A DNA stretch of 64,000 nucleotides from a virus. The stretch spans positions 1 to 64,000 of IMG/VR virus record IMGVR_UViG_3300032323_003610. One strand, written 5' to 3'. The notes under the pieces are model-generated. The model made no database searches, was not told the DNA's origin, and worked only from the letters and a program-made list of their open reading frames with translations. The translations under genes were made by a program, and so were the position numbers. Shown in pieces: positions 1-64,000 of the stretch (the stretch's first letter is position 1; every line of letters starts with the position of its first letter).

Positions 1-1676
1 AGACTGTAGTAGGTAATTACTGCTGTGCTTTGTGGTGCAACTGTGAGTGTAGAATCACCCTGCATGTTTACACTGCTGATACCAGCGGTAATAACGTCAG
101 TATCAGCACCAGAGGTATTGGTGGCAATAAGTGTGATTACTCTACCAGCAACAATATTGCTGAATGCCACTGTAAATGCATCAGTAAAAGTACATTTGAC
201 AAGGTCATCTGTGGTAACATTCAATGTCAATGTAGTGCCAGTTACAACACCTGCATTACGAATTGAGTGTGTGACCAAACCAGTATAATTAGTAGCAGAC
301 ACATTGCCACCTGTGATGTTGCCGGTGGCACTGATTGTGGTTGCCGCAGTCAACGATCCAGTTGATGTGGTACCTACTGTGGTCAAGTTGCCGCCAGTGA
401 TGTTGCCAGTTACACTAACTGTGGTACCTGTATGAGTTGTAGCGTTGACATTGGCACCACCTAGGATATTGCCGCCAGTGATGTTGCCAGTTACACTAAC
501 TGTGGTACCTGTATGAGTTGTAGCGTTGACATTGGCACCACCTAGGATATTGCCACCAGTGATGTTGCCAGTGGCTGAAACTGCGCCGGCTGTGAGTATG
601 TTGCCACCAGTGATGTTGCCAGTGGCTGAAACTGCGCCGGCTGTGAGTATGTTGCCACCAGTGATGTTGCCAATGGCTATCACTGTGCCAGCAGTGGTAA
701 ATTTGGTGGCTGTGACACCGTTGGCCACTGTGACATTGGCCACATCTACTCGAGCATTTGCCGGTGATCCAATGGGTGTGACAGTAAATGTGATTGTTGA
801 TCCTTGTGCTGTGTCAGTTTGATTCTCCAAGGCAGTCATACGGATTTGAGCTAGACTTACGTTGCCCACGTTGCCGCCGCCAAGATTGGTGGCCGCAGTT
901 GCGTTGATTCTAAGCACATCCTGACCGGCCAGCACCTGTGTAGGTGCGTCCACGTTGCCGTTGTATCGACGACCCACGAAACTGGCATATTCAGCATTGC
1001 CATCCATGTAAAATCTGCACGGGAGCGCCGGATTGCCTGTGAGTTGTAGCATGGCGCCGGGAGCACCGGGAGCAATATAATTGCCTGTGGAACTGCCAAT
1101 GATTTCTACGCCGCCTTCTAAAGGATCTTCAGCTGGCACAAATATGCGTAGTTGTCCGTCATCTTTGGCAAAGAAAAATAACGCTTCGGGGTCTGGTACG
1201 CCACCACCGTTGGATTTGTAAAATCCCACATTGCCTACCAGTTGAATTTCAGCGTTGCCTGAAGTTTGAAGAATCATGTCTTCGTCCACGTTGACCATGG
1301 TCAAGATATTGACGTTGGCTGTAAAGTCACCAAAACTTAAAGGTAGTCCGGCGGTGTCTATGGTCAACAAGCCAGTGTTGGATATGTTGGCTCCGGGACC
1401 TGCACGAACACCACCAATTTTGACATCTGTGGCCGGACTTATGTTGCCGCCTACTGTGAGATCGCCAACAATGTTGCCAACGTTGGCAGTGATGGAATTT
1501 ACAACCAAGTTGGCAGTAGACGGTAATGTTACCGGTGTGCCGCCTGGTGTATTAGCAGTGTTTACATAAAATGCATTGGTATCTGGATTCCACCAAAGAC
1601 GATCTTGCTGACCCACATAGGTGGCTGCATTGGCGTTGTTGTCTCGGCTGGTAAAAAAGTTTTGTATGAAGCTCAT
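1..1676 (-). CDS. Tail-fibre-like repeat protein, 3' end cut by window edge
   Basis: The reading frame opens at the ATG at 1676 (MSFIQNFFTSRDNNANAATY) and stays open to base 1, so about 558 residues are visible and the C-terminus is missing. An AGGGG ribosome-binding site lies just upstream. The first ~280 residues are non-repetitive, with a WWNPDTNAFYVN segment. The rest is Gly/Thr/Asn-rich repeats of the type SATGNITGGNILTAGAV, the same repeat family as the 1979-residue gene at 22775-28714. Such repeats usually form elongated beta-structured fibres. It is likely a distal tail or fibre component that meets the host surface. The fibre role is inferred; the frame and the repeats are seen directly. 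Confidence 0.8.
   Translation of the reverse strand, partial: MSFIQNFFTSRDNNANAATYVGQQDRLWWNPDTNAFYVNTANTPGGTPVTLPSTANLVVNSITANVGNIVGDLTVGGNISPATDVKIGGVRAGPGANISNTGLLTIDTAGLPLSFGDFTANVNILTMVNVDEDMILQTSGNAEIQLVGNVGFYKSNGGGVPDPEALFFFAKDDGQLRIFVPAEDPLEGGVEIIGSSTGNYIAPGAPGAMLQLTGNPALPCRFYMDGNAEYASFVGRRYNGNVDAPTQVLAGQDVLRINATAATNLGGGNVGNVSLAQIRMTALENQTDTAQGSTITFTVTPIGSPANARVDVANVTVANGVTATKFTTAGTVIAIGNITGGNILTAGAVSATGNITGGNILTAGAVSATGNITGGNILGGANVNATTHTGTTVSVTGNITGGNILGGANVNATTHTGTTVSVTGNITGGNLTTVGTTSTGSLTAATTISATGNITGGNVSATNYTGLVTHSIRNAGVVTGTTLTLNVTTDDLVKCTFTDAFTVAFSNIVAGRVITLIATNTSGADTDVITAGISSVNMQGDSTLTVAPQSTAVITYYS
391..670 (-). repeat. Tandem 81-bp and 51-bp in-frame repeats in fibre gene
   Basis: An 81-bp unit beginning at 391 recurs at 472 and, partly, at 553. 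A 51-bp unit recurs near 569 and 620. Neighbouring copies are almost identical at the DNA level. Both periods are multiples of three, so copy number can change without breaking the fibre frame. Confidence 0.75.
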
Positions 1677-1687
1677 GTCAGAGCCCC

Positions 1688-2089
1688 TTAGTCGTCAAAG
1701 ACTTCGTCGTTGCTGAGTTCTTGGATAGCTGCTGTAGGAATACCACTTAACTTTTTAATACGATCCACAATGTCATCACGCTCGCCACTCATGTTGTCTT
1801 GTGCCTCTTCGTGCTGTTCAGCTGGTGTGCCATCGTCATAGATGTTTTCTACACCTACAGCTTTTTTCAACAATTCTTGTTTTTGTTGCAAGGGTGGCAT
1901 GAATATTTCTGGATTTTCATCATTGCCAGACGGTGTTGTGCCACTGGAGTTGCTTTCGGCATCTGCCGGGCCTGCTACCACTGCTATGTCAATTAATTCA
2001 GCAGGGTTTTGAATTCTTGGATCGGGTGTGCCACCTTGTGCATGATCCAAGTTATTGGCCAGTGTGCGTAGTATATCTGCGATTTTCAT
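1688..2089 (-). CDS. Hypothetical virion-cluster protein, 133 aa
   Basis: I do not recognise this protein. It begins MKIADILRTLANNLDHAQGG and ends in an acidic tail with DEVFDD. The middle is rich in Pro, Asn, Glu and Gln, with IFMPPLQQKQELLKKAVG as the only obvious amphipathic stretch. The ATG at 2089 is preferred over the upstream TTG at 2095 because AAGGA lies seven bases before it. A late-type TAAATA element sits at 2108-2113. It lies in a tight minus-strand series of small virion-associated genes, so a minor structural role is plausible but unproven. Confidence 0.65.
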   Translation of the reverse strand: MKIADILRTLANNLDHAQGGTPDPRIQNPAELIDIAVVAGPADAESNSSGTTPSGNDENPEIFMPPLQQKQELLKKAVGVENIYDDGTPAEQHEEAQDNMSGERDDIVDRIKKLSGIPTAAIQELSNDEVFDD

Positions 2090-2115
2090 TATCAATTCCT
2101 TGTTGTATATTTACC

Positions 2116-2499
2116 TTACCTAGGATAACCTTTAAAAGCTCGCACAGGACTGGTAGTATCAACATAGCCAGGTTCTTCACTGGCATCTGAACTCACAAGA
2201 ATTTTTCCGCCTGAAATATCAGTCATTGCCAGTGCTGCATCTATTACAGGATCAACTGTTTCATTGAAACCGGCTACAATGCCATACATGCCCATGGCAC
2301 TTTCGGTGTTCCATTTGGGCAGATCTTTTCCAGCACCACCTAGATCAGCTCGGGCACGAGCCATGGCCACACCAAATCTATAACTGCGGTAAGCATCGTT
2401 GTTGCGTAATCCTGGCAACATGTAGGTATCATGCATGGGTCCGCTGGCTTCAACTGGCAGTTTGCCACGACTTTCAGTCACAAACTCTCTAGCTCTCAT
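2116..2499 (-). CDS. Small virion-associated protein with MRAREF N-terminus
   Basis: A 127-residue protein of unknown function. It starts MRAREFVTESRGKLP and ends RAFKGYPR. The next gene upstream has the same layout (MRAQEFIVERDGQIG at the start, KGFGGYPR at the end), so the two look like diverged tandem paralogues. The start overlaps the upstream stop by four bases (ATGA), indicating translational coupling. The first ten residues resemble T4 capsid-targeting peptides (MKTYQEFIAEA type) followed by a possible gp21 cleavage site after the Glu. That reading is inference. No catalytic motif is visible. Confidence 0.65.
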   Translation of the reverse strand: MRAREFVTESRGKLPVEASGPMHDTYMLPGLRNNDAYRSYRFGVAMARARADLGGAGKDLPKWNTESAMGMYGIVAGFNETVDPVIDAALAMTDISGGKILVSSDASEEPGYVDTTSPVRAFKGYPR

Positions 2500-2867
2500 C
2501 TTGGATATCCGCCAAAACCCTTGATAGGACTTTGTTTATTGGTAGACTCAAGTTCTTGGCTTTCCATATCGCCGTTGTTCAAGTCTGTGTGAACTGCTCC
2601 TGCAGCCTTGAACGCCTGCAATAACATGTTGTGTTCTTCTTCAGTATAGGGATATGCGCCGCGGCTCTTGCCTATCCAGGATTTTGCATCCATGTCTATA
2701 ACATTGTTAGATCCGTCTGCCATGGCGGCTGCCATCATTACGCGGTTAAGAGTATAGTCACTGTTGGCTCGTTCTCCGTCGCTGAACAGGGTCAGTCCTC
2801 GAGTGGCGACCTGGCGACGTTTTCCAATTTGGCCGTCGCGTTCGACTATAAACTCTTGGGCTCGCAC
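2496..2867 (-). CDS. Small virion-associated protein, paralogue of its neighbour
   Basis: A 123-residue protein starting at a GTG at 2867 (MRAQEFIVERDGQ) two bases after the stop of the previous gene, without a clear ribosome-binding site, so probably coupled. It shares its N-terminal MRA-EF motif and C-terminal GYPR motif with the gene at 2116-2499. The central part (NRVMMAAAMADGS, then YPYTEEEHNMLLQAFKAAG) looks helical. Unknown function. The shared N-terminus suggests delivery into the prohead by a targeting peptide, which remains a hypothesis. Confidence 0.62.
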   Translation of the reverse strand: MRAQEFIVERDGQIGKRRQVATRGLTLFSDGERANSDYTLNRVMMAAAMADGSNNVIDMDAKSWIGKSRGAYPYTEEEHNMLLQAFKAAGAVHTDLNNGDMESQELESTNKQSPIKGFGGYPR

Positions 2868-2869
2868 AA

Positions 2870-3160
2870 TTATGAGCCAGCGCCTATCACGCCTGATTGA
2901 GCTGAACTTGCTGTGCCCAGTTCTAGAGCAGTAAACGGTGTGCCTGTTATTGTGACTCGATTTCCAGCTCCAGAATACACTTCAAATATGGTATTGGCCG
3001 GAATTGAGATTGGGGAGCTATAAATGTTTCCAGCTGCCGAGGCAGTGCCCAAGGCAGTGGCAAATACCTGATAGGTCACAGCATTGGCTGTGGTAGAAAT
3101 TTGCAACTTGTCTGTGTAGACAACAGTGTTAGATAGACTTGTATATACGTTTGCGGGCAT
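2870..3160 (-). CDS. Small beta-rich structural protein, 96 aa
   Basis: Starts MPANVYTSLSNTVVYTDKLQ with an AAGGAAAA ribosome-binding site. Composition is Ala, Thr, Ser, Val and Gly-rich, with alternating hydrophobic residues typical of beta-strands, and no Cys. It reads like a small head-decoration or fibre-attachment protein. The 105-residue protein at 32264-32581 has a similar size and style, but I cannot claim homology. Function unknown. Confidence 0.6.
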   Translation of the reverse strand: MPANVYTSLSNTVVYTDKLQISTTANAVTYQVFATALGTASAAGNIYSSPISIPANTIFEVYSGAGNRVTITGTPFTALELGTASSAQSGVIGAGS

Positions 3161-3176
3161 TTTTTATTTTCCTTGT

Positions 3177-3719
3177 TTACCAGGCTCTGCAAGACCAGTA
3201 ACGAGCCTTGGTTCTAGGACCAGGATTGGCACAGTTATGGCGAGCTCTAAAACTCTTGCGTCTTGCGGGATTAGATTTTTTGATCTTCATGTTGGGATCG
3301 CCAAAGTTTACTTTTTTAACGTTGCCAGTGGCAGGATCGCGCACATACACTTTGGATTTTTTAACATCGCCTTTCATGGGTTTGCCCAGAGGCACTTCAC
3401 GACCTTGATATTTGGCTTCGTCCATTTCTTCGTCAATGTCGCTCATGGTATCAACCGGAGCATCATCGATGGCCTTGGCCAGGACTTGTCCAGCGCCTTG
3501 ATCTTCATCAAGTTCAACGTCTTCACACAGTTCTGCCCATTGACCCAAGGCTGAATAAATTTCATCAGTGGCATCCAACAGGATAGCCGAGCCTTCGGTG
3601 GCCATGATATAGGTTTCTATCAAAGTACCGTCTTCCAGTTCAATTTCAAAGTCATCGCCGGCAGCAGGTGTATCTACCCACTGTTCGGCTTCAACAATAT
3701 AGTCTCGAAGTGTTTTCAT
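3177..3719 (-). CDS. Virion-associated protein with basic CANPGP C-terminal domain
   Basis: A 180-residue, two-part protein. Residues 1-11 (MKTLRDYIVEA) are strikingly like the T4 capsid-targeting sequence, followed by an acidic region. The last ~70 residues are strongly basic: KVYVRDPATGNVKKVNFGD, then NPARRKSFRARHNCANPGP and TKARYWSC. I remember this C-terminal module from many marine T4-like phages, where it is annotated only as structural or hypothetical. The acidic front and basic back fit an internal head protein that contacts DNA, by inference. It is one base from the next gene downstream of gp4 and gp16. Confidence 0.68.
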   Translation of the reverse strand: MKTLRDYIVEAEQWVDTPAAGDDFEIELEDGTLIETYIMATEGSAILLDATDEIYSALGQWAELCEDVELDEDQGAGQVLAKAIDDAPVDTMSDIDEEMDEAKYQGREVPLGKPMKGDVKKSKVYVRDPATGNVKKVNFGDPNMKIKKSNPARRKSFRARHNCANPGPRTKARYWSCRAW

Positions 3720-3720
3720 T

Positions 3721-5577
3721 TTACTTGAATTCTTTGTATAACTTCATGAGGCTCAGTTCAAGATCTGCACTTTCTTCCATGCTGACTTGTCTACGCAACT
3801 GACTGGCCAACACAGGAACTGTGCTTTGACCAGTTGATTTAGGACCGTTCAGGCCGCCCGAATACTGCATAGCATCGTCGCTGGTTTCGGTATTGGTTGG
3901 CCAGTCGGGTGAGTTTTCTTCCAAAGACTCACATCCACAAGGTGTTGATCCACAGGTGCTACACTCAGAACCTTGACTGCTAAGTCCGGCCATTTTCAAC
4001 AGTTCAGCTAACTTGTCAGCATCAGCACCATCTGCACTGATTGTGATGTTCTTGCTGGGCTGACCGTCTTGGCCTGTGCTCATGTTTACACTAACATTCA
4101 TACCTTCGGTAAGTGCCTGTTTAAACTGACGATCAAGGCTTTCGTAAACGCCGGCGCCAAAGTTGTAGCCGCCTTTGCTTGATTTGGTTGCAACTGGGGC
4201 TGTGGCAACTGATCCAGCAGTGGTTGTTTCTTCCACTGCTTCGTCTTTCTTTTTCTTTTCAGGCAAACCTTTGAGCTTGGTAGAAGCAAAGTCTTTAACA
4301 TCACTCTTCTTCATGGTCTTGGCAACTTTTTTCAGTTCTGGGCTTGCGCCTTTAATTTTTTCACCCTTCTGCATGGCATGAGCCATGCCCATAAACTTTT
4401 GTTGAGCTTTGCTGACAGCTTTTTCTGCAATGGGTTGTTCTTCTGCACGTTCTGCATGTTGTGTCAGCATGTAGTCTCTGGCGGTGTCAATGTATTCTTT
4501 GGCCAAGGTGATTTTTTTCTGTACCCACTCTGGCAAGTTTTCGTCGTCGCGCAAGATACGGTGCAGTTCTTTGGCCGCACTCATGATGGTGTGCATCTGT
4601 TCTTTGGCCATGTCGCCTTCACGATCATACTCGCCACGGTCTGCTGAATCTGCACTTTCACTGCTCATGTTGCTTTGACGTGTCATCATGACACCGTCGG
4701 TATCCAGATCTTCTTTGGTCTTGCTAGGACGGCCGGCTTTGTACTTGTAGCTCTTGGCTGTCACACGCTCGGGTCCTTTGGCTGGACCTTTTGGACGACC
4801 TTTTTTCTTAGGACCTGTGTCAACTTCTGTATCGTCCTTGGGCTCGTCCTGAACCTTGCGAGTATAACGTGTTGAATAGCCTGTGTCTTTGACATCATAA
4901 CGAGGATGTTTGTCTGTGGCGGACATGCTCTTGGCCACTTCTGGATCAAATGCTGTGCCGGTACTGCGACTTTTTTTCTTGTCAGCAGCTGCCTTCTTCA
5001 TGGTTTCTTTACGGTTGCCGTCCTTGTCTAAGTCAATGTAGTCTGGCTTTGCCGCTTCTTTAACAGGATATGACTTGCCGTCTACTTTGAATTCTTTGGC
5101 ACCTTGCGCACGAGCTTTGACCAGTTCGCCCGAAAATTCGTTGCCTTCTTCCATGTCAGCTTCGTCCATCTTGTTGTAGCGATTGCGAATCTGACTCATT
5201 TTGTCTTTACTGGCTCCCTCACGTCCCGCTTTACGAAGTGCATCCATACCTTGCTTGCCGTATTTTTTGTTGCCGATGTAGGCCTGAAGTGCGCTTTCGT
5301 CTACTTCGGTTTCTTCAACACTTTCCTTAGCACGTAATTTTTTTAATACTGCGCCGGCAACTTTCTCACCGCGCTCTTTACTACCGTATTCTTTGCCTGC
5401 ACTTTTGGCAATCTTTGCAAACATTTTTCCAGGCTTGCCAATGTCTTGGCCTGCGGCAGCTTTCTTGGCTGAGTAATCAGCCTTTTCCACAACGGCGGCA
5501 CTTTCAGTCAACTGTGTTGCATCTTGTTTTTTAGCCAAGTCGGCTAAGCGTTTGTTGAGATCGTAAAAAAATGTCAT
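3721..5577 (-). CDS. Large charged virion-cluster protein with AT-hook-like motifs
   Basis: A 618-residue protein dominated by Lys, Glu, Asp and Ala, probably largely disordered or helical. It starts MTFFYDLNKRLADLAKKQ, with an AAAGGAT ribosome-binding site. Visible motifs are: YIGNKKYGKQGMDALRKAG near 100; a D-x-D-x-DG calcium-loop-like motif near 181-187 and another near 290-295; two GRP cores in basic context (KKKGRPKG near 260 and KAGRPSK near 281) that resemble AT-hooks; and a Cys cluster at about 539, 542, 547 and 549. Together these suggest a DNA-contacting internal head protein. That is inference; I do not recognise a named family. Confidence 0.66.
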   Translation of the reverse strand: MTFFYDLNKRLADLAKKQDATQLTESAAVVEKADYSAKKAAAGQDIGKPGKMFAKIAKSAGKEYGSKERGEKVAGAVLKKLRAKESVEETEVDESALQAYIGNKKYGKQGMDALRKAGREGASKDKMSQIRNRYNKMDEADMEEGNEFSGELVKARAQGAKEFKVDGKSYPVKEAAKPDYIDLDKDGNRKETMKKAAADKKKSRSTGTAFDPEVAKSMSATDKHPRYDVKDTGYSTRYTRKVQDEPKDDTEVDTGPKKKGRPKGPAKGPERVTAKSYKYKAGRPSKTKEDLDTDGVMMTRQSNMSSESADSADRGEYDREGDMAKEQMHTIMSAAKELHRILRDDENLPEWVQKKITLAKEYIDTARDYMLTQHAERAEEQPIAEKAVSKAQQKFMGMAHAMQKGEKIKGASPELKKVAKTMKKSDVKDFASTKLKGLPEKKKKDEAVEETTTAGSVATAPVATKSSKGGYNFGAGVYESLDRQFKQALTEGMNVSVNMSTGQDGQPSKNITISADGADADKLAELLKMAGLSSQGSECSTCGSTPCGCESLEENSPDWPTNTETSDDAMQYSGGLNGPKSTGQSTVPVLASQLRRQVSMEESADLELSLMKLYKEFK

Positions 5578-5581
5578 TGTA

Positions 5582-6190
5582 TTATCCTTTGGGGTTTGCG
5601 CCAGTAGCTGGGCGTGGTGGGCGTTTTACTTTTGTCATTGGGCTGTCATTGCCCATGGGTAAATCATTTGTGGTCTTGGCAGGCGGTGTCTTGCCTCCGG
5701 CCACAGTAAACTCACTGCGGTAAGCATTCTTTAATACAGCATGCTCATTGTATGGAGCCGAATAATCAGCACTCAAGGCTTTTTGTTCTGCGTCAGGAGC
5801 AGGATAGTCTGTGTCGGTCAGAAGATCTGTGTTTTGATCCGCAATCTTTTCTTTTTCTAGGGCCATGCTGTCTTCATGTGCAGTGGTCAACATGATGATT
5901 CGATTGGGATCCATAAACAGCAGCTGAGCAATCTGTTTGATCTGTGGCTCAATGGCTGGGTAGCGGAATTCCACATCCATGCTGGTCACTGAATCGTTGC
6001 TGTGTGCAGGAAAGTCTGCAGGTTTGGCCTGTACCGGTGTGGTTTTGGTCTTGCCAATCTTTACTGGGTCAAACTGTTGAAGTTTTTGTTCCAGTTGTTT
6101 GATCATGTCTGGAGCAACATCGCCTACAATTTTGATTCGGTACGTGTAGGTTCTTTGGCTTTCGGACAGGTATTCGTGAAATTTTTTCAT
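5582..6190 (-). CDS. Conserved phage structural protein, 202 aa
   Basis: Starts MKKFHEYLSESQRTYTYRIK, with AGGGA eight bases before the ATG and a late promoter core at 6209-6214. The N-terminal eleven residues again look like a capsid-targeting peptide. The following ~90 residues (IKIVGDVAPDMIKQLEQKL, then SMDVEFRYPAIEPQIKQ) suggest a small alpha/beta domain, and the C-terminal third is Pro-rich and unstructured. I recall similar proteins near gp16 or gp4 in T4-like marine phages without a known role. It probably enters the prohead or binds the head. Confidence 0.65.
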   Translation of the reverse strand: MKKFHEYLSESQRTYTYRIKIVGDVAPDMIKQLEQKLQQFDPVKIGKTKTTPVQAKPADFPAHSNDSVTSMDVEFRYPAIEPQIKQIAQLLFMDPNRIIMLTTAHEDSMALEKEKIADQNTDLLTDTDYPAPDAEQKALSADYSAPYNEHAVLKNAYRSEFTVAGGKTPPAKTTNDLPMGNDSPMTKVKRPPRPATGANPKG

Positions 6191-6211
6191 ATTTTTATCC
6201 CTATATGATAT

Positions 6212-6712
6212 TTATGCTTTGTTATCTTTTTGGTCTCGACTGTTGATCAAGCGTTCCAGTAGATCGTTACGATTCAACACCTGGCCGTGAGCTGTTTCCA
6301 CAGTGGTTTCTGGCTCATTACGACGTTGGTCTTGATCCATTTTGAGTTTTTTCAATTGCAGATCCACCATCTTTAACTTCTTGTTCAACTTGGCTGTTTT
6401 GGCTGTGAGTGCATGACCCAGCATGGTACCGGCAACAGCAAAGATTTCACTTGAAAAACGGCTGTCCACATTGAATCCCAAATCCATGAGATTATCAAAT
6501 GTTTCTTGAGCTTTGGCCGCTAGATCGTCCAGTTCCTGATCGCCTGTTTCTAAATCTCGCACTGTGGGCAAGGCCGCATCTATTTTGTCTATGGTTGCAT
6601 CAAGATTGGCCAATTGTGCTCGAGTTTCGTCCACTGTGATTGTAGCCGGACCAGGCAGGTCAGTCTGCTCTATTTTATCAAATTCAAACAGTTCTTCAAG
6701 GCGTTTAGTCAT
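6212..6712 (-). CDS. 16: Terminase small subunit gp16-like
   Basis: A 166-residue protein that fits the T4 gp16 pattern: a short N-terminal segment with LPGPATITVDE, then a helical core of about residues 60-118 (SEIFAVAGTMLGHALTAKTA followed by KLNKKLKMVDLQLKKLK) that parallels the [20 protein letters not shown] core of T4 gp16. The small subunit recognises DNA and stimulates the large terminase during packaging. The large subunit gp17 is not in this window. A late-type TAAATA at 6717-6722 sits only four bases from the ATG and no ribosome-binding site is evident. Similarity was judged by eye; alternative starts are possible. Confidence 0.7.
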   Translation of the reverse strand: MTKRLEELFEFDKIEQTDLPGPATITVDETRAQLANLDATIDKIDAALPTVRDLETGDQELDDLAAKAQETFDNLMDLGFNVDSRFSSEIFAVAGTMLGHALTAKTAKLNKKLKMVDLQLKKLKMDQDQRRNEPETTVETAHGQVLNRNDLLERLINSRDQKDNKA

Positions 6713-6738
6713 ACCATATTTACCGCTGGTACAATAAG

Positions 6739-7176
6739 TTATTTTTTCTTGGCGCCCTGATGATAGATCATGTCTTCATTAATAACTCTAAAGGTCAGGC
6801 CGTTTTTTCTTGCCCATTTGGTTGCCGAGTCCCATTTGGCATAGTTCACAGCCACTATGGCTCGATCTCGATCATTCATTCGGCTTTCGATCAGGCTTTG
6901 TTTTTTGGGTTTGATTTCTATCAGTTCAGCCACAGTTGTGTTGTTGCGGCCGCGGTAGGTCACCAGGAAATCTGGCACATACATGCTTTGTTTGCCAGTT
7001 ATGGGATTGCGATAAGGTATGCTAATGCTTTCGCTGGCCCACTGCAACACGTTGTCGTTTGAATCCAAAAACATCATGAATGTCAATTCCCACCCTGAAC
7101 GATAACGGGGAGTGCCGCGACCCACATATTTGGCAGAATTTTTTACCACATACGCACCCTGTCTAAAATTGGGCAT
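6739..7176 (-). CDS. 4: Head completion protein gp4
   Basis: A 145-residue protein with strong resemblance to T4 gp4. It carries AYVVKNSAKYVGRGTPRYRS, then WELTFMMFLDSNDNVLQWAS, IPYRNPITGKQSMYVPDFLV, and the nuclease-like VAELIEIKPKKQ. In T4, gp4 (also called gp50/gp65-associated head completion) acts on filled heads before tail joining. The pattern E30 ... PDF ... E-x-K resembles a restriction-endonuclease fold (TnsA-like), as seen in the family. The length matches the family. It is the tightest match among the small head genes here. Confidence 0.88.
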   Translation of the reverse strand: MPNFRQGAYVVKNSAKYVGRGTPRYRSGWELTFMMFLDSNDNVLQWASESISIPYRNPITGKQSMYVPDFLVTYRGRNNTTVAELIEIKPKKQSLIESRMNDRDRAIVAVNYAKWDSATKWARKNGLTFRVINEDMIYHQGAKKK

Positions 7177-7179
7177 GCC

Positions 7180-7539
7180 TCAAATCCTGATATTTCTAGC
7201 CACGTACTGGTTGGGCTGTGTGGGTGCATTTACACCCAGCAAGGTGCTGGAGCTGCGTATGCCATTTAGATAGTAGGCCAAGGTCAGGGTAACCTCGGGT
7301 GCTGATTGTCCTTGGAACTGTTGCAACAGATCCATTACAGGAATGCCGGTCTGATGACTTACTCTAAATACTGATACTGTAAAATTTCCTGCTGCTTCAA
7401 GTGATCCAAACACTGATTTGAAATAACTCAGCACTGCATCGTAAGCGTCAACCGGAACCTGTTGTTCATAGCCATAAAATCTGTCAAATATCTGAACGGT
7501 TAAATCAGTCTTGGTGTTGATAGCATTTACCGAAGCCAC
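7180..7539 (-). CDS. Conserved tail or neck virion protein, 119 aa
   Basis: Starts at a GTG at 7539 (MASVNAINTKTDLTVQIFDR) preceded by a near-perfect GGAGGAT site. The protein is alpha/beta in character (VLSYFKSVFGSLEAAGNFTV, then VTLTLAYYLNGIRSSSTLLG) and ends at the RNIRI terminus. Short proteins of this type follow the tail-tube genes in T4-like marine phages, annotated as structural. It lies three bases from the tube-like gene and three from gp4, so a role at the tail or head-tail junction is likely. No specific function can be assigned. Confidence 0.65.
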   Translation of the reverse strand: MASVNAINTKTDLTVQIFDRFYGYEQQVPVDAYDAVLSYFKSVFGSLEAAGNFTVSVFRVSHQTGIPVMDLLQQFQGQSAPEVTLTLAYYLNGIRSSSTLLGVNAPTQPNQYVARNIRI

Positions 7540-7541
7540 GA

Positions 7542-8750
7542 TTATCCTCCACTGACCAGATTTCTAAGTTTAGTAGCTGCATCTATTCCATTTGGAGTGG
7601 GGAAGTTCATGCCGCCGCGGCCATTGGGCAACTGACCAATAGATCCTGGCACACCGATTCCGGCTGCAATGCCAAGTCCGGTTACCAGAGCAGGTCCCAG
7701 CGCACCAGATCCTGCCAGTGCTCCAGACAAGAAAGACGATGCTGCTGGCACTAATCCTTGTCCCACTGCACCCAACACATTTTGCAGAGTATTTTGTCCG
7801 GTGGACAAGGACTGTAGATCCTGTTTGCTGCCAATGGGACTGGCTTTTATAGTGCCTTGGATTTCTACTGTATTGGTACTGCCGGGCACGGCAATAGGAC
7901 TAGGTACAGTGTCATAAAATCCAGGATCAGCAAATCCTGTTACCGGATCACTGGGTTGTGCACCGCCAACTGCTCCAGAATAATACTTGACATTTTCATA
8001 ACGTATGCTCATGGTATGTGTCATGATACCACTGCCTTGACTGTAGTCGTAAGTGTCGTGTGCCCATTCTGTGATTAGTGGATTGATCATGGTGTATTGT
8101 GCGTAGGTCTTTTGGCTCATGCCGTACACAGTAATATCATTAAAAAATGGCAATTGACCACTGGCCGGGCCTGTCAGTATGGAACTGGCTAAACTTTGCA
8201 GTGAGGGGTTAGCATAGCCTTGGCCGTTGAGTCCCCATTTTTGCACAGGTCTACTGGCACTGTAAATGTCATTGCTGCCGTAACTGAATCCACTTAGAGC
8301 CGAGCTTATGTCGCCCAGAGTGCCTGACTGATTAGGAGTGTTTCCGTACTTGTAGACCGGATCACTGTAGTAGTATTGATAGTACTGGTACCACATGTTA
8401 CGAACCAGATCGCTGTGATCGTCATTGAACACTATCTGTGCTGGATTGTAATTGATTTTTGTTTGTACCAGACGTTTACGATTGTACTGGTTCATGGTGG
8501 CCACATCAATGGTATAGCCAGGTAATTGTACAGATTTAACTGCAAGACCAATGGTGCTAGACTTGCCGCCTGAGACCAAGTTGGCCACAGCAGGTATATT
8601 TGTGTTTAAATTGAAATAAACATAAAATAAAAATTTGGTACGGGGCGCAAGATCGTAGCCGCCAGCCCGAAAGGTCTTGCTGGCGTGGGTATAATCTCTT
8701 AACCCTTCGCCGGGCGGAAAAGGTTGTAGGGACTCTTGGCCAAAAGCCAT
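7542..8750 (-). CDS. Tail-tube-like virion protein, 402 aa
   Basis: The N-terminal half reads like a second gp19-type tube fold: YDLAPRTKFLFYVYFNLNTN, then AVKSVQLPGYTIDVATMNQY and NRKRLVQTKINYNPAQIVFN, followed by DDHSDLVRNMWYQYYQYYYS, which echoes the tube protein's strand-strand-DD helix order. The C-terminal ~130 residues are Gly, Ala and Pro-rich and probably flexible. Related proteins next to gp19 occur in cyanophages and pelagic myoviruses. It could cap or initiate the tube or form a baseplate-proximal ring. That role is inferred. Confidence 0.65.
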   Translation of the reverse strand: MAFGQESLQPFPPGEGLRDYTHASKTFRAGGYDLAPRTKFLFYVYFNLNTNIPAVANLVSGGKSSTIGLAVKSVQLPGYTIDVATMNQYNRKRLVQTKINYNPAQIVFNDDHSDLVRNMWYQYYQYYYSDPVYKYGNTPNQSGTLGDISSALSGFSYGSNDIYSASRPVQKWGLNGQGYANPSLQSLASSILTGPASGQLPFFNDITVYGMSQKTYAQYTMINPLITEWAHDTYDYSQGSGIMTHTMSIRYENVKYYSGAVGGAQPSDPVTGFADPGFYDTVPSPIAVPGSTNTVEIQGTIKASPIGSKQDLQSLSTGQNTLQNVLGAVGQGLVPAASSFLSGALAGSGALGPALVTGLGIAAGIGVPGSIGQLPNGRGGMNFPTPNGIDAATKLRNLVSGG

Positions 8751-8756
8751 GGATTA

Positions 8757-9380
8757 TTAACCTGTGGCTACGTTGTTGACTGTCAACGGAATTGACGCTC
8801 CAACACCCACATCTGCACCAGTTGTTGTTTGTAATGCATTGTCGTATCTAATGGTCATGGACACTGACATTACACTGTTGTCGCCGTAGTCAGCTGAATT
8901 ATAGTTGACTCCCTGCAGATAGCAACCTTGTATGGTCCAGGTTTCAAGAGCAATAGGAACATTAACGCCGTTGCCGCCGTCCAACACTTCAAATACCGTG
9001 ACAAATTTATAATCAATACCACTTGCAGCACTGCTTTGCTCCAAGAAGTCCAGTTGTTTCTGCAGTTGTTCGCCAACCAAACGACTCACATTGCCTGCGG
9101 CGTCGTCGCGCAGTTCGCAGGTGATGTCGGTCCACTCGTGTTTGCCAGCCAGACGTATAGTGCTGTTGTAGATAGGCAGGTCAATGTTGGCAAAAGTCAC
9201 ATTAGGACGAGAGAAATTCATGACCTGTTTGGTCAATTCTGTTGTGGGTTGTGATACGCCCAGACCTAAAAAAGTAACGCGAAAGCGATACTTGAGTTTT
9301 GGCATCAGCAGACCCTGAGCCGAGTTGCTTTGATCGCTGGCCAACGGTACGGTCAGTTTGGTTAGTGATGCTGTTGCCAT
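8757..9380 (-). CDS. 19: Tail tube protein gp19
   Basis: A 207-residue protein, slightly longer than T4 gp19 (163 aa). Diagnostic stretches are MPKLKYRFRVTFLGLG, MNFSRPNVTFANIDLPIYNS and the GKHEWTDITCELRDD turn, ending with MSVSMTIRYDNALQ. Gp19 hexamers stack to form the inner tube through which DNA passes. AGGAGAATAA precedes the ATG, and a late promoter core (ATAAATAA) lies at 9405-9412. It is directly downstream of the sheath gene, the order known from T4. The identification is secure. Confidence 0.92.
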   Translation of the reverse strand: MATASLTKLTVPLASDQSNSAQGLLMPKLKYRFRVTFLGLGVSQPTTELTKQVMNFSRPNVTFANIDLPIYNSTIRLAGKHEWTDITCELRDDAAGNVSRLVGEQLQKQLDFLEQSSAASGIDYKFVTVFEVLDGGNGVNVPIALETWTIQGCYLQGVNYNSADYGDNSVMSVSMTIRYDNALQTTTGADVGVGASIPLTVNNVATG

Positions 9381-9404
9381 TTGTTTATTCTCCTAATATG
9401 CTTT

Positions 9405-9412
9405 TATTTATG
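9405..9412 (-). promoter_or_regulatory. Late promoter of gp19
   Basis: ATAAATAA on the minus strand, with AGGAGAATAA and the ATG at 9380 downstream. It lies between the sheath stop (9456) and the tube start. Confidence 0.6.
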
Positions 9413-9455
9413 GTGTTTGAGTCGGGCAAAATTCTAGTGATTTGCCCGACATCAA

Positions 9456-12400
9456 TTACGCAGACTGCTGAGCTGCAATAGTTCCTGTGTTTTGAATACG
9501 CATTGGTATGTAGATAAATTCTACAGCCTTGACTGGTTCAATTGCAATATCCACATACAACTCGTTGGCATCAATTGTTGCAGGAGTATTGTTTGTTAGA
9601 TCGCAAACCACCAGATAATCATACAGACCGCGCTTGTTGACCAGGTCAACCATGAGACTTGTTATCTGATTAGTAATCGCGGCTCTGGTAATGGTGTCGT
9701 TGGGTTCAAACAGGTATTGATTACCAATAATCTCCAGACGTCCACGGATGAATGCTACCAAACGTGCCACGTTGATACGGTCTAACGCTGTAGCTGTGCC
9801 TTGTAGAGTATGGTTACCAAAATTGGTAATACCCGTGCCAGGTATGAATGTAATTGGATTTACATTGTTGCTGTACAACACATCACGTAGACCTTGATTT
9901 ACTCCCAAGGGTGCAAACTCTCCGGTAGCAGCATCAAGATAACCAATCTGCAAGGCATTGTCCACTACTCCGCGGCGCAGTCCAGCAGGTGCAAACCAAG
10001 GATATGCCACGCTGTCACTACGAATAATTGTACGCAACATCATGTGACTTGGTGCGGTCACAACCACGTTGCCGGTCAGATCAGTTGTGGTACAGCTTGG
10101 GTAAAATGCAGCAGCATATGAATCACCGCCAGATAAATTTCCGTCACCGGTGGCCAGTCCAAGACCATTGTTGTTGGTTGACCATGTGACCACTTCGTCT
10201 GGAGTCAATCGTAACGGTGTGTCCACAATACTAAATGCCGTTTCACCGCGATCGTTATTGAGCACCACCATGTTGGGTGCCAATTCTGGATACTGTGTAC
10301 ACACTATCAAATTAAATTGCGCCTGCTGTTCACGTAACTGTGTGTTGGTATCAATGGCAACTCGTAATGCTTGTACAATCAAGCTGCGTTGGGCCTGACG
10401 GCCCATATTGGGACTGCCGTCTGCACGGTTAGGGCTGGCTGTGACCCAGGCATTGGTCTGGCTGGGCAATACCAATGGTGCTGGATAGTCCTGACTATTA
10501 AAATAGTTGACCTGGAATGATTTAACATTAAATCCACTACGGCGTGTGTTGAACAACAAGATACCTTCAGGATACAGATCAGGATTGGGTGCATCAAGAT
10601 CCAGATAGTTGCTGGTGATCAATGGTGTTGAACCTGAGGCAATCGGTGGAATTGGATCTGTGATGGGATTCGTTGTGCCGTTAGGAGCCCAACGTGCATC
10701 GGCAAAAAGTACTCCATTGATCGTGGTCTGATCGGAGTTGTTTATGATAACCCACTGATCTTCGCCATTGACCGGTTGCCAACGACTGATTACCGGATAG
10801 TTTTCCAGGTCGGCGGTATTGATCCACAAGTCGCCGTAGGCCAGTGGACTTTCTGCTGAATCGGTCTGCGTGACCGGTGCTGTGGCACTGAATATTGGTC
10901 CAGAAGCATTGGTCAAACTCAGATCAAATCCACGAACATCATTGTCGACGTTTTGATACCCAACCCAGTTACCGTTGTTTTGTATCATGATGTCGGCAGT
11001 AGTTGCATCGCTGTAGTACCACAGAGTGCCGTCAGCCGGATCAATGTTTGGTGCACTGGCAGATGCTGTATAAACAAAAGTTGGGCTACCAACCCAGTTG
11101 CTGAGCGTGAGGCCTGTGCCGTCAACATCAGTCTGAGTAATTCCGGTTACTGCTGTAGTAAACCCAGCATCCACAATTGGAGTATTGGTGCCGTCTACTA
11201 GATAAATGTCACCACCGGTGGCATGTGTGAAGAAAATTGCGCCGGCAGCATTTACACTAGCACTGACATTGTCAACTCCGGCAGCACTGACAGCTGCTAC
11301 AAAGTCAGCTGCTGTAGTACCGTTAATAGTCACAGTTACTGGAGCCGCTACCACAGTTGACTCAGGCTGTGTGGCAGCCAATGTAAATGTGGATGCATTG
11401 ACAAAGGTAGGATTTTCAACAGCACCAGTAATTACCGTGGCGCCAGGAGACAATCTTTCAAGAATCAACGCACCAGATGTGGCGTTGTTATAGGGATCGA
11501 TCTGAGCGTATGTGGTACCAGCTGGAATTGATTGACCGCCCGAAGTTGGATCCAGTGCATAGAGTGCGGCAGCATTGTTGGCATAAACTGGACAACTTTG
11601 CAATACAAACACACCCAGGGTAGTGTCATAACGTTTGACCTGAATCTGCATGCCTTGATTTACACTGTTGGTCTGTTGAAAAACACTGCCGGTGGGTTCT
11701 GGTTGTACATCTGTGGACCGCCATCTTGGTGCACTGAAGTTTGGACCAGCAAAATAAGCAGGAGCTGCATATTCGCCTGCATCAATATCCAACGTGGCCA
11801 ACGGAGTGCCGCTGACGTTGTTGATGGCAATAACGCCTGTGCCTTCAGTGCTGCCGTCATTGGTTGCTGTGCTGTCTGCGTACAGTGTTAATTTTCCACC
11901 AATGTTGGCAGCATAAACTCCACTGGCATTTAAGGCAGCATTGATGTCTGTGACCAAACGAGTCACGGTATTGTTGGGACTGGCTTGAACTGTGATTGTA
12001 ACATCATTGATGGCAAAACTGTTGCCCACTGTCAAACTAGTAGGAGCAAGACCTCCCTGGATTGTGGGCCAAGCAGTTTTCCATTCGTCGCTACCAATCA
12101 ACACCCAGGTGTTGTATAAATCTTGGGCACTGGCACCGTCTTGTATCCATCCAGGTGCTTGATTAACACCGTTAACTGTGGTGGGACCTCCACGCTTGTA
12201 GTAGGTTGGGTTGTACACGTTGGTAGCTGTGACTGCATAGTCACCAATACTGCCAAAACTGGGCAAGGGTACTGTGCTGCCTGTTTCTAAAAACACTGTG
12301 TCAACAATTACACTGGGTGTTTTTCTTGTGAATGCAGAAGTGGATTGATTCCACTCGGTTAGACCCCAGGTAGTGTTGGTAGTGTCTAGCCAGAAAGTGC

Positions 12401-12797
12401 CGTTGTTTGGTGCGCCGACTGGGCGAGACAGGCTGGCTGTAAGAGCAGCCAGATCAATGTTGGCACGTTGCACATATGCTATGTTGGTAACGCCCAGGGC
12501 AGAATAAGCAGCTAACAAGCCGTATTCGTTCAGTTCATATCCGTTGATTGGAGTACCAGCTGTGGTGTTGTAGAAAAACGGCACACCAAACGTGCTTAAC
12601 AAATCTCGCTGACTGGTCATTAGATACAGTTTGTTAGCATTGGCAGCCAAGGTTCCTGGAGCAATACCAGTGCCTGCGCCAGAGATCTTGTTTTCTGCAG
12701 TGACCAACAGAATATATGGTGTTGAACTGGCAGCACCGGGTGTGTAATTACTTTGATCAATTACACTGACTTGTACACCTGGGGATAGTAAGGCCAT
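9456..12797 (-). CDS. 18: Tail sheath protein gp18, unusually long
   Basis: The N-terminus (MALLSPGVQVSVIDQSNYTP, then SSTPYILLVTAENK) and the C-terminal ~280 residues (PWFAPAGLRRGVVDNALQIG, INVARLVAFIRGRLEIIGNQ, FEPNDTITRAAITNQI, ending EFIYIPMRIQNTG) are classic contractile-sheath sequence. Gp18 wraps the tube and contracts on infection. At 1113 residues it is far longer than T4 gp18 (659). The excess is a Thr, Val, Asn and Gly-rich region between about residues 130 and 800, with repeated beta-style segments, likely extra domains exposed on the tail surface. A late promoter core is at 12823-12831. Confidence 0.93.
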   Translation of the reverse strand: MALLSPGVQVSVIDQSNYTPGAASSTPYILLVTAENKISGAGTGIAPGTLAANANKLYLMTSQRDLLSTFGVPFFYNTTAGTPINGYELNEYGLLAAYSALGVTNIAYVQRANIDLAALTASLSRPVGAPNNGTFWLDTTNTTWGLTEWNQSTSAFTRKTPSVIVDTVFLETGSTVPLPSFGSIGDYAVTATNVYNPTYYKRGGPTTVNGVNQAPGWIQDGASAQDLYNTWVLIGSDEWKTAWPTIQGGLAPTSLTVGNSFAINDVTITVQASPNNTVTRLVTDINAALNASGVYAANIGGKLTLYADSTATNDGSTEGTGVIAINNVSGTPLATLDIDAGEYAAPAYFAGPNFSAPRWRSTDVQPEPTGSVFQQTNSVNQGMQIQVKRYDTTLGVFVLQSCPVYANNAAALYALDPTSGGQSIPAGTTYAQIDPYNNATSGALILERLSPGATVITGAVENPTFVNASTFTLAATQPESTVVAAPVTVTINGTTAADFVAAVSAAGVDNVSASVNAAGAIFFTHATGGDIYLVDGTNTPIVDAGFTTAVTGITQTDVDGTGLTLSNWVGSPTFVYTASASAPNIDPADGTLWYYSDATTADIMIQNNGNWVGYQNVDNDVRGFDLSLTNASGPIFSATAPVTQTDSAESPLAYGDLWINTADLENYPVISRWQPVNGEDQWVIINNSDQTTINGVLFADARWAPNGTTNPITDPIPPIASGSTPLITSNYLDLDAPNPDLYPEGILLFNTRRSGFNVKSFQVNYFNSQDYPAPLVLPSQTNAWVTASPNRADGSPNMGRQAQRSLIVQALRVAIDTNTQLREQQAQFNLIVCTQYPELAPNMVVLNNDRGETAFSIVDTPLRLTPDEVVTWSTNNNGLGLATGDGNLSGGDSYAAAFYPSCTTTDLTGNVVVTAPSHMMLRTIIRSDSVAYPWFAPAGLRRGVVDNALQIGYLDAATGEFAPLGVNQGLRDVLYSNNVNPITFIPGTGITNFGNHTLQGTATALDRINVARLVAFIRGRLEIIGNQYLFEPNDTITRAAITNQITSLMVDLVNKRGLYDYLVVCDLTNNTPATIDANELYVDIAIEPVKAVEFIYIPMRIQNTGTIAAQQSA

Positions 12798-12822
12798 CGC
12801 TAATTCCTTTTTATTAATTAAA

Positions 12823-12831
12823 GATATTTAT
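12823..12831 (-). promoter_or_regulatory. Late promoter of gp18
   Basis: GATAAATATC on the minus strand, followed by AAAAAGGAA and the ATG at 12797. The strongest match in the region to the T4 late consensus. Confidence 0.65.
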
Positions 12832-12861
12832 CGGTTATTGAAAAAAGAACGAGGTTACAGC

Positions 12862-12877
12862 AACCTATATATAGGTT
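12862..12877. promoter_or_regulatory. Perfect 16-bp palindrome between divergent genes
   Basis: AACCTATATATAGGTT is identical to its reverse complement. It lies between the gp18 promoter (minus) and the late promoter of the HNH gene (plus), nine bases from the latter. It could be an operator for a dimeric regulator or a cruciform. Function unknown. Confidence 0.4.
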
Positions 12878-12885
12878 CGTAATCA

Positions 12886-12893
12886 ATAAATAC
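12886..12893 (+). promoter_or_regulatory. Late promoter of the HNH gene, leaderless geometry
   Basis: ATAAATAC, then CTGGT and the ATG at 12898: five bases between the core and the start codon. If the real start is the ATG at 12910 the leader would be about twelve bases. Confidence 0.58.
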
Positions 12894-12897
12894 TGGT

Positions 12898-13245
12898 ATG
12901 ATTAGGCCAATGTGTCCAGAATGCCAACAACGCAACAGAGCAGTTGCGTATCACAAGTATGAACGTGTGTATTATCGTAGCCGATGTATACAATGCTTAA
13001 ACAAAGCAAAGAAAATGCGTAGTCCAAAACCTCGTTGGCAGTTGTCTGGTTATAAGAAAAAAACCACATGCGACCGCTGTGGTTTTAGAGCAAAGTACAG
13101 TGCTCAATTACTGGTGTATCATGCGGACGGTAGTCTCAACAACAACAGTTTGAGAAATTTAAAAACTGTTTGTCAGAATTGTGTAGTGGAAATTGCTAAG
13201 ACTGATCAGACTTGGCGGCCCGGAGATTTAGAACCAGATTATTGA
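12898..13245 (+). CDS. HNH-like / zinc-ribbon protein
   Basis: A 115-residue basic protein with four C-x-x-C pairs: CPEC near 6, CIQC near 36, CDRCGF near 59 and CQNC near 92. The segment VYHADGSLNNNSLRNLKTVC has the H-x-DG-x-x-x-N-x-x-x-NL-x-x-x-C layout of HNH endonucleases. Small HNH/zinc proteins like this are common near structural genes in T4-like marine phages and may be homing nucleases or packaging helpers. The late promoter core TAAATA ends five bases before the ATG, implying a leaderless transcript. An internal ATG at 12910 is an alternative start. It overlaps the dNMP kinase gene tail-to-tail by 50 bases. Confidence 0.7.
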   Translation: MIRPMCPECQQRNRAVAYHKYERVYYRSRCIQCLNKAKKMRSPKPRWQLSGYKKKTTCDRCGFRAKYSAQLLVYHADGSLNNNSLRNLKTVCQNCVVEIAKTDQTWRPGDLEPDY

Positions 13246-13858
13246 TCTGACGATACAGTTGATCCATGCCGTCGGCATTGTTATCAATTACTGCGTCAAA
13301 ATCGGTGCCAATCCAAGCAGTTTCACTGGCATGAACTTTGTATTTGGCCAATTGATCTTTGCTCAATGACCAGGTGATGTTTGCGGGCCCTGCGTTTACA
13401 GATTCAGCCAGTGGGTACCATTCGGGCTCTGGGCCTCGAACTACTCTAATAACCAGTCCGCCGGCTCTTTTAATAGCATCAATTTCGTTGGGGAATCTAC
13501 AGTCGCTGATCACTGTGTCGTCTTTACTTTTGCGTATTTTGTTCTCTAAACTGGCAATCCAGGTATTGTCGTGGAACCCTTTACGCACAACTTCTGTGCC
13601 CCAGTATTGCAACACCCAACGTGGCGTCAGATTGGGCATGTTCAAGCGTTCTGCCCACCATGGATCCACTTGCTCACGCCATTCTCTACTCTGGCGAGTT
13701 CGCCCTTCCAACAGTTCACGATCCCATCCAAACACTGCGGCAACAGAATCCTTGAGAGTGCTGGCAAAACTTTCTCGTCGGAACTGATGTATATTCTGTA
13801 GATAATCTGCAATAGTGTCTTTGCCAGAACCAATTAGTCCGCATACTCCAATAATCAT
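13196..13858 (-). CDS. 1: Deoxynucleoside monophosphate kinase (T4 gp1-like)
   Basis: A 220-residue P-loop kinase. The start at 13858 (MIIGVCGLIGSGKDTIADYL) puts the Walker A motif GLIGSGKDT at residues 7-15. Further family features are SFASTLKDSVAAVFGWDREL, LQYWGTEVVRKGF and the acidic VISDCRFPNEIDAIK. It phosphorylates dNMPs to dNDPs for phage DNA synthesis. An AAAGGA site precedes the ATG, and the start overlaps the exonuclease stop by four bases (ATGA), so the two are translationally coupled. An upstream extension of 21 residues is possible but lacks family character. Confidence 0.85.
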   Translation of the reverse strand: MIIGVCGLIGSGKDTIADYLQNIHQFRRESFASTLKDSVAAVFGWDRELLEGRTRQSREWREQVDPWWAERLNMPNLTPRWVLQYWGTEVVRKGFHDNTWIASLENKIRKSKDDTVISDCRFPNEIDAIKRAGGLVIRVVRGPEPEWYPLAESVNAGPANITWSLSKDQLAKYKVHASETAWIGTDFDAVIDNNADGMDQLYRQINNLVLNLRAAKSDQS

Positions 13859-14379
13859 CGCATTTCCTTTACGTTCAAGTGTCGGAGTGTGGCCTGCAAC
13901 ATGTCGATCTGTCTGCGACAATCTTCTAGTGCATGATGGCTAGTGGGTGGTTTGGGTAGGCCTGGCCATAGGCTGTAAACGGTTCTTGCATCACGTACAT
14001 TGTAAAACTGCCAAGGCAAGCTCTTGTTATAACTCTTGTAGGCATGCTCCAAGATGTTCATGTCGTATGTGGGTCCATTGGCGAAAATAAACTTGTGTTG
14101 CCAGGCCAGCTTGTATAAACCATCCAGGGCCTGGTCGAGATCTATACGACCTTCTTCCATGAATGCTTCGGCCTGTGCTTCAGGTTGGGTGGCCCACCAA
14201 TCTATGGTGTCCTGTTGTATGGTACGATTGGCTTGACTTTCCAAAGTGACGCGGGCATAATAACAACGATCATAATAACCAGTGCCAAACGGATCAAAGC
14301 TCTGGGCTGCAATGGTCAAGATAGTAGCATCAGGGCCAGTGCCCAGACCTTCTATGTCGATCATTAGTGATGTGCTCAT
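13855..14379 (-). CDS. DEDD-type 3'-5' exonuclease (DexA-like)
   Basis: A 174-residue protein with the DEDDh pattern: Exo I at MIDIEGLGTGPDATILT (D8, E10), Exo II at GPTYDMNILEHAYKSY, and Exo III at HHALEDCRRQIDML. IDWWATQPEAQ matches the WW-x-x-Q feature of T4 DexA-like enzymes. It would degrade DNA or RNA from the 3' end, perhaps host nucleic acid. A TATAAT hexamer at 14386-14391 sits six bases before the ATG, suggesting a leaderless early transcript, and the start codon lies in a perfect 10-bp inverted repeat. Shorter than T4 DexA (227 aa). Confidence 0.82.
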   Translation of the reverse strand: MSTSLMIDIEGLGTGPDATILTIAAQSFDPFGTGYYDRCYYARVTLESQANRTIQQDTIDWWATQPEAQAEAFMEEGRIDLDQALDGLYKLAWQHKFIFANGPTYDMNILEHAYKSYNKSLPWQFYNVRDARTVYSLWPGLPKPPTSHHALEDCRRQIDMLQATLRHLNVKEMR

Positions 14380-14399
14380 GCTATTATTATAATAGCATG
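14377..14399 (-). promoter_or_regulatory. TATAAT element inside a 10-bp inverted repeat at the exonuclease start
   Basis: CATGCTATTA and TAATAGCATG form a perfect stem with loop TTA. The minus strand carries TATAAT at 14391-14386, six bases from the ATG at 14379, which is itself in the stem. A similar GCTATAATAGC element precedes gp46. No good -35 box is visible. Confidence 0.5.
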
Positions 14400-14424
14400 A
14401 TTTTTGGAAAAAGTCTAGTTGCTG

Positions 14425-15195
14425 TTAGCCAATTACCCAGCTCAAGGGCTGGCTACCATCAACATAGTTCTTGAGATCTTCGACCAGCTTGTCCATACTC
14501 ATCTGTGCTTCGCTTTTCATAGCAGCACCGTTTAAGGTTCCACCGCCCTGTGGACCGGCAATTGTACCAAATTTTTCACGGGCTTCGCCAATGATTAATT
14601 TGCAAGTGGCGGTCATGTAGTCACGGAACCATTGTACAATTTGAAAATCACTTAGTAAATTAAATTCAGGTTTAAGATTATAACACCACACCAGAACATT
14701 TTCACCAGTACCTTTAGGATCTCTTATCAGTTGTAGTTTTTTGGTCACAGGGTTGAATGTGTAGTTCATGTAGGCGCCAAACATACGTCCGGCCAGTTCT
14801 ACATATTGGCTATAAAAATCAAATGTGGCCAGACCACCTGCCACGTTGAAATTCATTAGATACACATTTATACTGGCCTGGCTGAACGGATCAAAGTTTG
14901 ACGCAAACGGACCGGTGCTATCACCAAATGTTCTGCGAAAAATCTGTCGCACTGTCTGTACTTCCTGTGGTAAGGTATAGATGTTGACATCTCGTACCAG
15001 TTCCATAAAGATATAGCTTTCTTCATAGGCGTTCTGTGCTCGTTGCCGATACACACCTAGAGTGCGTTGATATGCTGCTTCAAAATGAGCTGCATCCAGT
15101 TCAATATCAACAATGCCATCGCCCAGTTGCAGGCGCACATAATCAATAAGATTTTGTTTTAGGGTGTCTAAGCTGGATTGATTTTCTAAGGCCAT
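14425..15195 (-). CDS. 13: Neck protein gp13-like
   Basis: A 256-residue protein with the gp13 opening pattern: LKQNLIDYVRLQLGDGIVDI, ELDAAHFEAAYQRTLGVYRQ and RDVNIYTLPQEVQTVRQIFR, followed by a region with FNPVTKKLQLIRDPKGTGEN and WFRDYMTATCKLIIGEAREK. T4 gp13 joins gp14 on the filled head and forms the neck that receives the tail. Gp14 is encoded nearby on the other strand. The leader between the late promoter core (15220-15225) and the ATG holds a 7-bp hairpin. Similarity is to the general gp13 type; confidence is moderate to high. Confidence 0.78.
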   Translation of the reverse strand: MALENQSSLDTLKQNLIDYVRLQLGDGIVDIELDAAHFEAAYQRTLGVYRQRAQNAYEESYIFMELVRDVNIYTLPQEVQTVRQIFRRTFGDSTGPFASNFDPFSQASINVYLMNFNVAGGLATFDFYSQYVELAGRMFGAYMNYTFNPVTKKLQLIRDPKGTGENVLVWCYNLKPEFNLLSDFQIVQWFRDYMTATCKLIIGEAREKFGTIAGPQGGGTLNGAAMKSEAQMSMDKLVEDLKNYVDGSQPLSWVIG

Positions 15196-15198
15196 ATA

Positions 15199-15226
15199 TA
15201 GGGGACTCCGTGTCCCCTGTATTTAG
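15199..15226 (-). promoter_or_regulatory. Late promoter and 5' leader hairpin of gp13
   Basis: The late core TAAATA is at 15220-15225 (minus). The short leader then forms AGGGGAC / GTCCCCT (15200-15218) with a five-base loop that exposes GGAG. The ATG follows at 15195. The stem may tune ribosome access. Confidence 0.5.
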
Positions 15227-15230
15227 TAGT

Positions 15231-16376
15231 TTACCAGGCCCATAGTATGATCAAGTTGTCGTTGCCACGACCGTTAAACTTAGTTTCTGTTGCTTTGATT
15301 TCAACAAATGCTTTACGGGCTGCAGGTTTACCGCCGCCTGTAACTGCTTTAATTGATTCTGCAGGTTTACGTAGGGTTTTTTGTACAGTTGTTTGAGCAT
15401 CAAATCCTACAATAGCACTACCTTTAATTGTAAAGGTCCCAATGTGACTATCTGCCACAACATGGATAAGTTTGCGTTTGGCTGTGTCATATAACCAGGC
15501 TTCGCTGGCATTTACTAGTTTTGTAACTGGTTCTGACTTGAGGTTAAGTTCATCAAACTCTCGCAGGAACTTGAATTTACGGCTTAATTTTTCTGGACTT
15601 ACTGCTTTTTTGGCACGTGGTTTGCGTTCTACTTTTTTCAGTTGAACGTAACTGGCGCAATCGTTGATTACAGTTTCGCAGAATTTCACACACTGCTTTA
15701 ATTGGTTCTTGTTAAGATGGCTATATCCTTCAACTAGGTCTGGATCAACTCCTTCTAATACTTCTGTAAACTCAGCCAGACGTAGCTCCCAAACTGTACT
15801 CACAGTTCCTATCATGTTGGGACTAATGTTCATACCACGCATGAGTTTGATTGGACTAAAGTCTGCACTCATCTTGGCACCGGCTACAACAAAATCATCA
15901 AACATGCCTTCGAGTTCGCCACAACACTCTGATACTTTTTCACGCAGATGATCTTGAATTGTGAGTTTAGCTACTGCGGCCTCTGAGTCAACTTCTGATT
16001 GCTCTCGTTTCTTTTCTTGTTTGACTTTGAGCATGGCACTAATCTGTTCGTCAACAATACCTTGTTCATGATCGTTGAGTACCAGGCCAAGTAAAGTCAT
16101 GCGACATACCCAAGCCGGTGTAAGACGAATTTGACTGTCAGGGATACCACGCATGGTCTTAGCGTCTACCTTGCGGCCGTTGTGCTCTAAATAATGGCAC
16201 AGCATTTCTTTGGCGTCTTTTTTGCCATAGTGATAGTTATACCACTGGAACGCATTGGCCAAACTGCTGATGCGATTTTCTTCTGTAGGTTGGAATTTCC
16301 ACTCTGGTTCAAACCCAACATATTTGGTTTCAGCACCCTTGGGGTTTAGTCTTTTGATTTCGTTTGATTTAGCCAT
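15231..16376 (-). CDS. Conserved phage protein of unknown function, early-type
   Basis: A 381-residue protein. It starts MAKSNEIKRLNPKGAETKYV and has a mostly helical middle. Its C-terminal domain carries EAWLYDTAKRKLIHVVADSH, GSAIVGFDAQTTVQKTLRKP and FNGRGNDNLIILWAW. I recall this C-terminal pattern (a WL-x-x-T motif, then KTLRKP, then NGR near the end) in many marine phage hypotheticals, with no known function. It has a consensus sigma70-type promoter, TTGACA at 16406-16411 and TACAAT at 16384-16389, seven bases from the ATG. It should therefore be expressed early, unlike the virion genes around it. Confidence 0.75.
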   Translation of the reverse strand: MAKSNEIKRLNPKGAETKYVGFEPEWKFQPTEENRISSLANAFQWYNYHYGKKDAKEMLCHYLEHNGRKVDAKTMRGIPDSQIRLTPAWVCRMTLLGLVLNDHEQGIVDEQISAMLKVKQEKKREQSEVDSEAAVAKLTIQDHLREKVSECCGELEGMFDDFVVAGAKMSADFSPIKLMRGMNISPNMIGTVSTVWELRLAEFTEVLEGVDPDLVEGYSHLNKNQLKQCVKFCETVINDCASYVQLKKVERKPRAKKAVSPEKLSRKFKFLREFDELNLKSEPVTKLVNASEAWLYDTAKRKLIHVVADSHIGTFTIKGSAIVGFDAQTTVQKTLRKPAESIKAVTGGGKPAARKAFVEIKATETKFNGRGNDNLIILWAW

Positions 16377-16383
16377 AGTCTTT

Positions 16384-16411
16384 ATTGTATATTAAATTTT
16401 AGTAATGTCAA
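16384..16411 (-). promoter_or_regulatory. Sigma70-type early promoter
   Basis: TTGACA (16406-16411), a 16-base spacer, then TACAAT (16384-16389). The ATG follows seven bases later at 16376, so the predicted leader is about one base. The -35 box overlaps the stop codon of the preceding gene. Confidence 0.72.
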
Positions 16412-16659
16412 CCTAATAGGCTGGCAAAGGTTATGTGTTGTTCTAGATTAGTCAATAGATCATTAACTTTTTGCACCAGTTCTCGGTAACGAGCTGTTTC
16501 TCGGTGCATGCGACGGCATTCTACACTTTCCATATCTGCAGCCACAATAGCTTGGTCTACTGCTCGTGTCATTTTAAGCAGGTCGCGGCGAGCCACCTTG
16601 TTTTTAACTGTAGCAATTTGCTTTTCAGCCCGATCTAAGCGTTGAAATAACTCGTCCAT
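16408..16659 (-). CDS. Small coiled-coil early protein, 83 aa
   Basis: Starts MDELFQRLDRAEKQIATVKN. Heptad-like spacing of Leu, Ile and Val runs through most of the protein, so it is probably a helical coiled coil. No known family recognised. The ATG at 16659 is chosen over one at 16704 because a strong promoter (TTGACT, 17 bases, TATAAT) ends six bases before it, which would make the longer version untranslatable from this promoter. It shares the divergent region with the gp14 promoter. A small early regulator or adaptor is possible, but that is a guess. Confidence 0.66.
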   Translation of the reverse strand: MDELFQRLDRAEKQIATVKNKVARRDLLKMTRAVDQAIVAADMESVECRRMHRETARYRELVQKVNDLLTNLEQHITFASLLG

Positions 16660-16665
16660 TTTGTA

Positions 16666-16694
16666 ATTATACTGGCTTTTGAATTCATAGTCAA
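16666..16694 (-). promoter_or_regulatory. Consensus sigma70-type early promoter, leaderless
   Basis: TTGACT (16689-16694), a 17-base spacer, then TATAAT (16666-16671), followed by six bases and the ATG at 16659. The expected transcription start coincides with the A of the ATG. Confidence 0.75.
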
Positions 16695-16702
16695 TCTGGC
16701 CC

Positions 16703-16710
16703 ATAAATAC
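16703..16710 (+). promoter_or_regulatory. Late promoter of gp14
   Basis: ATAAATAC on the plus strand. The TAAATA core ends seven bases before the ATG at 16717, predicting a leader of about two bases. No ribosome-binding site is present between them. Confidence 0.65.
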
Positions 16711-16716
16711 ACTACT

Positions 16717-18084
16717 ATGCCGCGCCTGTCACTTTACCGCCCTAACCGAACCAATGATTATCAGTTCTTAGATCGCACGATCAGTGAAATGTACACTGTG
16801 GGAGGACTGGACATTTTTGTCCACAAATATCTTGGCCCGCAAGGTGCTGGTGTTGACAACGGCAACAACGATGCCACTATTCCCAATTATGCCACAACCA
16901 ATCCTTTATTCATTGAAGATTTGCTGTTGTTGGAAAATCGCGATCGAGTGTATGCACCCGATGTGTTTGTCATGCGCGGTGTTTACAGAACGCAAGACAT
17001 TGACTTTGATCTTACACAATTTGGCCTGTTTTTAAACAACGATACACTTTTTATTACCTTTCACTACAATGACATGATTGACACGTTTGGTCGCAAGCTC
17101 ATGTCAGGCGATGTTATAGAAGTGCCCAATCTGCGAGACTATCATCCTTTAGATACCAGCCTGGTCAAAAGCCTGCCCAGATACTATGTAATTCAAGATG
17201 CCAACTTTGCGTCAGAGGGATTTAGTGTTACCTGGCAACCGCACCTGTGGCGAGTCAAGGCTACACCCATGGTCAACGCTCAAGAGTACAGCCAGATCAT
17301 CAACGAACCATTTATGCCGGAGAACATATGGGATCCTGGTAATTTTTATCCCAACGGAGTGGTGGTCAACAATGGCAACACCTACTACACTGCCAACGGC
17401 AATGTGCCGCCGGGCACTGCCATTGACGCTGTGAATCCTAGCACTGGGCAACCTTATTGGACACCCACTACGCCCAACACAGTGGGCGACAAACAAAGTA
17501 CCAGACCCAAAGATCTTGCCATCAACGATGCCATACTTACACAAGCATACGAAGATGTTCCACTTAGTGGATATGACAATGTAAAATTTTATATCTTGCC
17601 AACCGGACCCAATGGCGAGCCTGGCAGTGCTGGACTCACTGCTGACAACACCACTAACACAGTAGATGGAACAGAAACCGGAGCTGGCATTACGCCCAAT
17701 GGTTTTGGCTATGCACAAGGGTACCTAACCGGTTCAACTCATGCTCCTAATGGCCTGCCGGTCACGCCAGGTGTGCAGTTTCCGCCCACACCGGTGCTGG
17801 GAGATTACTGTTTGAGATTAGATTATTTTCCCAACAGACTGTTTCGTTTTGATGGCAGAGTTTGGTTGGCCATCACGGACAATGTCAGAACTGATCTTGA
17901 CTATGCCACCCAAGCCTTGACACAACGTGCCAGCTTTGTAAACAATACCTATACAGTACCCACCACAGACCAAGGCAACATACCTAGTCGACAGAGTCTC
18001 AGTGAGATACTGGAACCACAACCCGACAACGGCAACCAAGGTGGTAACATTACACCTGCCAATCCAAGACCCCCAGGGAGATAA
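16717..18084 (+). CDS. 14: Neck protein gp14-like
   Basis: A 455-residue protein of the gp14 type. The N-terminal part, with LDRTISEMYTVGGLDIFVHK, PLFIEDLLLLENRDRVYAPD, DIDFDLTQFGLFLNNDTLFI and GRKLMSGDVIEVPNLRDYHP, matches the head-to-tail connector seen in T4-like marine phages. T4 gp14 is 256 residues. Here an Asn, Pro, Gly and Thr-rich C-terminal half has been added, likely surface-exposed. It works with gp13 to complete the neck and is followed with a one-base overlap by gp15. It is on the plus strand while most of the tail module is on minus. Confidence 0.8.
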   Translation: MPRLSLYRPNRTNDYQFLDRTISEMYTVGGLDIFVHKYLGPQGAGVDNGNNDATIPNYATTNPLFIEDLLLLENRDRVYAPDVFVMRGVYRTQDIDFDLTQFGLFLNNDTLFITFHYNDMIDTFGRKLMSGDVIEVPNLRDYHPLDTSLVKSLPRYYVIQDANFASEGFSVTWQPHLWRVKATPMVNAQEYSQIINEPFMPENIWDPGNFYPNGVVVNNGNTYYTANGNVPPGTAIDAVNPSTGQPYWTPTTPNTVGDKQSTRPKDLAINDAILTQAYEDVPLSGYDNVKFYILPTGPNGEPGSAGLTADNTTNTVDGTETGAGITPNGFGYAQGYLTGSTHAPNGLPVTPGVQFPPTPVLGDYCLRLDYFPNRLFRFDGRVWLAITDNVRTDLDYATQALTQRASFVNNTYTVPTTDQGNIPSRQSLSEILEPQPDNGNQGGNITPANPRPPGR

Positions 18085-19502
18085 TTATCGCTCAGTTTTT
18101 TTACGACGCCCAAATCCGTCGCTTCTTGTTACAGTTTGCCAGAATCTTTTCCAACTTTGATGTGGAATATGGACCTAACCAGGCCGGACAAGGACCAGGT
18201 TCTGAAATTGATACCTTGATTCGCGTGCCAGTTCGCTATGGCGATGCCAGCCGACAAGCACAGACCATCCTGCAGAACAATTCGGCCAACGACATGCCGT
18301 CAACTCCCCTGATGACCTTTTACATAACAGATTTAAAATACGATCGTCCTAGAATGCAGGAGCCCAATTTTGTCGACAATATTGCAGTGCGGCAACGCAC
18401 CTACGATAGTGCCACTGACACTTACGAAACTACCCAGGGCAATGCGTTTACCATAGAACGAGTCATGCCAGTGCCATATGAAATGACAATAAATTTAGAT
18501 ATTTGGACATCAAACACCAACCAAAAAATGCAGTTGTTAGAACAAATATTAACGCTGTTCAATCCCAGTTTGGAAATTCAAAGCACTGACAACTACATTG
18601 ACTGGACCAGCCTAACTGTGTTATATCTCAAAGACAGCAGATGGAGCAGTAAAACTATTCCGGTCAACGCAACAGATCCTATCGACGTGGCCACCTTGAC
18701 TTTTACCTTGCCCATGTGGATTACGCCACCTGCCAAAGTCAAAAAACTTGGCGTTATCGAACGTATCATTGCCAGCGTATATGATGCGCAAGGCGATCTC
18801 AACAATGCACTAACCAACAGTGATTTACTGCTGGGCACCAGACAACGTATTACCCCATATGCATATCAGGTATTGTTGATTGACAACAAGTTGCAGGCTC
18901 TGCGATCACAACAGACAATCGACGAGTCCAATGCCAGTTTGACTCCGCCAGACAGCCCCGATAGTAACTTATTATGGCACAGTGTGATCAACTTGTACGG
19001 AACCTTGAGGCCTGGTATCAGTTACATCACTCTGGAACAACCAGATGGAACCGATGTCACTGGCACTGTGGCATATGATCCGACCGACGATAGATTTTTG
19101 TTGTTTACTGTCAACACCGGCACTGTGCCGCCCAACACGTTGGCACCTATTACCGCTGTGATTGATCCTTTGGCAGGTGGACCAGGAGATGGCTTGGCGC
19201 CGGCTACTGTTGGACAACGATACCTGTTTACACAGGCAACTGGATCTTACAACAACCCTGGCTTGACCAATCCAGAAATTTGGACTGGTATTAATGGGCA
19301 ACCTTTGGTGGCCTTGGCAAACGATATTGTGGAATACGACGGATCAAGATGGAACATAGTATTTGACAGTGCCTCAAGTCCTGCAAACATGCAGTATGTG
19401 ACCAATATCACTACAGAATTGCAGTATCGGTGGACTGGCACGGCCTGGGTCAAATCATACCAGGGGCTATACCCCGGAGGCGCATGGACACTGGTATTGT
19501 AA
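18084..19502 (+). CDS. 15: Tail sheath stabiliser / completion protein gp15, non-ATG start
   Basis: A 472-residue protein if read from the ATT at 18084: IIAQFFYDAQIRRFLLQFAR, then IFSNFDVEYG. T4 gp15 begins MFGYFYNSSFRRYATLMGDL then FSNIQIKRQ, and both share the later IRVP...Y strand, so the N-terminal extension is homologous and real. No ATG, GTG or TTG exists in frame between the upstream stop (18045) and the TTG at 18126, which would cut into the conserved part. ATT (overlapping the gp14 stop, TAATT) or the ATC at 18087 are the candidates, with GGGAG at 18076-18080. Gp15 caps the tail end that docks to the head. The C-terminal ~200 residues are an extra beta-rich domain. Confidence 0.82.
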   Translation: MIAQFFYDAQIRRFLLQFARIFSNFDVEYGPNQAGQGPGSEIDTLIRVPVRYGDASRQAQTILQNNSANDMPSTPLMTFYITDLKYDRPRMQEPNFVDNIAVRQRTYDSATDTYETTQGNAFTIERVMPVPYEMTINLDIWTSNTNQKMQLLEQILTLFNPSLEIQSTDNYIDWTSLTVLYLKDSRWSSKTIPVNATDPIDVATLTFTLPMWITPPAKVKKLGVIERIIASVYDAQGDLNNALTNSDLLLGTRQRITPYAYQVLLIDNKLQALRSQQTIDESNASLTPPDSPDSNLLWHSVINLYGTLRPGISYITLEQPDGTDVTGTVAYDPTDDRFLLFTVNTGTVPPNTLAPITAVIDPLAGGPGDGLAPATVGQRYLFTQATGSYNNPGLTNPEIWTGINGQPLVALANDIVEYDGSRWNIVFDSASSPANMQYVTNITTELQYRWTGTAWVKSYQGLYPGGAWTLVL

Positions 19503-19924
19503 AAGCAGTGGGCGTTTGGTTTTACGCTATTAACAGCCGTCGGTATCTTTATCTCATGCGAAACGATCCCAAACATCCTGGGTCGTGGGGCTTGCCGGGT
19601 GGGCGAGTGGAAACCGGAGAAACCTTATTGGCAGCCATGAATCGCGAATGTTGCGAAGAAATGGGATTTGTTCCCGAGTATATCAAATTAATACCCTTGG
19701 AAAAATTTACCACTGCTGATCTGGGATTTGAATATCACACATTTTTCTGCATTGTCGACAATGAATTTTGTCCTGTGCTTAATAACGAACACATAGGCTA
19801 TGCCTGGATCAATTCTGGCACCTGGCCCAAACCCATGCATCCAGGTCTATGGTCAACTGTAAATTTTGACGCGGTGCAAAGTAAGATTTTAACTATCGAA
19901 ACCAGTGTTCAAATGTCGCAGTAA
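19484..19924 (+). CDS. Nudix hydrolase
   Basis: A 146-residue protein. The full Nudix box is at residues 40-62: G, five residues, E, seven residues, then RECCEEMGF. An N-terminal strand (VKAVGVWFYAINSRRYLYLM) and a YHTFFCIVDNEF strand complete the fold. It would hydrolyse a nucleoside diphosphate linked to another group; the substrate cannot be told from sequence. The ATG at 19484, with GGAGG just upstream, lies inside the 3' end of gp15 (19-base overlap), so it is translationally coupled. It converges with the next gene, overlapping by 16 bases. Confidence 0.88.
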   Translation: MDTGIVKAVGVWFYAINSRRYLYLMRNDPKHPGSWGLPGGRVETGETLLAAMNRECCEEMGFVPEYIKLIPLEKFTTADLGFEYHTFFCIVDNEFCPVLNNEHIGYAWINSGTWPKPMHPGLWSTVNFDAVQSKILTIETSVQMSQ

Positions 19925-20571
19925 CCAATAAAGTCGCCGTACGGCATGACCTGCGTGTTAGGATAACTGGCCCAGATGTCGGGCATTCTGGTTGATTCGC
20001 CTACTAGATAAAATTTAGTGCCAGTGTAGGCACGAAATATACCGGCAATTTGATCTGCCCATTCGTTATGGCCAGCCGATGTTTCGTCGGTATAGCCCAA
20101 CATGAATATGTCTTTGTGTCCGTCAAACGCTGCCAGATATACCACAGTGGCCAAGTCAACTATCCTGGGTCGCAAGGGAATTAGATAAAATTCTCCCGGG
20201 TGTGCAATACAATAACGAGGGCTAGTGTACACAATATTGCTAATTTGATAACCGATTTCTAAAATGTTAGCTAATTTATCAGCGTTGGTTTCTACTGCAA
20301 AGTCCAAGCGCATTTGTTGAGCAATTGTGCCAGTGCCATAGGTTTGTAATTTTTTGCTGCCCAACAGGCCGCCACGGTGGCGTTGCAATCTAGTGTAGTC
20401 AAATCGTTTTTGATCTTGTCCACTACCAATGCAGGCAGCTCGACCACTGAGATGGTGGTTCTCAATAGGATTAGCAATCCATTCACGTGTTTCTGTTTTT
20501 TTTCCGCTGGTCCATTTGGTCTCAAGAATTACAAACTCGCCAAGATAGTCAGTTCGATATCTGGCATCCAT
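19909..20571 (-). CDS. Unknown protein, related to the FVLGN-type protein at 33.5 kb
   Basis: A 220-residue protein. Its C-terminal half (VYLAAFDGHKDIFMLGYTDE, then WADQIAGIFRAYTGTKFYLV, ending VMPYGDFIGYCDI) parallels the C-terminal half of the protein at 33197-33784 (LAALDGNTCIYLLGFDMGPS, KFVRVQG). That pattern resembles small Rossmann-like phage proteins distantly like MptE or sialyltransferase folds. The N-terminal half is Arg/Lys-rich (GKKTETREW, QRHRGGLLGSKK) and not shared. The ATG overlaps the fibre gene stop by one base (TAATG), so it is co-translated with the fibre. Possibly a fibre-modifying enzyme. Function unproven. Confidence 0.6.
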   Translation of the reverse strand: MDARYRTDYLGEFVILETKWTSGKKTETREWIANPIENHHLSGRAACIGSGQDQKRFDYTRLQRHRGGLLGSKKLQTYGTGTIAQQMRLDFAVETNADKLANILEIGYQISNIVYTSPRYCIAHPGEFYLIPLRPRIVDLATVVYLAAFDGHKDIFMLGYTDETSAGHNEWADQIAGIFRAYTGTKFYLVGESTRMPDIWASYPNTQVMPYGDFIGYCDI

Positions 20572-21566
20572 TAAATCCTGCCTACTGCCACTTCAATTGT
20601 GCCTACAGTGTCTGAATCATATGATTCAAGAGCTTTGCCAATGATACAACCGGGTTGATATTGTGACATATCCAATCGTGTGGCTATGCCAGGAATGGAG
20701 CTAGATACCAAGCGATCACCTTTGGCAATGGTACCAATCACATGGCATGGCACTCGGCCAACCAGGGCCACTTGTACGGTATTGATACCGGTAAGTGTGC
20801 TGTTCATTAGGTAGCTGGGGTTTGTACTTACAATACCGGCTACTTGAGTGCTGTGTGACTGTGTTGTAGAGGTAACTTCTTCGCCGCCGCCAAAATCAAG
20901 TACAGTGCCGGGAGTGTATTCTGAATCGGCACGGTACATCTCTGCCAAGTCAGCGTATTGTGCTGATGTTGCCCGAGCAAATATGGTGTTGTAGCTAAGT
21001 GTGGCACTACCAATATTGGCCGTAGCATTGGCTGAGGGCATGATGTTGGCGCCAGTGTTGATATTTCCTGTGCCATTGGGTGACAAGGTAATGTTGCCGT
21101 TGCTACTGGTAATAATGGTCAATGGCCCTGTGTCAACAATGTTACCAACTAGGCTCAAATCGCTGCCTGCGGTAATAGCACCGGTGACACTCACAGTGGC
21201 GCCTGTGTGCGTTGTAGCGTTGACGTTGGCTCCACCTAAAATGTTACCACCTCTGATGTTGCCCGTGGCACTGATCAGCCCGCCGGTTAGAATATTTGCA
21301 CCGGTGATATTGCCGCCGGTAATTGTACCAGTGGTTGATATTACATTTGATCCTAGTGTGGCCAAATTAGAATTAGTATATCCAGCTGGCAAGCCAGTTA
21401 ACTGACTACCGTTGCCAATAATAAATGAGCCGGTGATGTTACCCGATGCTGACACGCTAGTAGGAGTAAATGTTCCTGCTATCAGTGTTCCACTAGCAAT
21501 AACGTTGCCTCCGGTAATGTTGCCAGTAGCCGATATACCAGTTGTGCCGTCTAAAATTAGTGCCAT
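20571..21566 (-). CDS. Tail-fibre-like protein with conserved C-terminal domain
   Basis: A 331-residue protein. Residues ~1-190 are SATGNITGG-type repeats. The C-terminal ~140 residues (SAQYADLAEMYRADSEYTPG, VAGIVSTNPSYLMN, ALVGRVPCHVIGTIAKGDRL, IIGKALESYD, ending TIEVAVGRI) form a domain also found at the end of the 1979-residue protein. It resembles phage-tail chaperone or Peptidase G2-like ends that trimerise a fibre and may be cleaved off. AAGGACAA precedes the ATG and a late promoter core is at 21583-21588. It is likely a short fibre or a tip for a longer one. Confidence 0.75.
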   Translation of the reverse strand: MALILDGTTGISATGNITGGNVIASGTLIAGTFTPTSVSASGNITGSFIIGNGSQLTGLPAGYTNSNLATLGSNVISTTGTITGGNITGANILTGGLISATGNIRGGNILGGANVNATTHTGATVSVTGAITAGSDLSLVGNIVDTGPLTIITSSNGNITLSPNGTGNINTGANIMPSANATANIGSATLSYNTIFARATSAQYADLAEMYRADSEYTPGTVLDFGGGEEVTSTTQSHSTQVAGIVSTNPSYLMNSTLTGINTVQVALVGRVPCHVIGTIAKGDRLVSSSIPGIATRLDMSQYQPGCIIGKALESYDSDTVGTIEVAVGRI

Positions 21567-21591
21567 TTTGTTGTCCTTGGTGTATTTATGT

Positions 21592-22695
21592 TTATATTAT
21601 GTTTAATGTGCTACCGTTTGGCACAAGAATATTGTTGGCAGGATCCACACTTATGGGGCCAATTAACATTGAGTTTATATTTGGTCCAATAACCACGTTG
21701 CTGGTTATTGTTTTGGGGTTTGAAAACACCCCGTACACTGTAAGTTCGCCCGGGCTTACTTCTACAGTATCTTGCCCATTGGTATATAAATTAATATTTC
21801 CATTAGCTGTAGCAATGACCACATTTGAGGTGCCATTGCTAATGCTGTTTGAAGAGGCAGATATACCAGTAAGTTGGCTACCATTACCAATGAAATAATT
21901 GCCGGTAATATTACCTGTGGCACTGACTCTACCTGTAATATCTAGTCCACTGGTACTGAATACTGCCACATTACCTGTACCACCAACTCCTACTGTGACA
22001 TTGCCACCTGAACTGACCACAGTTACATTTGACGTGCCATTGTTGATATTGGCCACACTGGTGATAACTCCAGTGAGCGAAACTCCGTTGCCTAAAATAT
22101 AAGCACCGGTAACATTGCCTGTGGCACTTATGGCTCCACCAGTTAAGACGTTGCCGCCAGTTACATTACCTGTGACACTTGCTGTTCCAGAAGTTACTGT
22201 GCCTGTACTACTGATCAGCAACACATTGGCCGTACCAGCTGAGCTTATTGTGACATTGGCATTTGAGTTGACTACTACATTTGACGTGCCTGACGATATT
22301 GAGTTGGCCATGTAGTTTTGTGTAAACGTCAGGGCCGTGGTATTGATTACGATAGGGTCGTCGGTGATCAGTTTCCACTGGGTGTCGGCGTAGATGGTAC
22401 CTTCGGTGACCATCACAATCATGCCAGCTTCAATTTCACCAGTTTCGTTGCCGTCTGATGTTCTGGCCCAGGTTCCGTTGCTGCCAGAACCCAGTGTGGT
22501 CACAAAATAAAGTCCGTTTTGGCTTCCGGTGCTTTGACCGGTAACCAGCACACGATCATTCAGGCTCAGAGTTACACCGTCTACACTGTTTGGTGCGCCG
22601 CCGCTCAAGGTAATATTGGTTGTTGTAACTACCCGTGTGGACTGTTTGTAGTCTAAATTGAATATCTGTGCAGCACGCGGTTTGGTTAAGCCCAT
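21592..22695 (-). CDS. Tail-fibre-like protein, 367 aa
   Basis: The N-terminal ~130 residues are non-repetitive (MGLTKPRAAQIFNLDYKQST, then DRVLVTGQSTGSQNGLYFVT and NGTWARTSDGNETGEI). This resembles fibre adaptor modules in which a value-type beta domain is repeated. The rest is the shared SGTSNV and SATGNVTGG repeat type, ending with NILVPNGSTLNII. There is no C-terminal chaperone domain, so it may assemble with the neighbouring fibre proteins. The late promoter core (22717-22722) lies between this gene and the terminator of the giant fibre gene. Confidence 0.72.
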   Translation of the reverse strand: MGLTKPRAAQIFNLDYKQSTRVVTTTNITLSGGAPNSVDGVTLSLNDRVLVTGQSTGSQNGLYFVTTLGSGSNGTWARTSDGNETGEIEAGMIVMVTEGTIYADTQWKLITDDPIVINTTALTFTQNYMANSISSGTSNVVVNSNANVTISSAGTANVLLISSTGTVTSGTASVTGNVTGGNVLTGGAISATGNVTGAYILGNGVSLTGVITSVANINNGTSNVTVVSSGGNVTVGVGGTGNVAVFSTSGLDITGRVSATGNITGNYFIGNGSQLTGISASSNSISNGTSNVVIATANGNINLYTNGQDTVEVSPGELTVYGVFSNPKTITSNVVIGPNINSMLIGPISVDPANNILVPNGSTLNII

Positions 22696-22716
22696 TGTTG
22701 TTCCATTAATATCTAA

Positions 22717-22722
22717 TATTTA
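22717..22722 (-). promoter_or_regulatory. Late promoter core TAAATA
   Basis: Lies 22 bases upstream of the ATG at 22695 and directly after the terminator at 22731-22754, giving the fibre gene its own transcription unit. Confidence 0.55.
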
Positions 22723-22727
22723 GTCAA

Positions 22728-22756
22728 AAAAATAGGACTCCTCGGAGTCCTATTTT
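22728..22756 (-). terminator. Rho-independent terminator after the giant fibre gene
   Basis: On the minus strand AATAGGACTCC and GGAGTCCTATT form an 11-bp stem with a tiny TC loop (tetraloop-like CTCG if the last pair opens), followed by a run of seven T. It lies 21 bases beyond the stop of the 1979-codon gene. Confidence 0.88.
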
Positions 22757-22774
22757 AACTAGATAAATCCTAGT

Positions 22775-25700
22775 TTAGAAGCGTCCTACTACCACTTCTA
22801 TTGTGCCTTCTGTACCATCAAAGTCTTCTAACGCCTTGCCAATCACAGTACCAACACGCGGATCTGCTTCGGCTCTAGCACGGCCTAGTCCAGCTGCAAC
22901 CATCATGTCACCTTTGCGCACTGTACCAACAACCTGACACGGTACACGACCTGTAAGTGCTACTGTTGCTACAAATGTTGCGGCTAGTCCGTCGTTCATG
23001 ATGTAGGCTGGATTTGTGGACACTATGCCTGCCACACGACGGTCGCTATCTACAGCATCCACAGTGACTTCTGCTGTGCCACCAAACACAACTACTGTGC
23101 CCGGAGCATAAGCCGCGTCAGCAGTGTATTTCTCTGCCAAGTCAGCGTACTGTGCTGATGATGCAAGAGCAAACACTTGATTAAATCTTGTAGAACTTGA
23201 TCCAATATTGCCCACACCATTGGCTTGACCGTTTACGATGTCTTTGTTAACAACAATCGCTCCTGTGCCGTTTGGAGTCAACACAATGTTACCGTTTGAT
23301 GCTGTGGTTCTAATGTCTAACTGACCTGAATCTTCAATGGCACCACTCAATAACAAGTTGCCACCGGTGATGTTGCCGGTGACGCTTGCCAATCCAGTAA
23401 TAAATGCACCTGTAGTGGCAAACACTGCCACGTTTGATGTTCCACCAATGCTAATATTGGCATTGCCACTAGGTGTTTGAATATCAATGCTTGTGGTGCC
23501 GTTTTGTATACGATCGCCTAAGATGTTTCCACTTAGCGTTGCATTACCAGACACACTCAAGTTGCCCACAATGTCTACCAGGCCTGGGCTGATGGTCATA
23601 ACTGTGGTGCCGGCCACGTTGCCACGTATGTTGCCACCACTGGACACAATTGACATGTTTGACGTGCCACTGGTAATAGCAGTGCTGTTGATGTTTCCAC
23701 CCAGGATACTTCCAGTGACACTAAGGTCTCCGGTTACATTGACCTGTGCGGCAGTGTCACTGACTCCAACCACAGCATTACCACTGGAATTGCTGATGCT
23801 AGTCACTGAGGTTGTTGTGGTGATTTGACGAACTTCAATTGCATCACCTTGAGCTGGAGCTTCTGTAAAGGTCAACACGCAGGTTGGATCTGTACCCGAC
23901 ACCGAGTATGCCGTGATTGGAATCTGTACCACACCGTTGATACTAACAATACAACTGTTGGTAGTCTGCGTTGAGTTTAACGTAAATGCCACTTGTGATC
24001 CATCACCAAAGAACTGCTCATTGGTAATAACTGTGAACTCTGGAACACCCACTGCGGTCCATTGACTGTTGTCATACAACTCTAGGTTATTGTTGGTGGT
24101 GTTGAAACGCACCATGCCGGTAACACCAACTGCTGGACGTTGTGCAGTATTTCCAACCGGTGTCAAGATTGAGTTGGTTGAGTTGAATGCCACAATAGCA
24201 TTGATTGTCTGTGTAGCACTGCCAAAGCTGGCTGTGCCTGTACCAGCATCCACATAAAACACATTGGCCACTGTGTCGCCGTTGACTGCAAAGTCCACGT
24301 CGCCGCCTGCTGTGTTGAAGTTTACACGACCATTTGTATCGGTGATATCATCACCAGAAATAACAATATTGCCGCCTTGTAGTTGGCCTGCTGTTGAAAT
24401 ATTACCAGCTATGATGTTGCCAGTAGCACTTACTGTACCGCCAGTTTGGACATTGCCGCCTGTGACTGTGCCTGTTACACTAGCACTTGATCCTGTTATA
24501 ACACCACCCACTGTGGAGGCGGCTGTTACTGTGCCACTTGCACTGACTGAGGTGCCAAACACATTTCCATTGAAATTGCTTGCATTAACGTTGCCGCCTA
24601 CTGTGACCAAATTGCTGGTCTTGTCAAATGTAAATCCTGATGTGGCATTGGTTGTGCCATTGTCATTAAATTCAACCTGTGTGTTGGCGCCTGGTGCACT
24701 GATGTTACCAGAAATATTACCAATAAAGTTGGCTGCAATTACATTGCCGGTGGCACTTACATTACCTGCCGTCAGTATGTTTGCACCAGTTACGTTGCCA
24801 CCTGCACTAACAGTGCCACCTGTGGCAATATTACCACCTGTAATAGTGGCAGTAGCACTGACTGTGCCACCTGTGGCTAGGTTACCCACTGTTGCAGTTC
24901 CTGTGACACTGGCTGTGCCGCCTGTTTGCAAATTGCCACCAGTTACTGTTCCAGTAGAACTAACCAGTCCACCTGTTAAAATATTTCCGCCGGTGATATT
25001 GCCAGTGGATGTTATTAGACCACCTGTGATAATGTTGGCGCCAGTTATTTCACCGGTAGCACTGACTGTACCACCAGTGGCTAGATTACCCACGGTTGCA
25101 GTGCCTGTGGCACTGATCAATCCACCTGTAAACACATTACCGCCTGTAACGGTACCTGTTGCACTTACTGTACCACCTGAGGATATGTTTCCAGTGGCAC
25201 TTACAGTGCCGCCCGTGGCTAGATTACCTGCAGTGGCCGTACCAGTTGCACTGATTATGCCGCCTGTTAAAACGTTTGCACCTGTGATGTTTCCTGCGGC
25301 ACTTACGGTGCCGCCGGTGGCCAAGTTGCCACCTGTAATTGTGGCTGTTGCACTAACAGTTCCGCCAGTAGCTAAGTTGCCACCTGTAATTGTGGCTGTT
25401 GCACTAACAGTTCCGCCAGTAGCTACATTACCCGCTGTGGCTGTGCCAGTTGCACTGACTGTGCCACCTGTAAGAATATTTGCACCTGTAACATCGCCGC
25501 CTGCACTGACTGTGCCACCTGTGGCTATGTTGCCTGCTGTAACAGTACCAGTAGCACTTACTAGGCCTGCTGTTTGTAAATTACCAGTTTGTGTTGTTCC
25601 AACCACACTCAGTGTGGTCAAATTGCCAACTGATGTTAGGCTTGAAAAGGTTACGTTGGGACTTAGGGTGTTGCCAATCAGGTTACCAGCATTGACACTA

Positions 25701-28700
25701 GAAGCTGCTACACCTGTCAATTGTGAACCGTCACCTAAGAAAAAGCTTCCGGCACCTGCTGTAATATTTCCTGCAGAACTTACAGTACCACCAGTAGCAA
25801 TATTACCTGCTGTTATTGTAGCAGTAGCACTCACAGTGCCACCTGTGGCAATGTTGCCGCCTGTTACTGTGCCTGTTGTGCTGAGACTTGTACCAGTTGC
25901 AGCACCAATATTTGGTGTTGTAAGATTTGCGCCTGCTTTGACACTGATGTTTCCTAAGCCATCAAATGCTGTGGTGTTGTTGTCAACTTTGGCCGAGAAT
26001 ACTGTGCCGGTTAAACTTAAACCAGCCGATGTGTTGGCCGAGTATACTTGAGTAGAACTGAACTGGGCAAATTGTATATTGCTGGTGCCGAATACAATAG
26101 GAGTAGTTGGAGCATCAACAATAAATGCAGATCCAGCATTGACGTTACCGCTGGTTGTAAAGAAGTAATCGTTGAGACCCAAAGCAAATGCATTGCCGGT
26201 GCCAGCAGTATCTTCGTCGGCAGCTCGTGTAATTACCGTGGCATTGGACCAAACATAGACACCGTTTTGTACAGCGTTGGCTTGATCTTTGACCAAGATA
26301 CGTGTGCCCACGGTCTGAACGTTGCCTGTATCAATAAGATTAAACGAACCTGTAGTGGTCAATGTTGCGCCAATACCATTGGCCGCGCCGTTGGGTTGAG
26401 CATAGGTAACTGTACCACCTGTGGCTGTTTCCAAGGTGGTGTTTGTGGATACAAAGACTGCTTGGTGAAAAGAGATAGCAGTGCTGACCATGTTGTCAAC
26501 ATAGTATTTGCTGGCTGCGTCAGCGTCCTGTACTGGATTCAATTGCAAGCCATTGATATATGTGTTGGCCAATACAACATTGCCCGTTGTCTCAAGATTT
26601 AGGTTGCCTGCGCCGGCACGCAATGTTAGTGTTGTTGCGCCATAAACTTGTGGAGCATTGAGATTGCCGCCAGTGATGTTGCCTGTTCCACTGACAACTC
26701 CAGAACCAAATAACAAGTTACCACCAGTGATGTTGCCGCCGGCACTTATTGTGTTGCCTGTGGCAAAGTTGCCGCTGACAGTGTTGCCTGCTACACTCAA
26801 ATTACTCAACACACCTACACTTGTCAAACTTGAACCAACTACGTTGTTTGCAAGGAATGTGCCTGTTAATGTTTCTGCATTGGCTGATGAAGCAACAACT
26901 CCTGTTAACTGTGATCCGTTACCAATGAAAAAACTTCCAGAGCCGGCTGTGATGTTTCCTACAGCACTTACAGTGCCGCCAGTGGCCACGTTGCCGCCTG
27001 TGATATTGCTTGTAGCACTAACAGTTCCACCTGTGGCAATATTGCCACCTGTGATAGTACTAGTAGCACTTACTGTGCCACCTGTGGCTAAGTTACCTGC
27101 TGTGGCTGTGCCGGTAGCACTTACTGTGCCACTTGTGACAATATTACCTGCTGTGGCTGTACCTGTGGCACTGACAACGCCGCCGGTTAAAATATTGCCG
27201 CCAGTGACGTTGCCACCTACACTAGCTGTTCCACCTGTGTTTATGTTGCCTACTGTGGCAGTGCCAGTGGCACTAATCAGTCCATTTATTAGAACATTAG
27301 CACCTGTGATATTTCCAGTAGCACTAACTGTACCACCTGTAGCTATATTGCCACCTGTGATAGTGGCAGTAGCACTGACTGTGCCACCTGTGGCCACGTT
27401 GCCTGCTGTAACCGTGCCAGTTGCACTGACTGTACCACCTGTTAAGATATTTGCGCCGGTGACATTGCCACCAGCACTTGCAGTTCCTGCGGTTGCTAAA
27501 TTTCCAACTGTGGCTGTGCCTACTGCTGATAAAAATCCGTTGCTCTGAATGTTACCGCCGGTGATTGTTCCAGTTACGTTGGCAGTGCCGCTGGTAGTTA
27601 AACTACCACCGGTAATATCACCTGTGGCACTGATCAATCCACCTGTAAACACATTACCGCCTGTAATTTCTCCGGTGGCGCTTACATTACCGCCTGTGTT
27701 AACATTACCTGCTGTAACATTTCCAGTGGCACTAATCAATCCAGCCGTTTGTAAATTACCCGATTGTGTTGTTCCACTAACACTGAGACTGGTTAGTGTA
27801 CCAACTGTTGTGAGGCTGGAAAAAATTACATTTGGACTTAAAGTATTACCAATCAAGGCATTGGCATTGACGCTACTAGCAGCAACACCTGTTAACTGGC
27901 TGCCGTTGCCCAAGAAAAAACTTCCCGAGCCGGCTGTAATGTTACCTGCAGCACTTACAGTACCACCTGTGGCAATATTACCACCAGTAATTGTGCTAGT
28001 AGCACTGACCGTGCCACCTGTTGCTACATTACCTGCTGTGGCTGTGCCAGTGGCACTTACATTGCCGTCTGTAAGAATATTGCCGCCGGTGATTGTGCTG
28101 GTGGCACTTACAATGCCGCCTGTTAAAATATTAGCACCTGTGATATTAGCGCCGCTGATGATGTTGCCTGTGGCACTGACCAATCCTGCTGTCAAAAGAT
28201 TACCACCAGTGATGTTGGCGGTGGCATTAACTGCGCCAATCAGGTTGCCCACTAGACTGCTTGTTCCGCCGACTACAATATTGCCGGTAACGTTGGCACT
28301 GCCGGTGGCAAAGTTGGCATAACTGTCGATTGCCACAGTTGTGGTGGTAATGTTTGACGTGGTAAAAACCGTAACAAATGTGCCTGCGCTTTCGTCCCAT
28401 ACAAATGCAATATTGGTTTCGTCGCCGCGATCTCCAATAAATCCAATGTCCACTGCTGGTGCGCCGGTTGCAGTCGATGCCAGTAAAATAATTGGATCTT
28501 CAATTGTGACAATAGTGGTATCAATTGCAGTACTATTGCCCTGCACCGTAAGATTGCCAGCTACAGTTAGATCTGAACCGTAGGTTAAATTATTGGCAAT
28601 TTTTCCTGCCGTAATCGAATAATTTTGTAATTTGGTGTTGGCATTAATGCCCAGCAACACGTTGCCTGCTGATGCATCTGTTATCTGATTGTTATTAATT

Positions 28701-28714
28701 CTTGTTACGGCCAT
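22775..28714 (-). CDS. Giant repetitive tail-fibre protein, 1979 aa
   Basis: Starts MAVTRINNNQITDASAGNVL with GGAGAG before the ATG. The N-terminal ~170 residues form an attachment-type region (YGSDLTVAGNLTVQGNSTAI, IEDPIILLASTATGAPAVDI). A long repeat array follows with a 17-residue unit like GGTVSATATITGGNLAT, interrupted by conserved SGSFFLGNGSQLTGV blocks and a globular insert (YYVDNMVSTAISFHQAVFVS). Near the end are a GDGSQVAFTLNSTQTTN module and the C-terminal SAQYADLAEKYTADAAYAPG domain ending TIEVVVGRF. It is probably a long trimeric fibre that finds the host. The late promoter core is at 28768-28773. Confidence 0.85.
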   Translation of the reverse strand: MAVTRINNNQITDASAGNVLLGINANTKLQNYSITAGKIANNLTYGSDLTVAGNLTVQGNSTAIDTTIVTIEDPIILLASTATGAPAVDIGFIGDRGDETNIAFVWDESAGTFVTVFTTSNITTTTVAIDSYANFATGSANVTGNIVVGGTSSLVGNLIGAVNATANITGGNLLTAGLVSATGNIISGANITGANILTGGIVSATSTITGGNILTDGNVSATGTATAGNVATGGTVSATSTITGGNIATGGTVSAAGNITAGSGSFFLGNGSQLTGVAASSVNANALIGNTLSPNVIFSSLTTVGTLTSLSVSGTTQSGNLQTAGLISATGNVTAGNVNTGGNVSATGEITGGNVFTGGLISATGDITGGSLTTSGTANVTGTITGGNIQSNGFLSAVGTATVGNLATAGTASAGGNVTGANILTGGTVSATGTVTAGNVATGGTVSATATITGGNIATGGTVSATGNITGANVLINGLISATGTATVGNINTGGTASVGGNVTGGNILTGGVVSATGTATAGNIVTSGTVSATGTATAGNLATGGTVSATSTITGGNIATGGTVSATSNITGGNVATGGTVSAVGNITAGSGSFFIGNGSQLTGVVASSANAETLTGTFLANNVVGSSLTSVGVLSNLSVAGNTVSGNFATGNTISAGGNITGGNLLFGSGVVSGTGNITGGNLNAPQVYGATTLTLRAGAGNLNLETTGNVVLANTYINGLQLNPVQDADAASKYYVDNMVSTAISFHQAVFVSTNTTLETATGGTVTYAQPNGAANGIGATLTTTGSFNLIDTGNVQTVGTRILVKDQANAVQNGVYVWSNATVITRAADEDTAGTGNAFALGLNDYFFTTSGNVNAGSAFIVDAPTTPIVFGTSNIQFAQFSSTQVYSANTSAGLSLTGTVFSAKVDNNTTAFDGLGNISVKAGANLTTPNIGAATGTSLSTTGTVTGGNIATGGTVSATATITAGNIATGGTVSSAGNITAGAGSFFLGDGSQLTGVAASSVNAGNLIGNTLSPNVTFSSLTSVGNLTTLSVVGTTQTGNLQTAGLVSATGTVTAGNIATGGTVSAGGDVTGANILTGGTVSATGTATAGNVATGGTVSATATITGGNLATGGTVSATATITGGNLATGGTVSAAGNITGANVLTGGIISATGTATAGNLATGGTVSATGNISSGGTVSATGTVTGGNVFTGGLISATGTATVGNLATGGTVSATGEITGANIITGGLITSTGNITGGNILTGGLVSSTGTVTGGNLQTGGTASVTGTATVGNLATGGTVSATATITGGNIATGGTVSAGGNVTGANILTAGNVSATGNVIAANFIGNISGNISAPGANTQVEFNDNGTTNATSGFTFDKTSNLVTVGGNVNASNFNGNVFGTSVSASGTVTAASTVGGVITGSSASVTGTVTGGNVQTGGTVSATGNIIAGNISTAGQLQGGNIVISGDDITDTNGRVNFNTAGGDVDFAVNGDTVANVFYVDAGTGTASFGSATQTINAIVAFNSTNSILTPVGNTAQRPAVGVTGMVRFNTTNNNLELYDNSQWTAVGVPEFTVITNEQFFGDGSQVAFTLNSTQTTNSCIVSINGVVQIPITAYSVSGTDPTCVLTFTEAPAQGDAIEVRQITTTTSVTSISNSSGNAVVGVSDTAAQVNVTGDLSVTGSILGGNINSTAITSGTSNMSIVSSGGNIRGNVAGTTVMTISPGLVDIVGNLSVSGNATLSGNILGDRIQNGTTSIDIQTPSGNANISIGGTSNVAVFATTGAFITGLASVTGNITGGNLLLSGAIEDSGQLDIRTTASNGNIVLTPNGTGAIVVNKDIVNGQANGVGNIGSSSTRFNQVFALASSAQYADLAEKYTADAAYAPGTVVVFGGTAEVTVDAVDSDRRVAGIVSTNPAYIMNDGLAATFVATVALTGRVPCQVVGTVRKGDMMVAAGLGRARAEADPRVGTVIGKALEDFDGTEGTIEVVVGRF
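24400..25620 (-). repeat. Array of 51-bp in-frame repeats, block 1
   Basis: Units of 51 bp encode the 17-residue motif GGTVSATATITGGNLAT and variants. Two adjacent copies starting near 25325 and 25376 are virtually identical in DNA, showing recent duplication. Other copies are diverged. Confidence 0.8.
26940..28240 (-). repeat. Array of 51-bp in-frame repeats, block 2
   Basis: The same 51-bp family as the block at 24.4-25.6 kb, interrupted near 27.8-27.95 kb by a non-repeat segment that also occurs near 25.6-25.75 kb and 26.8-26.95 kb (the FLGNGSQLTGV block). Higher-order duplication of whole repeat groups is likely. Confidence 0.72.
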
Positions 28715-28767
28715 GGCTCTCTCCAGTTTATGGTCTTAACAGCCGCGAATTTTTCAAGGCTATGACA

Positions 28768-28773
28768 TATTTA
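28768..28773 (-). promoter_or_regulatory. Late promoter core TAAATA upstream of giant fibre gene
   Basis: Gives a leader of about 47 bases before the ATG at 28714. An odd palindrome, ACAAATG-A-CATTTGT, lies just upstream at 28785-28799. I see nothing else in the 170-base gap to 28884. Confidence 0.5.
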
Positions 28774-28884
28774 CCAAGGTCGTGACAAATGACATTTGTG
28801 CGCGGTTTATTTGCACTATATTTGCTCAAGAGCTAATTGTGTGTAAAAATGCGTGTTTTTGATACCGCTAGACCAGGATTTGTA

Positions 28885-29889
28885 TTACAAATATCTGATG
28901 TCGATCACGTCACTCACTGCTGGAGCTTCAGTAAAAATCAAGTTTACACTGGGGCTTGGACTGATGTTGTAAGCAGTTCCAGGCAACTGAGTCACTCCGT
29001 TCAGCATGATCAAGGCCGCAGCGCTGGTGGTTGATCGATTCAAGGTAAATGCCACAGTGGTTCCGTCACCGTTGAATGTTTGATTGGTCACGCCGCTTAC
29101 AATTTGATCCCACTCGGTACCATCGTACACTTCAACTCGTAAGTTGTCAGAGTTGAATCTCATGGTGCCTTCGCTGGCAGGACTAGGGCGTTGAGCAGTG
29201 TTACCCACAGGTAAAATTAAACCGGTTGTGGTGTCAATTGAAACGATTCCATTACCAGTGGGCTGAATAAAGATATTGGCAATGGTACCATCTGTGGTTA
29301 TAGTTGTATTGGAAATTTGCAAATTGCCAATACTGACATTACCGGGCTGATTTGTAACACCAATTGCACCTACGTATTCGTAACCTGAAATATAAACCAC
29401 GTTTCCTGCGGTCAATACTGTTGGAATTGTTTCTCCAATAAAGTTCAGCACTCCTGCTTGTGTGTCAAAGTAATATTCGCCAACTCCGCCAATGCCCGCG
29501 GCAAATATTTGAGTGCCAGTGGCTTGAATGTTGGCTGCTGCTGCAGGTCCTACATATACTTTAGGCAACCAGGTAGCACCCATTTCCTGCGGAATCCAAT
29601 AAGATACACCTGACAGCCAGGTTGGATATATGTTGCCAATGGGCGGAACTGTGGTATCTGCCACACACTGCACTGAATTGCTGTTTATTCGAGCGTTTGA
29701 AATTCCCGAGACAGCTTGAGCCGTGGCGGGTATCTGATTGCTTTCCATCCAGATAATGTCACCGCGCAAGAAAGCAGGGCTAGCGATACTTTCGTTGCTG
29801 GCGCTTTTGACTGTGCTGTTGGCTGTTTTTGCAACACCCTGCAGTTTTTTAAACAGTAGGTCAACGTATTGTGCTATTGAGACGGCCAT
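28885..29889 (-). CDS. Tail-fibre-associated protein with GDG-FTLN module
   Basis: A 334-residue protein starting MAVSIAQYVDLLFKKLQGVA at 29889, where TAATG couples it to the stop of the previous fibre gene. The middle (WMESNQIPATAQAV, IYPTWLSGVSYWIPQEMG) looks like a phage structural domain. The C-terminus has a module shared with the genes at 31866 and 22775: VGNTAQRPSPASEGTMRFNS, then FNGDGTTVAFTLNRST and a GVTQLPGTAYNISPS segment. This module repeats across the fibre block and probably forms a connector or tip. Exact role unknown. Confidence 0.74.
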   Translation of the reverse strand: MAVSIAQYVDLLFKKLQGVAKTANSTVKSASNESIASPAFLRGDIIWMESNQIPATAQAVSGISNARINSNSVQCVADTTVPPIGNIYPTWLSGVSYWIPQEMGATWLPKVYVGPAAAANIQATGTQIFAAGIGGVGEYYFDTQAGVLNFIGETIPTVLTAGNVVYISGYEYVGAIGVTNQPGNVSIGNLQISNTTITTDGTIANIFIQPTGNGIVSIDTTTGLILPVGNTAQRPSPASEGTMRFNSDNLRVEVYDGTEWDQIVSGVTNQTFNGDGTTVAFTLNRSTTSAAALIMLNGVTQLPGTAYNISPSPSVNLIFTEAPAVSDVIDIRYL

Positions 29890-31835
29890 TAGTTGCTCGC
29901 TGCCTTGAGTGAAAGGCCAGTAACTGACTGACCTGAGGTTAATGCTATACGAATATAAATTTCGTTGGTGGCTGTGCTGGAACTTGATACTGTGCCAAAG
30001 GTACAGGTTTTGCTGGTGCTGGCCACTGTGGTGTTCAATTGCACAACTCCGCCCAACGAGCATCCATCACTGCCATTACCTGGACTGTTGACTCCGGGAT
30101 ATCCACTTCCGGCATAGGCCTGAGACATGTCAATCCATCCATTTGCACCAGAACTAGAATCAATTACACTGCCAGGCAGTGCTACCCACATACCAGCTAT
30201 GTTACCGGCATAGGTAATGTCAAATTTACTCACTGCGGTACGCACAAATTCAAATGTAAAATATTGTGTTCCACTTCTGCCTGCACTTAGGTTGGGTCCA
30301 GCTGGCAGATAGCCAGTTGAATAATTTGTTTGATCGTGTCTGAGTACGCCTTGTACGCCACTGCCGACTACTGTGGCGTCATAAGTTTGTAGTGTGCTGG
30401 ACTGACTGTTAAACGCAGTTGCGTTGGCAGTATAGGGCGGAGTATTTCCTGTGCCAGGATTTATGATACGAACTGCATTTCCACTTCCGGTGCCCACCGC
30501 AGTTACCACAATGTTACCTTCGTCGATGGCAGTTGCTGTACCTGATTTGTACAATACTATATTACCAAGGGCTGTGGTCAATGTCAACGTGCCTGTGGCA
30601 TAACTGTTGTTCACAGACAAACTTGGGCCTGTGGCACTGCCTCCAAATCCGGTTGTAACTGCGGCTGTGGTAGTAAAGCTGGCTGATTGAAAAGCGTTTA
30701 GTGTGTTGCTGCCAATGTTGCTGGCATTGTAATTTACACTAGCAGGAGCGGCAAAGCTTCCGCCGGCCGAGCCTGTGGACAACACATTGGATGTTGGGTA
30801 AGTATTGCCCGACACATTGGCCACTGTGGTGCCAATGGCGAATTGGTTGACGTTGGTGTAAAATGGTATGGTACTGCTGTACAGTAACGTAGGCGACCCA
30901 GGTGGGGTCATTGTGGTACTGGTGAAACTGGGTGTGCTGGGACTGCTGTTGTCGTAGTACCAGACAGGTGTGTTGGTATTGGCTGTGGCCGAATCTGCAA
31001 TATAAATTTCGTTCCATCCGGCAGGTGCAGACGTGCCAGAGATAGCGGCACTAAACACATACCAAAATCCAGCGGCAATGTTGGCATTGGCCGAATTATA
31101 ATCAAAGTTGTTGGTGATAACCAAATTGCCACCATATGTGCCGTTGGCACTAGGACTAGCATTGGTGTTTAATGTAACGTTGCCAACGTTGGCTCCATTG
31201 CGCACAGCGGTAATAGTCCCAGAGTCGCCTGGACCCACTGTGCTGATAGTGTTGGTAGCATAGGTAGCGGCTCGACGAACTGAGGTTACGGTTGTGCCAG
31301 CTGCCACTGATTTATTTGCGCCAGGTGTATTGTCTGTTTGAACAATATTGGCCATTCTATATGTAGAGAGGCTTGAAATAGCAAGTGTCTGGCCACCTGG
31401 AAAATTACTCGGGCTTGGCGGTACCAGTTTTCCTAATACTGTATTAATTTGGACCATGCCATCTGTGACAAACGTGTTGGCTGTGAGCGTGACTGCGTTG
31501 CTGATTAGATTGCCGGCGCTGGGCGTGCCCAATATAATAGCATTACCTATCACACCGCCGCCAACGTTGCCCACTGCTTGGTCTACATAAAATTTAGTTG
31601 TGGCATCTGTGTTAGCCACAGGTTCTGCTAGGTTGTTGATGTTGATATTACCAGCACTGATATTACCAATGTTAGAAATAGTAACATTTCCAACTGTAAT
31701 CACGCCGGCTACTTCGAGGGTGGATGTTGGGCTAACAGTATTAATGCCCACATTGGCATTGCTAATAGACAGATCAATGCCGTCTCTTTCAAGATTGCTT
31801 GATAAAATCTGTCCTTTTACATAATTGACTGCCAT
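29889..31835 (-). CDS. Large fibre-like protein, 648 aa
   Basis: Starts MAVNYVKGQILSSNLERDGI with AGGGAT before the ATG and a late promoter core at 31855-31860. The N-terminal ~90 residues (NVGINTVSPTSTLEVAGVIT, then NTDATTKFYVDQAVG) carry the INT-x-SPTSTLEV motif typical of fibre and appendage proteins. The remainder is Thr, Ser, Asn and Gly-rich with no long exact repeats, ending with a lectin-like stretch (WIDMSQAYAGSGYPG). It is the head of a four-gene coupled fibre cluster. Host-binding is inferred. Confidence 0.74.
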   Translation of the reverse strand: MAVNYVKGQILSSNLERDGIDLSISNANVGINTVSPTSTLEVAGVITVGNVTISNIGNISAGNININNLAEPVANTDATTKFYVDQAVGNVGGGVIGNAIILGTPSAGNLISNAVTLTANTFVTDGMVQINTVLGKLVPPSPSNFPGGQTLAISSLSTYRMANIVQTDNTPGANKSVAAGTTVTSVRRAATYATNTISTVGPGDSGTITAVRNGANVGNVTLNTNASPSANGTYGGNLVITNNFDYNSANANIAAGFWYVFSAAISGTSAPAGWNEIYIADSATANTNTPVWYYDNSSPSTPSFTSTTMTPPGSPTLLYSSTIPFYTNVNQFAIGTTVANVSGNTYPTSNVLSTGSAGGSFAAPASVNYNASNIGSNTLNAFQSASFTTTAAVTTGFGGSATGPSLSVNNSYATGTLTLTTALGNIVLYKSGTATAIDEGNIVVTAVGTGSGNAVRIINPGTGNTPPYTANATAFNSQSSTLQTYDATVVGSGVQGVLRHDQTNYSTGYLPAGPNLSAGRSGTQYFTFEFVRTAVSKFDITYAGNIAGMWVALPGSVIDSSSGANGWIDMSQAYAGSGYPGVNSPGNGSDGCSLGGVVQLNTTVASTSKTCTFGTVSSSSTATNEIYIRIALTSGQSVTGLSLKAASN

Positions 31836-31854
31836 GGATTATCCCTGTATAGGG

Positions 31855-31860
31855 TATTTA
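31855..31860 (-). promoter_or_regulatory. Late promoter core of the fibre cluster 28.9-31.8 kb
   Basis: CTAAATA followed by AGGGAT and the ATG at 31835. It drives the coupled genes at 29889-31835 and 28885-29889. Confidence 0.5.
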
Positions 31861-31865
31861 GCTGA

Positions 31866-32264
31866 TTAGTTAGTGGTATGAATCACATTGATCGGTACAG
31901 TGTTGGGTGGAGCCGATGTAAATGTAATGTTAAGACCGCCGTCAACTGTGTAGGCTGTGGCTGGATCCTGATAGATTGAGCCCACAAACACAATGATCTG
32001 AGTGGTTGTGTCTTGGGCGATACTCATGGTAAACACCGTGGTACTGCCATCGCCCACAAAGTCATCCACAGTATAGGTTATACTGCCACCAGTGCTGAGC
32101 GAATTCCACATTGATCCATTGTAAAATTCTACTAGGCCAGTGTCGGTGTTGTAACGAATCATGCCAAAAGCAGCGTTGTCTGGGCGGGTGGCCGAACTGC
32201 CAGTGGGCAATACCACTCCACTGCTGCCACTTTGCAGGCGGCGATTTTTTACAAAATATCCCAT
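31866..32264 (-). CDS. Short fibre-module protein, 132 aa
   Basis: Starts MGYFVKNRRLQSGSSGVVLP at 32264, coupled by TAATG to the upstream gene. It is essentially a stand-alone copy of the module seen at the end of the protein at 28885-29889: GSSATRPDNAAFGMIRYNTD, then VDDFVGDGSTTVFTMSIAQD and YQDPATAYTVDGG. Stand-alone and fused copies of this module in one locus suggest exchange of modules between fibre genes. Probably a structural fibre connector. Confidence 0.7.
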   Translation of the reverse strand: MGYFVKNRRLQSGSSGVVLPTGSSATRPDNAAFGMIRYNTDTGLVEFYNGSMWNSLSTGGSITYTVDDFVGDGSTTVFTMSIAQDTTTQIIVFVGSIYQDPATAYTVDGGLNITFTSAPPNTVPINVIHTTN

Positions 32265-32581
32265 TAAATTGTGGTATACGAAGTGACCGCGGTCACTGTG
32301 TTGGCTGTGGTTATTACCTGTACAAAGTCTCCGGCGCCCAACAATAATTTTTCTCCAGCGGCATAAAGTTGGTAGGTGTCTCCACTGGCCAATGGCAATG
32401 CATATAAAATTTGATTGCTGGTTGTTGCAGTTCCACTGCTGGGCACTACAAATACGTTGGCAGTTACGTTGGCAGGACCCCAATTGTTCAAGCTGAGCCA
32501 GGTAATAGCAGTGTTACCGCCGCTGGTATAAACTGTATTACCAACTACAGTGTTGCTGATCACTTGTGTTGTTATTGTCAT
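32264..32581 (-). CDS. Small structural protein, 105 aa
   Basis: Starts MTITTQVISNTVVGNTVYTS, with AAGGAATAA upstream of the ATG. It is beta-rich (NTAITWLSLNNWG, NVTANVFVVPSSG, YQLYAAGEKLLLGAG) and resembles small fibre or decoration domains. It is translationally coupled to the next gene. No family recognised. The context in the fibre block suggests a tail role. Confidence 0.65.
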   Translation of the reverse strand: MTITTQVISNTVVGNTVYTSGGNTAITWLSLNNWGPANVTANVFVVPSSGTATTSNQILYALPLASGDTYQLYAAGEKLLLGAGDFVQVITTANTVTAVTSYTTI

Positions 32582-32590
32582 TTTTATTCC

Positions 32591-33196
32591 TTAAAATATA
32601 ATTCCGTAAACAATGGCTTTGCCTTTACTTACTAATTCGTCGTTGGCACTTGCTGAGGTAAAGTACAATCCAGTTCCGCCACCGCCTATCACGTTGCTGT
32701 ATACAGCTACAGCATTGGCCACGTTAGCTGGTGTAGCGGTGTTAGCAAAAACTTGGTGTCCACTCAAAAACAGTCTGTTGCTGACTTTGTTAAAAGACAA
32801 GTTGGCCGTGGCTCCAAACGAACCAGAATCGTTGAACTGTATCTGTGTGTTAGCACCTCCAACCGCCACTGCGGTAACTGTAGTTAATATGTTGGCATAA
32901 CTTGTAATGGGCACACCCAAACTCGATACACTGTTGCTGATCTGCCAGGCATTGGCCACTGTGTTGAATCGTAGACCAGCAAATGTGGTTGGGCCAGTCT
33001 GGCCCAACAGACCCATGTCTGTTACGGTGCCAGTGTTGTTGGCCGCAACTACAATAAAGTCGTCAACTGTGGTCAAGTTACCAGTTTTTGTAACATTACC
33101 GTTAAAAATTGTTTCGGCATAGTTGATCGTAAGAGTAGCAAACCCATTATCGCCCGTCAGAGTCAAATCACCACTGGTATTCTTGTATGTAGACAT
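32591..33196 (-). CDS. Fibre-block structural protein, 201 aa
   Basis: Starts MSTYKNTSGDLTLTGDNGFA with AAGGATC before the ATG. It contains TKTGNLTTVDDFIVVAANNT, GLLGQTGPTTFAGLRFNTVA and NTQIQFNDSGSFGATANLSF. The last motif also occurs, as NTQVEFNDNGTTNATSGFTF, in the 1979-residue fibre, so the two share a module. It is probably a fibre subunit. A late promoter core (33214-33219) overlaps the 3' end of the gene upstream. Confidence 0.7.
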   Translation of the reverse strand: MSTYKNTSGDLTLTGDNGFATLTINYAETIFNGNVTKTGNLTTVDDFIVVAANNTGTVTDMGLLGQTGPTTFAGLRFNTVANAWQISNSVSSLGVPITSYANILTTVTAVAVGGANTQIQFNDSGSFGATANLSFNKVSNRLFLSGHQVFANTATPANVANAVAVYSNVIGGGGTGLYFTSASANDELVSKGKAIVYGIIF

Positions 33197-33784
33197 CTAT
33201 AGATCCTTTTTGTTATTTATGCGGTCTGTAAAGGTTGCCAAGTCAACATGATCCAGATTAGGTATTGTGCCCAATTGTGGGATTTGTGCTGTGGTTGGGC
33301 CTTGTACTCGCACAAATTTTACAGATTTGTGTTCGGTCATGATATGTGACAGTTGTTTGATCCAGTTTCCTGTATAGGTCGGCGGAGCATTGCTATCACG
33401 GTAAAATTCTGTGCCGGCGTAAAGGTTGTTGATGGTGTTGGCTGTGCTGGGGCCCATGTCAAATCCCAGCAGATAAATGCAGGTATTACCATCTAGAGCT
33501 GCAAGTCCAGCCGCGATAGGACCCGAACTGAAACCAAAATATGGTTTGGGCACTACATGGGCTCCCAAATTGGGCAATGGTCGTCTGGTGTAAAATCTGT
33601 GCTGGGTACTGTAGCCCGATTCTTGTATGGCCGTGGATATGGGGCGATCTGTGGCAATCAACACATCAGGCACAAATTCTCTGTAGATGGCATTACAGCC
33701 GTAGACAGGACCGCGTTCTTGCAATGCTAACAATGAAATACCCTGTCTGCTGATGCCGTTGCCCAGCACAAATGCTTGAGTCAT
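33197..33784 (-). CDS. FVLGNG-type Rossmann-like protein
   Basis: A 195-residue protein starting MTQAFVLGNGISRQGISLLA. It shows a GNG-S-R motif near 9-13, GCNAIYREFVPDVLIATDRP, and IYLLGFDMGPSTANTINNLY. This layout (a nucleotide-binding-like GNG, then CNA...D-x-L-x-x-TD, then LGFD) is familiar from phage and bacterial proteins related to MptE/DUF115-like or sialyltransferase-like folds. A sugar or nucleotide transfer role is possible. It sits between fibre and virion genes. The Shine-Dalgarno GGGGA is in the 3' arm of a terminator hairpin just before the ATG. Confidence 0.65.
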   Translation of the reverse strand: MTQAFVLGNGISRQGISLLALQERGPVYGCNAIYREFVPDVLIATDRPISTAIQESGYSTQHRFYTRRPLPNLGAHVVPKPYFGFSSGPIAAGLAALDGNTCIYLLGFDMGPSTANTINNLYAGTEFYRDSNAPPTYTGNWIKQLSHIMTEHKSVKFVRVQGPTTAQIPQLGTIPNLDHVDLATFTDRINNKKDL

Positions 33785-33818
33785 AAAAAAATCCCCACAG
33801 TACTTATTTGTGGGGATT
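33784..33818 (-). terminator. Terminator that also holds the next gene's ribosome-binding site
   Basis: AATCCCCACA and TGTGGGGATT form a perfect 10-bp stem (33790-33799 and 33809-33818). In the minus transcript it is followed by seven T and then directly by the ATG at 33784. GGGGA in the 3' arm is the only Shine-Dalgarno for that ATG, seven bases away. Confidence 0.8.
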
Positions 33819-33833
33819 GTTCGCAGTGCAAAA

Positions 33834-34604
33834 TTACGAAGTGTAGTTTTCCACAATGGCCAGATCTAAATTGCCAGTGCTGAGCTGGCTAGTGCCGGCC
33901 CAGGTTGCAGTATCTGCGCCAGATTTGGCTGTTACACCTTCATCGCTGAAGAAGTTGGCTGCAAAGGTCACGTTGTTGACCACTTGAGTATAGTTCCAAA
34001 CATCGCCTGTGTCGGCATTGCCACCTGCTTCACCGCCGTTAAAGTTCTGCAAGAACTTGTTGGTCAGCTTGCTGATTGCTGTTTCAGAACTGTCGTTGCT
34101 GAAGTAGCTGATACTCATGTTGCCGGCTGTGGGGCTTAGGTCGTTGGCCAATACACAGATACCAACTGCGTTAACTGCACCTGTGCCGGTATCAGCTAAA
34201 GCACTAGTGGCTGTGAAAATTGTACCAATTTGTGCATTAGGAGCACCATATGCGGCCCAGTCAGTGTTGCCAACCACAGTGATGCGATATGCTTGGCCCG
34301 ATACCAGTGCGGTTCTGCTTGTGGCATCTGCTACCAAAAACTTGTGTGCGCCTTTTTGACGAATAATGAATCCGTCGGCTTCGGCAAAGCCTGTTATAAA
34401 CACACGCACTTTCACAATAGGATATGTGGCTGTGGCCAAGGTAGGTGGCTGTGTGCCGCCCACTACGCCAAGATATTCTGTGTCTGTGTTCCAGATAGGA
34501 CTTGGTGTTACAGGATTGGTCAAGGTTAAGAGACCGTTGAATCCAATATCTACTCCAGGATTACCTGTTTCGATGATTTTTTTAATTTTGAGAGGACGTC
34601 CCAT
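33834..34604 (-). CDS. Virion decoration-type structural protein (MGRPLK family)
   Basis: A 256-residue protein. MGRPLKIKKI starts it, after AAGGAG. Strands such as VKVRVFITGFAEADGFIIRQ, KGAHKFLVAD and ITVVGNTDWAAYGAPNAQIG, and GTIFTATSALADTGTGAVNA, match a beta-rich virion protein found near the capsid genes of many marine T4-like phages. It is not Hoc or Soc. Likely function: a head or tail surface protein made in quantity, in keeping with its own promoter (34695-34700), structured leader and strong terminator. Confidence 0.72.
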   Translation of the reverse strand: MGRPLKIKKIIETGNPGVDIGFNGLLTLTNPVTPSPIWNTDTEYLGVVGGTQPPTLATATYPIVKVRVFITGFAEADGFIIRQKGAHKFLVADATSRTALVSGQAYRITVVGNTDWAAYGAPNAQIGTIFTATSALADTGTGAVNAVGICVLANDLSPTAGNMSISYFSNDSSETAISKLTNKFLQNFNGGEAGGNADTGDVWNYTQVVNNVTFAANFFSDEGVTAKSGADTATWAGTSQLSTGNLDLAIVENYTS

Positions 34605-34620
34605 TTTGTTTTCTCCTTAA

Positions 34621-34668
34621 AGAAGCCCAATGTGGGTTCTAGCCACTACGCGGCTGGGTAAGAGCCGC
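34621..34668 (-). promoter_or_regulatory. Two hairpins in the 5' leader of the MGRPLK virion gene
   Basis: AGAA-CCCA pairs with TGGG-TTCT at 34621-34640 (one bulged G), and GCGGCT pairs with AGCCGC at 34650-34668. Both lie between the late promoter core (34695-34700) and the ribosome-binding site. They may stabilise an abundant mRNA. Confidence 0.45.
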
Positions 34669-34737
34669 ATAAAACGCCTTATTGCGTTGACAAGTATTTA
34701 TGGCTAAACAAATATTTTTGGTCAAGTGGCGGGTAAT

Positions 34738-34743
34738 TAAATA
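34738..34743 (+). promoter_or_regulatory. Late promoter core TAAATA of the TPR-glycosyltransferase
   Basis: TTAAATA is followed by five bases and the ATG at 34749, giving a leaderless transcript. This is why the second Met is preferred over the ATG at 34743, which lies inside the promoter. Confidence 0.55.
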
Positions 34744-34748
34744 TGATC

Positions 34749-35894
34749 ATGGATACAGAACACTTGATCGCACACGGCAATACAGCTCGTGAGCAACGCG
34801 ATCCCGAACAGGCCTTGAGATACTATGCCCAGGCCTTGATACAGGATCGTCATCATGCTGGCGCATTCAACAACTACGGCAATGTATTGAGAGAGACTGG
34901 AGACCCAGCAGGAGCTGTCCCGTTTCTACAACGGGCTATACAGTTGGATCCTGCCAATATCACAGCACAGTTCAATTTAGCTGTGGCATATCTGTTACAG
35001 GGCAACTATGCTCAGGGTTGGTCACAGTACGAAAGCCGTTGGCAGTACGAGCACTTAGCTGGTACCTTGCCTGACTTTGCGCAACCCAGGTGGACAGGCC
35101 AAGATATACAAGGCCGGACAGTTTTGGTCATTGGTGAGCAAGGGCACGGCGACAACATACAGTTTGTGCGCTTTGTGGGTGATATAGTTGGTCGCGGTGC
35201 AAAAGTGGTGCTGGTGGTTGATGCCAGTTTAAAACCTTTGTTGCAGGGACCGACCATACCAGATGTGCGAGTGTTTGGCGAGTCTTTGCCAGAATTTGAT
35301 TTTTGGATACCCATCATGAGCATACCCGGCGTGATTGGATCAACCTTGGAGAATCTATCACTGGTGCAATACTATCTCACAGCCGACAGTCAGCGGGTAG
35401 CCCAGTGGCAACAACGATTAGGGGCCAAGCGTCGTCTTAGGGTGGGCTTCTGCTGGTCGGGTCGTAGAGATACCTGGATCAACGGTCACAAGGCCATGCC
35501 GTTTGAATCAATGCTGGCTTTGATCCAACGCAACCCTGCTTATGAGTGGATAAATCTACAGTGTGATGCTACTGAATCAGAGCAGACAGCCCTGCTGGCA
35601 GCAGGCGTCCGGGCCTATCCTGGAGCCATACAGAGTTTTGCCGATACTGCTGCCTTGATGATGCATATGGATGTGATCCTGGCCGTGGATACTGCGGTGG
35701 CTCACCTAGCAGGTGCCTTGGGTCGCCCGGTCTGGGTCATGCTGAATCAATTTGGCCTGGACTGGCGGTGGTTATTGAATCGTGATGATTCGCCCTGGTA
35801 CAGTACTGCCAGATTGTTCCGTCAACCTGCTATGGACGACTGGACAAGTGTCACTGATAAGATTCACAAATATCTTGCCTGGTATAAAATCTAA
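34749..35894 (+). CDS. TPR-repeat glycosyltransferase-like protein
   Basis: A 381-residue protein. Residues ~1-100 form TPR helices (NTAREQRDPEQALRYYAQAL, NNYGNVLRETGDPAGAVPFL, NITAQFNLAVAYLLQGNYAQ). The C-terminal ~260 residues follow the GT-B pattern of ADP-heptose / O-GlcNAc-type transferases: VLVIGEQGHGDNIQFVRFV, RVGFCWSGRRDTWINGHKA and VILAVDTAVAHLAGALGRPV. It may glycosylate virion or host-surface proteins, or alter LPS. It is alone on the plus strand between minus-strand structural genes, and converges with the next gene by four bases. Confidence 0.82.
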   Translation: MDTEHLIAHGNTAREQRDPEQALRYYAQALIQDRHHAGAFNNYGNVLRETGDPAGAVPFLQRAIQLDPANITAQFNLAVAYLLQGNYAQGWSQYESRWQYEHLAGTLPDFAQPRWTGQDIQGRTVLVIGEQGHGDNIQFVRFVGDIVGRGAKVVLVVDASLKPLLQGPTIPDVRVFGESLPEFDFWIPIMSIPGVIGSTLENLSLVQYYLTADSQRVAQWQQRLGAKRRLRVGFCWSGRRDTWINGHKAMPFESMLALIQRNPAYEWINLQCDATESEQTALLAAGVRAYPGAIQSFADTAALMMHMDVILAVDTAVAHLAGALGRPVWVMLNQFGLDWRWLLNRDDSPWYSTARLFRQPAMDDWTSVTDKIHKYLAWYKI

Positions 35895-36193
35895 GGCTGA
35901 TAATAGATCACTTGGCCAGTGGCAGGATTGTAGTACATGGCATAGAATCCCGCAGGCACTGTGTTAGACACCTGAACATTTCCCAAAAACAAATTGGCGC
36001 CATCGCTGGCTATGACAAAATTTAAATTTCCATTGGTGTTGCCAATGTATATTTGACTGGTATTGGGGTTCACAGTCATCTCGCCTGGGCGTGCATTACC
36101 GTTGTAGTTGGCTACAGTCTCTTGCGCATTGTCTTTCATCACAGTGCGAGTGATACCGGTTATGTCTGTGTATGGTGGAGGTGGATTGGCCAT
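35891..36193 (-). CDS. Small Pro-rich virion-associated protein, 100 aa
   Basis: Starts MANPPPPYTDITGITRTVMK. I recall this N-terminus from many marine and freshwater phage structural proteins, where it heads fibre or tropism proteins. It then shows NYNGNARPGEMTVNPNTSQI and YIGNTNGNLNFV and ends YYNPATGQVIYYQP. The ribosome-binding site is AGAGAA, and a late promoter core lies at 36215-36220. It probably attaches to the virion surface. The exact role is unknown. Confidence 0.7.
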   Translation of the reverse strand: MANPPPPYTDITGITRTVMKDNAQETVANYNGNARPGEMTVNPNTSQIYIGNTNGNLNFVIASDGANLFLGNVQVSNTVPAGFYAMYYNPATGQVIYYQP

Positions 36194-36231
36194 ATTATTC
36201 TCTTTATAATGACATATTTATTAGTCAACAA

Positions 36232-36253
36232 AAAAGCGCCTTGCGGCGCTTTT
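36232..36253 (-). terminator. Bidirectional-looking terminator after gp23
   Basis: AAAAGCGCC and GGCGCTTTT form a 9-bp stem with loop TTGC, with T-runs on both strands. It lies ~43 bases past the gp23 stop (minus). It would end the head-cassette transcript before the small gene at 35891-36193. Confidence 0.85.
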
Positions 36254-36295
36254 CTGCATCTTCCCATCCCTGAGAAAATAAACTGTGTTCTCTGA

Positions 36296-37492
36296 TTAGG
36301 AGAATGACAAGTTTTGTACGGCAATTTCTCCAACATAGTCTGCAGCATTGCCGAAAGACGATGCTGTGTTGGTTAATTCTACGAAGCCATAACGTGTCAT
36401 GAATGATACGACTGGTTCGAATGTTGATGGATCCAACACAACGCCTGAGCTCATGAGCGGAATATATGGGCAATAGAACGCGGCAGCATCTGCCTCGCTG
36501 GAACCCTTATAACCAACCAATACGCTAGTGCTGTCTGAAGCATAGCTGTCAACAAACACACGCATTGCGCCATTGAGTGTACCAACAAACTTGGTGTTTG
36601 TAGGTGCTTCAAATGTGCCTTCTGTTGTGCGAGCAAAAGCTGAAGTTGTTGCAGATTGCAACACTGTCAACGAAGCTGGACTTACAACAGCATAGTTACC
36701 AGCGCCACGACGTGTACGCTGAGCGATCAAGTTAGCAACGCGGTTGATCAACACTGCCAAAGCGGCATGCTCATCACCAACGAATGTTGCTGTACCAGAT
36801 ACAGTAGCTTGGTTGTATGTGAACTCTGTGGCTGCCAAAGTGCGCAGACTCAACAAGATTTCTTGATCAATCTCAGCTGTGATCTCTTGTGCAAGAGCAG
36901 CCATAATTTCTGCTTCAACGTCAATGCCATGCATGGCTTGTGCGTCTTGTGCAGATTCAAATGTCCAACGAGCTTGTAACTTACGTGTCTTGGCTTCAAC
37001 AGCTTGCTTCAAGATCTGTACAGAAATTTGCTTACCGCCTGTGCCTTCCATTGTTGCTGTGTTGTTACCAGTATAACCAGTAGCAGTTGTGGTATTCTGT
37101 GGAACTGTAGAATACGCTGTAGCAATTGTGAATGGGCTGAGTGCTTCAGAACCAGCTGCAACGCTAGTAGCGGCTGCGGATTGGTCATTCAAACTCTGTG
37201 CATAGCGAACACGTAATGTGTGGATTTGGCCTACTGGACCTGTCATTGGCTGTACGCCTACCAACTCGTTAGCAATAACTGTTGGCATTACACGACGGAT
37301 CACTGGCAGAATCACACGGTTTAATGTAGCGATGTTGCCAGAAGTTGTAGAACCTGCACTTGCATTCTCACGCAAGTAACGCTTGGTATTTTCGAGGATT
37401 ACACTCATGGAGCTACGCTTGGAGCCGGATAAACCCTCCAAGAGTGCGTCTTTAGTTTCGTCCCAACGACCTTCTAATAATTCTTGTGACAT
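36296..37492 (-). CDS. 23: Major capsid protein gp23
   Basis: A 398-residue protein, shorter than T4 gp23 (521), as in far-T4 phages. Diagnostic stretches are LNRVILPVIRRVMPTVIANE, LVGVQPMTGPVGQIHTLRVR, EAKTRKLQARWTFESAQDAQ and the C-terminal PYIPLMSSGVVLDPSTFEPV then FMTRYGFVEL. The first ~40 residues (MSQELLEGRWDETKDALLEG, ending near KRYLREN) form a propeptide that gp21 would remove. It assembles the icosahedral shell. AAAGGAGA precedes the ATG. The order gp23-gp22-gp21-gp67-gp20 matches T4. Confidence 0.95.
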   Translation of the reverse strand: MSQELLEGRWDETKDALLEGLSGSKRSSMSVILENTKRYLRENASAGSTTSGNIATLNRVILPVIRRVMPTVIANELVGVQPMTGPVGQIHTLRVRYAQSLNDQSAAATSVAAGSEALSPFTIATAYSTVPQNTTTATGYTGNNTATMEGTGGKQISVQILKQAVEAKTRKLQARWTFESAQDAQAMHGIDVEAEIMAALAQEITAEIDQEILLSLRTLAATEFTYNQATVSGTATFVGDEHAALAVLINRVANLIAQRTRRGAGNYAVVSPASLTVLQSATTSAFARTTEGTFEAPTNTKFVGTLNGAMRVFVDSYASDSTSVLVGYKGSSEADAAAFYCPYIPLMSSGVVLDPSTFEPVVSFMTRYGFVELTNTASSFGNAADYVGEIAVQNLSFS

Positions 37493-37519
37493 TTAAGTCT
37501 CCTTTGATTATGTCTTGGA

Positions 37520-38620
37520 TTACAGCCCTGCCAAACGCTTGAGATCGATCACATTGCTGGTATTAGCAGCTTGTTGATCTGCATCTGGACTGCGGGCAGA
37601 TTTATCGCCAGTAGCAATAGAAACTGATTCTGTGATCACTTTATGGGCTTTCGCAGAACGATCTTCTAATACAGCTGGTAGATACTTTTCAAATGCGTTA
37701 GACAAACGACTTGTCTGTACGCTTTCGAGCAAACTACGCATCACTTGAGCTTTTTCCTGGTTTAGGGGAGCCAGCAGTTCTTCCAAGGCAGCTTCACGCT
37801 GATTGGATTCTTTAAGGATACGCATTTCGCGTTCTTTGGATTCGACAAGAACTTGTGCTTTCTCGACGAATTTGATGGCCTCGGACAGTTTTGAATCTTT
37901 GGCAGCAATTACATCATGCAACTTGCGAACTTCGGCTTTCTCATTTAAATGAGTTGCTCCAAATTCACTTGCATATGCTTCAAAAATACGACGACCAAAA
38001 TTGTTCTCGCGAGCAACTTTGATGTCTTCTTTCAACTGACTGAGTTCACCCTTTAGATGTTGACTAACAGCGTTGGACATTTTCTTGGCACTTTCTGTTA
38101 CAAAACGTGCTTTGAGCTGTTCCAACTGTGTGCGAGCTTCACGCACCAAACGAACTTTGGTCTCAACGACGTCTTGTTTGTCTTGTGCAAATTCTTGAAT
38201 CTCACGTGCAAGTGCTTTGACCACAAAAGATTCCAACTTCTGGACACCTTCTGTGTGCTGCTTGCGATCTCTGCGCAGTTCGCTGATTTCTTCTGCAAGT
38301 TTTGTGACCATAAAGTTGTTGAACTTTACAGCCGATTCCTTCATCTTGCCTTGAAACACCACGCGATCTTCAGCAAGCTGGGCTTTTTCGGCCTGTACCT
38401 GCTCAAGTTCTGTCTTGAGACCTTCTGTTACCATACGATCCAGGGCTTCCACCATCACTGTTTTGTCATGCTCATAGCGTTGTGCAAACTCTTCGCGGAG
38501 TTCTGCACGTACCTGTTCACGAGCTTCGTTCAACTTGGCTTCCCATGCTTCTGAGATCTGTTGTTGAGCTTCTTCGTTGATCAAGTCGCTATCTAGTAAC
38601 GGTTTAATAGCATCTAGCAT
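37520..38620 (-). CDS. 22: Prohead scaffold (core) protein gp22
   Basis: A 366-residue, highly charged, almost entirely helical protein starting MLDAIKPLLDSDLINEEAQQ at 38620 with AAGGGA six bases upstream. Long coiled-coil stretches such as VEALDRMVTEGLKTELEQVQ and NFMVTKLAEEISELRRDRKQ, and the C-terminal VIDLKRLAGL, are typical of T4-like gp22. It forms the core around which gp23 assembles, then is degraded by gp21. It lies one base after gp21. It is longer than T4 gp22 (269), as in cyanophages. Confidence 0.92.
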   Translation of the reverse strand: MLDAIKPLLDSDLINEEAQQQISEAWEAKLNEAREQVRAELREEFAQRYEHDKTVMVEALDRMVTEGLKTELEQVQAEKAQLAEDRVVFQGKMKESAVKFNNFMVTKLAEEISELRRDRKQHTEGVQKLESFVVKALAREIQEFAQDKQDVVETKVRLVREARTQLEQLKARFVTESAKKMSNAVSQHLKGELSQLKEDIKVARENNFGRRIFEAYASEFGATHLNEKAEVRKLHDVIAAKDSKLSEAIKFVEKAQVLVESKEREMRILKESNQREAALEELLAPLNQEKAQVMRSLLESVQTSRLSNAFEKYLPAVLEDRSAKAHKVITESVSIATGDKSARSPDADQQAANTSNVIDLKRLAGL

Positions 38621-38621
38621 A

Positions 38622-39272
38622 TTATTTCCCTTCAATCTTGAGACTACGGATCAGACGAACTACTTCATCTTTGACGTATCTCTGTGCTTTGCCGCTCTTG
38701 GCCGGATCCTTGAACATGTCCAACAATCTCTGACCGCCGGCATGATTTAACAGGCCTTCGTAGATTGCAGTTGGATATGCGTTTGGAGCACTTGGCTGAG
38801 CGACCACATCTACAGTGACTATTTCAAAGTCACTGACATGTCCGTTGGCGTCGTTTACATTGCCTGATCCACGACTGCTAACACCCAATTTAACACCCGA
38901 GGTCAACATGGTTTTAACCAGTTCTCCCATGGGTGTAGGTAGTATCTTTAATGTTCCCATTCCTGCAGGGCCATCCATCCACATGTTTTCAATCATGTGA
39001 CTCACACGATCCAGATTGATTTTTAGATCATCTGGGTGATCAACTTCGCCCAGAACTGAATGACCAGTTTTGATCTGTTCGTTGATGGTGTCCACAGCAT
39101 TTGCGATTTCACTCACAGGATATACTCGCTCGTTGGCGTTTCTAACGCCGCCCTCGATGCAAATACCTTTTAACTTCATGGTCTTTTGCCCAGAGCCATC
39201 CTTGGCTTCCTCAAACAGGACTTCCGCCCTAGCTTGAGTGAAGCTTAGATGTTCTTGTAGATATCGAGCCAT
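38622..39272 (-). CDS. 21: Prohead protease gp21
   Basis: A 216-residue serine protease of the T4 prohead family. Catalytic candidates are His79 in GEVDHPDD and Ser132/133 in KLGVSSRGSGNV, the usual arrangement. MKLKGICIEGGVRNANERVY, SHMIENMWMD and FEIVTVDVVAQPSAPNAYP are family signatures. It cleaves the capsid propeptide, the scaffold and internal proteins after L/I-x-E sites during head maturation. Several small proteins in this window carry N-termini that look like its substrates. Size agrees with T4 gp21 (212). Confidence 0.94.
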   Translation of the reverse strand: MARYLQEHLSFTQARAEVLFEEAKDGSGQKTMKLKGICIEGGVRNANERVYPVSEIANAVDTINEQIKTGHSVLGEVDHPDDLKINLDRVSHMIENMWMDGPAGMGTLKILPTPMGELVKTMLTSGVKLGVSSRGSGNVNDANGHVSDFEIVTVDVVAQPSAPNAYPTAIYEGLLNHAGGQRLLDMFKDPAKSGKAQRYVKDEVVRLIRSLKIEGK

Positions 39273-39280
39273 ATCTGTGA

Positions 39281-40123
39281 TTAAGCCTTAGGAAATGGAG
39301 TTTTTGTATTCACACCACTGGCTTGTGCTGTAACTGGCTTTGGAGCTGGCGACATGGTCTTGTTGCCACCTACGCTGTTCTGCACTTTACCAATTAACTC
39401 GCCTGTCTTAGGAGCAGGACGGCCTTCGGCTGTGTCACCAGTCATTTTTACAGGACTAGCTACAGCACCTTTGGCGCCACTGTTGTTGGCGTTGGTACTT
39501 TTGGTGTTTGTGCCAGCTGGCTCTGAAGTTACAGGAGCAGGAGCTTTGGCCAGGTTGATGGCTTCCATCATGCCCATTTCTTCGTCGCTAAATTCAGCTG
39601 TGTCGGTGTCGTCCATTTCCAGATCGTCGCCGCCGTCCATGTCGCTGACTGAGTCGCTGTCCATGTCGTCGCCCATGAGTGCTTCAAATTCAGCCATGAG
39701 TTCATCCAACTTGTCTTCTAAATCAACCACGCGGTCTTCAATGTTGTCGCTGGACTCTTCTTCTGCGTCCATTTCGATGTCCATTTCTTCTTCTTCTTGC
39801 ATGCCTTGTTCTTCGGCTTCTACGTCGTCAATAAGATCGTCAGATGCATCACCACCCATCATTTCGTCGAGTTCTTCTTCTTCCTCGTCCATACGATCTT
39901 TTTTGTCATCGTACTCAATGTCTTTAGCGACCTTACGTCCGGCTTTTTCAGCTTTTTCGTCTTCGTCGTGTGTGCTTTCTTCGTCTAACTCTTCAGACTC
40001 ATCCATTAAATTTTCATAAATTTCACGGGATTTTTCTACCACGATATCGTGGAAAAGCTCTTTGGCTTTGGCTTCTTCGTCATTGATTACAAATTCAATG
40101 AGCTGTTCAAATTTTGATGTCAT
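39281..40123 (-). CDS. 67: Acidic prohead core protein, gp67-like
   Basis: A 280-residue protein. The first ~45 residues (MTSKFEQLIEFVINDEEAKA, then KELFHDIVVEKSREIYENL) match the start of T4 gp67 (MEGLIEAIKSNDLVAARKLF). The rest is extremely Asp/Glu-rich, then Ala, Pro and Lys-rich toward the end (TGELIGKVQNSVGG). In T4, gp67 is an 80-residue internal core protein; here a long acidic extension is fused. It has AGGAGA before the ATG and a late promoter core (40156-40161). It lies between gp21 and the small gene next to gp20, as in cyanophages. Confidence 0.85.
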   Translation of the reverse strand: MTSKFEQLIEFVINDEEAKAKELFHDIVVEKSREIYENLMDESEELDEESTHDEDEKAEKAGRKVAKDIEYDDKKDRMDEEEEELDEMMGGDASDDLIDDVEAEEQGMQEEEEMDIEMDAEEESSDNIEDRVVDLEDKLDELMAEFEALMGDDMDSDSVSDMDGGDDLEMDDTDTAEFSDEEMGMMEAINLAKAPAPVTSEPAGTNTKSTNANNSGAKGAVASPVKMTGDTAEGRPAPKTGELIGKVQNSVGGNKTMSPAPKPVTAQASGVNTKTPFPKA

Positions 40124-40155
40124 TAATTTCTCCTATAAGATAATGGCTCGTAAGG

Positions 40156-40161
40156 TATTTA
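40156..40161 (-). promoter_or_regulatory. Late promoter core TAAATA of the gp67-gp21-gp22-gp23 unit
   Basis: Upstream of the ATG at 40123. No further late core is seen before gp23, so this promoter probably serves the whole head cassette up to the terminator at 36232-36253. Confidence 0.55.
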
Positions 40162-40222
40162 ATATCAACGAGTAATATAGGTAGATTTGAGGCGGAAAAG
40201 TGGGTGTTTTAAGACAAAAATA

Positions 40223-40444
40223 TTACAAAGCAGGAGGGGCGGCAGGAGGGGCATACTGCTTCTTGACCTGCTTGAGTTTTTCTTTAAATTCAAATGTTCT
40301 AACGTCTTGCATTTGGCGTAGCTTGTTAAGCTGTCGCAAAGTCAGGCGAGTCTTGCGAAGATCGTTCAATTGAGGCTGACTATTGTCTTGGCTAACATCC
40401 TGATATGCCTCGGGCTCGCGAGAATAAATTTCATTTAGAATCAT
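40223..40444 (-). CDS. Small conserved protein between gp20 and gp67
   Basis: A 73-residue basic protein (MILNEIYSREPEAYQDVS, then LNDLRKTRLTLRQLNKLRQM and EYKEKL-like FEFKEKLKQVKKQY, ending APPAAPPAL). A small gene with the NDLRKTRLTL motif sits at this position in many T4-like phages. It may be a prohead core component (gp68-like), but sequence alone does not show it. The late promoter core TAAATA (40450-40455) is five bases from the ATG, so the mRNA is predicted to be leaderless. Confidence 0.75.
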   Translation of the reverse strand: MILNEIYSREPEAYQDVSQDNSQPQLNDLRKTRLTLRQLNKLRQMQDVRTFEFKEKLKQVKKQYAPPAAPPAL

Positions 40445-40449
40445 ACTGG

Positions 40450-40455
40450 TATTTA
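40450..40455 (-). promoter_or_regulatory. Late promoter core, leaderless geometry
   Basis: AATAAATA followed by CCAGT and the ATG at 40444: exactly five bases, so transcription should begin on the start codon. Confidence 0.6.
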
Positions 40456-42288
40456 TTAAATTGTCGGAATGGGCGGAGCGCCTGCTGGGGCTGCAGGAAC
40501 CGGTGTGGGTGCAGGTGTGGCACCCATTTGGGGCGCTCCTGTTTCTGCGCCAATTTCTGCTCCTGCTAGCTCTTGGCCGGTGGCAATGTCGCTTTCTAGT
40601 CCAGCAGGTGTGATGCCGATTGATCGTAAATCTTGTCCCTGCGTTGTGGTCAATTCTGGTTCGTCGCGCTCTTCGGCCCAGAGTGTTTCATTTTCCACAA
40701 TCTCTTCTTGGGTCAGGCCCAGATAACGCTTCATCATAAAACGCTTGCTCATGTAGGGCATCTGCTCTAACTGTGTAAAGGATGCAATGCGGCTGGTGTC
40801 CAGTTCACTCTGGCGATATGATGCAAAATTTTGTGGTTCGCACAAGTTGATTGAAAAGAGTCCTGCATCAATGTTAAAACCTCTCCAGCGCAGGAACATT
40901 TTAAATTCATCATCTAATTTCTGCATGATCAAGCGTTGTAGACGCATGCAGTACTGGTTAAAACGATACTCTTGTATCAGGGCAGTGCCTACCCGTCCGT
41001 CGTTCATGGCACGATCAGAATCGTCGGGACCGGTGGGCAAGTAACTAGAAGGCACACGCAAACCGCGGGCCATTTTGTTGTTAAAGTACTTCAAGTCGTC
41101 AATTTCGCCTAGATTTGAGCCGCCGGGTAGTGTAGACACATCAGATCCGCGACCTTCAGCTGTGACTGGGAAAAAGTAGTCTTCATTGATGCTAAGTGGA
41201 TTGTACGACGCATCCATCATGCTGCCACCGCCACCGGTAGTGGTTGGAATACGCCGTTGATGCATTTCATTCTTGACCCGTTCCACAAACTGCATGGCCA
41301 TGTGGCTGGGCATGTTGCCAACGTCGATTTTGAATATTCTACGCTCTGGAGCACGTTGCACGCGGTAAATCAGGACTGCGTCTTCCAGGAGTTCTTTTTG
41401 TTTGAACACTTTGAATATGTTTTCTAAGATACTCTGTCCAAATGGCCAGAAAAAATCCAGGCCTTCGTTGAGTCCAATGTGCACCACATGACGTGCATCA
41501 ATACAGGTTTCGTTCATGGCCTGTGTAAATCTGCTGTTGCCCACACCGCCGCCCGAACCGCTGCCACCAGCATATGCTCCGCCACCGTTGGGTGCTGTGT
41601 AGTTGTTTTGTGCGCCGGCACCATTGGCACCGCTGACATAAAAGTCTGCAGTGGTTTTCTGTGCCACGCTCATGTTTTGGAAGTTGGGATTAATGTCGCG
41701 AATAATGTACTGCTCAGGGCGTTTGCCTTCCGACTCGTTCACAATCACACGGGCCACTTTGACCATGTCTACCCACATCATTTCAAATGTTTCCGGATCA
41801 CGAACAAACACCTGATCGCCGTATTTGATGGTGTTGCGGAACAGCTTGAATATGCGTTGATCCAGCTTGTTCAGCTTGGTCCACTGTTGCAGTTGCTTTT
41901 TGATTATTTCTACTTCGTGATCTGTGGGCTTGTCAGTGAATGCAATGTCAAATGGTGTCTTGTTGTCTTCGTTGATCTGTGTTGAAAATTCTGCAATGAT
42001 GTCTAAACAGGCATTGACTTCACTATCACAGTCCATGTTTTCGTATTGATTGTAGCGTTCAATACGATTGGGGTGTCCTGAATAAACTTCGGGTAATCTG
42101 CTGGCATAGTTACGAAAGGCAAAGTCGTTGGGTGTGCCACCTGCGCCATATCCATCACCTGTTTGTCTAGGATACCCATCCAGACCAAATTGATTTTGTC
42201 CCGAAATAGGACTAAGCTGGCCGCCGGTGCTGGCCACTCGGAAATACTTTTTCCAACCGCGTTTGCGATTATTGTCGTTGTCTGCCAT
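40456..42288 (-). CDS. 20: Portal protein gp20
   Basis: A 610-residue portal protein. Family landmarks are NRIERYNQYENMDCDSEVNA, CLDIIAEFSTQINEDNKTPF, FRNTIKYGDQVFVRDPETFE, the crown and stem part QMNE-like QAMNETCIDARHVVHIGLNE, VYRVQRAPERR, ARGLRVPSSYLPTGPDDSD and EYRFNQYCMRLQRLIMQKLD. Twelve copies form the head vertex for DNA entry and exit. The C-terminal ~45 residues are Ala, Pro and Gly-rich. The late promoter core TAAATA (42296-42301) is seven bases from the ATG. Size is close to T4 gp20 (524) with extensions. Confidence 0.95.
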   Translation of the reverse strand: MADNDNNRKRGWKKYFRVASTGGQLSPISGQNQFGLDGYPRQTGDGYGAGGTPNDFAFRNYASRLPEVYSGHPNRIERYNQYENMDCDSEVNACLDIIAEFSTQINEDNKTPFDIAFTDKPTDHEVEIIKKQLQQWTKLNKLDQRIFKLFRNTIKYGDQVFVRDPETFEMMWVDMVKVARVIVNESEGKRPEQYIIRDINPNFQNMSVAQKTTADFYVSGANGAGAQNNYTAPNGGGAYAGGSGSGGGVGNSRFTQAMNETCIDARHVVHIGLNEGLDFFWPFGQSILENIFKVFKQKELLEDAVLIYRVQRAPERRIFKIDVGNMPSHMAMQFVERVKNEMHQRRIPTTTGGGGSMMDASYNPLSINEDYFFPVTAEGRGSDVSTLPGGSNLGEIDDLKYFNNKMARGLRVPSSYLPTGPDDSDRAMNDGRVGTALIQEYRFNQYCMRLQRLIMQKLDDEFKMFLRWRGFNIDAGLFSINLCEPQNFASYRQSELDTSRIASFTQLEQMPYMSKRFMMKRYLGLTQEEIVENETLWAEERDEPELTTTQGQDLRSIGITPAGLESDIATGQELAGAEIGAETGAPQMGATPAPTPVPAAPAGAPPIPTI

Positions 42289-42295
42289 GGTAGTA

Positions 42296-42301
42296 TATTT
42301 A
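42296..42301 (-). promoter_or_regulatory. Late promoter core of gp20
   Basis: CTAAATA followed by TACTACC and the ATG at 42288: seven bases, so a leader of about two bases and no room for a Shine-Dalgarno. Confidence 0.6.
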
Positions 42302-42305
42302 GCGA

Positions 42306-44393
42306 CTAGCCCCGGGAGTTCTGCAATAATTTAGCATTGATAGCGTTGTTTTGTCGTTGTAGAGCAACCAATTCGTCCAGTCGTTGTATCATGCGATTGT
42401 CAGCTGATCCGGCCTGTTGCTGACTGGCGGCTTGATTGCTTTGTGCTGTGGTTTCAGAACCAGCACTGGCTGGATTTCCGCCTGCTACCTGCGATCGGTA
42501 ACCGCTTGTGGGTCCAGCAATAGTGCCAGCACGTCCGCCTTCGATGCGTTTCATTTCGTCCAGAACTTTTCCTTGTTGTTCGGGTGTCAACGAAGCATAT
42601 GTTTTGGTAATGTCTACTCCGGTAGCCCTGGCTATCTGATTGGCATAGGCACGGGGATCATTTTCGTTGGAAGGTGCGTATCGTTTGATAGCATTTTCCA
42701 AAGATAGATTAGCATAGTTTTTGCTTTTTAACAGAGCATCCTGGGCTTTGCGACCCAATTCTTCTGAGGGAAATATAGCAAATCTACCATCAGATCCAAC
42801 AGCCCCGTACTGCATGGCAAAAGGACCGTACTCGATATTGCCTGGATTGTTATTGCGCCAGTTTCGATCGCCGCCAATTCTGGTTTGATCTCCAATGGTG
42901 ACTGACCTGGACCCGCCTGTGGATCCTACTGTGGCACTGCCTGTGGATGCACCTTCTGTTGGTCGGGCAGGCACTGTTCCGCCTAGTCCAAACTTTTTAT
43001 TCATAAAGCTGGTGGCCTTGTCCAGCGTTTCGGCAAACAATTTCACCGCTGGTATAGCAGCTTCAGCCAGACTAAAACCAAGACTTTGTAGATTTTTACT
43101 GGAATTGGCCACGGCCAACTGAGCCTTGGTAAATTCTTCAGTGTTTTTTCCACTGGCAGTCATTTGCTTTTTTTGTACAGCAGCAATGGCCTGTTCTCGT
43201 GTCATGCCCTCTGACATGAGTTTGTTTTGTTCTGCTAGGATAGCAGCGGTATCAAATGCCTGTACTGCTATTCCGCCAAACTGGTCGCCAGCGTACATGA
43301 TCTGTTTGCCAAATCGTACCGTTCCATCAGCCATGGCCTGCTGTGTGTCAGCAATGGCCACAGTGGCCTGACGACCTTCTTGGATGGCCATGGTATTTTG
43401 ACGTATGGCATCGTTGGCAAACAAGTTGGCTTTGGCTGCTTCTTTGGTCAACGGAATGCCTGTAACCAAGGCTCTAGCTGCGTCACCAGCAGCTCCGCCC
43501 AAACCTTCTACATACTTTCTTAGTTCTTCGGCCTGTACACCTTGTCCTGAGGCCTGCATTTCTGCAAGTTTGGCACGGAATCTGGCATCTACTAGACTTT
43601 TTTGTGCTTCTTTTTGTTGCGCTTCTCTGGTTTGCCCGGTCAATCTAGCAATCTTGTCCACTTCCTCAATGTAGTTTTGAGTTTTTTTGGTCAGTTCTTC
43701 AGTGGTAGCGCCTTGTAATATGCCGTATCTGGCACTGGTGGCCAGATATTCTGTAGTAGCATCCCCCACTGCGTCTAGGCTCATGCCCAGTTTGAGGAAT
43801 CTCTGTGCTGTATTTCCTGTAGTTAACGCACCCGACACCTTGCTGAGTTCTTCAGCTCCCAGGGCAGCAGTACCTTGAAAAGCTGCTAGCCCTAGTGTGT
43901 TGGCCCTGACTGCCTTGCTAAATGCCGGCAAACTGTAGTTGCCTAGTTGATTGAACTGACGAAGCAAGCCGTCAACTCCGTCGGCTGCTCCGGCACTGGC
44001 GTCGCCTAGTGTTTGATAATTCCGGGCCATTGTGTCCAGTTGATCTAACACAAACTTGGCCGCTTCTCCTACACCTTCAGCCAAGGCCTTGGCTGCTCCG
44101 CCAACTAGTGGTATGGCGCTGGCCAGTTTTCCAACCACGCTGGTCAATCCAGTAATGCTGGCACCCAGGGAATTGAATGAACCTTCGCCCTGGGCCACAG
44201 CCTTGGCCATGCCGCCTACTGCTGCTCCTGCACCTAATATAGACTTAGTATAGCCTTCTAGAGCTTTGCTGGCTGAAACACTATTGCCACCCAGTTTAGC
44301 CAGAGATTCTGCGCTGAGGGTGCCGTTTTTCCTCAGCTCTTCCATTGCTTCTGCTACACCTTGAATATCGTTTGGGTCCATATTTCCAGCCAT
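42306..44393 (-). CDS. Tape-measure-like protein with muralytic domain
   Basis: A 695-residue protein. Residues ~1-480 are Ala/Gly-rich helices with hydrophobic patches (LVGGAAKALAEGVGEAAKFV), as in tape-measure proteins. Residues ~510-625 form a globular domain (RNWRNNNPGNIEYGPF, GSDGRFAIFPSEELGRKAQD, AIKRYAPSNENDPRAYANQI, ATGVDITKTYASL) that matches lytic-transglycosylase-like modules in phage tails. The N-x-PGN-x-x motif and the NEND segment are typical. The last ~60 residues are a Gln/Asn tail. It probably sets tail length and cuts peptidoglycan on entry. The gp5 homologue here lacks a lysozyme domain. Confidence 0.8.
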   Translation of the reverse strand: MAGNMDPNDIQGVAEAMEELRKNGTLSAESLAKLGGNSVSASKALEGYTKSILGAGAAVGGMAKAVAQGEGSFNSLGASITGLTSVVGKLASAIPLVGGAAKALAEGVGEAAKFVLDQLDTMARNYQTLGDASAGAADGVDGLLRQFNQLGNYSLPAFSKAVRANTLGLAAFQGTAALGAEELSKVSGALTTGNTAQRFLKLGMSLDAVGDATTEYLATSARYGILQGATTEELTKKTQNYIEEVDKIARLTGQTREAQQKEAQKSLVDARFRAKLAEMQASGQGVQAEELRKYVEGLGGAAGDAARALVTGIPLTKEAAKANLFANDAIRQNTMAIQEGRQATVAIADTQQAMADGTVRFGKQIMYAGDQFGGIAVQAFDTAAILAEQNKLMSEGMTREQAIAAVQKKQMTASGKNTEEFTKAQLAVANSSKNLQSLGFSLAEAAIPAVKLFAETLDKATSFMNKKFGLGGTVPARPTEGASTGSATVGSTGGSRSVTIGDQTRIGGDRNWRNNNPGNIEYGPFAMQYGAVGSDGRFAIFPSEELGRKAQDALLKSKNYANLSLENAIKRYAPSNENDPRAYANQIARATGVDITKTYASLTPEQQGKVLDEMKRIEGGRAGTIAGPTSGYRSQVAGGNPASAGSETTAQSNQAASQQQAGSADNRMIQRLDELVALQRQNNAINAKLLQNSRG

Positions 44394-44422
44394 AAGTAAT
44401 TTACAATATTTATGGTGGTAAA

Positions 44423-45256
44423 ATGACCAATCCTTTAACTCAGTATTTTAGACAACCCAGCATCTACATCAAATTGCCCAGTGGTGGACAAAACTACCAG
44501 CCTGGATCAATTGATCTGCCGCTCAATGGCGAATTGCCAGTTTATCCCATGACGGCTATAGACGAAATCACTTATCGCACCCCAGATGCGCTATTCAACG
44601 GACAGGCCACGGTCAATGTCATACAGAGCTGTTTGCCCAATATCAAAAACGCCTGGGCTATTCCCAGCATAGATCTAGACACCATACTCATAGCCATACG
44701 CATTGCCAGTTACGGACACGATATGGAGTTTGCTACCACCTGCCCAGGTTGCAACGAAACCACAGAACAGTCAGTGGATCTGAGAACCATGTTGGATGCT
44801 TTGCGGGCTCCAGACTACAACAGTCACATCACCCACAGTGATCTGGAAATTTATTTCCGACCTTTGAATTACCAAAATCTCAACGACAACAGCCGCCTGC
44901 AGTTTGAGCAACAAAAACTCCTGCAGGTCATACCCGACAGCACTGTAAGCGAAGCAGACAAGATGGTTGCTTTGACCAAGGCCTTTAAACAACTGACCGA
45001 AATCACTGTGCAGAGTCTGGCCTTGAGCATCACTGTGATCAAAACACCCACTGCACAGGTACGTGAACAGGCATTTATTGAAGAGTTTTTAAAGAACTGC
45101 GATCGTGATCTGTTTAATCAGATCCGAGATCATGTGATGCGTTTACGTGAGCTGAGTGAATTGCAACCACTCAAGCTGACCTGTACCGGTTGCAACCATC
45201 AATACGAACAGGCCTTGACCTTGGATATGACAAGTTTTTTCGCACCCGCCTCTTAG
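44423..45256 (+). CDS. 26: Baseplate hub assembly protein, gp26-like (T4_baseplate family)
   Basis: A 277-residue protein with the family's landmark stretches: QPSIYIKLPSGGQNYQPG, LPVYPMTAIDEITYRTPDAL, VNVIQSCLPNIKNAW and DTILIAIRIASYGHDMEFAT. Two zinc-binding C-x-x-C pairs follow (CPGC near 110 and CTGC near 254). In T4, gp26 acts as a hub-assembly chaperone. The frame ends shortly after a TTTTTTC slippery heptamer (45235-45241) that could shift a fraction of ribosomes -1 into the next ORF. GGTGG lies before the ATG. Confidence 0.85.
   Translation: MTNPLTQYFRQPSIYIKLPSGGQNYQPGSIDLPLNGELPVYPMTAIDEITYRTPDALFNGQATVNVIQSCLPNIKNAWAIPSIDLDTILIAIRIASYGHDMEFATTCPGCNETTEQSVDLRTMLDALRAPDYNSHITHSDLEIYFRPLNYQNLNDNSRLQFEQQKLLQVIPDSTVSEADKMVALTKAFKQLTEITVQSLALSITVIKTPTAQVREQAFIEEFLKNCDRDLFNQIRDHVMRLRELSELQPLKLTCTGCNHQYEQALTLDMTSFFAPAS
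45235..45241 (+). promoter_or_regulatory. Candidate -1 ribosomal frameshift site TTTTTTC
   Basis: The gp26-like frame reads AGT TTT TTC, so T TTT TTC fits the X XXY YYZ rule. After a -1 slip the ribosome continues FFRTRLLVLDSDQISAM and into the following gene. The zero frame ends only four sense codons later. A weak 4-bp hairpin (AGTC/GACT) starts 14 bases downstream. Confidence 0.6.
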
Positions 45257-45282
45257 TCCTGGACTCTGACCAGATCAGCGCA

Positions 45283-45471
45283 ATGGTTGATCAAATGGAC
45301 AAAGAAACTACCGATATCAGGCAAGAGGCGTTGAAAGTGGCGTGGTACATGCGAGGCGGAGTCAGTTATGATCAAGCGCTGCAACTCAGTGTCAGTGAGC
45401 GCACCAGTATTAGTAATCTCCTAAAAGAAAATTTAGAAACAACCAAAAAAACAGGCTTGCCATTCTTTTAG
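45283..45471 (+). CDS. Small baseplate-hub-associated protein (possible frameshift product)
   Basis: From the ATG at 45283 it encodes 62 residues: MVDQMDKETTDIRQEALKVA, then WYMRGGVSYDQALQLSVSER and ending TTKKTGLPFF. The WYMRGG-S and TTKKT-x-PFF motifs recur in the small gene after gp26 in T4-like phages, where a gp51-like role in hub assembly has been suggested. No ribosome-binding site precedes the ATG. The frame is open upstream (from 45190) and the residues before the ATG (RTRLLVLDSDQIS) look like real protein, supporting synthesis by -1 frameshifting from the gp26-like gene. Confidence 0.72.
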   Translation: MVDQMDKETTDIRQEALKVAWYMRGGVSYDQALQLSVSERTSISNLLKENLETTKKTGLPFF

Positions 45472-45474
45472 ATC

Positions 45475-45981
45475 ATGTTAGATATCAAAACTGTTGCCTA
45501 CAACATCGAACGATGGATAGAAACCTTTGTAGAAGTTCCGCACCCTGCATTAGGAGGATGGGCTCCGTGTCCTTATGCCAGGCGGGCCAGATTAGATCAG
45601 GATTATACTATCCGTGTAGGAGTTAATCCTTACTTTGATCTCTTAAATGTGGCTAGAGACGGCCTGGGCGGTAAAAGTGTAGTGATACTGGCATATGACC
45701 CTGATGAATTTTTCTACGCACAGTTTACCAGTGATGTACGTGCAGCCAATCAAGAAGTACTGTTAAGCCGTAATATGTTGGCCCTAGAAGATCACCCTGG
45801 TGATCCAGAAATAGTCAATGGTGTCGCAATGAATCAAGGCACCTACGCACTAGCCCTGGTGCAGAGTCTAAGTGACCTTGACCAAAAAGCACGGGCCATG
45901 GCCAACCGAGGATTTTACGATACCTGGCCCGAAGACTATCTCACAGCACTATTTGAACACAGACAGGATCCACGGGCATGA
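45475..45981 (+). CDS. Conserved phage protein, 168 aa
   Basis: Starts MLDIKTVAYNIERWIETFVE. A Cys-Pro motif (GGWAPCPYARRARL near 28-40) followed by IRVGVNPYFDLLNV is reminiscent of DUF1415-type proteins (W-x-x-x-x-x-x-x-x-x-CPFA), and VVILAYDPDEFFYAQFTSDV looks like a central strand. The resemblance is weak. It lies directly after the hub-assembly genes and overlaps the next gene by four bases (ATGA). Unknown function. Confidence 0.65.
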   Translation: MLDIKTVAYNIERWIETFVEVPHPALGGWAPCPYARRARLDQDYTIRVGVNPYFDLLNVARDGLGGKSVVILAYDPDEFFYAQFTSDVRAANQEVLLSRNMLALEDHPGDPEIVNGVAMNQGTYALALVQSLSDLDQKARAMANRGFYDTWPEDYLTALFEHRQDPRA

Positions 45982-46412
45982 CCTATCAGTACGCCAGGAT
46001 TGATTTGCACAAAAACACCTATCAACCCACAGTAGATTGGTATTATATCACTGAGCCCAACATCGCAGTTCTGCAAGATATCTATAGAACCTATTGCATC
46101 TACAAACATTTTGCAAGTGTGATGCCCTTGTTTGATTCGCAATTTACTGATCCTATGACTGATGTTATTGGCTACCGTGAGCAGGGACAGTTGGTGGCAT
46201 TTAGTTTAATGAAACGCTACGACGATAAAAATGTCTTGGCTAGCCAATTTGCATGGACTTACCATAACCCACGCACCAAACTGGGAGTAGAAAGTTTAAA
46301 AACAGAGTGTGCTGTGTATCGAGAACGAGGTTTTCGGTACTTGTATCTGGATCAAGCACACCTGTACAAACAAGGCCTTGAAGGCTTCGAAATTTTAGGA
46401 GGATTACAATAA
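45978..46412 (+). CDS. Conserved phage protein, possibly GNAT-like
   Basis: A 144-residue protein. TYQYARIDLHKNTYQPTVDW, then YCIYKHFASVMPLFDSQFTD, DVIGYREQGQLVAFSLMKRY and YRERGFRYLYLDQAHLYKQG follow the strand-helix order of acetyltransferase-like folds, with an ECAVYRERGFRYLYLD core. It is coupled by ATGA to the gene before it and followed by a strong AGGAGG site for the next. I recall homologues only as hypothetical proteins in T4-like phages. An acyltransferase activity is a guess. Confidence 0.65.
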   Translation: MTYQYARIDLHKNTYQPTVDWYYITEPNIAVLQDIYRTYCIYKHFASVMPLFDSQFTDPMTDVIGYREQGQLVAFSLMKRYDDKNVLASQFAWTYHNPRTKLGVESLKTECAVYRERGFRYLYLDQAHLYKQGLEGFEILGGLQ

Positions 46413-46747
46413 TGGCAGACTTATACACAATCTGGGCCAGCAAAGCTGGTGACATCAGCGACACAGAATTTGTTGACAACATGCGCGGTTTCTTGCAACA
46501 TCTAGTGGACGAAAACAAGATGATATCTTTTAGAATCACTCGTTGTAAAATGGGCTTTCGCAGTGTGGCTGACATGCCCGAATGGTTTATCCTGATGGAA
46601 TTTCGTGACATGGCACAAATTGATGAAGCGTTCCGTCGCGTTGCTCCATTAAGTGGCGAACTAGAAGACAAGCATCGGAGTTTTAATCAGTTTGTTGGTG
46701 GAGATATACAACACGCACTTTGGCGTGATTATCCTGATACATTCTGA
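46412..46747 (+). CDS. Small alpha/beta protein, DUF6614-like
   Basis: A 111-residue protein starting MADLYTIWASKAGDISDTEF, with LQHLVDENKMISFRITRCKM, GFRSVADMPEWFILMEFRDM, AQIDEAFRRVAPLSGEL and ALWRDYPDTF. This is the layout of a small ferredoxin-like family (D-x-W, then R-x-x-R-x-K-GFG, then a carboxyl-terminal ALYRDFPD) known from marine bacteria, which I associate with DUF6614. Function unknown even in bacteria. TTAGGAGG gives a strong ribosome-binding site. Confidence 0.7.
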   Translation: MADLYTIWASKAGDISDTEFVDNMRGFLQHLVDENKMISFRITRCKMGFRSVADMPEWFILMEFRDMAQIDEAFRRVAPLSGELEDKHRSFNQFVGGDIQHALWRDYPDTF

Positions 46748-47160
46748 TTGATGTTTAGAGATTAGCTGCGCTAATCTATGTGTGTCGCTACGCTCACACA
46801 TGATTGTCTTTCTCTTGCATTATCCAGATTATGCGGTCACAATTCACCGTATGCACGGTGAACTGACTTCTACATTATCCGAGTTGTAGCTGTCATTTAT
46901 CATAATGAGATTGTAGTTTCCTACGCGGAGGCGGTTGACCGGTACCCCCTACTCAAGCTTCACATATCAACGGAACCCTAGTGACCCGACGATAAATCCA
47001 AGTCCTACGAGCATGAGTTGTGTCTTTTTCACAGAGCTCAAACCATTTGTTGCCTTAAGTTAGCAATTGCCTTTGACGCCCAAAGTTTTCCAGACCGGGT
47101 ATTGCACCGTTCTTCGATGGGGCCGGATCAAACATCCAGCACAGAGTCGGTAAAGTTGCC
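46748..47160. other. Gene-free, hairpin-rich intergenic region, candidate structured RNA
   Basis: This 413-base stretch lies between convergent genes and has no convincing reading frame. I see: AGATTAGC/GCTAATCT (46759-46777, loop TGC); ATGTGTG/CACACAT (46778-46801); TTCACCGT/ACGGTGAA (46843-46862, loop ATGC); and CTACA/TGTAG (46870-46889). The octamer CATTATCC occurs at 46818-46825 and 46873-46880, each inside a fold. The first two hairpins could end transcription from the plus side, though no T-run follows. Beyond ~46.9 kb (for example the palindromic GACCGGT region near 46940) I see no clear match to tRNA, tmRNA or a group I intron core. Confidence 0.5.
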
Positions 47161-48162
47161 TTACTGTATTTCTATGTTTGTAATTTTACTTTTTGACAAG
47201 TCGTGTATATTTGGTTCTAGTAATTGATGTAGTTGTTTTGTATTTGTAAATTTTTCTAGTTGCCAGGTTTTTAGGTTTAAATTGTGCTTATAAATTAATT
47301 CGTGTTGAATAATTGCTTCTTGTACAATGTCTAGATTTAATCTCATTAAATCTAAATCATATCCTGATTTGATATTGTCAATAATGGTATCAAAATACCA
47401 AACAAATAACATTCTGTTAAGGTGAAATCTACGCCATTGATTATAAACAGTATTCCACTGTAATCGACGATCTTCGATTATAGGAACTCCTAAATAACTA
47501 AACAAATTGTCTACTGTTACATCAAATGTATTCCATAACTCCATTGTGTCTAACCGATAATGTTTTTTTGATAAATCTATGTTTGGAATAATAGATACGT
47601 TGTGTGTGGGCATTAGATTTAATGCTAAAAATTCCCGTTGATCCCAGATGTTTATTAACGACAATTCTTTCCACGCAGACCGAGAGTCTTTGAAAAAATA
47701 ATCAATAAAATCTTCAAGTGCTTCGTGATCTGTGCTAATTTTTTTTGCTGGATCGTTCCGGGACTCGACTTCATCGCTACGAATTTTATATGATTTGTTA
47801 TACAAAAAATGATTTTTAGATAATGTTAATATTATACGTTGATTGCTATCTAGATTAGATATAGCCGTCGCAAGATCCTTATCATATGATGTTGTAGTAA
47901 ATGAAAAATTATGAAAATATATAGTATGAAAATTATCCACCGGGGTTGACGCCAATGCCGAGTGTATTAAATTAAATGTATCTAATGTACTTGGCTGATT
48001 TGGTTTAAAAACGTGAGAATTTTTAATAGTTAACGGGTTTTCAGGAACAGTTATCCAACGGTTTGATTTAGCATGATAGTAATTTTTATGTCCAGCAAGA
48101 AAGTGCAAACTCCATGTAAGGAATGTGCCGCCAACTCCAGGGTCAGTTAAAACTTCTATCAT
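47161..48162 (-). CDS. Unknown AT-rich accessory protein, 333 aa
   Basis: Starts MIEVLTDPGVGGTFLTWSLH. The G-x-GGTFL-x-WS segment resembles the phosphate-binding loop of sulfotransferase-like proteins, but no second motif is secure. YFHNFSFTTTSYDKDLATAI, RIILTLSKNHFLYNK, and a Trp/His/Leu-rich C-terminal helical part follow. Base composition is visibly more AT-rich than the structural genes. It follows GIY-YIG and radical-SAM genes on the same strand, suggesting a cargo island. Function unknown. Confidence 0.65.
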   Translation of the reverse strand: MIEVLTDPGVGGTFLTWSLHFLAGHKNYYHAKSNRWITVPENPLTIKNSHVFKPNQPSTLDTFNLIHSALASTPVDNFHTIYFHNFSFTTTSYDKDLATAISNLDSNQRIILTLSKNHFLYNKSYKIRSDEVESRNDPAKKISTDHEALEDFIDYFFKDSRSAWKELSLINIWDQREFLALNLMPTHNVSIIPNIDLSKKHYRLDTMELWNTFDVTVDNLFSYLGVPIIEDRRLQWNTVYNQWRRFHLNRMLFVWYFDTIIDNIKSGYDLDLMRLNLDIVQEAIIQHELIYKHNLNLKTWQLEKFTNTKQLHQLLEPNIHDLSKSKITNIEIQ

Positions 48163-48178
48163 ACCTATTCTTTAAAAA

Positions 48179-48607
48179 TTAAATTTTGTTTTTGATGTGA
48201 CTACCGTGTATACGGCAAACTATCTGTCCGTTGTACCAGTCGTCTGATTCTAATACTCTATGATTGAATTGTTCTCTAGCTTCTACATAACTGCATTCTG
48301 CCTTTGATTTACAATAAAATAATATTTCTCTTGTGAAGTTGTCAGCGCCCAGCGCCAGTAGGTCTCGATTGAGTTGATCATTGCTGCCATAGTATAGTTG
48401 CCAGTCTGAATCAATTTTGCTTCTAATTTTTTTCTTTTTCTTGTTGCCGTTTTTTAATTTTATTACTTTGTATGAGGTTTTACTAAATTTTGCTAATTTT
48501 TTTCCAATGTACTTTCTTCCTGTTACCGTGTTTGTTATTAGGTAAACAAACCCTACACAGTCTTCGGGTAGTTGTTCAACGTGAGTGTTTTCGTACAACC
48601 ATATCAT
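48179..48607 (-). CDS. GIY-YIG endonuclease-like protein
   Basis: A 142-residue protein. FVYLITNTVTGRKYIGKKLA (residues 20-39) is a GIY-YIG motif with V-Y for GIY and KYIG for YIG. A Lys-rich loop (LKNGNKKKKKIRSK), LYYGSNDQLNRDLLALGADN and YVEAREQFNHRVLESDDWYN, with the catalytic Glu in EARE, follow. It could be a free-standing homing endonuclease (Seg-like) that spreads neighbouring accessory genes, fitting its position in the AT-rich island. No target site can be read from sequence. Confidence 0.8.
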   Translation of the reverse strand: MIWLYENTHVEQLPEDCVGFVYLITNTVTGRKYIGKKLAKFSKTSYKVIKLKNGNKKKKKIRSKIDSDWQLYYGSNDQLNRDLLALGADNFTREILFYCKSKAECSYVEAREQFNHRVLESDDWYNGQIVCRIHGSHIKNKI

Positions 48608-48631
48608 GGACTAGTAGTTATCGTCTGACCA

Positions 48632-49495
48632 TCAACTCAGTTGAATTTCGTATTGCCACTGGTCTTGAAATGCTGTAGTCTTGTTGCTAGTACAAACACT
48701 AGCACAGGTCTCATTTGGGTTATTTGTTTTCCATGTTTTTTTAACTTCACTAATGTTGGCTATGGGATTAACAATGCTGTTTCCTAACCAACAGCACGGA
48801 ATTCTGCGTCCGCGGGCATCGACATATTCGCTTTTTTCCGCTAGGGCCTGGCACTTAATTATACCAGTTTTGTTTTTGGGAACTTGCCAATCTATAGGTG
48901 CCTCCAGCCCGTTGACCATTGGGCGCTTACTGACCTTTGCCCTAAACCACTTGAATCCCATGGTTCTGGCCAATTGTTCGCAAGCACTGACCTGATGTTG
49001 ATTGTGTTTGTAAACAAGCATGTCCCAATGAGCATTACCATTCCCAGCAATAAATGCGGTTGCATTACTCATTAGCTTGCGCCAATCAACATTCCGCCTA
49101 TAAATGGCGTTGGTGTCCTCTAATCCATCGATACTAAACACACAATAATCTCTGGGCTGGTTAAATATCTGTGCCAGTTCGTGCCACCAGAATGTTGTTT
49201 GTATGGCACCATTGGTATTCATACCTAATACAATATTGGGATTTATTGTTCTAAAATATCTATACAAATCCAAGGTATATTTTCCAGCTGCTGGATCCCC
49301 ATAGTTCCCGCACATGAACACTTTTTGTAATTGTGTCAACTGCATCTCGGAATATAGATGTTGTATTTGTTCTACACGCAAGTGATGTTGTGCGGATTTA
49401 TTAAAATCTGTCCTGGTTTCTCTAGCACACAAAGGGCATGCAGCCTGGCACACATCTGTGGGCTCTAAGTGAAGGACCTTGGTTTTACTAGACAT
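48632..49495 (-). CDS. Radical SAM protein with SPASM-like C-terminus
   Basis: A 287-residue protein from the ATG at 49495 (MSSKTKVLHLEPTDVCQAAC). Cys16, Cys20 and Cys23 form the C-x3-C-x2-C cluster motif. MCGNYGDPAAGKYTLDLYRY corresponds to the GGEP region, followed by NTNGAIQTTFWWHEL and FSIDGLEDTNAIYRRNVDW. C-terminal Cys residues (IIKCQALAEK, IPCCWLGN, ETCASVCTS) suggest an auxiliary cluster of the SPASM or Twitch type. It overlaps the preceding radical-SAM gene by eight bases. The substrate is unknown; peptide or nucleoside modification is possible. Confidence 0.82.
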   Translation of the reverse strand: MSSKTKVLHLEPTDVCQAACPLCARETRTDFNKSAQHHLRVEQIQHLYSEMQLTQLQKVFMCGNYGDPAAGKYTLDLYRYFRTINPNIVLGMNTNGAIQTTFWWHELAQIFNQPRDYCVFSIDGLEDTNAIYRRNVDWRKLMSNATAFIAGNGNAHWDMLVYKHNQHQVSACEQLARTMGFKWFRAKVSKRPMVNGLEAPIDWQVPKNKTGIIKCQALAEKSEYVDARGRRIPCCWLGNSIVNPIANISEVKKTWKTNNPNETCASVCTSNKTTAFQDQWQYEIQLS

Positions 49496-50744
49496 TGATA
49501 TCTTTAATATTTTGGTCATAAAAAAATTGATCAATTTCGGGCCACAATCCACGCCAATTGGTGTTTCGCCGATGATCAAGTTGATCAAGGGTTAATTGTA
49601 GTTTTTTTAGCCTGGTCGGATCAATTTTACTAGCTAACAACAGGTTGACAAGTCCTAATAATTTATTTTTGTATAAATTATCTTGATCAGTTGCACAAAC
49701 AAAATTGTTTGCAATATCGTGTAGTTGTTGGGAAAAAAATTCAGAGCCAAATATTTCTGGATGTAAAGTAATTGAATTTTCTCCATCCACTACAAAATAA
49801 TCCTGCACAATAGAGGGATTAATTTTTTTCCAAGAAACAATTTTAGATTGAAACTCGTTTGTAGTTTTGATACTAAGTGAGGTCAACACCTGATGTATCG
49901 ATAACTTTAACCATTTGTGTTTAATTAGATATTCAAAGTTTTTTTCCCATTGATCCAATTTGATGCCATATCTAATAAACTCTTGTTGGGAGCCCCAGCA
50001 GTCAAGGCTGATATGTATATCTGCACGCTTGATTAATCTATTGATCAGTAGTTCTTCAACAGTTTCTACATACTGTTGTATTTTTTCTGTGGGAGCATTC
50101 AGGTTGGTATTAATAGAAATTTCCAAATTTGGATTGGCTTTCTCTTTTAAAAAATCTAATATTTTCCATAGATTTTTTTGTAACATTGGTTCACCGCCTT
50201 GAATAGCAAATCTGGTTAGATGTTGAATATTTTGATCTAACCAATTAAGATAGCGATTAAAATATTGATCGCTGTCAATTGACCTTGAAAAATAATTTAA
50301 GCCAAGTATAGTTGGTCCAAAATTTTTAAGCTCGTCGTTGATACGTGAACTAAAAAATGGTTGACAATATACACAAGCTAGATCACATGTGTTATCTAGA
50401 TACACTTCACAAAGACTAGGAATTACATAGTCGGACTCACCAAAATTAACAGGTTGTTGATCTGGTATTTGATTATGATACAACCGATCACTTAGCCCAT
50501 GTTGCTTCTCAACGTCGTGACAGTATTCACACCCCCGACCCGAGGGCCATTCTCCTTTTCGCATAAGGGCCCGATCTTCTAAAACCTTGGGCATATTATG
50601 AAAATTTTCAAATTGATCAAGGGGAACAAATTCTGAGTTAACTCGATGACACGAGCTAGATGTACCGGTATGAAATCTAAAAGTATTCCATCCCCACTTT
50701 AGCACACAAGCTGAATCATTTTGTATTGGAAATATTTTAGACAA
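49488..50744 (-). CDS. Twitch-type radical SAM protein
   Basis: A 418-residue protein starting at a TTG at 50744 (MSKIFPIQNDSACVLKWGWN) with AGAGG seven bases upstream. Cys120, Cys124 and Cys127 (NTCDLACVYCQPFF) form the radical-SAM cluster. RFAIQGGEPMLQKNLWKILD holds the GGEP motif, followed by LEISINTNLNAPTEKIQQYV and DIHISLDCWG. An N-terminal C-x-x-C site (GRGCEYCHDVEK near 72-75) adds a metal ligand. I know such 'twitch' radical-SAM proteins from T4-like marine phages, function unknown. It overlaps gp46 by eight bases, so it is co-translated with a recombination gene. Confidence 0.83.
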   Translation of the reverse strand: MSKIFPIQNDSACVLKWGWNTFRFHTGTSSSCHRVNSEFVPLDQFENFHNMPKVLEDRALMRKGEWPSGRGCEYCHDVEKQHGLSDRLYHNQIPDQQPVNFGESDYVIPSLCEVYLDNTCDLACVYCQPFFSSRINDELKNFGPTILGLNYFSRSIDSDQYFNRYLNWLDQNIQHLTRFAIQGGEPMLQKNLWKILDFLKEKANPNLEISINTNLNAPTEKIQQYVETVEELLINRLIKRADIHISLDCWGSQQEFIRYGIKLDQWEKNFEYLIKHKWLKLSIHQVLTSLSIKTTNEFQSKIVSWKKINPSIVQDYFVVDGENSITLHPEIFGSEFFSQQLHDIANNFVCATDQDNLYKNKLLGLVNLLLASKIDPTRLKKLQLTLDQLDHRRNTNWRGLWPEIDQFFYDQNIKDINV

Positions 50745-52500
50745 TATCTACCTCTGTATTGTAACTGGTAAAGCCGCCTTCTTTTACAACCTTGAGAATG
50801 TTTCCCACTCGTCCAGCCAATTCATCTCTGTGGCTGACCAGCCAGATACTCTTGTGGCGCTCGCGGCTCATGTGTTTCAACAAGCCCAGCGCATTTTCAA
50901 CACCTGCGGTATCTAGGCCATTGTCGATCATTTCGTCAATGAACAAGAGATTGATGGGCTGATATAAACTTTCAAACACATCGCGGAATGCCCAGCTCAT
51001 GCTGAGAATCAATCGGTTGCGTTCACCACGACTTAAATTGTCAAAGTCCAGTTCACGTCCCAGTTCCTCGATGCTGACTGTGAGATCGTTCTGGAATACC
51101 ACTGTGTGTGGCAAGCCCACACGATCCAAGTAGTGGGTCAGTCTGGTATTGAGATAGCTCAAATTCTGTTCAATGATCTTTTTGCGTATAAAGCTGTCCT
51201 TGCTGGTCAACAGCTTGAGTAAAAAGTCCTGGTGTTCCTGCAAGCGAGTCAAGTTGTTGAGAGTGTCATAGGAGATTTCCTGTAAGGCCGCACCAGTCAT
51301 TTCTTCAATCTGCTCGCTGTAGGGATCTGTTTCCGCAGATTTGTCTGCAATTTGTTTTTCTAAATTGGTCAGGGTGGCCTGGTGATGCACAGCATCTGCT
51401 TCGTTGTCATAAAACATTGTGGGCGGCTTGCCTAGCGTGCCCAAGGAGGCGTGGGTAGCCTCCAGTTCTGATAACAGGGTGCTAAATTCTGTGCCACTCG
51501 CTCGCGCCGTTGCCAGATCTGCCTGCTTGCTTTCCATAACCTGTTGGTGCTTACTGTCGTGGAAGGCTTGCCCACACGTATGACATTCATGGTTCTCGAG
51601 CGTTTCAATTTCTTTTGATAGTTTTGCCGCCAACTTTTCCTCCCGGCCGATGTCCAATTTGACTCGCGAGATCTGACTTGATAGTTCGTTGATATCCTTG
51701 CGTTTTTGATCCCATGCCTTATGATCCTTGTGCGCCCGTATCTCTGCCTCAATCTGTATATTCTGTAGCGACTTGAGGGCTTTCTCAAGTTCCGTGATAT
51801 CTTCCGCATGTTTGGTAGTCCATAGGGTTTGTCTACGCTTCAGTGATTCGATCTGTTCTTCGATGCGTTTATTGGCCTCTTGAACAGCACGAATACGGAA
51901 TTCTTCTTGTGTAATGCCTTCCTTGGTAGATCTGTTGTGTTCTTTGATCCGGTCAGCACGTTCACTCAGCATGGTAATGCCCAGCAACTGTTCAATGATG
52001 GCACGCTGGTCGTTGGCTTTGAGACTCAAGAATGGCTCGGTATAAGTGTTAAGTGCCAAAATATGTTTGAACATTTCGTGGCTGAGTCCGAGAATATGTT
52101 CAATGGCATCCTGTGTTTCTCTTGAGTCGCCCTGTGCTTCGTCTGTGGCTGTTTGTTCTGCATTGTTGACGTAGAATTTCAACACATTGGGCTTGCGACC
52201 ACGCTCGATCTTGTAGGACTGTGTGCCCACGGCAAAATCCAAACTCACCAACATGTTCTTGCTGTTGGTCTTGTTGACCAGATTGTCCTTGCGTATGTTG
52301 CTGAGTGCTTGTCCGTACAAGGCATAGCTGAGAGCATTGATGATTGTGGTCTTGCCTGTGCCGTTTCTGCTTCCGTCACCGCCCAGATCCAGATTCTCTC
52401 CTAGGACCAGGGTAAGATCCTGTCTATCAAAATCAATACCTTGAGTGGCATTGCCCACACTCATAAAATTTTTTACTGTTAAATTTTTAATTTGGATCAT
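50737..52500 (-). CDS. 46: Recombination nuclease ATPase subunit gp46 (SbcC/Rad50-like)
   Basis: A 587-residue protein. Walker A (GSRNGTGKTTI) is at residues 43-53. Long coiled coils flank a zinc hook with CHTCG near residue 310. The ABC signature (NLSRGERNRLILSMSW) and Walker B (INLLFIDEMIDNG) lie near the C-terminus. With gp47 it processes DNA ends for recombination-dependent replication. In T4 the two genes are adjacent; here two other genes separate them. A TATAAT with extended TGC lies five bases before the ATG, within a GCTAT/ATAGC inverted repeat. Confidence 0.94.
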   Translation of the reverse strand: MIQIKNLTVKNFMSVGNATQGIDFDRQDLTLVLGENLDLGGDGSRNGTGKTTIINALSYALYGQALSNIRKDNLVNKTNSKNMLVSLDFAVGTQSYKIERGRKPNVLKFYVNNAEQTATDEAQGDSRETQDAIEHILGLSHEMFKHILALNTYTEPFLSLKANDQRAIIEQLLGITMLSERADRIKEHNRSTKEGITQEEFRIRAVQEANKRIEEQIESLKRRQTLWTTKHAEDITELEKALKSLQNIQIEAEIRAHKDHKAWDQKRKDINELSSQISRVKLDIGREEKLAAKLSKEIETLENHECHTCGQAFHDSKHQQVMESKQADLATARASGTEFSTLLSELEATHASLGTLGKPPTMFYDNEADAVHHQATLTNLEKQIADKSAETDPYSEQIEEMTGAALQEISYDTLNNLTRLQEHQDFLLKLLTSKDSFIRKKIIEQNLSYLNTRLTHYLDRVGLPHTVVFQNDLTVSIEELGRELDFDNLSRGERNRLILSMSWAFRDVFESLYQPINLLFIDEMIDNGLDTAGVENALGLLKHMSRERHKSIWLVSHRDELAGRVGNILKVVKEGGFTSYNTEVDIV

Positions 52501-52502
52501 GT

Positions 52503-52514
52503 GCTATTATAGCA
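52503..52514 (-). promoter_or_regulatory. Extended -10 promoter before gp46
   Basis: TGCTATAAT on the minus strand (TATAAT at 52506-52511), five bases from the ATG at 52500. It is part of an inverted repeat (TGCTA...TAGCA). No clear -35 box. It would let gp46 be transcribed independently of the two genes inserted upstream. Confidence 0.55.
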
Positions 52515-53453
52515 TTAATCGATTGAAATGTTGTGTCTTTTGACAAGATCCCGATAAACTTGAGTCTCAGATGACACAGTTCTGTCAAGTTCTTGTAAAC
52601 TAACATTCCATGGGTTATAGTTTAGTGTTTTCATTGTTGCTTGTACCTCGGGGGACCTAAGTGCGACTCTGATATCTCTTTCCAGTATTGTTGCAACATC
52701 GTTGGGCACACCTTTGTTAATAAAAAATGAAATCCATGCGGTGGTATATCTAAATTGGTTGTGTGTCAGTTCTGTCAGGGTTGGTACATCTGGATAGCTT
52801 GGGTGCCGAGTAGGACCGGCATACGCAACATATTTGATCTTGTTCGCTTGTTCCATCTTGGACGACGAAGCAATAGTCGAATACCCAAACAACACATCTT
52901 GATTGCTAACATCAATGAACCATTGGTTGAAATCTCTATACGGAACATGGGTCAATTTGATTTTGTAAAAGTCACCGAGTTCTAGTCCAGCCATGTGCCC
53001 GGTACTGCCAACACTCCACGAACCAAAGGTAGAACTGTTTCCCAGTTTGTACCTAAACTCATGAAAGTTTTTTGTTTTGGGCGAAGTAAACAACATCAAG
53101 TGATTCAAGGTAACAGGGGCCAGGGGCCGGATGTTTTTGATAATTTCTGTGTTTTTGTAAAGAATCGGATATGACACCACATTGCTATCGCTGTAATACA
53201 AACTGTAACCATTTGCTGGTTCTTTGTTGTAGGCCAGTAACCCAACGCTGCCGCCACCGCCTGGCCGATTGTCAACAACTACCGGAACATTCCAGTTTTT
53301 ACTCAATTGCTCTGAAATTTGTCGCAACAAATTGTCGGGTCCAGAACCTACCGGAAGAGAAGTGATAATTTTCACTGGTTTGTCTGGAAAGGTAGATGCA
53401 TGGCTCAGGCATGTGCCTGCCAATAAAATTAGTGTAAGTAATATTTTTTTCAT
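52515..53453 (-). CDS. Periplasmic solute-binding protein, Bug/TctC family
   Basis: A 312-residue protein. Residues 1-19 (MKKILLTLILLAGTCLSHA) form a signal peptide, followed by STFPDKPVKIITSLPVGSGP, NVPVVVDNRPGGGGSVGLLA and YNKEPANGYSLYYSD, the family's opening pattern (YP-x-KPV-x-x-I-x-P, VVV-x-N-x-PGAGG, P-x-DGYTL). DNRPGGGGSVG and KVPYRDFNQWF match the ligand-binding turns. In bacteria these proteins feed tripartite tricarboxylate transporters with organic acids. It overlaps the previous gene by four bases. A solute-binding protein of this family in a phage is unusual. Likely acquired from a betaproteobacterial host. Confidence 0.88.
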   Translation of the reverse strand: MKKILLTLILLAGTCLSHASTFPDKPVKIITSLPVGSGPDNLLRQISEQLSKNWNVPVVVDNRPGGGGSVGLLAYNKEPANGYSLYYSDSNVVSYPILYKNTEIIKNIRPLAPVTLNHLMLFTSPKTKNFHEFRYKLGNSSTFGSWSVGSTGHMAGLELGDFYKIKLTHVPYRDFNQWFIDVSNQDVLFGYSTIASSSKMEQANKIKYVAYAGPTRHPSYPDVPTLTELTHNQFRYTTAWISFFINKGVPNDVATILERDIRVALRSPEVQATMKTLNYNPWNVSLQELDRTVSSETQVYRDLVKRHNISID

Positions 53454-54931
53454 TTGTTTTTCTCTCTAAAGTAATTTCTCAACGCAGGTTGATCCAGCTT
53501 GAACCCATTGCTGTATGTGTCTTTTTGCAGATAGTCAAAATCTGTAAATTTGATTTCGAGTTTGTTGTACATGTTCGAATTCACATCATCAAAATCAATC
53601 TTGCCTTGCCATACGATCAGATAAAGATTTTGATAGTGCGGATCCATACATATATCAAACTCTCCATCAAATACTTCCTTGACGGTTTCAATCACATTGG
53701 CCAGTTTGAATTCAACATGATCGATTCTGTAGAAATTGTCTCGGCCCAGGTGATAAAAACCGGTTTCTACCGAACCTTCAAATTTATCGTCTAACTGTTT
53801 AATGTCATCATACCATTCGGGGCATGCTACACTTAATGTTTGTCCATCTAAAAAATATTCAAACGCATTGTCTGGCGGATAACCTACAAAATTTTCTTTG
53901 TAAGTATTAACATCTTCGTTGGGTGTTATATGCTTCATCAACACCGGAGACATGGTTTCTGTAGTTCCAAGTATTGCTATTATCTTTGTGGCGTTTGTTT
54001 GTTTTACATAGTTCAAGTATTTTTTAGGAACATATTGTCCACCGATGATCATGTTGAACTCGTGCTCAAATTTGATTTGATTGGCAATCATATACTCCAT
54101 GACTTTTTCCATGATGAATCGAGCCGAAAACGCAATCTGATTGATCTGATTGTCTCTAATGTATCCTACAAATTTTTCTAATTGGTCTTGTGTGATTTTG
54201 TTTGAAATTGCGATGCTGTAATGATTTTCAATTTTGTGCAAGGCCGGCATAAAAAAGTCTGTCAGCACAAAAGGATGATGCATATTTCTAGTATGACATG
54301 CATGATCGTCACTGGAAAAACCATACACAGACACATTTCTTTCTGCATTTCTATACAATTGACAGTGTGTGTAAGGCACTAGTTTTGGTTTTCCTGTGCT
54401 GCCACTGGTTGTTGTGATGGTTGCAATATCGTCTGGTTTGGCAAACACCGTGGTCAATAGCTGTTCATACACAGCGTGATCTTTGATTTCATAGTCATAA
54501 AACACCTGCTTGAAAATAACAGTCTTTCCATAATACCGGGCCAGGGCGACCAACAGTTCAGATTCTTCGGCCTGCTCATCTAAGATAAACAGGTCAATGT
54601 CACCATACACTGCAACAATCTCGTCCATTTTATCGGTTCTACCACTGGTGGTAGCAGGCATGTCTGGACTGATGACCAATCTTGCTCCTAACTCCAAAAC
54701 AGCTAAAAATAATGTGCAATAACTAAACCTAATGGTTCGGTCATACAAGACCACAGTGCTACCAGGACGAATTCCATAGCCTTCGTACAGTATGGTTTTC
54801 CAGTAGGTGATGTCCTCCACACAATTTTGATAGTTCTTTGTGGGCAACTCAGGGCCATCGTAGAATTTTATATTTTTTGGTAGAAAATTTCTACTAATAA
54901 TTTCGTCGGGTTTGGGCATAGGTGTAATCAT
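53450..54931 (-). CDS. ANL-superfamily adenylating enzyme
   Basis: A 493-residue protein of the acyl-CoA synthetase / NRPS adenylation type. The P-loop TTTSGSTGKPKLVPYTH is at ~173-189 and the A5-type GTTETMSPVL near 319. The A8-like GRDNFYRIDHVEF lies near 405-417, and the catalytic-lysine region NGFKLDQPALR at 475-485 places K478 where the A10 Lys is expected. It would activate a carboxylic acid as an acyl-adenylate, then transfer it to CoA or another acceptor. The acid is unknown. It overlaps gp47 and the solute-binding gene by four bases each, so all are translated in series. Confidence 0.87.
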   Translation of the reverse strand: MITPMPKPDEIISRNFLPKNIKFYDGPELPTKNYQNCVEDITYWKTILYEGYGIRPGSTVVLYDRTIRFSYCTLFLAVLELGARLVISPDMPATTSGRTDKMDEIVAVYGDIDLFILDEQAEESELLVALARYYGKTVIFKQVFYDYEIKDHAVYEQLLTTVFAKPDDIATITTTSGSTGKPKLVPYTHCQLYRNAERNVSVYGFSSDDHACHTRNMHHPFVLTDFFMPALHKIENHYSIAISNKITQDQLEKFVGYIRDNQINQIAFSARFIMEKVMEYMIANQIKFEHEFNMIIGGQYVPKKYLNYVKQTNATKIIAILGTTETMSPVLMKHITPNEDVNTYKENFVGYPPDNAFEYFLDGQTLSVACPEWYDDIKQLDDKFEGSVETGFYHLGRDNFYRIDHVEFKLANVIETVKEVFDGEFDICMDPHYQNLYLIVWQGKIDFDDVNSNMYNKLEIKFTDFDYLQKDTYSNGFKLDQPALRNYFREKNK

Positions 54932-55941
54932 AAATTTTGATAGATTTGTAATAGTAATTTTGGATCGTAAAACTCTGAAGAGATGTTTGTGATTTGATCC
55001 GTGACAATTTGATCTACGGATTCAAATCGAACTTCTCCTGGTGCCATATCTGTGTCCACAGAATTATTTTTTACTGGAATCAAGGCCATTTCACGCAAAC
55101 TGTAATCCTTGACAAAGGTATCCTTGATAAAATTTGCCTCTTCATAACTGATATCAATGTCCAATTCTACACGCACATGCATGTTGGGAACTAATATATT
55201 GGATGCGTTATCAATTACTTGGCTTAGTTTAAGCACACGATACAACGGTTGACCTGGCCAGGCATGATATTCTGGTTCGCTACCCCACTCTAATATCATC
55301 ATACCGCGAGCATCATCGCCCGCATCGGCAAAGTTGTGCGGAAAACAATTGCCAATATAGTTGATGTTTTTTTTCTGTTGCCGTAAATGAAAATGCCCAG
55401 AAAATACCTTGTCGACCCCGCCAAAACTATCAACTCCAACTTCGCCGTGATCTGGCATTTCTACCATGGCATTCATTTTGAAATGTGGCAACTCAAAATG
55501 CCCAAACATATACTTAGCTGACATTTTGGGAATTTTTTTATGATCGTCTCCGACCAGCCAGGGCGCGATTACCACATCACCATCCGAAAACCAGTCGTTG
55601 ACAATCTGTATATTAGGAATGTGTTTGGCCCACTCAGTTGAGTAGATATCACGTTTATCACGATAATATAAGTCGTGATTGCCAGGAATAAAATAAAATC
55701 TATCAAATGCTGCTGATAATTTTTCTAGGCTACGCAAACTATACTGTAGAGTCTGCATGTTTATGGCCGCTCGTTGATGACTCCAGTCGCCCAGGAACAT
55801 GCCGGTTTCGCAACCGTTCTGTTTGGCTGTAGCTATAAACCAGTCAATAAAATCGCTACAGTCTTGATTATGCACAAGACTGTTGGATTTTAAACCAAAG
55901 TGAATATCGGTACATACTGCTACTTTTTTAAATAGGCTCAT
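54928..55941 (-). CDS. 47: Recombination nuclease subunit gp47 (SbcD/Mre11-like)
   Basis: A 337-residue calcineurin-like phosphoesterase. Metal-binding motifs are in order: DIH at 12-14, GDWSH at 51-55, GNHD at 87-90, GHFE at 147-150 and SGHFH at 181-185. It is the nuclease partner of gp46. A sigma70-like promoter (TTGTAA at 55972-55977, 17 bases, TATACT at 55949-55954) is seven bases from the ATG, giving a nearly leaderless early transcript that should run on into the ANL and solute-binding genes. Confidence 0.95.
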   Translation of the reverse strand: MSLFKKVAVCTDIHFGLKSNSLVHNQDCSDFIDWFIATAKQNGCETGMFLGDWSHQRAAINMQTLQYSLRSLEKLSAAFDRFYFIPGNHDLYYRDKRDIYSTEWAKHIPNIQIVNDWFSDGDVVIAPWLVGDDHKKIPKMSAKYMFGHFELPHFKMNAMVEMPDHGEVGVDSFGGVDKVFSGHFHLRQQKKNINYIGNCFPHNFADAGDDARGMMILEWGSEPEYHAWPGQPLYRVLKLSQVIDNASNILVPNMHVRVELDIDISYEEANFIKDTFVKDYSLREMALIPVKNNSVDTDMAPGEVRFESVDQIVTDQITNISSEFYDPKLLLQIYQNL

Positions 55942-55948
55942 AGCTACT

Positions 55949-55977
55949 AGTATACACTACAGATTTGTGTTTTACAA
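55949..55977 (-). promoter_or_regulatory. Sigma70-type early promoter of gp47
   Basis: TTGTAA (55972-55977), 17-base spacer, TATACT (55949-55954), then seven bases to the ATG at 55941. Confidence 0.65.
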
Positions 55978-55986
55978 CCGGTCTGG

Positions 55987-56901
55987 TCAAGTTTCGTTGT
56001 TGTATTCGGCAATGTCTATGTTCGTGACTACAGCACCCCAGTTGGGGTTCTTCTTGCCTGCATTTTGTCTAGTCCAACTAGGGTTCAGTCCAGCCTGTTC
56101 CAACATGTCATCACGAATGTTTTGATTTTTCTTTTCCAAATTTAAAATACGTGTAAACGAATTGGTAATGGCCGCTGTGTAGTAGGCAAATGGATTTTGT
56201 GATTTTGATTCGTCAAACTGTAGACCAATTTGGCTCAACTGTAACAAGGCCTGTCCACGCATTTCTTCATTGTAAGTGTAGCCACGCCAGTTGCTACGGG
56301 TAGCATAGCGTTCACACAGTTTCATGTACATGGTGGCCAAAGTTCTAGTAGCCTGCCCGTGATCCTTGCTGAATTCTCCAGTTTCAAAGTCGCCCTTCCA
56401 GTGGCTCTTGCCCACTTGGATCAGTTGTTTGTTTTCATCCAGTCGATAGTGGTAAAATGGAGGAAAGTTTAGACGCACATGTTTTTCGTCCAGGACAGGG
56501 ATATCCAGCAATTCGGCCAAGGGATCATCCTCGGCATCCAGTTCCAACTCAAAAATGTCTTCAATTTTTTTCTTTTTGCTGGCATTTTTTGGTACTTTTT
56601 TGGGCGCCATGGGTATGTGTTCCCAACAGGTCACACGGAATACTAGATCAGTATTGGCGATCTTTTTTGGATCAACAATGATGCCTTCACGCTTGAGTCT
56701 GTCGGCACGATTTCTACGGGCCTCTGCAATGGTACGCTGATTGATCTTGGCCACTGTGGGCAGGATAATGTCATACTGGTGATCGTTTACCGGATCTGTA
56801 TATGCGCAGTAGGTGTTTTTGCTGAGATGTATCTGTTTTAATATGTCACGATTATTTAAATAATTCGTTTTTGCTGGGGTTCTTGGCAAGGTTGTGGCCA
56901 C
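55987..56901 (-). CDS. 55: Late-transcription sigma factor gp55, enlarged
   Basis: A 304-residue protein if read from the GTG at 56901 (MATTLPRTPAKTNYLNNRDI), with GGAG eight bases upstream. The N-terminal KTNYLNNRDILKQIHLSKN matches T4 gp55 (NYVNNKELLQAI). The region with WRGYTYNEEMRGQALLQLSQ, then IGLQFDESKSQNPFAYYTAA and ITNSFTRILNLEKKNQNIRD, corresponds to sigma region 2. T4 gp55 is 185 residues; here ~140 residues (including an APKKVPKNASKKKKIEDIFE linker and a WEHIP segment) are inserted between. Gp55 directs RNA polymerase to TAAATA late promoters. The upstream extension in the same frame lacks family character. Confidence 0.88.
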   Translation of the reverse strand: MATTLPRTPAKTNYLNNRDILKQIHLSKNTYCAYTDPVNDHQYDIILPTVAKINQRTIAEARRNRADRLKREGIIVDPKKIANTDLVFRVTCWEHIPMAPKKVPKNASKKKKIEDIFELELDAEDDPLAELLDIPVLDEKHVRLNFPPFYHYRLDENKQLIQVGKSHWKGDFETGEFSKDHGQATRTLATMYMKLCERYATRSNWRGYTYNEEMRGQALLQLSQIGLQFDESKSQNPFAYYTAAITNSFTRILNLEKKNQNIRDDMLEQAGLNPSWTRQNAGKKNPNWGAVVTNIDIAEYNNET

Positions 56902-56921
56902 GGACGGGTCTCCTAATAGTG

Positions 56922-56927
56922 TATTTA
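56922..56927 (-). promoter_or_regulatory. Late-type TAAATA core upstream of gp55
   Basis: AATAAATAC on the minus strand, followed ~13 bases later by GGAG and the GTG start at 56901. If read by gp55 itself, it would give positive autoregulation. Confidence 0.55.
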
Positions 56928-56990
56928 TTTTAGCATAGTTTTGGTGTTTGTCAACCTTTATAACATAATCTGAGCCGTTTATTTTTGCAA

Positions 56991-56996
56991 TAAATA
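56991..56996 (+). promoter_or_regulatory. Late promoter core upstream of gp48
   Basis: AATAAATAC, then AGGAAATT and the ATG at 57014. It probably drives the whole baseplate run gp48-gp53-hub-gp5 on the plus strand. Confidence 0.6.
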
Positions 56997-57013
56997 CATG
57001 ATAGGAAATTGAC

Positions 57014-58036
57014 ATGGCCATTAATGAATTCCCACAAGATGTAGGCAACCCACCTGATCCGCAAGTTAGTTCGGGCGAAGAACCGGCAGTGCCAGCATCT
57101 TCAGTACGGTTTTCTGCTGCTGATCTTGATGCGCTGGCAGCTGCCAATGGAGTGGATGCCGGCAACACCGACATCGAAGTAGGAACTACTGATGCACAGT
57201 TGTTTGACGCAGAAGCCAGAGTTACTTCGCAAGTGCGCCAAGCACAAAACCAAGAAACCACAGCAAACCTGACACAGTTTCCGCGCAACACCGACTGGCG
57301 AGTGACCTTGAGATTGGCGCCTGGGGCCAACTATCTATATAACGCACCAGATGCAGGCTTACTGCAACCACTCAAAACCACCAATGGCGTGGTGTTTCCG
57401 TTTACGCCAGCTATCAGCACAGCCTACAAGGCTGTCTATTCGGACTACAATCTTACTCATTCAAACTATCGTGGGTACTTTTATCAAAACAGTTACACTG
57501 ACGCGATCAATCTCACAGCCACTTTCACAGCGCAAAGCACAAGTGATGCGGCCTATGTGCTGGCAGTGATACACTTTTTTCGATCAGTGACCAAGATGTT
57601 TTACGGGCAGGATGCGCAACGTGGATCGCCGCCGCCGTTGACATACCTGAGTGGCCTGGGCGATTATCAATTCAACAATCACCCTTGCCTGGTCACTCAG
57701 TTCAACTATACCTTGCCAGCCGACGTGGACTATATCAGTTCAGGATCACCCAACAATCTGGGTTTGAATCTACAACCGCTACAAAATCTCTATAGCACCA
57801 CACTGAATGCCGTGGCACCAACTGTAACTAGACTAGCGTCAGCATTCTTGCCGGTTGGCGCACAAAACAACATTCCTGCACCGTTACAGGCTCTGTTGGC
57901 CAATCCTACCTATGTGCCCACCAAAATGGACATGCAGATTACCCTGCTGCCAGTGCAGAGTCGCAGTCAGGTCAGCAAACAGTTTAGCCTTAGAAACTTT
58001 GCCAATGGCAATCTGCTGAGAGGAGGGTTCTGGTAA
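57014..58036 (+). CDS. 48: Baseplate tail-tube cap gp48
   Basis: A 340-residue protein. WRVTLRLAPGANYLYNAPDA, LKTTNGVVFPFTPAISTAYK, LTHSNYRGYFYQNSYTDAIN, VLAVIHFFRSVTKMFYGQDA and the C-terminal SKQFSLRNFANGNLLRGGFW are the family signature. Gp48 lies on the hub, where it nucleates tube growth. The first ~90 residues (Asp, Ala and Gln-rich) are an extra N-terminal segment. Stop and next start overlap by one base. T4 gp48 is 364 residues. Confidence 0.9.
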   Translation: MAINEFPQDVGNPPDPQVSSGEEPAVPASSVRFSAADLDALAAANGVDAGNTDIEVGTTDAQLFDAEARVTSQVRQAQNQETTANLTQFPRNTDWRVTLRLAPGANYLYNAPDAGLLQPLKTTNGVVFPFTPAISTAYKAVYSDYNLTHSNYRGYFYQNSYTDAINLTATFTAQSTSDAAYVLAVIHFFRSVTKMFYGQDAQRGSPPPLTYLSGLGDYQFNNHPCLVTQFNYTLPADVDYISSGSPNNLGLNLQPLQNLYSTTLNAVAPTVTRLASAFLPVGAQNNIPAPLQALLANPTYVPTKMDMQITLLPVQSRSQVSKQFSLRNFANGNLLRGGFW

Positions 58037-58338
58037 TGGCCGGCAACTACAGTGCAACCAGTCCGTATTTTCTCACAGGCTACAGTCAGTTCTTCCTGGA
58101 TGTCATGGTCAACAGGCCTATACCCCGCAGTGCCGACGATCTCTTGTTTACCATCAACACCACATTTGAATATAGGCCAGATCTCTTAGCGTTTGACCTG
58201 TACGGTGATGCTGGCCTCTGGTGGGTGTTTTATCAACGCAACCCCAATACCCTAACAGCTCCACCCATGGACTTTGAAGCTGGCGCAGTGATATATCTGC
58301 CCAAGTTGGACACACTAAAATCAGTGCTAGGATTCTGA
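58036..58338 (+). CDS. 53: Baseplate wedge gp53-like (LysM-like)
   Basis: A 100-residue protein. FEYRPDLLAFDLYGDAGLWW, VFYQRNPNTLTAPPMDFEAG and AVIYLPKLDTLKSVLGF match the LysM-like part of gp53 wedge proteins (compare T4 ELANAIYGNPQLYWVLL). It connects wedges around the hub. The family in T4 is longer (196); the short form is common in marine T4-like phages. It overlaps gp48 by one base (TAATG) and ends two bases before the next gene. Confidence 0.87.
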   Translation: MAGNYSATSPYFLTGYSQFFLDVMVNRPIPRSADDLLFTINTTFEYRPDLLAFDLYGDAGLWWVFYQRNPNTLTAPPMDFEAGAVIYLPKLDTLKSVLGF

Positions 58339-58339
58339 T

Positions 58340-59725
58340 ATGAGTAGTCTAAATGCCAAACCTGGTTATAGCGAAGCCAACAGCCAGTATCGGGCACTCA
58401 AACAACAAGTTGACACACTGCTAGATCAGCGTGACGCAGCAGCTAGAGAATTTGGCATTGACTCCCCACAGGCACAACAGTATCAAGCACAGGCTTCTGC
58501 ACTTGCTCCGCAGGTTATCGAAGCTAACAACCGTGTACAGGAAATCATACAGGCCCCTACTGATCCCAATCTGGCCAGCCCTACGGTAACTACCGGACAG
58601 TCACAAAGCACGCCGGCCGCCAATGCCAGAGATGATGGTCCTAACCAGGCACCCACTTCGGGTGGTGTGGGCGCAGGGACCAGTCGCAATGCTGCTAACA
58701 GTCGCGGCAGTGACAACACGCCACCTGCATCCAGCAACACCGCACAACAGATTATCAATCAAACTTTTGCCAATCAACGCATTGTGGCTCAGCCAAACGT
58801 GCTGGATCAATATGCCAGCTATACCTATGCTATTTCGTGGTGGCTATTGACGCCTAGTCAGTACAACTCTTTGACCACTGGACTTGCGCCTGCTCCTGGG
58901 TCTGGCAACTGGAGTCTGCTGATGCAGAGCGGCGGCGCACCCATTGCAGGTCGTAACCAATTCTTCCCCAACGATTATTACTTGGATGATCTAGAGATTG
59001 AAACAGTGTTGATGGGCAAGGGCACTGGTATGAGCACCAACGGCATGACCCTTAAATTTAAAGTGGTGGAACCCAACGGCCTGACCTTGATACAAAACCT
59101 CTACAGTGCTGTGCAGGGCGCCGCACTCAATACTTCTGCGCAAACTAGTCAACAAGCAGCGTCAGGAACGACCACACCCGGCACAGTCAATGCCAATCAA
59201 ACTAGCCAGCCACCCAACTACGGTGCTGCACAGTACTGCCTGACCATAGAGTTTTACGGCTACGATGAACGTGGCAACCTGGTTGCACCTGCTCGTGGTC
59301 AGATCAGCACTACAGGGCAACTGGCCACAACCAATCCACAGTCGGTGATCAAAAAATACTATCCATTCTTGATTGAAAATATCACATTCCGCACAGTGGC
59401 CAATCAGGTTGAATATTATGTTGTGGGCAATCCTGTGCCTTACGACACCGGCACCAGCCAGGCACGTGGCACTATACCTTTTGCGTTTCAGCTGTCAGGA
59501 CAAACAGTGGGCCAATTGTTGCAGGGCGGTCCTGCTGTAACAGCCACAGCTCAGGCCAGTCCCGGTGAAAGAACTTCCAGGCCAGCGCCTAACATGAATG
59601 AAGTAATGCAAGCCAGCGACCGAGTGGCGGCCACCAATGCCGGAGTTGATGCCAATGGTAATTTCACTGGCAGTACCGCCGGCAGCGGAGTCCCCGGGTC
59701 AATTTCTTCAGTGTTAGGAGCATAA
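58340..59725 (+). CDS. Baseplate/hub structural protein A
   Basis: A 461-residue protein. The N-terminal helical part (YRALKQQVDTLLDQRDAAAR) is followed by a Gln, Ser, Asn and Pro-rich linker, then a beta-rich core: YTYAISWWLLTPSQYNSLTT, YYLDDLEIETVLMGKGTGMS, MTLKFKVVEPNGLTLIQNLY, QYCLTIEFYGYDERGNLVAP and YYPFLIENITFRTVANQVEY. The core parallels the next gene (YRMTFTISPY..., VYNYWFTGLNTQILSYEQEY), so the two are probably related hub components such as gp27-like subunits, an inference from position between gp53 and gp5. Confidence 0.7.
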   Translation: MSSLNAKPGYSEANSQYRALKQQVDTLLDQRDAAAREFGIDSPQAQQYQAQASALAPQVIEANNRVQEIIQAPTDPNLASPTVTTGQSQSTPAANARDDGPNQAPTSGGVGAGTSRNAANSRGSDNTPPASSNTAQQIINQTFANQRIVAQPNVLDQYASYTYAISWWLLTPSQYNSLTTGLAPAPGSGNWSLLMQSGGAPIAGRNQFFPNDYYLDDLEIETVLMGKGTGMSTNGMTLKFKVVEPNGLTLIQNLYSAVQGAALNTSAQTSQQAASGTTTPGTVNANQTSQPPNYGAAQYCLTIEFYGYDERGNLVAPARGQISTTGQLATTNPQSVIKKYYPFLIENITFRTVANQVEYYVVGNPVPYDTGTSQARGTIPFAFQLSGQTVGQLLQGGPAVTATAQASPGERTSRPAPNMNEVMQASDRVAATNAGVDANGNFTGSTAGSGVPGSISSVLGA

Positions 59726-59729
59726 CATC

Positions 59730-61508
59730 ATGTCAGATCCATTGAATCCTGGATTTGGCACTAATGAAGGTGGCGCAGCCTTTGGAAATCCTCGACTGGC
59801 TCGCCAGGGTGCTAGAGCTGCCATATCAAGAGCTACAGGAACAGATGCCCGTGTTGCACCTCCGGCAGCAGTACCAGCGCAACCCACAACAGCACCGCCC
59901 AACGCTACAGCAGCTCCCAGCAAAGGCGCCAACAATCAGTTTGTAGGTTTATGCGACGCACTTAACCAGTATCAACAGAATCTAGTAAAACGCGGCACCT
60001 ATGGAGTAGCCGACGAGTATGCCATAGAATTTGCCCCACCGGCCATAGGTGCGTCAGAAGTGATCAAACCTGGTCCAGTGACCTACAGAAATACCGCAGG
60101 CAAAAATGTCAAAACTGCCGAAGACAAATTGGATAGCAAAACAGATTCTGTTAATGTCAACAGCCAGAATTGGAATGTGTTGGCAGGCACGCAAATTGTA
60201 CAATTTATTGATCAGGTCATGCGCAGCAGTAGATACATCACTGATCAACAAAAGGTCAACTTTGACGAAAATGGCAAACAAACCAAAAATGCCACAGCAG
60301 GCGCCAACGGGGTCACAGCCTGGTACAAGATCAGTGTCACTGCCAAACAATTGGCCTACGACAACAAGCGAAGAGATCATGCATACCGTATGACATTTAC
60401 AATCAGCCCATATGCTATCAATCAGATGGCCAGTCCCTATTTTCCTGACAGCACATACCGCGGCGCCCACAAGGTATACAACTACTGGTTTACCGGACTC
60501 AACACCCAGATTCTAAGTTATGAACAAGAATACAACCATGCCTATTACACAACTTTGAGTGGCAACCCAGATGCTCTAGCCGTACCACCACCCAGCGGCC
60601 GCGACCAGTTCAAACAAACACACATGGCCACCAGTGAACAGCGCGGTCAGGGGCAGGCCAACTATGTGAACGAGCCTGCAGACTCGGCTGCATCTTTTTT
60701 GTACAGCGTATCAGATTTTAGCCAGGTACAAATGAAAATTGTTGGTGATCCTGCTTTTATGCAACAAGGCGAAGTGGCCTTTGGTGTCAATGCCAGAGCA
60801 TTTGAGTTCAGGCCATTCAATGCCGACGGTGGTATAAACTACGACAGTCAGGAAGTGACCTTTACTGTGAGTTTTAACAGACCCACCGACTACAACTTCA
60901 ATACCGGCATCATGAACACCAACTCACCCTCGGGCGCACCCCAGGAAACATTTGCTTACATTGCTACCAATTGTAAAAACGTTTTTAGCAAAGGTCAGTT
61001 TACCCAGGAATTGGTGGGTTCATTGTTGCCACTCAGCAACACGTCCAAGCCGCCATCTACCAACGGTCGAGAAACCACAGCGGCCAGTGCTTCGCGTACT
61101 ACCAATATCAGGGGAGAGTCGTTGGGTTATGAAGTGCGTGACGAAACTGGAGCACTGTCTAATCTTAGACAAAATGAGTATGGTGACCTGTATGATCCTG
61201 CCGGTACAGCTGGTTCGGCCTTGCCGGTGCCTCGCCCGGCTCCTCCACCGCAACCTGCAACCAGTACCGGCGATATACAAAATAATATAATCAGCCCAGA
61301 ATTTGGATTTGAAGAGTCTTTGTCACTGGCTTCAAGACCACGACGCAACTTTGGTCAAACTGATATTGATTTCGCAACTCAGTCAGCCCTGATACCCACA
61401 GCGCCAACTCCAGTTCCAAGACGAAACTTTGGTCAAAACGATATTGACTTTGCAACTCAGTCTGCCGTCGTTCCAACACCACCACAAATCATGAATAGAG
61501 ACACATAA
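59730..61508 (+). CDS. Baseplate/hub structural protein B
   Basis: A 592-residue protein. The N-terminal ~70 residues are Ala/Pro-rich. Beta-rich stretches follow (WYKISVTAKQLAYDNKRRDH, AYRMTFTISPYAINQMASPY, YRGAHKVYNYWFTGLNTQIL, FEFRPFNADGGINYDSQEVT). The end carries two near-identical copies of RRNFGQTDIDFATQSA separated by a Pro-rich spacer, a local duplication. It overlaps gp5 by one base (TAATG). The position before the spike fits a hub subunit that holds gp5. I do not recognise a named family. Confidence 0.7.
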   Translation: MSDPLNPGFGTNEGGAAFGNPRLARQGARAAISRATGTDARVAPPAAVPAQPTTAPPNATAAPSKGANNQFVGLCDALNQYQQNLVKRGTYGVADEYAIEFAPPAIGASEVIKPGPVTYRNTAGKNVKTAEDKLDSKTDSVNVNSQNWNVLAGTQIVQFIDQVMRSSRYITDQQKVNFDENGKQTKNATAGANGVTAWYKISVTAKQLAYDNKRRDHAYRMTFTISPYAINQMASPYFPDSTYRGAHKVYNYWFTGLNTQILSYEQEYNHAYYTTLSGNPDALAVPPPSGRDQFKQTHMATSEQRGQGQANYVNEPADSAASFLYSVSDFSQVQMKIVGDPAFMQQGEVAFGVNARAFEFRPFNADGGINYDSQEVTFTVSFNRPTDYNFNTGIMNTNSPSGAPQETFAYIATNCKNVFSKGQFTQELVGSLLPLSNTSKPPSTNGRETTAASASRTTNIRGESLGYEVRDETGALSNLRQNEYGDLYDPAGTAGSALPVPRPAPPPQPATSTGDIQNNIISPEFGFEESLSLASRPRRNFGQTDIDFATQSALIPTAPTPVPRRNFGQNDIDFATQSAVVPTPPQIMNRDT

Positions 61509-63031
61509 TGGCCGGCGAAAATATCAACCGCAACACAGGACAACCAAGAAACTACAAGATGGACCGTGGCGGCATGCCCACGGAAATGGGTCCGTTTATT
61601 GGTCGTGTTACCAACAACGTGGATCCTACTAGATCGGGTCGATTACAGGTTTATATAGAATTGTTTGGCGGCCCCAACGCCGATGATCCCACACTGTGGC
61701 GCACAGTGAACTACTGTCCTCCTTTTTATGGTGCAACGCCTGCAGGTGCTGCTGCTGGCACTGGTGCGTTTGAACAGGGCAATCCACAAAGCTATGGCAT
61801 GTGGTTTACCCCACCCGACATAGGTGTGCAGGTCTTGTGTTTCTTTGTAGGCGGCGATCCCAATCAGGGCTACTATGTGGGTTGTATTCCGGATCAAGGC
61901 ATCATACACATGATTCCGGCTGTGGGGTCCGTACCCAAGAGTCAAGCAGTCACACAGAACGAAACACAGACCAGCTACTTTGCTGGATCCACCCGTTTGC
62001 CAGTCACGGAAATCAACAATTCAAATACAGCCATTGCTGACAATCCCAAGTACTTTGATCAACCCAAACCGGTGCACAGCTATGTGGCCGGTGTCCTATT
62101 CCAACAGGGCTTGATCAATGACCCTATACGTGGATCAATTGGCAGTACCAGTCAGCGCGAAAGTCCCAGCGGCTGCTACGGAATCAGCACTCCGGGTCGG
62201 GCAATTTATCAAGGCGGCATTGGTGGGGGAGCCGGTGGAGACGCAGGAGTAACCAGTCAATCACTGTCCAATCAGCCAGCCACAGCCACCGAAGTAATTG
62301 CTCGCCGCGGCGGACATACCTTGGTCATGGACGACGGTGACCTCAATGGCAAAGATAATCTCGTTCGTATTCGTACCAGCAAAGGCCATCAGATCACCAT
62401 GAGTGACGACGGCAATTGCTTGTATATTTGTCATGCCAATGGCCAAGCCTACATTGAGCTTGGACAAGAAGGTACCTTAGATGTATACACTACCAACAGT
62501 GTAAATCTACGCACGCAGGGCACTGTAAATATACATGCAGATGATGACATTAACATGTTTGCTGGCGGCCGCATCAACATGAAAAGCAACAAGGGCACTA
62601 CCATGCAGAGCGATGCAGACATGGGCATAAGCAACAAGGGTCAACTGACCCTGTTTAGTCAAGCCGGCATTGGCCTAAAAACTTCTGGTACCCTGGCCAT
62701 GATGAGCCAGTTGGGCAGTTGGGCCGCCAGCTCTACATTAAGTTTTAATGGAGATAAACTGAATCTCAATGGCGGACCCAGAGTGGAGGTGGCTACGCCC
62801 GCAGGGTTAACCAAATACTTGTTGCCCAAGGTGGAATTCAATGCCAGTCTGGGTTGGGTGGCGCAACCCACGGGTCTAGATAGCATAGTGACTCGAGCAC
62901 CCACACATGAGCCTTACCCTTACCATAATCAAGGTGTGGCCACATCAGTCAAATTAGCAGGCCCAGCACCCACGCCACCACCGGCAACTCCGTCGGTTCC
63001 GCCTGGAGTAACAATTACCAAAACAGCCTAA
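61508..63031 (+). CDS. 5: Baseplate spike gp5-like, without lysozyme domain
   Basis: A 507-residue protein. The OB-fold N-terminal part (MGPFIGRVTNNVDPTRSGRL, QVYIELFGG, YGMWFTPPDIGVQVLCFFVG, GDPNQGYYVGCIPDQGI) is the gp5 N-domain. From ~265, beta-helix strands follow (RRGGHTLVMDDGDLNGKDN, VRIRTSKGHQITMSDDGNC, AYIELGQEGTLDVYTTNSVN, LRTQGTVNIHADDDINMFAG), the membrane-piercing needle. The T4 lysozyme domain between them is absent. Peptidoglycan cutting may instead be done by the tape-measure protein at 42306-44393. Confidence 0.9.
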   Translation: MAGENINRNTGQPRNYKMDRGGMPTEMGPFIGRVTNNVDPTRSGRLQVYIELFGGPNADDPTLWRTVNYCPPFYGATPAGAAAGTGAFEQGNPQSYGMWFTPPDIGVQVLCFFVGGDPNQGYYVGCIPDQGIIHMIPAVGSVPKSQAVTQNETQTSYFAGSTRLPVTEINNSNTAIADNPKYFDQPKPVHSYVAGVLFQQGLINDPIRGSIGSTSQRESPSGCYGISTPGRAIYQGGIGGGAGGDAGVTSQSLSNQPATATEVIARRGGHTLVMDDGDLNGKDNLVRIRTSKGHQITMSDDGNCLYICHANGQAYIELGQEGTLDVYTTNSVNLRTQGTVNIHADDDINMFAGGRINMKSNKGTTMQSDADMGISNKGQLTLFSQAGIGLKTSGTLAMMSQLGSWAASSTLSFNGDKLNLNGGPRVEVATPAGLTKYLLPKVEFNASLGWVAQPTGLDSIVTRAPTHEPYPYHNQGVATSVKLAGPAPTPPPATPSVPPGVTITKTA

Positions 63032-63032
63032 T

Positions 63033-64000
63033 ATGTCACAATTCAAATATACTCTTCCTTCAGGTTCAAGGTTTCTTGTGGAAGCACCTGTGAACACCAC
63101 ACAGAGCGAGGCTGATTTTATCTTTTACAACCAGGTGGCCGCCGGTGCATTGGTTGAGTTTGAAGTTGGACAAAGTGTAACCGAACTTGCAACCGTGGCC
63201 ACAAAGTTTGAACTCAGCAGACTAGACCGCGGCACCGCCGGAGTTGACGACACGGTTATTTTGTCCATTGTTAACGGTTTACCCACAGTGGCTGACATAC
63301 CCTCTTTGATCAATGTGCCTTTGACCAATCCCATCACACAGGCCAGCATAGCAGAGATAAACAGCACAGGTTTTACTGCACCAGCCATAGGATCCTTAAC
63401 CAGCAGTCAAACCTTGGCACTGATGGCCCAGGTGGCCAGTACAGTGGGTCAGGCTGCAACGGCCATTACCAACGAAACTGGGGTAGGTCAATATGGATTA
63501 GACTGTCAACAACTGGAAATGGCTGGCTATGTCAAGCCCGGAACTTGGCAACGGTTTTTACAAAATAGTTCTAGCAATTTAATTGACGTGTTGAGTGCTC
63601 CAGGCATATGGACTGGCCTTGATGGAATCAATACCCTTGCAGAGTTCCTTGCAAATAGCGAAGCACAACACACAGCTCAGGCCACTCTCATGGTCAACGG
63701 ATATGCCAGTCTGCAGGCCGCTGGGGTAATTACTACCCCAGCCGCACAGTCTGTGTCGGCAGTAGTAGGACAAATTTTTACAGGAACAGACCCACAATTG
63801 ACCTCAGCAACTACCGCGCTTACCAACGGTGTAAACAATCAAGTAGCATCGTTGGTTACAAATAGCAGCAAGTACGGCACCCAACTCACCGCACAATGGG
63901 CCAAGGACTTGCCAGCACTAACGGACCTTACTTCCAATTTAACAAGTATAAAAGGTCTCTCTGCATCTCAAAGTGCTGTTCCTGGTATTCCTAGTCTTGG
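63033..64000 (+). CDS. Virion structural protein, 3' end cut by window edge
   Basis: From the ATG at 63033 the frame stays open to base 64000 (about 322 residues visible). MSQFKYTLPSGSRFLVEAPV, then QSEADFIFYNQVAAGALVEF, SRLDRGTAGVDDTVILSIVN and YGLDCQQLEMAGYVKPGTWQ match a large baseplate-region structural protein in cyanophages and pelagic phages. The YGLDC-x-QLE-x-x-GYVKPGT segment resembles a peptidoglycan-binding helical motif. It follows gp5 with one base between and probably belongs to the hub. No stop codon is reached, so the full size is unknown. Confidence 0.7.
   Translation, partial: MSQFKYTLPSGSRFLVEAPVNTTQSEADFIFYNQVAAGALVEFEVGQSVTELATVATKFELSRLDRGTAGVDDTVILSIVNGLPTVADIPSLINVPLTNPITQASIAEINSTGFTAPAIGSLTSSQTLALMAQVASTVGQAATAITNETGVGQYGLDCQQLEMAGYVKPGTWQRFLQNSSSNLIDVLSAPGIWTGLDGINTLAEFLANSEAQHTAQATLMVNGYASLQAAGVITTPAAQSVSAVVGQIFTGTDPQLTSATTALTNGVNNQVASLVTNSSKYGTQLTAQWAKDLPALTDLTSNLTSIKGLSASQSAVPGIPSL

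Follow-up and report, generated by a model that had tools for sequence, protein, structure and literature searches.

The locus examined here raises the question of why a phage would carry two genes of apparently metabolic function between gp47 and gp46, which encode an SbcD/Mre11-like nuclease subunit and an SbcC/Rad50-like subunit, respectively. The stretch of DNA analyzed (64,000 nucleotides, hereafter 'the window') belongs to an IMG/VR record of 68,759 bases, which is itself a fragment of an uncultivated giant phage. Direct inspection of the coordinates and protein family scans confirm the gene order that had been proposed by an earlier, sequence-only reading. All genes of the region are encoded on the minus strand, beginning with gp47 (54928..55941; Metallophos PF00149, 1.7e-8; PHROG 100, 1.4e-57), followed by an ANL-superfamily adenylating enzyme of 493 amino acids (53450..54931; AMP-binding PF00501, E 1.1e-20), a Bug/TctC periplasmic solute-binding protein of 312 amino acids (52515..53453; PF03401, E 1.6e-26) and gp46 (50737..52500; PHROG 77, 1.1e-102). 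The four-base ATGA overlaps described in that reading are likewise present, at 54928-54931 where the gp47 stop meets the ANL start and at 53450-53453 where the ANL stop meets the Bug start, as is the extended -10 element TGCTATAAT immediately upstream of gp46 (52506-52514).

Beyond gp46, and overlapping it by eight bases, lies a gene for a twitch-domain radical SAM protein (49488..50744; NF033640, 208.5 bits against a cut-off of 170). This gene is cargo in a second variable gap, and is followed by a gene for a second radical SAM protein (48632..49588; PF04055 at 5.1e-5, under the cut-off), by a SegE-type GIY-YIG gene that bounds the gap (48179..48607; PF19835, 1.8e-32) and is found in most relatives, and then by an uncharacterized gene. 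The window holds no tRNA genes that might hint at the host. As judged by gp46, PA5oct, a giant phage of Pseudomonas, is the nearest named relative (53% identical); there, the late sigma factor gene, gp47 and gp46 are contiguous and the last two overlap by one base. The earlier claim that gp47 and gp46 are neighbors in relatives therefore holds for PA5oct but not for phages Atu_ph07 and Phosso, in which small ORFs separate the two genes.

The sequence-only reading had called for a comparison of the gp47-gp46 interval among related phages. We fetched 80 viral loci with the gp47 of the window and 80 with a distant gp47, and others through ANL and Bug searches. Among the matches listed from related IMG/VR contigs, 152 distinct gp47-gp46 junctions were recovered; cargo of 0.5 to 4.9 kb occupies 99 of these, and the other 53 are empty. 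Nearly all cargo ORFs (165 of 166) are co-directional. A four-base overlap joins gp47 to gp46 in most empty slots, and the first cargo gene takes over this overlap in 53 of the filled ones. The slot can also differ between close relatives, as evident by two loci (L008 and L009) whose gp47 is 92% identical to that of the window and whose slot is empty. Thus, the arrangement is no standing feature of T4-like phages, since the interval is often empty or otherwise filled.

The subset selected by gp47 comprises 139 slots, 86 of them filled, and represents best matches only rather than a census. Within this subset, the commonest cargo is a radical SAM gene (35 slots), whereas ANL genes occur in five slots and Bug genes in two, so the cassette in the window is rare cargo. 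Other slots carry genes for sulfotransferase, DUF6071/SGNH-like, methyltransferase, 2OG oxygenase, Fic, SDR, epimerase, GIY-YIG or HNH-like proteins, the SGNH and HNH labels being drawn in part from reading the sequence. The flanking gaps vary as well: the distance from the sigma factor gene to gp47 exceeds 300 bp in 37 of 139 loci, and that from gp46 to the GIY-YIG gene does so in 80 of 118. The junction between gp47 and gp46 is a docking site open to many unrelated cargoes, with the 3′ end of gp47 as its left wall and the 5′ end of gp46 as its right wall. Because these cargoes are so many and so unrelated, the link of ANL and Bug to the recombination genes is positional, and we reject a functional tie between the cassette and recombination. 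The proposal of a capture-and-activation cassette tied to early recombination genes consequently survives in its first half, as real cargo, a recurring pair and the best available reading, and not in its second.

How cargo reaches this site is evident from pairs of loci in which cargo and flanks have diverged to different extents. Two divergent phages from different metagenomes (L034 and L119) share an ANL-Bug segment with 94-99% DNA identity in 100-base windows, whereas their gp47 genes are only 58-68% identical (about 63%) up to the last part of the gene, and identity drops again inside gp46. Similarly, the ANL genes of L041 and L097 are 87-95% identical between flanks that are mostly 56-76% identical, with the break at the gp47 stop. 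These two loci come from one metagenome, and L098, from another metagenome, shows the L097 arrangement. Both L097 and L098 retain a 3′ remnant of an endonuclease gene (27 amino acids, 56% identical to the cargo of L176), which in L097 is preceded by a stretch resembling the start of gp46. In L035, an ORF between two cargo blocks fuses gp46 residues 1-42 to gp47 residues 206-337, and this scar matches the leftover expected from recombination between two filled slots. Given the L034/L119 transfer and the L035 scar, the junction serves as a docking site at which recombination swaps cargo, with exchanges falling within or close to the conserved 3′ end of gp47 and 5′ end of gp46. On the gp47 tree, the 15 ANL carriers require 12 changes, at least 10 of them forced by well-supported branches, and ANL has been gained or lost repeatedly. 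Single genes within the cassette are also exchanged, since L003 and L074 have close gp47 genes and 87% identical Bugs but ANL alleles that are 53% identical and saturated at synonymous sites.

These comparisons also bear on whether host genes were simply joined to phage genes during assembly, as the sequence-only reading had allowed. Our searches turned up no other contig carrying the same alleles as the window, which would fit such an error. However, the arrangement recurs in several independent metagenomes, the genes meet in in-frame four-base overlaps, and both proteins belong to phage groups (a phage-specific ANL family, with no close cellular ANL, and a phage Bug clade). Given this recurrence, we reject an artefact for the arrangement as such and regard it as extremely improbable for the window.

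Insertion into the slot raises the issue of how gp46 and the cargo might be expressed. A TATAAT sequence is found no more than 45 bases upstream of gp46 in 36 of the 99 filled and 13 of the 53 empty slots, compared with 2% of cargo windows, and its commonest position is -14 (17 cases). The TATAAT of the window starts at -11 relative to gp46, which would place the start of a gp46 transcript close to the start codon. A -10 element at this place would keep gp46 expressed after insertion. Upstream of gp47 is a weak -35/-10 pair (TTGTAA-17-TATACT), and promoter-like matches across the whole region show no excess over shuffled sequence. Because the cargo has the same orientation as gp47 and usually adopts a short stop/start overlap, its translation is probably coupled to that of gp47.

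The ANL protein appears to be a complete adenylating enzyme. Its AlphaFold model is confident throughout, C-terminal domain included (pLDDT 91.4), and the model and its PDB matches concur that both the N- and C-terminal ANL domains are present. Its closest structural neighbors in the PDB, with 12-16% identity, are NRPS adenylating enzymes and those acting on aryl or acyl acids. Residues of the core motifs are in place (P-loop A3, A4 His, A5, A7 Asp, A8 Arg and A10 Lys), and G177, T179, H213, H219, G322, D382 (assigned to A7 by spacing), R397 and K478 are invariant in 22 phage members, with S176 nearly so. Values of dN/dS in relatives are 0.08-0.21 where measurable. With its catalytic residues, a confident predicted fold and purifying selection in relatives, the ANL looks functional. 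No substrate-specific model matched at its cut-off, and the best NCBIfam matches lie far below, short of the acyl-CoA ligase class. A genome-wide scan with the ANL signature returned no relatives, searches of plasmids and of named phages gave no ANL match, and cellular proteins from 274 genomes of one class scored at most 47 bits. Without a substrate model at cut-off or a near cellular relative, the protein is best described as a member of a phage-specific subfamily.

The Bug protein is similarly well formed. It matches Pfam TctC with 93.9 bits (cut-off 27), and its predicted structure (pLDDT 89.4) has a two-domain fold closest to Bug27, TphC and TBP (TMq 0.84 to Bug27 and 0.81 to TphC). Residues 1-20 form a predicted signal peptide, with a hydrophobic core and an SHA site read from the sequence. 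The Bug also looks functional, given this signal peptide, the confident fold and purifying selection in relatives. It has no match in the named phages searched and no PHROG family match, and another phage Bug gave one weak match among named phages. In a tree, the slot-type phage Bugs, 15 in number, group together in a single clade (SH-aLRT 100) that is sister to Burkholderiales Bugs. The comparison with betaproteobacterial genomes suggested earlier yields this sister group for the Bug and no near cellular relative for the ANL. Some similar plasmid Bugs sit in protocatechuate or maleylacetoacetate catabolic clusters.

If the slot accepts such varied cargo, the two genes might be unrelated passengers that merely share a docking site, each serving other phage or host pathways, such that their adjacency is metabolically meaningless. 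Each gene is indeed found without the other (ANL alone in L041, L089, L093 and L139), and L003 and L074 share a Bug while differing in ANL allele. However, pairing is well above the background of the slot: slot Bugs have an ANL neighbor in 8 of about 10 lineages, compared with 5 of 86 filled slots generally (p 5e-9, a value that is indicative only because we grouped the lineages ourselves and some loci were found via Bug or ANL searches). Moreover, the pair is seen in both gene orders and also outside the slot (L114), and Bug and ANL distances are correlated (Mantel r 0.58, p 0.0004). We therefore consider chance companionship to be unlikely.

Other Bug genes of this lineage have partners that are informative. 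In three Bug slots (L108, L109 and L110), a ring-hydroxylating dioxygenase is also encoded; the best match of its large subunit in L108 is anthranilate dioxygenase AndAc, at 375 bits and thus short of the equivalog cut-off (750). Among long contigs of the lineage, 10 of 17 encode further Bugs, up to three each, that fall outside the slot clade. Many of these non-slot Bugs adjoin a protein with an SGGxDS PP-loop, a motif-level call because Pfam, PHROGs and PDB gave no family; these same resources gave no assignment for the membrane partner in L177. Two relatives (G279 and G290) encode TctA, and one TctA contig also carries a DctP-type binding protein and an MFS transporter. Neither the TctA nor the PP-loop proteins have a match in named phages. 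The 68.8-kb record, a fragment, contains no TctA, and a complete tripartite tricarboxylate transporter was not found there. As judged from their sequences, the partners of phage Bugs are mostly ATP-dependent adenylating-type enzymes, or an aromatic-ring dioxygenase in three slots. Comparison across these loci suggests capture and adenylation as a common theme.

An alternative use of the same chemistry is that the ANL serves small-molecule biosynthesis or surface decoration, with the Bug supplying a precursor or playing a side role, in which case the purpose would be modification, and neither catabolism nor activation with CoA. In its structure, the ANL comes nearest to adenylating enzymes of the NRPS and aryl-acid types, the cargo pool (radical SAM, sulfotransferase, SGNH-like) resembles biosynthetic enzymes, and in one relative a second ANL lies next to genes for a tryptophan halogenase and a carbamoyltransferase. 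Yet no carrier protein was seen adjoining the slot ANLs, and the dioxygenase and TctA partners suggest uptake and breakdown. We judge this alternative rather improbable.

The reading we favor, with a probability of roughly 0.57, is that the window carries a transferable cassette in the docking site of a PA5oct-related lineage, whose Bug captures an organic acid that the ANL adenylates. Cargo is exchanged at the conserved gene ends by recombination, for which homing endonucleases, themselves occasional cargo of the slot, may provide the trigger. During infection, the Bug would be exported, bind an organic and perhaps aromatic acid, and pass that acid to a transporter of the TctA type, here presumably the host's and in two relatives encoded by the phage. 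The ANL may then convert the acid to an acyl-adenylate and hand it to CoA or another acceptor. A broader idea, which we offer tentatively and hold to be possible but doubtful, is that the lineage has a scavenging programme of its own, wherein secreted Bug families, with or without TctA, are paired with an ANL or a PP-loop adenylator and traded as plug-in cassettes. If so, infected cells would take up scarce acids, organic and perhaps aromatic, and commit them to use by the phage. The uptake proteins known from phages mainly serve phosphate and a few other nutrients. If the proposed function is confirmed, phages would be directing how dissolved organic acids are used, and the specificity of this control could be tested one gene at a time.

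Phage hotspots that hold auxiliary metabolic cargo are a known kind of system. The pairing of a Bug with an adenylator, the socket and the scars appear undescribed in the literature searched, which covered few subscription journals and yielded no paper on a phage TctC/Bug; the string 'tctC' in PMC8290583 is a primer sequence and not a report of a phage gene. The hyperplastic region of marine cyanomyoviruses, as cited in a later source (Millard et al., 2009, cited in PMC2993671), likewise places metabolic genes at a plastic spot. Like other T4-like AMG hotspots, it resembles our slot in that metabolic genes lie between conserved T4-type genes and vary among relatives. Our case differs in its gp47/gp46 site, stop/start-overlap socket, recombination scars and Bug/ANL cargo, and the hosts are probably not cyanobacteria. 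The slot offers a well-resolved natural case of how a phage swaps cargo without breaking an essential gene pair.

In T4, marker exchange is driven by homing endonucleases of the seg and mob genes, and promoters of essential genes near the insert have been described (PMC2988022). Free-standing GIY-YIG and HNH-like genes or their remnants also lie in or beside the interval exchanged here, but most slot cargo has no endonuclease, and cleavage at gp47/gp46 is a candidate step. A viral contig from SUP05 shares with this lineage a gene of the tripartite tricarboxylate transporter (a tctA domain match; PMC4164917), but this is a single domain match that lacks a Bug, an ANL or a defined insertion site. 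The phage Bug shares the TctC match, fold, signal peptide and an aspartate in the first ligand loop with Bug27, BugD, TphC and TBP. Unlike these proteins, it adjoins no TctA/TctB, and its clade has GSGPD and (G/N)xW(F/Y)xD-type motifs of its own. Likewise, the ANL has the fold, P-loop and other core motif residues of EntE, PltF, AuaEII and MenE, from which the phage proteins are set apart by an identity of 12-16% and by a shortened A7-A8 region.

The start codons of both gp46 and gp47 are preceded, at a distance of 8-14 bases, by -10 boxes (window positions 52506-52511 and 55949-55954, respectively), and such boxes are also present at the gp46 starts of relatives. This short spacing implies that gp46 and gp47 transcripts would be near-leaderless, as judged from sequence. 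At L035, one of the loci from related viral contigs (L-numbers), a hybrid open reading frame (5820-6344) located between two cargo blocks joins gp47 residues 206-337 behind gp46 residues 1-42, and is a recombination scar.

Adjoining the window's GIY-YIG gene is a conserved 333-aa protein (47161-48162) that lacks a match in Pfam, PHROG and NCBIfam, and whose homologues are encoded on either strand in several relatives. A family of ~400 aa, weakly arginine-deiminase-like at most, recurs as cargo of the gp47-gp46 junction (L020, L028 and L189) or as a neighbour of Bug genes, with further members at L104 (7011-8156) and L007 (6888-8078).

Phage Bugs and TctA, the membrane subunit of the tripartite tricarboxylate transporter, are repeatedly adjoined by members of an unassigned family of ~390-aa proteins that share an invariant SGGxDS motif and are PP-loop-like at the motif level (L317, L320, L321, L327, L328, L330, L332, L334, L335, L337, L112, L115 and L120). 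The members tried yielded no match in PHROG, and nothing significant was found in the PDB. In a further subfamily of phage Bugs, the next two genes after Bug encode ~208 and ~220 aa (L318, L319, L325, L328 and L329), the first being weakly sulfotransferase-like.

TctA itself is encoded by two giant-phage contigs, G279 (L315) and G290 (L324 and L336). At L315 (G279 300500-313500), TctA is flanked on one side by a PP-loop protein and on the other by genes whose products are a secreted protein, a binding protein of the DctP type and an MFS transporter. This neighbourhood (L315 4899-10913) is a phage-borne transport cluster.

At L177 (9011-11745), the ANL gene is preceded by that of an unassigned 447-aa protein that reads as a multi-spanning membrane protein, possibly a transporter substituting for Bug. 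A second, canonical ANL lies in L316 (3774-7970; locus at G276 256500-268500), on a 345 kb phage contig, where it adjoins tryptophan-halogenase-like and carbamoyltransferase genes. With radical SAM-like genes close by, this group looks like a specialised-metabolite cluster.
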